Shown in pieces: positions 1-11,090 of a DNA stretch of 11,090 nt. The stretch lies in the NCBI GenBank assembly GCA_028702415.1, contig JAQVOT010000022.1, forward strand, positions 1-11,090. Reading direction: 5' to 3'. The position numbers and the translations under genes were made by a program. Below the pieces are notes generated by a model. It worked only from the letters and a program-made list of their open reading frames with translations, ran no database searches and was not told where the DNA came from. This stretch comes from Eubacteriales bacterium (GTDB lineage: Bacteria; Bacillota; Clostridia; Peptostreptococcales; Anaerovoracaceae). Position 1 is the first letter of the stretch, and the number at the start of each line of letters is the position of its first letter.

Positions 1-191
1 TCCAGTATTTCCTGAACTTTGTTCTCTCCGATATCCCTCACTCCCGCATCAATTGCTGCGTTTATCTCTTCAGGATTTCTGGTTTTGCTCACAGCCACCA
101 GAATAACTTCTTCGGAGTTCCTGCCGCAGCTCTCTGCCGCTTCCCTGATTATGCCGCGAACTTTTTCAAGGTTCTTCCCTATGCACTCCAT
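1..191 (-). CDS. yggS: YggS/PLPBP-family pyridoxal-phosphate homeostasis protein (5' part only)
   Basis: Only the first 63 codons are inside the window; the gene runs off the left edge. The visible N-terminus starts MECIGKNLEKVRGII, followed by a GRN segment, the strand VILVAVSKTR (Lys of the SKT motif is the family's PLP-binding lysine), and DIGENKVQEILE, which matches the GENrVQE signature of the YggS/PROSC family. These proteins bind PLP in the cytosol, have no known enzymatic activity, and buffer vitamin B6 and amino-acid metabolism. The ATG at 191 is preceded by GGGAGGA, which overlaps the last codons of the HlyD-like gene, with only 5 nt between that gene's stop and this start, so the two are co-transcribed and probably translationally coupled. 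In many Firmicutes yggS is followed by sepF and ylmG; that part is outside the window. Confidence 0.93.
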   Translation of the reverse strand, partial: MECIGKNLEKVRGIIREAAESCGRNSEEVILVAVSKTRNPEEINAAIDAGVRDIGENKVQEIL

Positions 192-196
192 TCTTG

Positions 197-1234
197 CTAT
201 TCCTCCCTAATATCATTTCTCATATCTTTTTCAAGAGCTTCCCGGGGATCTTTCAGAACCTCCTGATATACAGAAACCGTCTCCACCTGTTCATATTTTT
301 CATTCACAAATATGGACTCGTAGATGACAGATTGTTCATCGTTTGAAATTTTCACCTTTACAGGTACAAAGTATACGTAATCATCCTTGGTCTTTACGTA
401 GACTCCTTCCACACCATTCTTCGAAATAATGCATTCGTTTCCAACTATTAAGCCGGTTGTATTGCTGGATACAACTGTCATTTCAACTTTTCTGCTCTTT
501 GTGAAATCCTCATAGTATGCATTGGATGAGAAAACCATTTTGTACAGTTCTCCCTCCTTGTTTTTTGTGAACACCCGGGCATCGATGGTGCTGCTGGGAA
601 GCTTTATTCTCACTTTGGAATCAAGTTCGAATTTTTTCGCATCGGATTTTTCCATCCAGCAGACCAGGTACCATACGTCATCATTTGAAATCTTGAATAC
701 AGGTTCACCCTTCACAACCCGGTCCCTGTCCAGTTCGATCTGCTTGATCCTTCTTTTTTCAGCCTTTTCTTTCTTTATTTTGTCCAGGTTGGAAATCGAA
801 AAATACTTTTCCTGTCCGTCTATCACCGTGCTGAAGATGCCGCTGATAGGAGCGAGGTTTGATTCCAGGAGAAGATCGTATTTTTTCAGTGGCTGAAGAT
901 AATCCTCATATTTCCCGGCTATTTCCTCAGCTTCATCATTCTCATTTTCTGCCGGTGCTATGCTTGAAATATCACTGCCTTTTTTCACAACCGTATCGGT
1001 ACTGAGCTTGTATGTTATCTGACCGGTTTCCGTTGCCGTGCACACGGCTTCTTCCTTCACGAAATATCCGGTCGTGTCGCAGGAAACCTCCAGATTTCCG
1101 TTTTCCAGGGTCTGGGTCGTATCAAAAGCGTCCGAGATTTTCGGGATTACAAAAACAACAACATATAGTATTAACATCACAGCCAGATAAGCAATGATTA
1201 TTCGCTTTGTTCCCTTGGAAATCTTTATTTTCAT
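197..1234 (-). CDS. membrane-anchored HlyD-like (biotin-lipoyl-like) periplasmic-adaptor-type protein
   Basis: A 345-residue protein with a positively charged N-terminus (MKIKISKGTKR), one membrane segment at about residues 12-31, and a soluble extracytoplasmic remainder. Residues about 56-95 (GYFVKEEAVCTATETGQI, then VVKKGSDI) resemble the first half of a biotinyl-lipoyl-like barrel; residues about 172-183 (RVVKGEPVFKI) resemble the second half. A lysine/glutamate-rich helical stretch at about 150-170 separates the halves, as the hairpin does in HlyD-family adaptors. A second beta-rich region covers about 250-325. There is no adjacent ABC or outer-membrane partner. Proteins of this architecture lie upstream of yggS-sepF in many Clostridia and their function is unknown; export activity is not supported. 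The start ATG at 1234 has only a weak AGG two bases upstream. A low-GC promoter-like element lies at 1280-1290. Confidence 0.72.
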   Translation of the reverse strand: MKIKISKGTKRIIIAYLAVMLILYVVVFVIPKISDAFDTTQTLENGNLEVSCDTTGYFVKEEAVCTATETGQITYKLSTDTVVKKGSDISSIAPAENENDEAEEIAGKYEDYLQPLKKYDLLLESNLAPISGIFSTVIDGQEKYFSISNLDKIKKEKAEKRRIKQIELDRDRVVKGEPVFKISNDDVWYLVCWMEKSDAKKFELDSKVRIKLPSSTIDARVFTKNKEGELYKMVFSSNAYYEDFTKSRKVEMTVVSSNTTGLIVGNECIISKNGVEGVYVKTKDDYVYFVPVKVKISNDEQSVIYESIFVNEKYEQVETVSVYQEVLKDPREALEKDMRNDIREE

Positions 1235-1279
1235 TACCTAATTCTACATCAAACAGCATGCACTTTCAACGTACTATAT

Positions 1280-1290
1280 ATTATATACCA
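1280..1290 (-). promoter_or_regulatory. possible extended -10 promoter for the hlyD-like/yggS unit
   Basis: In the 69-nt gap after trmD the minus strand reads TGGTATATAAT. It can be read as TG-N plus a TATATA -10 box, or as TATAAT at 1285-1280. No convincing -35 lies 17 nt upstream. It sits about 50 nt ahead of the HlyD-like start, so a separate promoter is plausible, but read-through from trmD is equally possible because no hairpin terminator is seen after trmD. Confidence 0.35.
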
Positions 1291-1303
1291 TGTATGGAAA
1301 AAA

Positions 1304-2059
1304 CTATTTCAGTTTGTCTATTATCTTTTTCTCATCCTTTGAAAAACGCTTGCTGCCATCCTCATTTCTATCATCTATATGTGAAATAAATTCTTCAAAA
1401 AGTTCTTCTCTTCTCTCTTTTGTGATCTTCAGACTCTCTTCCAGTTTCCAGAGGTCGATAAGCTTATGGTTGCCGCTTACAAGCACCTCCGGAACTTCCA
1501 TCCCTCTGTATTCCCTTGGCTGAGTATACTGAGGATGCTCCAGAAGCCCCGAGTATACTGACTCATTCAGAGCCGAGTTCTCATTGCCCAGGACCCCGGG
1601 CAGAAGCCTGGCAACGCTGTCTATCAGAACCATTGCAGGAAGCTCTCCTCCTGTGAGTACGTAATCACCTATGGATATCTCTTCCACATTCCAGTAATCC
1701 AGCACCCGCTGGTCCACTCCTTCATAATGACCGCATAGAATTACAAGATCATCCATCTGTGACAGCTCTCTGATTTTAGCCTCGTCGAGAATTCGCCCTC
1801 TCGGTGACATGTATATCACCTTTCGGCCCCGGGCTTTAACATGCTCCATGGCGCCGAATATGGGATCCGCCATCATAACCATTCCGCCACCGCCTCCGAA
1901 GGGATAATCGTCAGCCTTGTTGTGTTTATCATTGCTAAAGTCTCTGATGTCCGTAAGCCTTATATCAAGTATTCCTTTATCTACCGCTCTCCCCAGCATG
2001 CTGTCACGGGTTACCGGGCTGAACATCTCCGGGAAAAGAGTTAATATATCTATTTTCAT
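1304..2059 (-). CDS. trmD: tRNA (guanine37-N1)-methyltransferase TrmD
   Basis: TrmD uses S-adenosylmethionine to methylate G37 next to the anticodon of tRNAs reading CUN, CCN and CGG, which prevents +1 frameshifting. It is a cytosolic homodimeric SPOUT enzyme. Using the ATG at 2059 (251 aa), diagnostic motifs are MKIDILTLFPEMF at the N-terminus, DYPFGGGGGMVM (about 51-62), LCGHYEGVDQRV (about 108-119), SIGDYVLTGGELPAM (about 129-143, trefoil-knot SAM site) and LLEHPQYTQP (about 172-181). Arg151 aligns with E. coli Arg154; the position of catalytic E. coli Asp169 appears to be Glu166 by ungapped alignment. An in-frame GTG nine bases upstream would add MYE, but AGGGTG six bases before the ATG and the family N-terminus favour the ATG. 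It follows rimM with a 26-nt gap. The usual next gene, rplS, is absent. Confidence 0.97.
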   Translation of the reverse strand: MKIDILTLFPEMFSPVTRDSMLGRAVDKGILDIRLTDIRDFSNDKHNKADDYPFGGGGGMVMMADPIFGAMEHVKARGRKVIYMSPRGRILDEAKIRELSQMDDLVILCGHYEGVDQRVLDYWNVEEISIGDYVLTGGELPAMVLIDSVARLLPGVLGNENSALNESVYSGLLEHPQYTQPREYRGMEVPEVLVSGNHKLIDLWKLEESLKITKERREELFEEFISHIDDRNEDGSKRFSKDEKKIIDKLK

Positions 2060-2085
2060 TTCATACACCCTGTAAATCCATAATT

Positions 2086-2598
2086 CTACAGTTCCAGCAT
2101 ACCTTCAATGAGGTGAACTGTAATCACCCTCTCTGTTTCATCTATATCAAGAACGAACTCCGGCACCCTCGGAATGAGCACCTTCTTTCCTTCAGCGGTT
2201 TCCACTTCAAAAACATCCTGAGCCGTATTCTGAATAACATGGGTGATTTCACCCAGATGGCTTCCATCCTCCAGAACAACTTCCATGCCTATCAGGTCAC
2301 GGACATAGTACTGCCCTTGGGGAAGCTTAGGCAGGTCATTTTCTGTTATATAGAGTTCTCTGCCCTTGGCCATTTCGGCTTCATCTCTGGTCTCAATTCC
2401 TTCCAGGCTGAGAATCACAGTGTTCTTCTGCTCACGTACGCCCTTTACTTCTCTGAGGACCTCTTCGTCATAAATGGCCTTAAGCTGTCCGTAAATATCC
2501 GAACTGTCGGAATAGTTATAGACCTTGACCTCTCCTTTGAGGCCAACCGCATTTACGATTTTTCCAATTTTGATTTTTTCTGTTTTGTTATTTTTCAT
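2086..2598 (-). CDS. rimM: 16S rRNA processing/30S maturation factor RimM
   Basis: RimM binds ribosomal protein S19 and assists maturation of the 30S head domain. From the ATG at 2598 the protein is 170 aa, the normal size. The N-terminal RimM barrel shows KIGKIVNAVGLKGEVKV (about 9-25). The C-terminal PRC barrel shows YYVRDLIGMEV (about 94-104) and VLIPRVPEFVLDID. An in-frame TTG at 2634 would add 12 residues, but those codons lie inside the terminator hairpin and its T-tract (2650-2614), so the ATG after the hairpin is preferred; its Shine-Dalgarno is poor (AGTG/GACAG). rimM and trmD are together, but a strong intrinsic terminator separates them from the upstream rpsP-khpA pair, so their expression depends on read-through or on the weak promoter-like boxes at 2651-2679. 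Confidence 0.95.
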   Translation of the reverse strand: MKNNKTEKIKIGKIVNAVGLKGEVKVYNYSDSSDIYGQLKAIYDEEVLREVKGVREQKNTVILSLEGIETRDEAEMAKGRELYITENDLPKLPQGQYYVRDLIGMEVVLEDGSHLGEITHVIQNTAQDVFEVETAEGKKVLIPRVPEFVLDIDETERVITVHLIEGMLEL

Positions 2599-2613
2599 CT
2601 GTCTACACTTTGT

Positions 2614-2650
2614 AAAAAGGGTGACAAAAAGCAAGTGCCTTCTGTCACCC
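2614..2650 (-). terminator. strong intrinsic terminator/attenuator between khpA and rimM
   Basis: On the minus strand, 12 nt after the khpA stop, arms GGGTGACAGAAGGC (2650-2637) and GCTTTTTGTCACCC (2632-2619) form a 14-bp stem with two G-U pairs and an ACTT tetraloop (2636-2633). The T-tract TTTTT (2618-2614) follows directly. The rimM ATG is 15 nt after the T-tract. This is a canonical Rho-independent terminator placed inside what is normally a continuous operon, so it probably lowers RimM/TrmD output relative to S16 and Ffh. Confidence 0.85.
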
Positions 2651-2679
2651 AGTATGCGTCTCTTATTGAACTATTTCAA
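2651..2679 (-). promoter_or_regulatory. possible internal promoter for rimM-trmD
   Basis: TTGAAA (2679-2674), a 17-nt spacer and CATACT (2656-2651) lie across the end of khpA. The predicted start, around 2645-2643, falls inside the left arm of the following terminator hairpin, so transcripts from here would lack the outer base pairs and might escape termination. The -10 match is only 4 of 6, so this is a weak candidate. Confidence 0.3.
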
Positions 2680-2893
2680 CAACCACTTTAGTATTCGCCT
2701 TCGTTGCCGCTGCCTTGACTACAGTTCTTATAGCCTTGGCAATTCTCCCCTGCTTGCCGATGACTTTTCCCATGTCTTCGGAAGCGACCTTCAACTGAAT
2801 AACTTTAGTGCCATTGGACTCTGTTTCGGAAACTTCAACTGATTCCGGATGTTCAACTAGTGACTTTGCAATTGCACTAACTAATTCTAACAT
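2663..2893 (-). CDS. khpA: KH-domain RNA-binding protein KhpA (YlqC family)
   Basis: A 76-residue single type II KH domain protein. The RNA-binding GXXG loop is GKQG at residues 46-49, in MGKVIGKQGRIAKAIR, with the conserved IRTVVKAAA helix after it. Family members bind RNA in the cytosol, in several Firmicutes as a dimer or with KhpB/Jag, and affect cell elongation and mRNA fate. The length is full for the family. The ATG at 2893 lies 15 nt after the rpsP stop with GGTG upstream as a modest ribosome binding site. The position between rpsP and rimM is the standard Firmicute one. Confidence 0.95.
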   Translation of the reverse strand: MLELVSAIAKSLVEHPESVEVSETESNGTKVIQLKVASEDMGKVIGKQGRIAKAIRTVVKAAATKANTKVVVEIVQ

Positions 2894-2908
2894 CGAATCA
2901 CCGCTTTC

Positions 2909-3148
2909 TTAAAGGATACCCTCTGCCTTAAATAGTTTTCTAACTGTTTCTGTTGGCTGTGCACCTGTTTCCAGCCATTTCTTTGCCGCTTCACCGTCGA
3001 TCTTGATCTCTACTGGTTCCTTAAGTGGATTGTAGTACCCGATTTCTTCGATGAATCTGCCATCTCTCTGCGTTCTCGAATCCGCCACAACAACTCTGTA
3101 GAATGGCTTCTTGTGAGCACCCATTCTCTTTAATCTGATTTTTACCAT
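2909..3148 (-). CDS. rpsP: 30S ribosomal protein S16
   Basis: S16 is an early-binding 30S protein needed for assembly. The 79-residue product begins [25 protein letters not shown] and continues [15 protein letters not shown], both diagnostic of bS16; the tail [18 protein letters not shown] is also typical. AGGAGG lies 7 nt before the ATG. It follows ffh with a 64-nt gap in which I see neither a convincing promoter nor a terminator, so it is probably co-transcribed with ylxM-ffh. Confidence 0.98.
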
Positions 3149-3212
3149 TACTTTTCCTCCTATACTGTATTTATATTGTAAATGGTCTAGCTGTTTTATA
3201 TGTTAAAAGCTC

Positions 3213-4547
3213 TTAAAAGCCCTTGAACATCCTGTTCATCTTCGCCATCCCCTTAGGGTTCATCATCTGCTTCATCATTTTCCTCGATTCTTCATATCTC
3301 TTGATAAGCTGATTTATTTTCTGAACCGTCTGCCCGGATCCGGCGGCTATTCTCTTTCTTCTGCTGGCATTCAGCAGTTTCGGATCTTCTCTTTCTATCT
3401 TGGTCATGGACTGAATTATGGCTTCAAAGGCCACGAATTCTTTCTCGCTCTGTTCCATGTTCACATTCTTGTTGTTCGCCATCCCCGGAAGCATGTCCAG
3501 CATCTTGGCAATACCGCCCATGTTTCTTATCTGTCCCATCTGTTCGAGAAAATCTTCAAGAGTAAATTTGTTTTTCCTGATACGCTCTTCCAGGGCAGCG
3601 CTCTTTTCTTCATCGTAGTCCGTCTGAGCCTTCTCAATAAGTGAGAGCATGTCTCCCATACCGAGAATTCTGCTGGCCATTCTTTCAGGATGGAACTCGT
3701 CCAGTTCATCCATCTTTTCGCCCATGCCCACGAACTTTATGGGTCTGCCTGTTACCTTCTTTGTAGAAAGGGCCGCACCACCCCTGGAATCTCCGTCCAT
3801 CTTGGTCATGATGATCCCGTCAATTCCCAGAGCCTCGTTGAATCCTTCCGCCGCATTCACAGCATCCTGACCGGTGAGAGCGTCCACAACCAGCAGTATC
3901 TCATGAGGTCTGACTTCCTTCTTCAGCACCTTCAGCTCATCCATCAGCTCTTCGTCGATCTGCAAACGCCCCGCCGTGTCCACTATAAGAACGTTGAGAC
4001 CCTTTTTCTCAGCTTCACTTATGGCTGCTTTTGCGATCTTAGCCGGATCCTTGCAGTCACGCATGGTGAACACAGGAACATCTACGCTCCCTCCAACAAC
4101 CTCCAGCTGATCTATAGCTGCCGGTCTGTAGATGTCACAGGCACAGAGCATTGGTTTCTTACCATTGTTAACGAGCCATCTCGCCAGTTTACCGCATGTG
4201 GTGGTCTTACCGGTACCCTGAAGACCTACCATCATGTAGAAGGTGAATCCCTTCGGCGAGTAAGTCAGTTTGCTGCTGGTTCCTCCCATCAGCTCGATGA
4301 GTTCCTCATTGACGATCTTAATCACCTGCTGAGCGGGAGTCAGGCTCTTCATGACCTCTTCCCCAAGAGATTTTTCTTTGACCTCAGCCACGAACTCCTT
4401 AACAACCTTAAAGTTTACGTCAGCCTCCAGAAGTGCCAGTTTGACTTCTCTCATGGCCGCATTTATATCTGCTTCAGTAAGACTTCCCTTACCCTTCAGT
4501 CCCTTAAAGACCCCCTGCAGTTTGTCAGATAAACCTTCAAATGCCAT
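3213..4547 (-). CDS. ffh: signal recognition particle GTPase Ffh (SRP54)
   Basis: Ffh binds 4.5S/6S RNA and signal sequences of nascent chains and delivers ribosomes to FtsY at the membrane. The 444-aa protein has an N domain (about 1-90), a G domain with GLQGTGKT (108-115, P-loop), DTAGR (190-194), ALTGQD (223-228), TKMD (248-251) and DSRGG (253-257), and a methionine-rich M domain (about 325-444) with the RNA-binding RRKRIAAGSG segment (396-405) and a Met-rich C-terminus (KMMKQMM). All GTPase motifs are intact. Its ATG overlaps the ylxM stop by one base (TAATG). The ribosome binding site GGAGGAG lies in the last ylxM codons, which predicts translational coupling of the putative regulator and Ffh. 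Confidence 0.98.
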   Translation of the reverse strand: MAFEGLSDKLQGVFKGLKGKGSLTEADINAAMREVKLALLEADVNFKVVKEFVAEVKEKSLGEEVMKSLTPAQQVIKIVNEELIELMGGTSSKLTYSPKGFTFYMMVGLQGTGKTTTCGKLARWLVNNGKKPMLCACDIYRPAAIDQLEVVGGSVDVPVFTMRDCKDPAKIAKAAISEAEKKGLNVLIVDTAGRLQIDEELMDELKVLKKEVRPHEILLVVDALTGQDAVNAAEGFNEALGIDGIIMTKMDGDSRGGAALSTKKVTGRPIKFVGMGEKMDELDEFHPERMASRILGMGDMLSLIEKAQTDYDEEKSAALEERIRKNKFTLEDFLEQMGQIRNMGGIAKMLDMLPGMANNKNVNMEQSEKEFVAFEAIIQSMTKIEREDPKLLNASRRKRIAAGSGQTVQKINQLIKRYEESRKMMKQMMNPKGMAKMNRMFKGF

Positions 4548-4927
4548 TACTCCTCCAATTTATCAAGTACTCTTCTTATATCCTTTAGTTCTGATGCAAA
4601 AGCAGTCTTTCCTGTTTCCTCAGAAGCTGCTGCTTCCATCTTAACGATCAATCCCTGGATGCGAGCATCGATCTCTTCGATAACATCCCTCGTGCTGCCG
4701 AATCTTTCGATCAGTCCGAGCTTTTTTTCATAGGCCTTGAGAGAATTTTCAGCTTTCTTCAGAGCGTCGTAAACCCCCTGCCTGCTGATCTTCAGTTCCT
4801 CTGCGATCTCAGCAAGACTGAGATTCTCCTCATGATACAGCTTCATAACCTGGCTCTGACGCTGGGTCAGAAGTGCCCCGTAAAAATCATAAAGCAGACT
4901 TTGTCTTGTAATATCATCAATTTTCAT
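4547..4927 (-). CDS. ylxM: YlxM-family helix-turn-helix protein of the SRP operon
   Basis: YlxM proteins have a sigma-70 region-4-like HTH and are encoded directly upstream of ffh in Firmicutes; a role in SRP function or regulation is proposed but poorly defined. The 126-aa product contains the family start LLYDFYGALLTQRQSQVMKL (11-30) and the HTH LSLAEIAEELKISRQGVYDAL (37-57), followed by a charged helical tail (about 58-126) that is partly coiled-coil-like. AGGGG is 5 nt from the ATG. It is the first gene of the ylxM-ffh-rpsP-khpA transcript. A consensus promoter lies upstream, and the predicted mRNA would begin with a hairpin. Confidence 0.95.
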   Translation of the reverse strand: MKIDDITRQSLLYDFYGALLTQRQSQVMKLYHEENLSLAEIAEELKISRQGVYDALKKAENSLKAYEKKLGLIERFGSTRDVIEEIDARIQGLIVKMEAAASEETGKTAFASELKDIRRVLDKLEE

Positions 4928-4940
4928 TTAAGCCCCTGAC

Positions 4941-4961
4941 AAGTGTCATAGCTTGACACCT
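4941..4961 (-). promoter_or_regulatory. predicted 5'-terminal mRNA hairpin of the ylxM-ffh operon
   Basis: Minus-strand AGGTGTCA (4961-4954), loop AGCTA, TGACACTT (4948-4941) makes an 8-bp stem with one G-U pair. The promoter upstream predicts transcription to start at about 4961-4959, so the hairpin would lie at the very 5' end. Such structures often protect mRNA from 5'-end-dependent decay. The same bases also form part of the palindrome TGACAAGTGTCA (4937-4948), so a protein-binding role is an alternative. Confidence 0.5.
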
Positions 4962-4966
4962 TAGAC

Positions 4967-4995
4967 AGTATATCCGCCCCATAAACTTCTGTCAA
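4967..4995 (-). promoter_or_regulatory. sigma-A-type promoter of the ylxM-ffh operon
   Basis: The minus strand has a perfect -35 TTGACA (4995-4990), a 17-nt spacer and -10 TATACT (4972-4967, 5 of 6). It points into ylxM with a leader of about 33 nt. This is among the best promoter matches in the window. Confidence 0.85.
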
Positions 4996-5032
4996 GTATT
5001 TTTGCTTAACAGAATATCAAGATCTCCGACAC

Positions 5033-5061
5033 TTGTAATTTTCCCGGAAATATTTTATTAT
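5033..5061 (+). promoter_or_regulatory. sigma-A-type promoter of the 26-aa microprotein gene
   Basis: TTGTAA (5033-5038), 17 nt, TATTAT (5056-5061), pointing to the small ORF at 5100 with a leader of about 30 nt. It is divergent from the ylxM promoter; the two -35 boxes are about 37 bp apart. Confidence 0.65.
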
Positions 5062-5099
5062 ACAATCAGTAAATAAAATGTAAGGGAGGACATCTAATA

Positions 5100-5180
5100 A
5101 TGGGATCCACATTAATAATAGCAGGTATACTGGCTGTAGCCATGGTGGCGGTATATGTTTATGACAAAAAAAAGAAATGA
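5100..5180 (+). CDS. 26-residue single-pass membrane microprotein
   Basis: The ORF encodes 26 residues: a short MGST start, a hydrophobic span LIIAGILAVAMVAVYVY (about 5-21) and a basic tail DKKKK, the layout of an N-out, C-in single membrane helix. Support for it being real: a strong AAGGGAGGA ribosome binding site 9 nt before the ATG, a 17-bp-spaced promoter at the right distance, and a hairpin at its stop codon. It is the only plus-strand gene. The function is unknown. It vaguely resembles the membrane portion of FeoB-associated small proteins but lacks their C-terminal cysteines, so that identity is not claimed. Its lysine codons form an A8 run that doubles as the T-tract of the convergent terminator. 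Confidence 0.68.
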   Translation: MGSTLIIAGILAVAMVAVYVYDKKKK

Positions 5181-5209
5181 GGCATTAAACCCTTTTCTTA
5201 GCCTCATTT
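5166..5209. terminator. bidirectional intrinsic terminator shared by the microprotein and ykvI-family genes
   Basis: AAATGAGGC (5175-5183) and GCCTCATTT (5201-5209) form a perfect 9-bp stem with a 17-nt loop. On the minus strand it is followed by C and eight T (5173-5166), making a strong terminator for the eamA-csd-ykvI unit. On the plus strand the trailing sequence TTTGATCTTTTAATT is weaker. The hairpin overlaps the stop codon of the plus-strand ORF (5178-5180), and its loop contains the stop codon of the minus-strand gene (5187-5185). Confidence 0.82.
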
Positions 5210-6273
5210 GATCTTTTAATTCTTTTGTAGATGACGCAAGCGGCGAAAATCAGCCCCACATAGCCCAGAATCGTATATACGATTCCCACAAGTCCGGAAA
5301 ACGGCAGCAATCCCAGAATAAATGCCCCAATAGAGACACAAGCTGCAAATATGTAGCTTTTTTTGCTGCCCTGAACGACGAATTTCTCGCTTACAGTCCA
5401 GAGCATGGCACTGCATGATGAGAATATTCCCATAATCAGTATTATGCTGAACACAGAGCCGAGAGGATATGCGATAATCCTGGCAAGATATAATGTGGGA
5501 ACATCCATTACTCCGCACATGCCTATATTCGTAAGCATGGCCGTATTCATCAGAAGAATGGATGCCATGAGGGCTATGGTCCCCACTATTCCCCCAAGTC
5601 TAGCCTCCCTGTGGGTGGTTCCCGTCATTCCCAGAGCCGAGTAATATTTAGATCCCCCGTTCAGATTGTAGGAAATATACAGAAGACCTGACAGCCACCA
5701 GAAAGGTACGGGCTGCTTTGCTTCCATTACAGGCAGAAAATCATTGACGGATTTCAGACCTTCGAAATCTCTGACAACTGTTATTATTCCAACCACCAGA
5801 CAGAATGCGATCATGGTAGGCCCTATAAAGGAAACGAGTTTTATAAATCTCTGAAATCCCACGATATAGGCCGCCAGTGCCAGCACCGTCATCAGCAATG
5901 CTCCCACATAGTGATTAAGACCATAGTATTCCTGAAGGGTGGCACCGGAACCTGAAATCAGAATTATCATTCCCGCGAAAAGGGCAAGGGGCAAAAACCA
6001 GGAATAGAAGTATCCCAGCTTCTTACCGCAGAAGTACACAAAATGATTATAGTCCGGATCCTCCCTGTGTTCATTCCCTGCCTGGAGTATGAAAGGGCCA
6101 ATCAGAAGAAATCCTGCCAGATTAATAACCAGCAGGATGAAACTGTAGTATCCATAGCTGGTGAAAAACTGGAGTATCTCCTGTCCCGTGGCAAAGCCTG
6201 ATCCCATGACCCAGGCCACATATGCACCGGCTATCTTTATTACATTTTTAGTGTTTATCGGTTTTGCTTTCAA
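5185..6273 (-). CDS. YkvI-family membrane protein (putative APC/LeuT-fold transporter)
   Basis: A 362-aa polytopic membrane protein with about ten predicted hydrophobic segments and a basic C-terminus (YKRIKRSNEAKKRV). The first helix carries AYVAWVMGSGFATGQEILQFF (17-37), the GxGFAtGQE signature seen in YkvI-family proteins, and resembles the unwound TM1 of LeuT-fold transporters. Substrates are unknown for the family; an amino acid or small organic solute is a reasonable guess only. The start is a TTG 6 nt after the stop of the upstream PLP enzyme; no nearer ATG precedes the first membrane helix and the ribosome binding site (GGCAGG, 13 nt away) is weak, so translation may be coupled. It is the last gene before the shared terminator. 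Confidence 0.8.
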   Translation of the reverse strand: MKAKPINTKNVIKIAGAYVAWVMGSGFATGQEILQFFTSYGYYSFILLVINLAGFLLIGPFILQAGNEHREDPDYNHFVYFCGKKLGYFYSWFLPLALFAGMIILISGSGATLQEYYGLNHYVGALLMTVLALAAYIVGFQRFIKLVSFIGPTMIAFCLVVGIITVVRDFEGLKSVNDFLPVMEAKQPVPFWWLSGLLYISYNLNGGSKYYSALGMTGTTHREARLGGIVGTIALMASILLMNTAMLTNIGMCGVMDVPTLYLARIIAYPLGSVFSIILIMGIFSSCSAMLWTVSEKFVVQGSKKSYIFAACVSIGAFILGLLPFSGLVGIVYTILGYVGLIFAACVIYKRIKRSNEAKKRV

Positions 6274-6279
6274 CTTGTA

Positions 6280-7560
6280 CTATTTGCCTGCCACCAAATC
6301 TCTGACCGTTTCAAGGGCCCTGTCGATATCTCTCTCGGTACAGTAAGGAGCAAGTCCCAGACGAGCCATTCCGCCGCCGGCCTCTCCTCCGAATCCCATG
6401 GCATTCATTATCTCAACCGCATAATAGTCACCATGCCATGCGTTGATCCCTCTTTCTCCCAGAGCCTTCGTAACTTCATCAGTGGTAAATCCTTCAACCC
6501 TGAATACTACGGTAGGCGTTCTCGGCTGACCCTCAGCGGGACCGTATACAGTAACCCCAGGAATCTCGCGGAGTCCGAAACGAAGCTTCTTCGCCAGAGC
6601 GCTCTCGTATGTATCAAAAGCTTCCATGCCGGCAACCACATTTCTTCTCCTGCCTGAGAGGCCCTCCAGCTTTTCCGGGAAGCAATCCGCATATTCTTCA
6701 CCAACAGATGCGATGAAGTTAACAGCCTCAATAACTCCCGCCAGAAGCTCGTACTGAGGAGTCCCCATGTGGAACCTCCTTGGGCCTGTTGCGATATCCT
6801 CGCACATTACATTGTAAAAATCCAGCTCTTCTATGAGATCCTTTCTCATGTAGATAACCCCTACGTGAGGTCCGAACCACTTGTATGCCGAGCAAAGCAG
6901 TACATCTGTTCCGATGTCCTTAACATCGATAGGAAAATGAGCGGCATAGTGAACGGCATCGACAACTGTAATGGCCCCGACTTCATGTGCCATTTCAATC
7001 ATCTTTTTAACATCGCTCACCGTTCCCAGTCCGTTTGAAGCCCAGTTTAACGATACTATCTTAGTTTCAGGAGTTAGTTTAGCTTTGAAATCCCCCATGT
7101 CGATCTGCTGAGTAAGCGTATCGAGCTTAACGACCTGAAGGTCATATCCATCCTTTCCCATGTGAAGCCACGGGGCGATGTTTGCTCTATGCTCCATTTC
7201 GCTGGTGAGGATGCGTGCTGATTTGTCAAATTTTCTCGCAAAAGCATGGGCGATGTTGGCATTGTTCTGGGTGCTGGAACAGTTAAAGCCCACCTCTCCC
7301 GGTTCACAGCCGAGAAAGTCGGCTACAGCCTCTCTGGCTCCATCCTCAACGATGTCACAGAATGTGCTTGCCAGGAAGTTTCCTCCCTCATTTGCATTCT
7401 GCTCGATCATGTATTTCATGACTCTGTCCAGAACCCTCTGGGGAATCTGAGTTCCTCCGGGTCCATCAAGATATGCTATAGGTTCTCCTGCAACTTTCAG
7501 TTCACATGCGGGAAACTGAGCTCTTACAGCATCAACATCGAATTTGAATTCCTTGGCCAT
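6280..7560 (-). CDS. class V aminotransferase-fold PLP enzyme, cysteine desulfurase-like (VC1184-type)
   Basis: A 426-aa fold-type I PLP enzyme. Signatures: YLDGPGGTQIP (30-40), the cofactor loop CSSTQNNA (94-101), His124 stacking in SEMEHRANI, Asp201 and His204 in VVDAVHYAAH, and Schiff-base Lys227 in SAYKWFGPHVG. GPGGTQ and the C-terminal GINAWHGDYYA (371-381) match the cysteine desulfurase-like VC1184-type subfamily, whose reaction is not settled. The loop that carries the nucleophilic Cys in IscS/SufS has no Cys here; Cys407 (PYCT) is near the C-terminus and not in that position. Lyase, epimerase or desulfurase chemistry are all possible. AAGGAGGA lies within the last codons of the eamA-type gene, whose stop is 2 nt upstream, which indicates coupling. 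Confidence 0.88.
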   Translation of the reverse strand: MAKEFKFDVDAVRAQFPACELKVAGEPIAYLDGPGGTQIPQRVLDRVMKYMIEQNANEGGNFLASTFCDIVEDGAREAVADFLGCEPGEVGFNCSSTQNNANIAHAFARKFDKSARILTSEMEHRANIAPWLHMGKDGYDLQVVKLDTLTQQIDMGDFKAKLTPETKIVSLNWASNGLGTVSDVKKMIEMAHEVGAITVVDAVHYAAHFPIDVKDIGTDVLLCSAYKWFGPHVGVIYMRKDLIEELDFYNVMCEDIATGPRRFHMGTPQYELLAGVIEAVNFIASVGEEYADCFPEKLEGLSGRRRNVVAGMEAFDTYESALAKKLRFGLREIPGVTVYGPAEGQPRTPTVVFRVEGFTTDEVTKALGERGINAWHGDYYAVEIMNAMGFGGEAGGGMARLGLAPYCTERDIDRALETVRDLVAGK

Positions 7561-7562
7561 TC

Positions 7563-8495
7563 TTAATCCTCCTTGACAATATCTTTCTTATCTTCTATTT
7601 TATCTTTTTTAGCGGATGGTGATGGAATCTGCGCCAGCAGAATCGCACACATCATGAGAACACATCCCAGAAGTTCTCTTCCCGCCAACACTTCATTAAG
7701 GAAAATCACTCCGAATATGGCTCCGAACATGGACTCGCAGCTGAGAATGATTGAAGCAACCGTAGGATTTGCATGTTTCTGCCCCAGACCCTGCAGTGTG
7801 AATGCGATGGCAGATGAACCGATTCCCGTGTACAGCCAGTTAGGTGCCGCCGCCATAATATCCGATACCGTGTTGGTTTCAGTAATAAGGGCAACAACGA
7901 GACTGATAGTACCTGCAAACAGGAACTGAATGGCAACCAGCTTAGCCACATCCACCTTCGGTGCGAAATGATCAAACACGAGAATATGGAATGCCAAGAA
8001 GAAGGCTCCTATCAGCACCAGCAGATCTCCCCATGCGATTGTGAATCCTGACTTGATGCACAAGAAGTACAGTCCTACGACCCCTATCATAACCGCTATC
8101 CAGTTAAGTAGAGATGTCTTCTGCTTGAGAAATATTCCGCAGAGGGGAACAAGAAGGATGTACAGGGCTGTGATGAAGGCTGTTTTGCCCGCATCGACGG
8201 ATACCAGTCCTACCTGCTGAAGATTGGCCGCCAGGAAAATAATAATTCCTGCAAGAATTCCGCCCTTCCAGAGAAATTTGTCATTCACAGGGGTAATTTC
8301 CTCACCTCTTGCTTTTTTCCGACGGTCCATAAAAACGAATATGGGAATAAGAGCAAGGGTTCCCAAAAGCATTCTGATGGCACTGAACATGAAGGGACCC
8401 ATATCTCCCATACCATCTCTCTGTGCCACAAAAGCGAAACCCCAGAGTATGGCTGTTCCCATCAGGCAGGCATTGGATTTGAGATTCTGACTCAT
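7563..8495 (-). CDS. EamA/DMT-family transporter
   Basis: A 310-aa membrane protein with ten predicted helices in two EamA repeats, the drug/metabolite transporter layout. The N-terminal repeat contains LMGTAILWGFAFVAQRDGM and AIRMLLGTLALIPIF; the second contains LLVLIGAFFLAFHILVFDHF and ILSCESMFGAIFGVIFLNE, which matches the lSlEpvfaalfgvlfLgE signature at the end of the family. Family members export amino acids, nucleotide precursors or other metabolites; the substrate cannot be read from sequence. The ATG at 8495 is preceded by AAGGAG seven bases away. An in-frame TTG at 8519 lies 5' of that site and is rejected. First gene of the eamA-PLP enzyme-ykvI unit. Confidence 0.92.
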   Translation of the reverse strand: MSQNLKSNACLMGTAILWGFAFVAQRDGMGDMGPFMFSAIRMLLGTLALIPIFVFMDRRKKARGEEITPVNDKFLWKGGILAGIIIFLAANLQQVGLVSVDAGKTAFITALYILLVPLCGIFLKQKTSLLNWIAVMIGVVGLYFLCIKSGFTIAWGDLLVLIGAFFLAFHILVFDHFAPKVDVAKLVAIQFLFAGTISLVVALITETNTVSDIMAAAPNWLYTGIGSSAIAFTLQGLGQKHANPTVASIILSCESMFGAIFGVIFLNEVLAGRELLGCVLMMCAILLAQIPSPSAKKDKIEDKKDIVKED

Positions 8496-8526
8496 TTTTT
8501 CACTCCTTAATATAAACAATATGGAA

Positions 8527-8535
8527 ATTATATCA
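8527..8535 (-). promoter_or_regulatory. extended -10 promoter of the eamA-PLP enzyme-ykvI unit
   Basis: The minus strand reads TGATATAAT (8535-8527), a perfect TG-N-TATAAT extended -10. No recognisable -35 is found 17 nt upstream, which such promoters do not need. It lies in the 46-nt gap after the ACT gene, giving a leader of about 25 nt. Confidence 0.6.
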
Positions 8536-8541
8536 CATAAT

Positions 8542-8985
8542 TCATTTAAGGGATGATAAAAATTCTGTCATGTCTTCATCCTTAAGTGTGGCTATTCCAT
8601 TTTGTGACAGTATACTCTCCGCTTCCGCGATATCGTCAACCCTGAACACCACGTATGCGCTGTCTCGCATTGCCCCTGTGAAAGCGTAAACATACTCTAT
8701 GTTCACATTTGCCCCGGACAACACGTCGAGAATTTCTTTAAGGGCTCCGGAATGGTCCTCCATCTTCACCGCCACCACCGGCGTCTCTTTAATAATGATT
8801 TCCTTTCCCAGAGTCTCTTTTGCCTTTGCTACATCCGATACTATGAGCCTTAAAATGCCAAAATCTTTCGTCTCCGCCAGATTGAGCGCCCTTATATTGA
8901 TTCCGGCTTCCGTAATCGATGTTATTGCCTCTGCCAGCTTTCCCGGCTTATTTTCCAGAAATGCCGATATCTGTGTAATTGCCAT
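8542..8985 (-). CDS. tandem-ACT-domain amino-acid-binding protein
   Basis: A 147-aa protein made of two ACT domains and nothing else: ACT 1 at about 3-68 (ISAFLENKPGKLAEAITSI with NIRALNLAE) and ACT 2 at about 73-140 (VVAVKMEDHSGALKEILDVL with NIEYVYAF). ACT pairs bind amino acids at their interface and act as allosteric sensors. Genes of this type sit next to paaK in many anaerobes, often with indolepyruvate:ferredoxin oxidoreductase genes, which are not in this window. Sensing of an aromatic amino acid or aryl-acid is inferred, not shown. The ATG at 8985 is chosen because GGGAGGT lies 6 nt before it; the upstream in-frame ATG at 9000 is itself 5' of that site. It follows paaK by 52 nt without a terminator, so both are under the Phe-leader control. 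Confidence 0.9.
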   Translation of the reverse strand: MAITQISAFLENKPGKLAEAITSITEAGINIRALNLAETKDFGILRLIVSDVAKAKETLGKEIIIKETPVVAVKMEDHSGALKEILDVLSGANVNIEYVYAFTGAMRDSAYVVFRVDDIAEAESILSQNGIATLKDEDMTEFLSSLK

Positions 8986-9037
8986 GGTTTTACCTCCCAT
9001 ATAATCTGTTTCTTATCAATAATAAAAGTGTTTTTCA

Positions 9038-10342
9038 TCAAACCAGCTTACGTTTATCAATTACCCGCACCGCTTTTCCTTCTGAGCGAACTATGGACTT
9101 CGGAGCCACAAGGTGAATCTTCGGGTCAATTCCAAGCATGGATCGCATGGCCGAACTGAGCTTATGCTCGCTCTGTTGAATTTCTGCTATCTTATCAGAG
9201 AAGACCTCCGGTGAAAATTCCACATAGATGTCAAATGTATCTGAATTGTTCACTCTGTCCACCACGATCTGGTAGTTTGGTGTGAATCCTTCTTTTAACA
9301 GCACCGCTTCTATCTGACTTGGGAATACGTTGACACCCCTAATGATCATCATGTCATCGCTTCTTCCCAGCGGTTTAGTCATTTTAACATGAGTTCTCCC
9401 GCAAGAACACTTTTCTCTTGACAAAATGCATATATCCTTTGTTCTGTATCTGAGAAGTGGGAAACCCTCTTTATCCAGGGATGTGAACACCAGCTCCCCC
9501 TTTTCTCCTTCCGGCAGCACCTCTCCTGTTTCAGGGTCTATGATCTCAGCATAGAAATGATCCTCATTGATGTGCATTCCATGCTGTTCTTCACACTCAA
9601 AGGATACTCCGGGACCGGACAGTTCTGTAAGCCCATAAATATCATAGGCCTTGATGCCCAGACTTTTTTCAATTCCCTCCCGCATTTCCCGGGTCCAGGG
9701 TTCTGCACCGAAGATCCCCGCCTTGAGCTTGTTGTCTTCGGGACGGTATCCCTGTTCCGCAAGGGTCTCCCCTATGTAAGCCGCATAGGAAGGAGTGCAG
9801 CAGAGGATGGTGGCATTCAAATCTATCATGAATTGAATCTGCCTGTCGGTATTTCCTGATGACATGGGAAGAGTCAAGCATCCCACCTTGTGGGAACCGC
9901 CGTTTAATCCCGGCCCTCCCGTGAACAATCCGTAACCGTAGCATATCTGGCACACTTCCTCATCAGTGCCTCCGGCTGCCACTATCGCACGGGCACAGCA
10001 CTCTTCCCACATGTCGATATCCTTCTGGGTATAGAAGGCCACCACCCTTTTCCCTGTGGTTCCTGAAGTGGATTGAATTCGCACGCAGTTTTTAATATCC
10101 GTTCCCAGAAGACCATATGGGTATGCTTCCCTCAAGTCGTCCTTGGTAAGAAATGGCAGTTTTTTTATATCATCTACGCTTTTTATATCTTCAGGCGTAA
10201 GCCCCTTCTTTTCCATGAGGTTTCTGTAATAGGGCACATTGTCATAGACATGCTTTACCTGTTTTACGATCTTCTCATTTTGAATCTCCAAAATCCGCTC
10301 CCTGGAAGCAGTTTCGATCTCCGGTTGATAGTAGTTTTTCAT
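9038..10342 (-). CDS. paaK: phenylacetate-CoA ligase family enzyme (PaaK-like)
   Basis: A 434-aa cytosolic adenylate-forming enzyme that would convert an aryl-acetate, ATP and CoA to the aryl-acetyl-CoA, AMP and PPi. Residues from the ATG at 10342: nucleotide loop QSTSGTTGK (90-98), YGLTE (236-240), RYRTKDI (298-304), the CSCGRTH cysteine motif usual for PaaK (about 312-318), GRSDDM (326-331), and the C-terminal catalytic lysine in EGKAVRV (about Lys423). The length is normal. AGGAGAGGA lies just upstream of the ATG. The longer frame from 10396 would start inside the terminator and is rejected. Substrate (phenylacetate, indoleacetate, hydroxyphenylacetate or similar) is not fixed by sequence. 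The Phe-codon leader suggests a role in Phe synthesis by reductive carboxylation rather than aerobic degradation; no other paa genes are present. Confidence 0.93.
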   Translation of the reverse strand: MKNYYQPEIETASRERILEIQNEKIVKQVKHVYDNVPYYRNLMEKKGLTPEDIKSVDDIKKLPFLTKDDLREAYPYGLLGTDIKNCVRIQSTSGTTGKRVVAFYTQKDIDMWEECCARAIVAAGGTDEEVCQICYGYGLFTGGPGLNGGSHKVGCLTLPMSSGNTDRQIQFMIDLNATILCCTPSYAAYIGETLAEQGYRPEDNKLKAGIFGAEPWTREMREGIEKSLGIKAYDIYGLTELSGPGVSFECEEQHGMHINEDHFYAEIIDPETGEVLPEGEKGELVFTSLDKEGFPLLRYRTKDICILSREKCSCGRTHVKMTKPLGRSDDMMIIRGVNVFPSQIEAVLLKEGFTPNYQIVVDRVNNSDTFDIYVEFSPEVFSDKIAEIQQSEHKLSSAMRSMLGIDPKIHLVAPKSIVRSEGKAVRVIDKRKLV

Positions 10343-10363
10343 ATGAATCCTCTCCTCTCGAAT

Positions 10364-10397
10364 AAAAAAAGTGTGGCACCGGTTGAAGTGCCACACT
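10364..10397 (-). terminator. attenuator terminator in the paaK leader
   Basis: Minus-strand AGTGTGGCAC (10397-10388), loop TTCAACCG, GTGCCACACT (10379-10370) gives a 10-bp stem. T10370 begins an uninterrupted T7 run (10370-10364). The paaK ribosome binding site begins about ten bases later, so this hairpin terminates transcription before paaK unless an alternative fold forms. It lies 34 nt after the stop of the Phe leader ORF. Confidence 0.92.
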
Positions 10398-10500
10398 CTG
10401 TGTGAACTATATTACTCATCCCTTCACACATTTAGCATAACAAACCAACCTTACCGTTTTCGCCGGTAAAGCTAAAGAAAAAGCTAAAGTTAAATGTGAA
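10381..10500 (-). promoter_or_regulatory. Phe attenuator: competing RNA segments (protector, antiterminator)
   Basis: Segment 1 (10500-10491, inside Phe codons 7-10) pairs with segment 2: CACAUUUA (10498-10491) with UAAAUGUG (10434-10427), 8 bp. Segment 2 (10450-10423) pairs with segment 3 (10406-10381) as an imperfect hairpin of 23 bp: GGUUGG with UCAACC, nine pairs (four G-U) between 10442-10434 and 10397-10389, and UGUGUGAA with UUCACACA. Segment 3 includes the whole left arm and most of the loop of the terminator, so this fold excludes termination. A ribosome stalled at the Phe codons (10500-10468) covers segment 1 and leaves segment 2 free; one reaching the stop codon (10434-10432) covers segment 2. 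This matches trp-type logic: on when Phe-tRNA is scarce. A further small hairpin UUACCG/CGGUAA lies at 10469-10451. Pairings were found by hand, without energy calculation. Confidence 0.75.
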
Positions 10501-10518
10501 GTTCTGATTGTTTTTCAT
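10432..10518 (-). CDS. Phe-rich leader peptide (28 aa) controlling paaK
   Basis: A 28-codon ORF beginning MKNNQ with the core NFTFNFSFFFSF (residues 6-17): seven Phe codons (five TTT, two TTC) within residues 7-17, followed by TGENGKVGLLC and a TAA stop. A GGGAG ribosome binding site lies 9 nt before the ATG, and the promoter upstream predicts that the ORF lies near the 5' end of the mRNA. Size, Phe clustering and position ahead of a terminator match leader peptides such as E. coli PheL, with no homology implied. Its job is presumably not the peptide but ribosome stalling when charged tRNA-Phe is limiting. It would be missed by standard gene callers. Confidence 0.85.
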   Translation of the reverse strand: MKNNQNFTFNFSFFFSFTGENGKVGLLC

Positions 10519-10553
10519 CAAAAATATCTCCCGACTGCAATTACTTTAGGGTA

Positions 10554-10582
10554 ATAGTATAGTAAAAGCTTTTAACTGTCAA
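10554..10582 (-). promoter_or_regulatory. promoter of the Phe leader-paaK-ACT operon
   Basis: Perfect -35 TTGACA (10582-10577) with -10 TACTAT at 17-nt spacing (10559-10554) or the better box TATACT at 15 nt (10561-10556). The -35 covers the last sense codons of the PAP2 gene, and its stop codon lies in the spacer. The spacer also holds the 12-bp perfect palindrome TAAAAGCTTTTA (10563-10574). Predicted start is about 10547, roughly 30 nt before the leader ATG. Confidence 0.8.
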
Positions 10583-11090
10583 TATTTTTTTCTTCGCCCT
10601 TTCTATCCGGCAATCTGTTCTTGATTTTATGCTCACCCAGATAGTATGAAACTTTACCGCATATCAAACCCAATAAAATTCCGGCGATCACATCGCTTGG
10701 ATAATGCAGGAATAGATACAATCTGGAAAAAGCTATCGCGATTGCGAGAGTCCAGAACAGCAGTGAATATTTCTTTAAGTGTTTGCTCAAAACATAGGCC
10801 GCAGCAAATGATGAAGTGGTATGGCCCGATGGGAAGGAGTAGGTGGTGGATTTATCCACAAGCAGATAAATCGAAGGAAAATCGAAATATGGCCTTTGAC
10901 GTCGAAGGATATGTTTTAAAATTCCTTCTCCCATTATGGTGCTTATAATCAATGCCACCAGTGTTACTACGCCGAAATAACGGGTTTTTTTATTAATCAA
11001 CAGAATAACAGCTATGGAAATCCAAATAAGGCCTCTGTCCCCTGCCGAAGTAAAAAAAATCATCAACTTGTCTAAAATCGGGAAATGTAA
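10572..11090 (-). CDS. PAP2-family membrane phosphatase (N-terminus outside window)
   Basis: The reading frame stays open to the window edge (visible start LHFPILDK), so the gene is partial at its 5' end; 172 residues are visible. It carries the three phosphatase motifs of the PAP2 superfamily: KHILRRQRP (KX6RP), SFPSGHT (PSGH) and SRLYLFLHYPSD (SRX5HX3D), with the catalytic His in the last. Several hydrophobic segments surround them, so this is an integral membrane enzyme. Family members dephosphorylate undecaprenyl pyrophosphate, phosphatidic acid or phosphatidylglycerophosphate; which one applies cannot be decided. The tail (about 20 residues after the last helix) is highly charged. An internal ATG at 11063 could be called as a start, but the upstream residues LDKLMIFFTSAGDRG fit the family and favour the longer form. 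No hairpin terminator follows; the paaK promoter overlaps its end. Confidence 0.9.
   Translation of the reverse strand, partial: LHFPILDKLMIFFTSAGDRGLIWISIAVILLINKKTRYFGVVTLVALIISTIMGEGILKHILRRQRPYFDFPSIYLLVDKSTTYSFPSGHTTSSFAAAYVLSKHLKKYSLLFWTLAIAIAFSRLYLFLHYPSDVIAGILLGLICGKVSYYLGEHKIKNRLPDRKGEEKNIDS

Follow-up and report, generated by a model that had tools for sequence, protein, structure and literature searches.

The pheL/pheA and pheM/pheST attenuators of Enterobacteria combine a leader ORF containing Phe codons with a four-segment RNA pairing and a terminator. The leader upstream of paaK analyzed in this work resembles them in its Phe-codon ORF, its alternative four-segment pairing, its terminator and its polarity; unlike pheL and pheM, the leaders found in Clostridia match no Rfam family, many of them share the core GGTTRATTTGC-RTGC in segment 2, and their targets are paaK, symporter-paaK, ior, and aroF.

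Leader-peptide attenuation of amino acid genes is also a feature of the histidine leaders of Firmicutes (PMC2965389, PMC9413887), which are Gram-positives, Clostridia included (17 genomes in PMC9413887); those leaders carry His codons and precede his or hisS genes, whereas the ones described here carry aromatic codons and precede arylacetate or aromatic amino acid genes. The uORFC-13-1 motif, reported in PMC8632094 only from Acholeplasma and environmental sequences and exclusively upstream of aroF, with attenuation as the proposed mode of control, is similar in that an ORF containing one or more Phe codons and an adjoining terminator precede aroF; its reported restriction to Acholeplasma, environmental sequences and aroF sets it apart. 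The Leu/phe leader RF01743, assigned to Lactococcus lactis only in a table of PMC2864571, is likewise a candidate Leu/Phe leader RNA of a Firmicute; RF01743 gave no match in the window or in 14 leader-bearing sources.

Among the titles and passages listed in searches of open-access PMC, none dealt with control of paaK or ior by a leader peptide, or with aromatic leader peptides in Clostridia. An earlier note on this DNA knew of no described Phe leader on paaK. The class of mechanism is an old, classical one, and the RNA family and its paaK and ior targets appear to be new.

The leader region upstream of paaK

The window, i.e., the whole stretch of 11,090 nucleotides analyzed, harbors the leader-region features listed in Table 1. 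The paaK product reaches 506.7 bits against the NCBIfam model TIGR02155, under the cut-off of 646.3; for this reason, we refer to it as a PaaK-type arylacetate-CoA ligase. Among solved structures, phenylacetate-CoA ligases are its closest relatives, 4r1l being the best (E 5e-124). The adjacent ACT gene is probably co-transcribed with paaK.

Table 1. Features of the paaK leader region (positions in the window) and T-boxes upstream of other paaK genes (positions in the locus named).
Feature	Position	Strand	Remarks
ACT-domain-pair protein beside paaK	8542..8988	minus	Pfam PF19571 ACT_8, E 1e-21
paaK, PaaK-type arylacetate-CoA ligase, 434 aa	9038..10342	minus	Pfam PF00501, PF14535
Intrinsic terminator (3:4), 10-bp stem and T7	10364..10397	minus	
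Segment 3, terminator left arm and loop	10381..10396	minus	Predicted antiterminator partner of 10450-10435
Apical hairpin TGTGTGAA...TTCACACA capping the 2:3 helix	10399..10430	minus	10430-10423 with 10406-10399
Leader ORF, 28 codons and TAA, MKNNQNFTFNFSFFFSFTGENGKVGLLC	10432..10518	minus	ATG at 10518, TAA ending at 10432
Segment 2, abutting the leader stop codon	10435..10456	minus	10456-10445 with segment 1; 10450-10435 with segment 3
Segment 1, codons 15-19 (F S F T G)	10464..10475	minus	Pairs with 10456-10445
Shine-Dalgarno GGGAG of the leader ORF	10528..10532	minus	9 nt upstream of ATG
Promoter-like site TTGACA-17-TACTAT	10554..10582	minus	10 of 12 matches
T-box, L017	2094-2346	minus	Rfam model
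T-box, L026	2415-2645	minus	Rfam model
T-box, L029	900-1133		Rfam model
T-box, L050	739-984		Rfam model
T-box, L053	4676-4918		Rfam model

The earlier note had described a 28-codon ORF with its own ribosome binding site, seven Phe codons within 11 residues, and a 10-bp terminator hairpin with T7 followed by paaK. All of this can be read directly from the sequence, and coordinates and codon count are correct: Phe occupies residues 7, 9, 11, 13, 14, 15, and 17 of the leader peptide, the terminator consists of AGTGTGGCAC (10397-10388), a loop, GTGCCACACT (10379-10370) and the T-run at 10370-10364, and a second Shine-Dalgarno sequence stands between it and the paaK ATG at 10342. The structure of the leader transcript exceeds that of shuffled sequences (z -4.9; 0/200 as good). 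Such a density of Phe codons is rare: at least 7 Phe in 11 residues occurred in one of the 10,547 ORFs of 15-45 aa found in 708,431 bases from 73 other paaK loci, a background from which the paaK loci with a known leader were left out.

The promoter-like site proves nothing alone, a scan for sites of this type having returned 5 against a shuffle mean of 5.0; in the four closest relatives (see below), TTGAC-type sites precede the leader ATG by 85-114 nt, compared with 64 nt in the window. Purine-rich sites ahead of the leader ATG were recognized by eye in the same four relatives.

Predicted RNA folds and the proposed switch

According to the earlier note, segment 2 (taken as 10450-10423) can pair with 10406-10381, and segment 1, within the Phe codons, can pair with segment 2. 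When 10450-10381 is folded, the former pairing is the structure of lowest energy (-23.8 kcal/mol, z -4.06, none of 200 shuffles as good). The latter (10475-10464 with 10456-10445) is present in the fold of 10478-10364, where the 1:2 helix and the terminator form together (-42.9, z -4.53). The part of segment 2 that pairs with segment 3, 10450-10435, corresponds to codons 23-28 of the leader ORF. The apical hairpin occupies the same place in the predicted folds of the four closest relatives, with different sequences.

The effect of a stalled ribosome was modeled by removing the RNA it would cover, assumed to reach at most 15 nt, counted from the first base of the A-site codon; the remainder was folded as far as the last base of segment 3. 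The antiterminator formed (-24.0) when codon 15 or 17 occupied the A-site; with codon 7 or 13 it formed beside a shortened 1:2 hairpin, and with codon 9 or 11 the 1:2 helix was largely kept and 2:3 was shortened, so that the later Phe codons would have to do most of the work. With a ribosome at the stop codon the antiterminator is impossible and only the terminator folds. In the presence of segment 4, the equilibrium favors the terminator in every case, including that of a stalled ribosome (-30.6 versus about -24); readthrough would therefore have to be kinetic.

On this basis, the following switch can be depicted. With sufficient charged Phe-tRNA, the ribosome would reach the leader stop codon and cover segment 2, and the terminator would form before paaK. 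With charged Phe-tRNA in short supply, it would stall on the Phe codons and cover segment 1, leaving segment 2 to pair with segment 3, i.e., with the left arm and loop of the terminator, and RNA polymerase would continue into paaK and probably also into the ACT gene. Without translation, 1:2 and 3:4 would form and transcription would end.

A leader ORF with control codons, a terminator, a 1:2 helix and a 2:3 antiterminator with covariation are all present. Judging from these sequence features, the region is very probably a ribosome-mediated, Phe-codon-dependent transcription attenuator; its tRNA signal, kinetics and physiology are the parts that we infer.

Conservation among paaK leaders

The closest relatives of the window's PaaK (L031-L034, 88-89% identity) are the top four among the best 80 of 591 relatives; two of the four record titles name red deer and reindeer. 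Each of them harbors a Phe-rich leader ending in KV.LLC or RV.LLC, plus a terminator, and in the alignment of the five leaders the Phe-codon ORFs and the compensatory changes that the earlier note had proposed to look for were both present. Helix 1:2 is paired in 60/60 cells with two compensatory pairs, a score reached by 29/500 shuffles, and helix 3:4 in 49/50 cells with three compensatory pairs (8/500 shuffles). In helix 2:3, 68/70 cells are paired and one pair is compensatory; 51/500 shuffles reach its score, 351/500 its two-sided pairs and 500/500 its pair types, so that the 2:3 covariation of the five paaK leaders alone is weak. Conservation of 1:2, 2:3, and 3:4 with compensatory changes nevertheless supports the complete four-segment architecture of the trp/pheL type that the earlier note had claimed. 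As for induction by shortage of Phe-tRNA, its structural parts are borne out by the comparative data; the tRNA signal itself is inferred.

A sixth Phe-rich leader, MRYGHDLNNGFGFMFSFVRFTWDKVDLLCRNV, containing KVDLLC, was found in a genome of another family (G642; L230, L253), ahead of a paaK with 88% identity to that of the window. A DNA-similarity search with the leader in 197 genomes returned itself and only six short, weak matches, because the leaders diverge too fast for such a search. Moreover, the 400 nt or 350 nt upstream of paaK that were extracted are too short for leaders located further up; those ahead of a symporter gene, or behind the longer gap in L032, were recovered by covariance models. 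In L031, a long inverted repeat around GAAAGATTCAATTCTTTC and its complement (about 1894-2085) lies between the terminator and paaK.

The C-terminal KV.LLC or RV.LLC kept in the five paaK leaders is what a TnaC-like nascent-peptide arrest would lead one to expect, i.e., a leader peptide sensing an aromatic compound and stalling at this motif. The same nucleotides are kept, however, where the ORF ends earlier (L166, L168; also L199 and L219, with a related core), which argues for conservation of RNA pairing and not of the peptide, and the type of aromatic codon shifts with the downstream pathway (see below); peptide arrest is therefore very unlikely compared with codon-dependent attenuation.

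A wider family of aromatic leaders

Two covariance models were built, containing helices 1:2 and 3:4 only: R1 from the five paaK leaders and R2 from 22 leaders. In the family of the window, R1 matched 21/349 genomes at E<=0.02 and R2 63/349 at E<=0.01; R2 also matched 44 of 393 genomes in the order, with a best match outside the family at E 7e-4, and 46 of 391 in the class. Not all these matches are true, and part of them were inspected. Convincing aromatic leaders were seen at 3/10 loci in one batch, at 19/22 in another (L179 undecided), at 22/24 in a third, and at 17/18 in a class-wide batch from 11 families other than that of the window, "judged real" meaning that an aromatic-rich ORF was seen by eye, in a set that was not blind and from which L160 and hits without a locus were left out. 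The weak matches rejected on inspection were L153, L154, L156-L159, and L161 in the 10-locus batch, L180 and L181 in the 22-locus batch, L211 and L215 in the 24-locus batch, and L247 in the class-wide one. Some leaders or genomes are near-identical (L163-L170; L182 and L183).

Targets were named from the N-terminal sequence, except where a domain search is mentioned. They include symporter-paaK (L162-L170, L176, L198), iorA (L202, L212), aroF, often with tyrA after it, pheA (L155, L178, L231), and a TrpB-like enzyme (L152, L182, L183). Domain search gave the gene order leader-aroF-tyrA-aroB-aroA-aroC-pheA in L226 and leader-iorA-iorB-paaK-ACT-symporter in L223; L224 shows the latter order by position only. 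Three further targets were confirmed in the same way: the symporter (L228), the TrpB-like enzyme (L225), and aroF (L227). In all the symporter cases checked, paaK lies on the contig of the leader, except for G019, where the contig ends inside the symporter gene. A scan for Phe-rich ORFs around iorA and prephenate dehydratase genes retrieved no convincing leader on iorA of the genomes with a paaK leader; its Phe-only threshold missed the Tyr/Phe pheA leader of G254 (L155), found later.

According to these sequence comparisons, the paaK leader belongs to a putative family of aromatic leaders that extends across the class Clostridia.

Some arrangements were noticed in addition. L226 (G036:C1:103900-113500) looks like an apparently complete Phe/Tyr operon with a single attenuator. 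The leader of the TrpB-like gene of L225 (126-1499, minus strand), at G003:C12:12208-12343 (minus strand), points away from the symporter-paaK leader that this contig also carries. In L231, from another family, the leader MIQLSLVFAFIYFYFYFYFINEVRVICDANNR directly precedes a chorismate mutase/prephenate dehydratase-like gene, followed by an aroB-like one (by eye). Lastly, L048 carries at 3304-3428 a mixed Phe/Tyr/Trp leader (FYWFWFSF) before a gene starting with MYLL, about 1.6 kb before paaK.

The aromatic codons were counted in 47 leaders, the class-wide batch of 18 loci being left out. The leaders on paaK alone contain 31 Phe, 3 Tyr, and 1 Trp (5 leaders), those on symporter-paaK 33 Phe, 43 Tyr, and 4 Trp (11 leaders), and those on iorA 6 Phe and 9 Tyr (2 leaders); the counts are 120 Phe, 90 Tyr, and 6 Trp for aroF (25 leaders), 11 Phe and 4 Tyr for pheA (2 leaders), and 5 Phe, 3 Tyr, and 4 Trp for the trpB-like gene (2 leaders). 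A Trp-rich YWWWRSF is found in the trpB-like leaders L182 and L183. The aromatic codon content of the leaders thus tracks the downstream pathway.

Cognate pairing of segments 2 and 3

The 2:3 helix was tested on the 67 leaders judged real (65 distinct), using a fixed 40-base window for segment 2, with no motif, and a terminator left arm and loop located independently of segment 2. Cognate duplexes averaged -14.42 kcal/mol versus -10.08 for non-cognate ones (65 distinct leaders), and none of 20,000 permutations was as good as the cognate mean (best -11.52), a count that is not a strict probability because the leaders are related. Twenty-nine of the 65 cognates fell in the best tenth, the window ranking 4th, and five (L205, L233, L234, L237, L244) were worse than the median of the other arms. 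This fixed-window test on 65 distinct leaders is the one to rely on.

A motif-based version with segment 3 defined from the terminator alone gave -12.56 versus -8.55 and again 0/20,000 on 47 leaders (40 distinct), a set holding 16/19, 11/22, and 10/17 of the accepted leaders of the 22-locus, 24-locus, and class-wide batches, respectively. From these 47, 31 distinct leaders were retained, after dropping duplicates or near-duplicates (L163, L164, L166-L170, L219, L234) as well as L216, L231, L232, L235, L236, L238, and L155, and after swapping the segment chosen by the script for L031 with the in-register one; in this set, pairs 3-6 are formed in every leader, and each of them occurs in three or four pair types. 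When every distinct segment-2 hexamer is represented by a single leader (15 leaders), 136/150 cells pair, the best of 10,000 shuffles reaching 123. An earlier pairing test on 23 leaders included near-identical ones, and a test with segment 3 picked for best pairing is biased.

These data also bear on chance as an explanation, namely a spurious Phe-rich ORF near an ordinary terminator. T-rich DNA does encode Phe, and a few Phe residues are nothing unusual in a short AT-rich ORF; nevertheless, the single ORF out of 10,547 with 7 Phe in 11, the permutations reported above, and the leader and compensatory helices kept in the four closest relatives make it extremely improbable that the attenuator is such an artifact.

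T-boxes upstream of paaK

The earlier note had stated that Firmicutes mostly use T-boxes for such genes. This holds for paaK in some other Clostridia and not for the locus under study: Rfam T-boxes precede paaK by 119 nt in L017, 108 nt in L050, and 83 nt in L053, and by the longer distances of 462 nt in L026 and 368 nt in L029, whereas the same model retrieved none in the window or in L031-L034. The Rfam search covered the paaK loci other than L056-L110; a T-box signature scan of 80 paaK loci, which undercounts, added L079, L082, and L095 as candidates and missed L050 and L053. All five Rfam T-boxes, read against the model, have UUC (Phe) at the presumed specifier position, placed according to T-box anatomy.

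Like the paaK leader, these T-boxes share the target gene, the presumed signal (Phe-tRNA) and the polarity; unlike it, they bind tRNA directly, lack a leader peptide, and have an unrelated sequence and structure. A UUC T-box on paaK would presumably be a second, unrelated Phe-tRNA sensor with the same logic, and two unrelated sensors on one gene support that logic.

The occurrence of T-boxes on paaK in those five loci could suggest a T-box in the window, too, or else some other riboswitch that binds tRNA or a metabolite. No Rfam family reached the gathering score in the window and 14 leader-bearing sources, the best weak match to the leader being L20_leader (E 1.4), and, with T-boxes lacking in the window and L031-L034, this possibility is hardly credible beside the ribosome-mediated attenuator. 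On the leader and RNA evidence, nascent-peptide arrest, a T-box in the window, and chance were all considered and rejected.

A probable biosynthetic role of PaaK

If PaaK is biosynthetic, phenylacetate would be converted to phenylacetyl-CoA by PaaK, then to phenylpyruvate by an indolepyruvate:ferredoxin oxidoreductase (IOR) run reductively, and finally to Phe. Attenuators of the polarity proposed here serve biosynthesis, and a biosynthetic target would explain it. The putative attenuation of paaK and ior by Phe and Tyr codons suggests that PaaK and IOR probably run towards Phe. A synthesis of Phe from phenylacetate in rumen fermentation is mentioned in PMC7356843, citing Allison 1965; PMC13285125 reports a Bacteroides IOR beside an arylacetate-CoA ligase, suggests a biosynthetic role, and argues that an AMP-forming ligase beside IOR points to biosynthesis; and PMC4162585 cites Porat et al. 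for a second aromatic pathway of Methanococcus maripaludis that is fed by aryl acids. In the literature searched, genes or control for the formation of Phe from phenylacetate in Clostridia were not named.

Of the 49 genomes searched in the genus, 46 have IOR alpha (E<=1e-30), 39 have chorismate synthase, and 22 have prephenate dehydratase. The last enzyme was found in 2/12 genomes with a leader on paaK or symporter-paaK (G000, G003, G006, G007, G013, G014, G015, G019, G020, G342, G345, G348) and in 9/10 with a leader on aroF (G008, G018, G021, G022, G026, G030, G036, G339, G344, G350), with a Fisher p of 0.002 that is uncorrected for kinship and incomplete assemblies; chorismate synthase is present in 11 of the former 12. 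The two of these 12 that do have prephenate dehydratase count against a replacement pattern. Outside the genus the pattern is looser, prephenate dehydratase being present in G253, G254, and G256 and not in G255 among the genomes searched that have a leader on paaK. Furthermore, the window's genome (89.66% complete) yielded neither prephenate dehydratase nor a full IOR alpha, and the missing IOR alpha is a gap in the biosynthetic argument.

An ACT gene similar to that of the window follows paaK in L223 (domain search) and in L224, L225, L228, and L230 (position and N-terminal sequence only); a PF19571 ACT-pair protein after paaK was a feature of the operons inspected.

A real attenuator could also precede a catabolic PaaK handling phenylacetate from Phe fermentation, and PMC13285125 does involve IOR in the conversion of Phe to phenylacetate in Bacteroides thetaiotaomicron. 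However, switching on at Phe-tRNA shortage would be the wrong time for a degradation gene, the same leader family stands on aroF, pheA, and a trpB-like gene, UUC-reading T-boxes precede paaK elsewhere, and the authors of PMC13285125 read an AMP-forming ligase next to IOR as a sign of biosynthesis. We consider a catabolic PaaK unlikely, and the biosynthetic PaaK, making Phe from phenylacetate, quite probable; the T-boxes on paaK have raised our confidence in it slightly, from a level already well above even. PaaK and IOR together probably make Phe from phenylacetate.

Implications for aromatic amino acid biosynthesis in Clostridia

Taken as a whole, it is likely that Clostridia possess class-wide aromatic leader-peptide attenuators with a common core RNA, which in gut members stand on paaK, symporter-paaK, and iorAB-paaK because PaaK and IOR form a dedicated biosynthetic route able to replace prephenate dehydratase, and that Phe T-boxes do the same on paaK elsewhere. 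A large leader-RNA family absent from Rfam is thereby suggested; in this group, T-boxes would be the usual expectation.

If this is true, the codons of a leader (Phe alone, Tyr and Phe, or Trp) would reveal the amino acid made by its operon and would thus indicate the substrate of an uncharacterized ligase or transporter. The Phe- and Tyr-codon attenuators on paaK and on the ior-paaK-ACT-symporter operon would, moreover, supply candidate genes for the rumen reaction reported in 1965, and would point to the biosynthetic direction that PMC13285125 leaves as a suggestion for Bacteroides.
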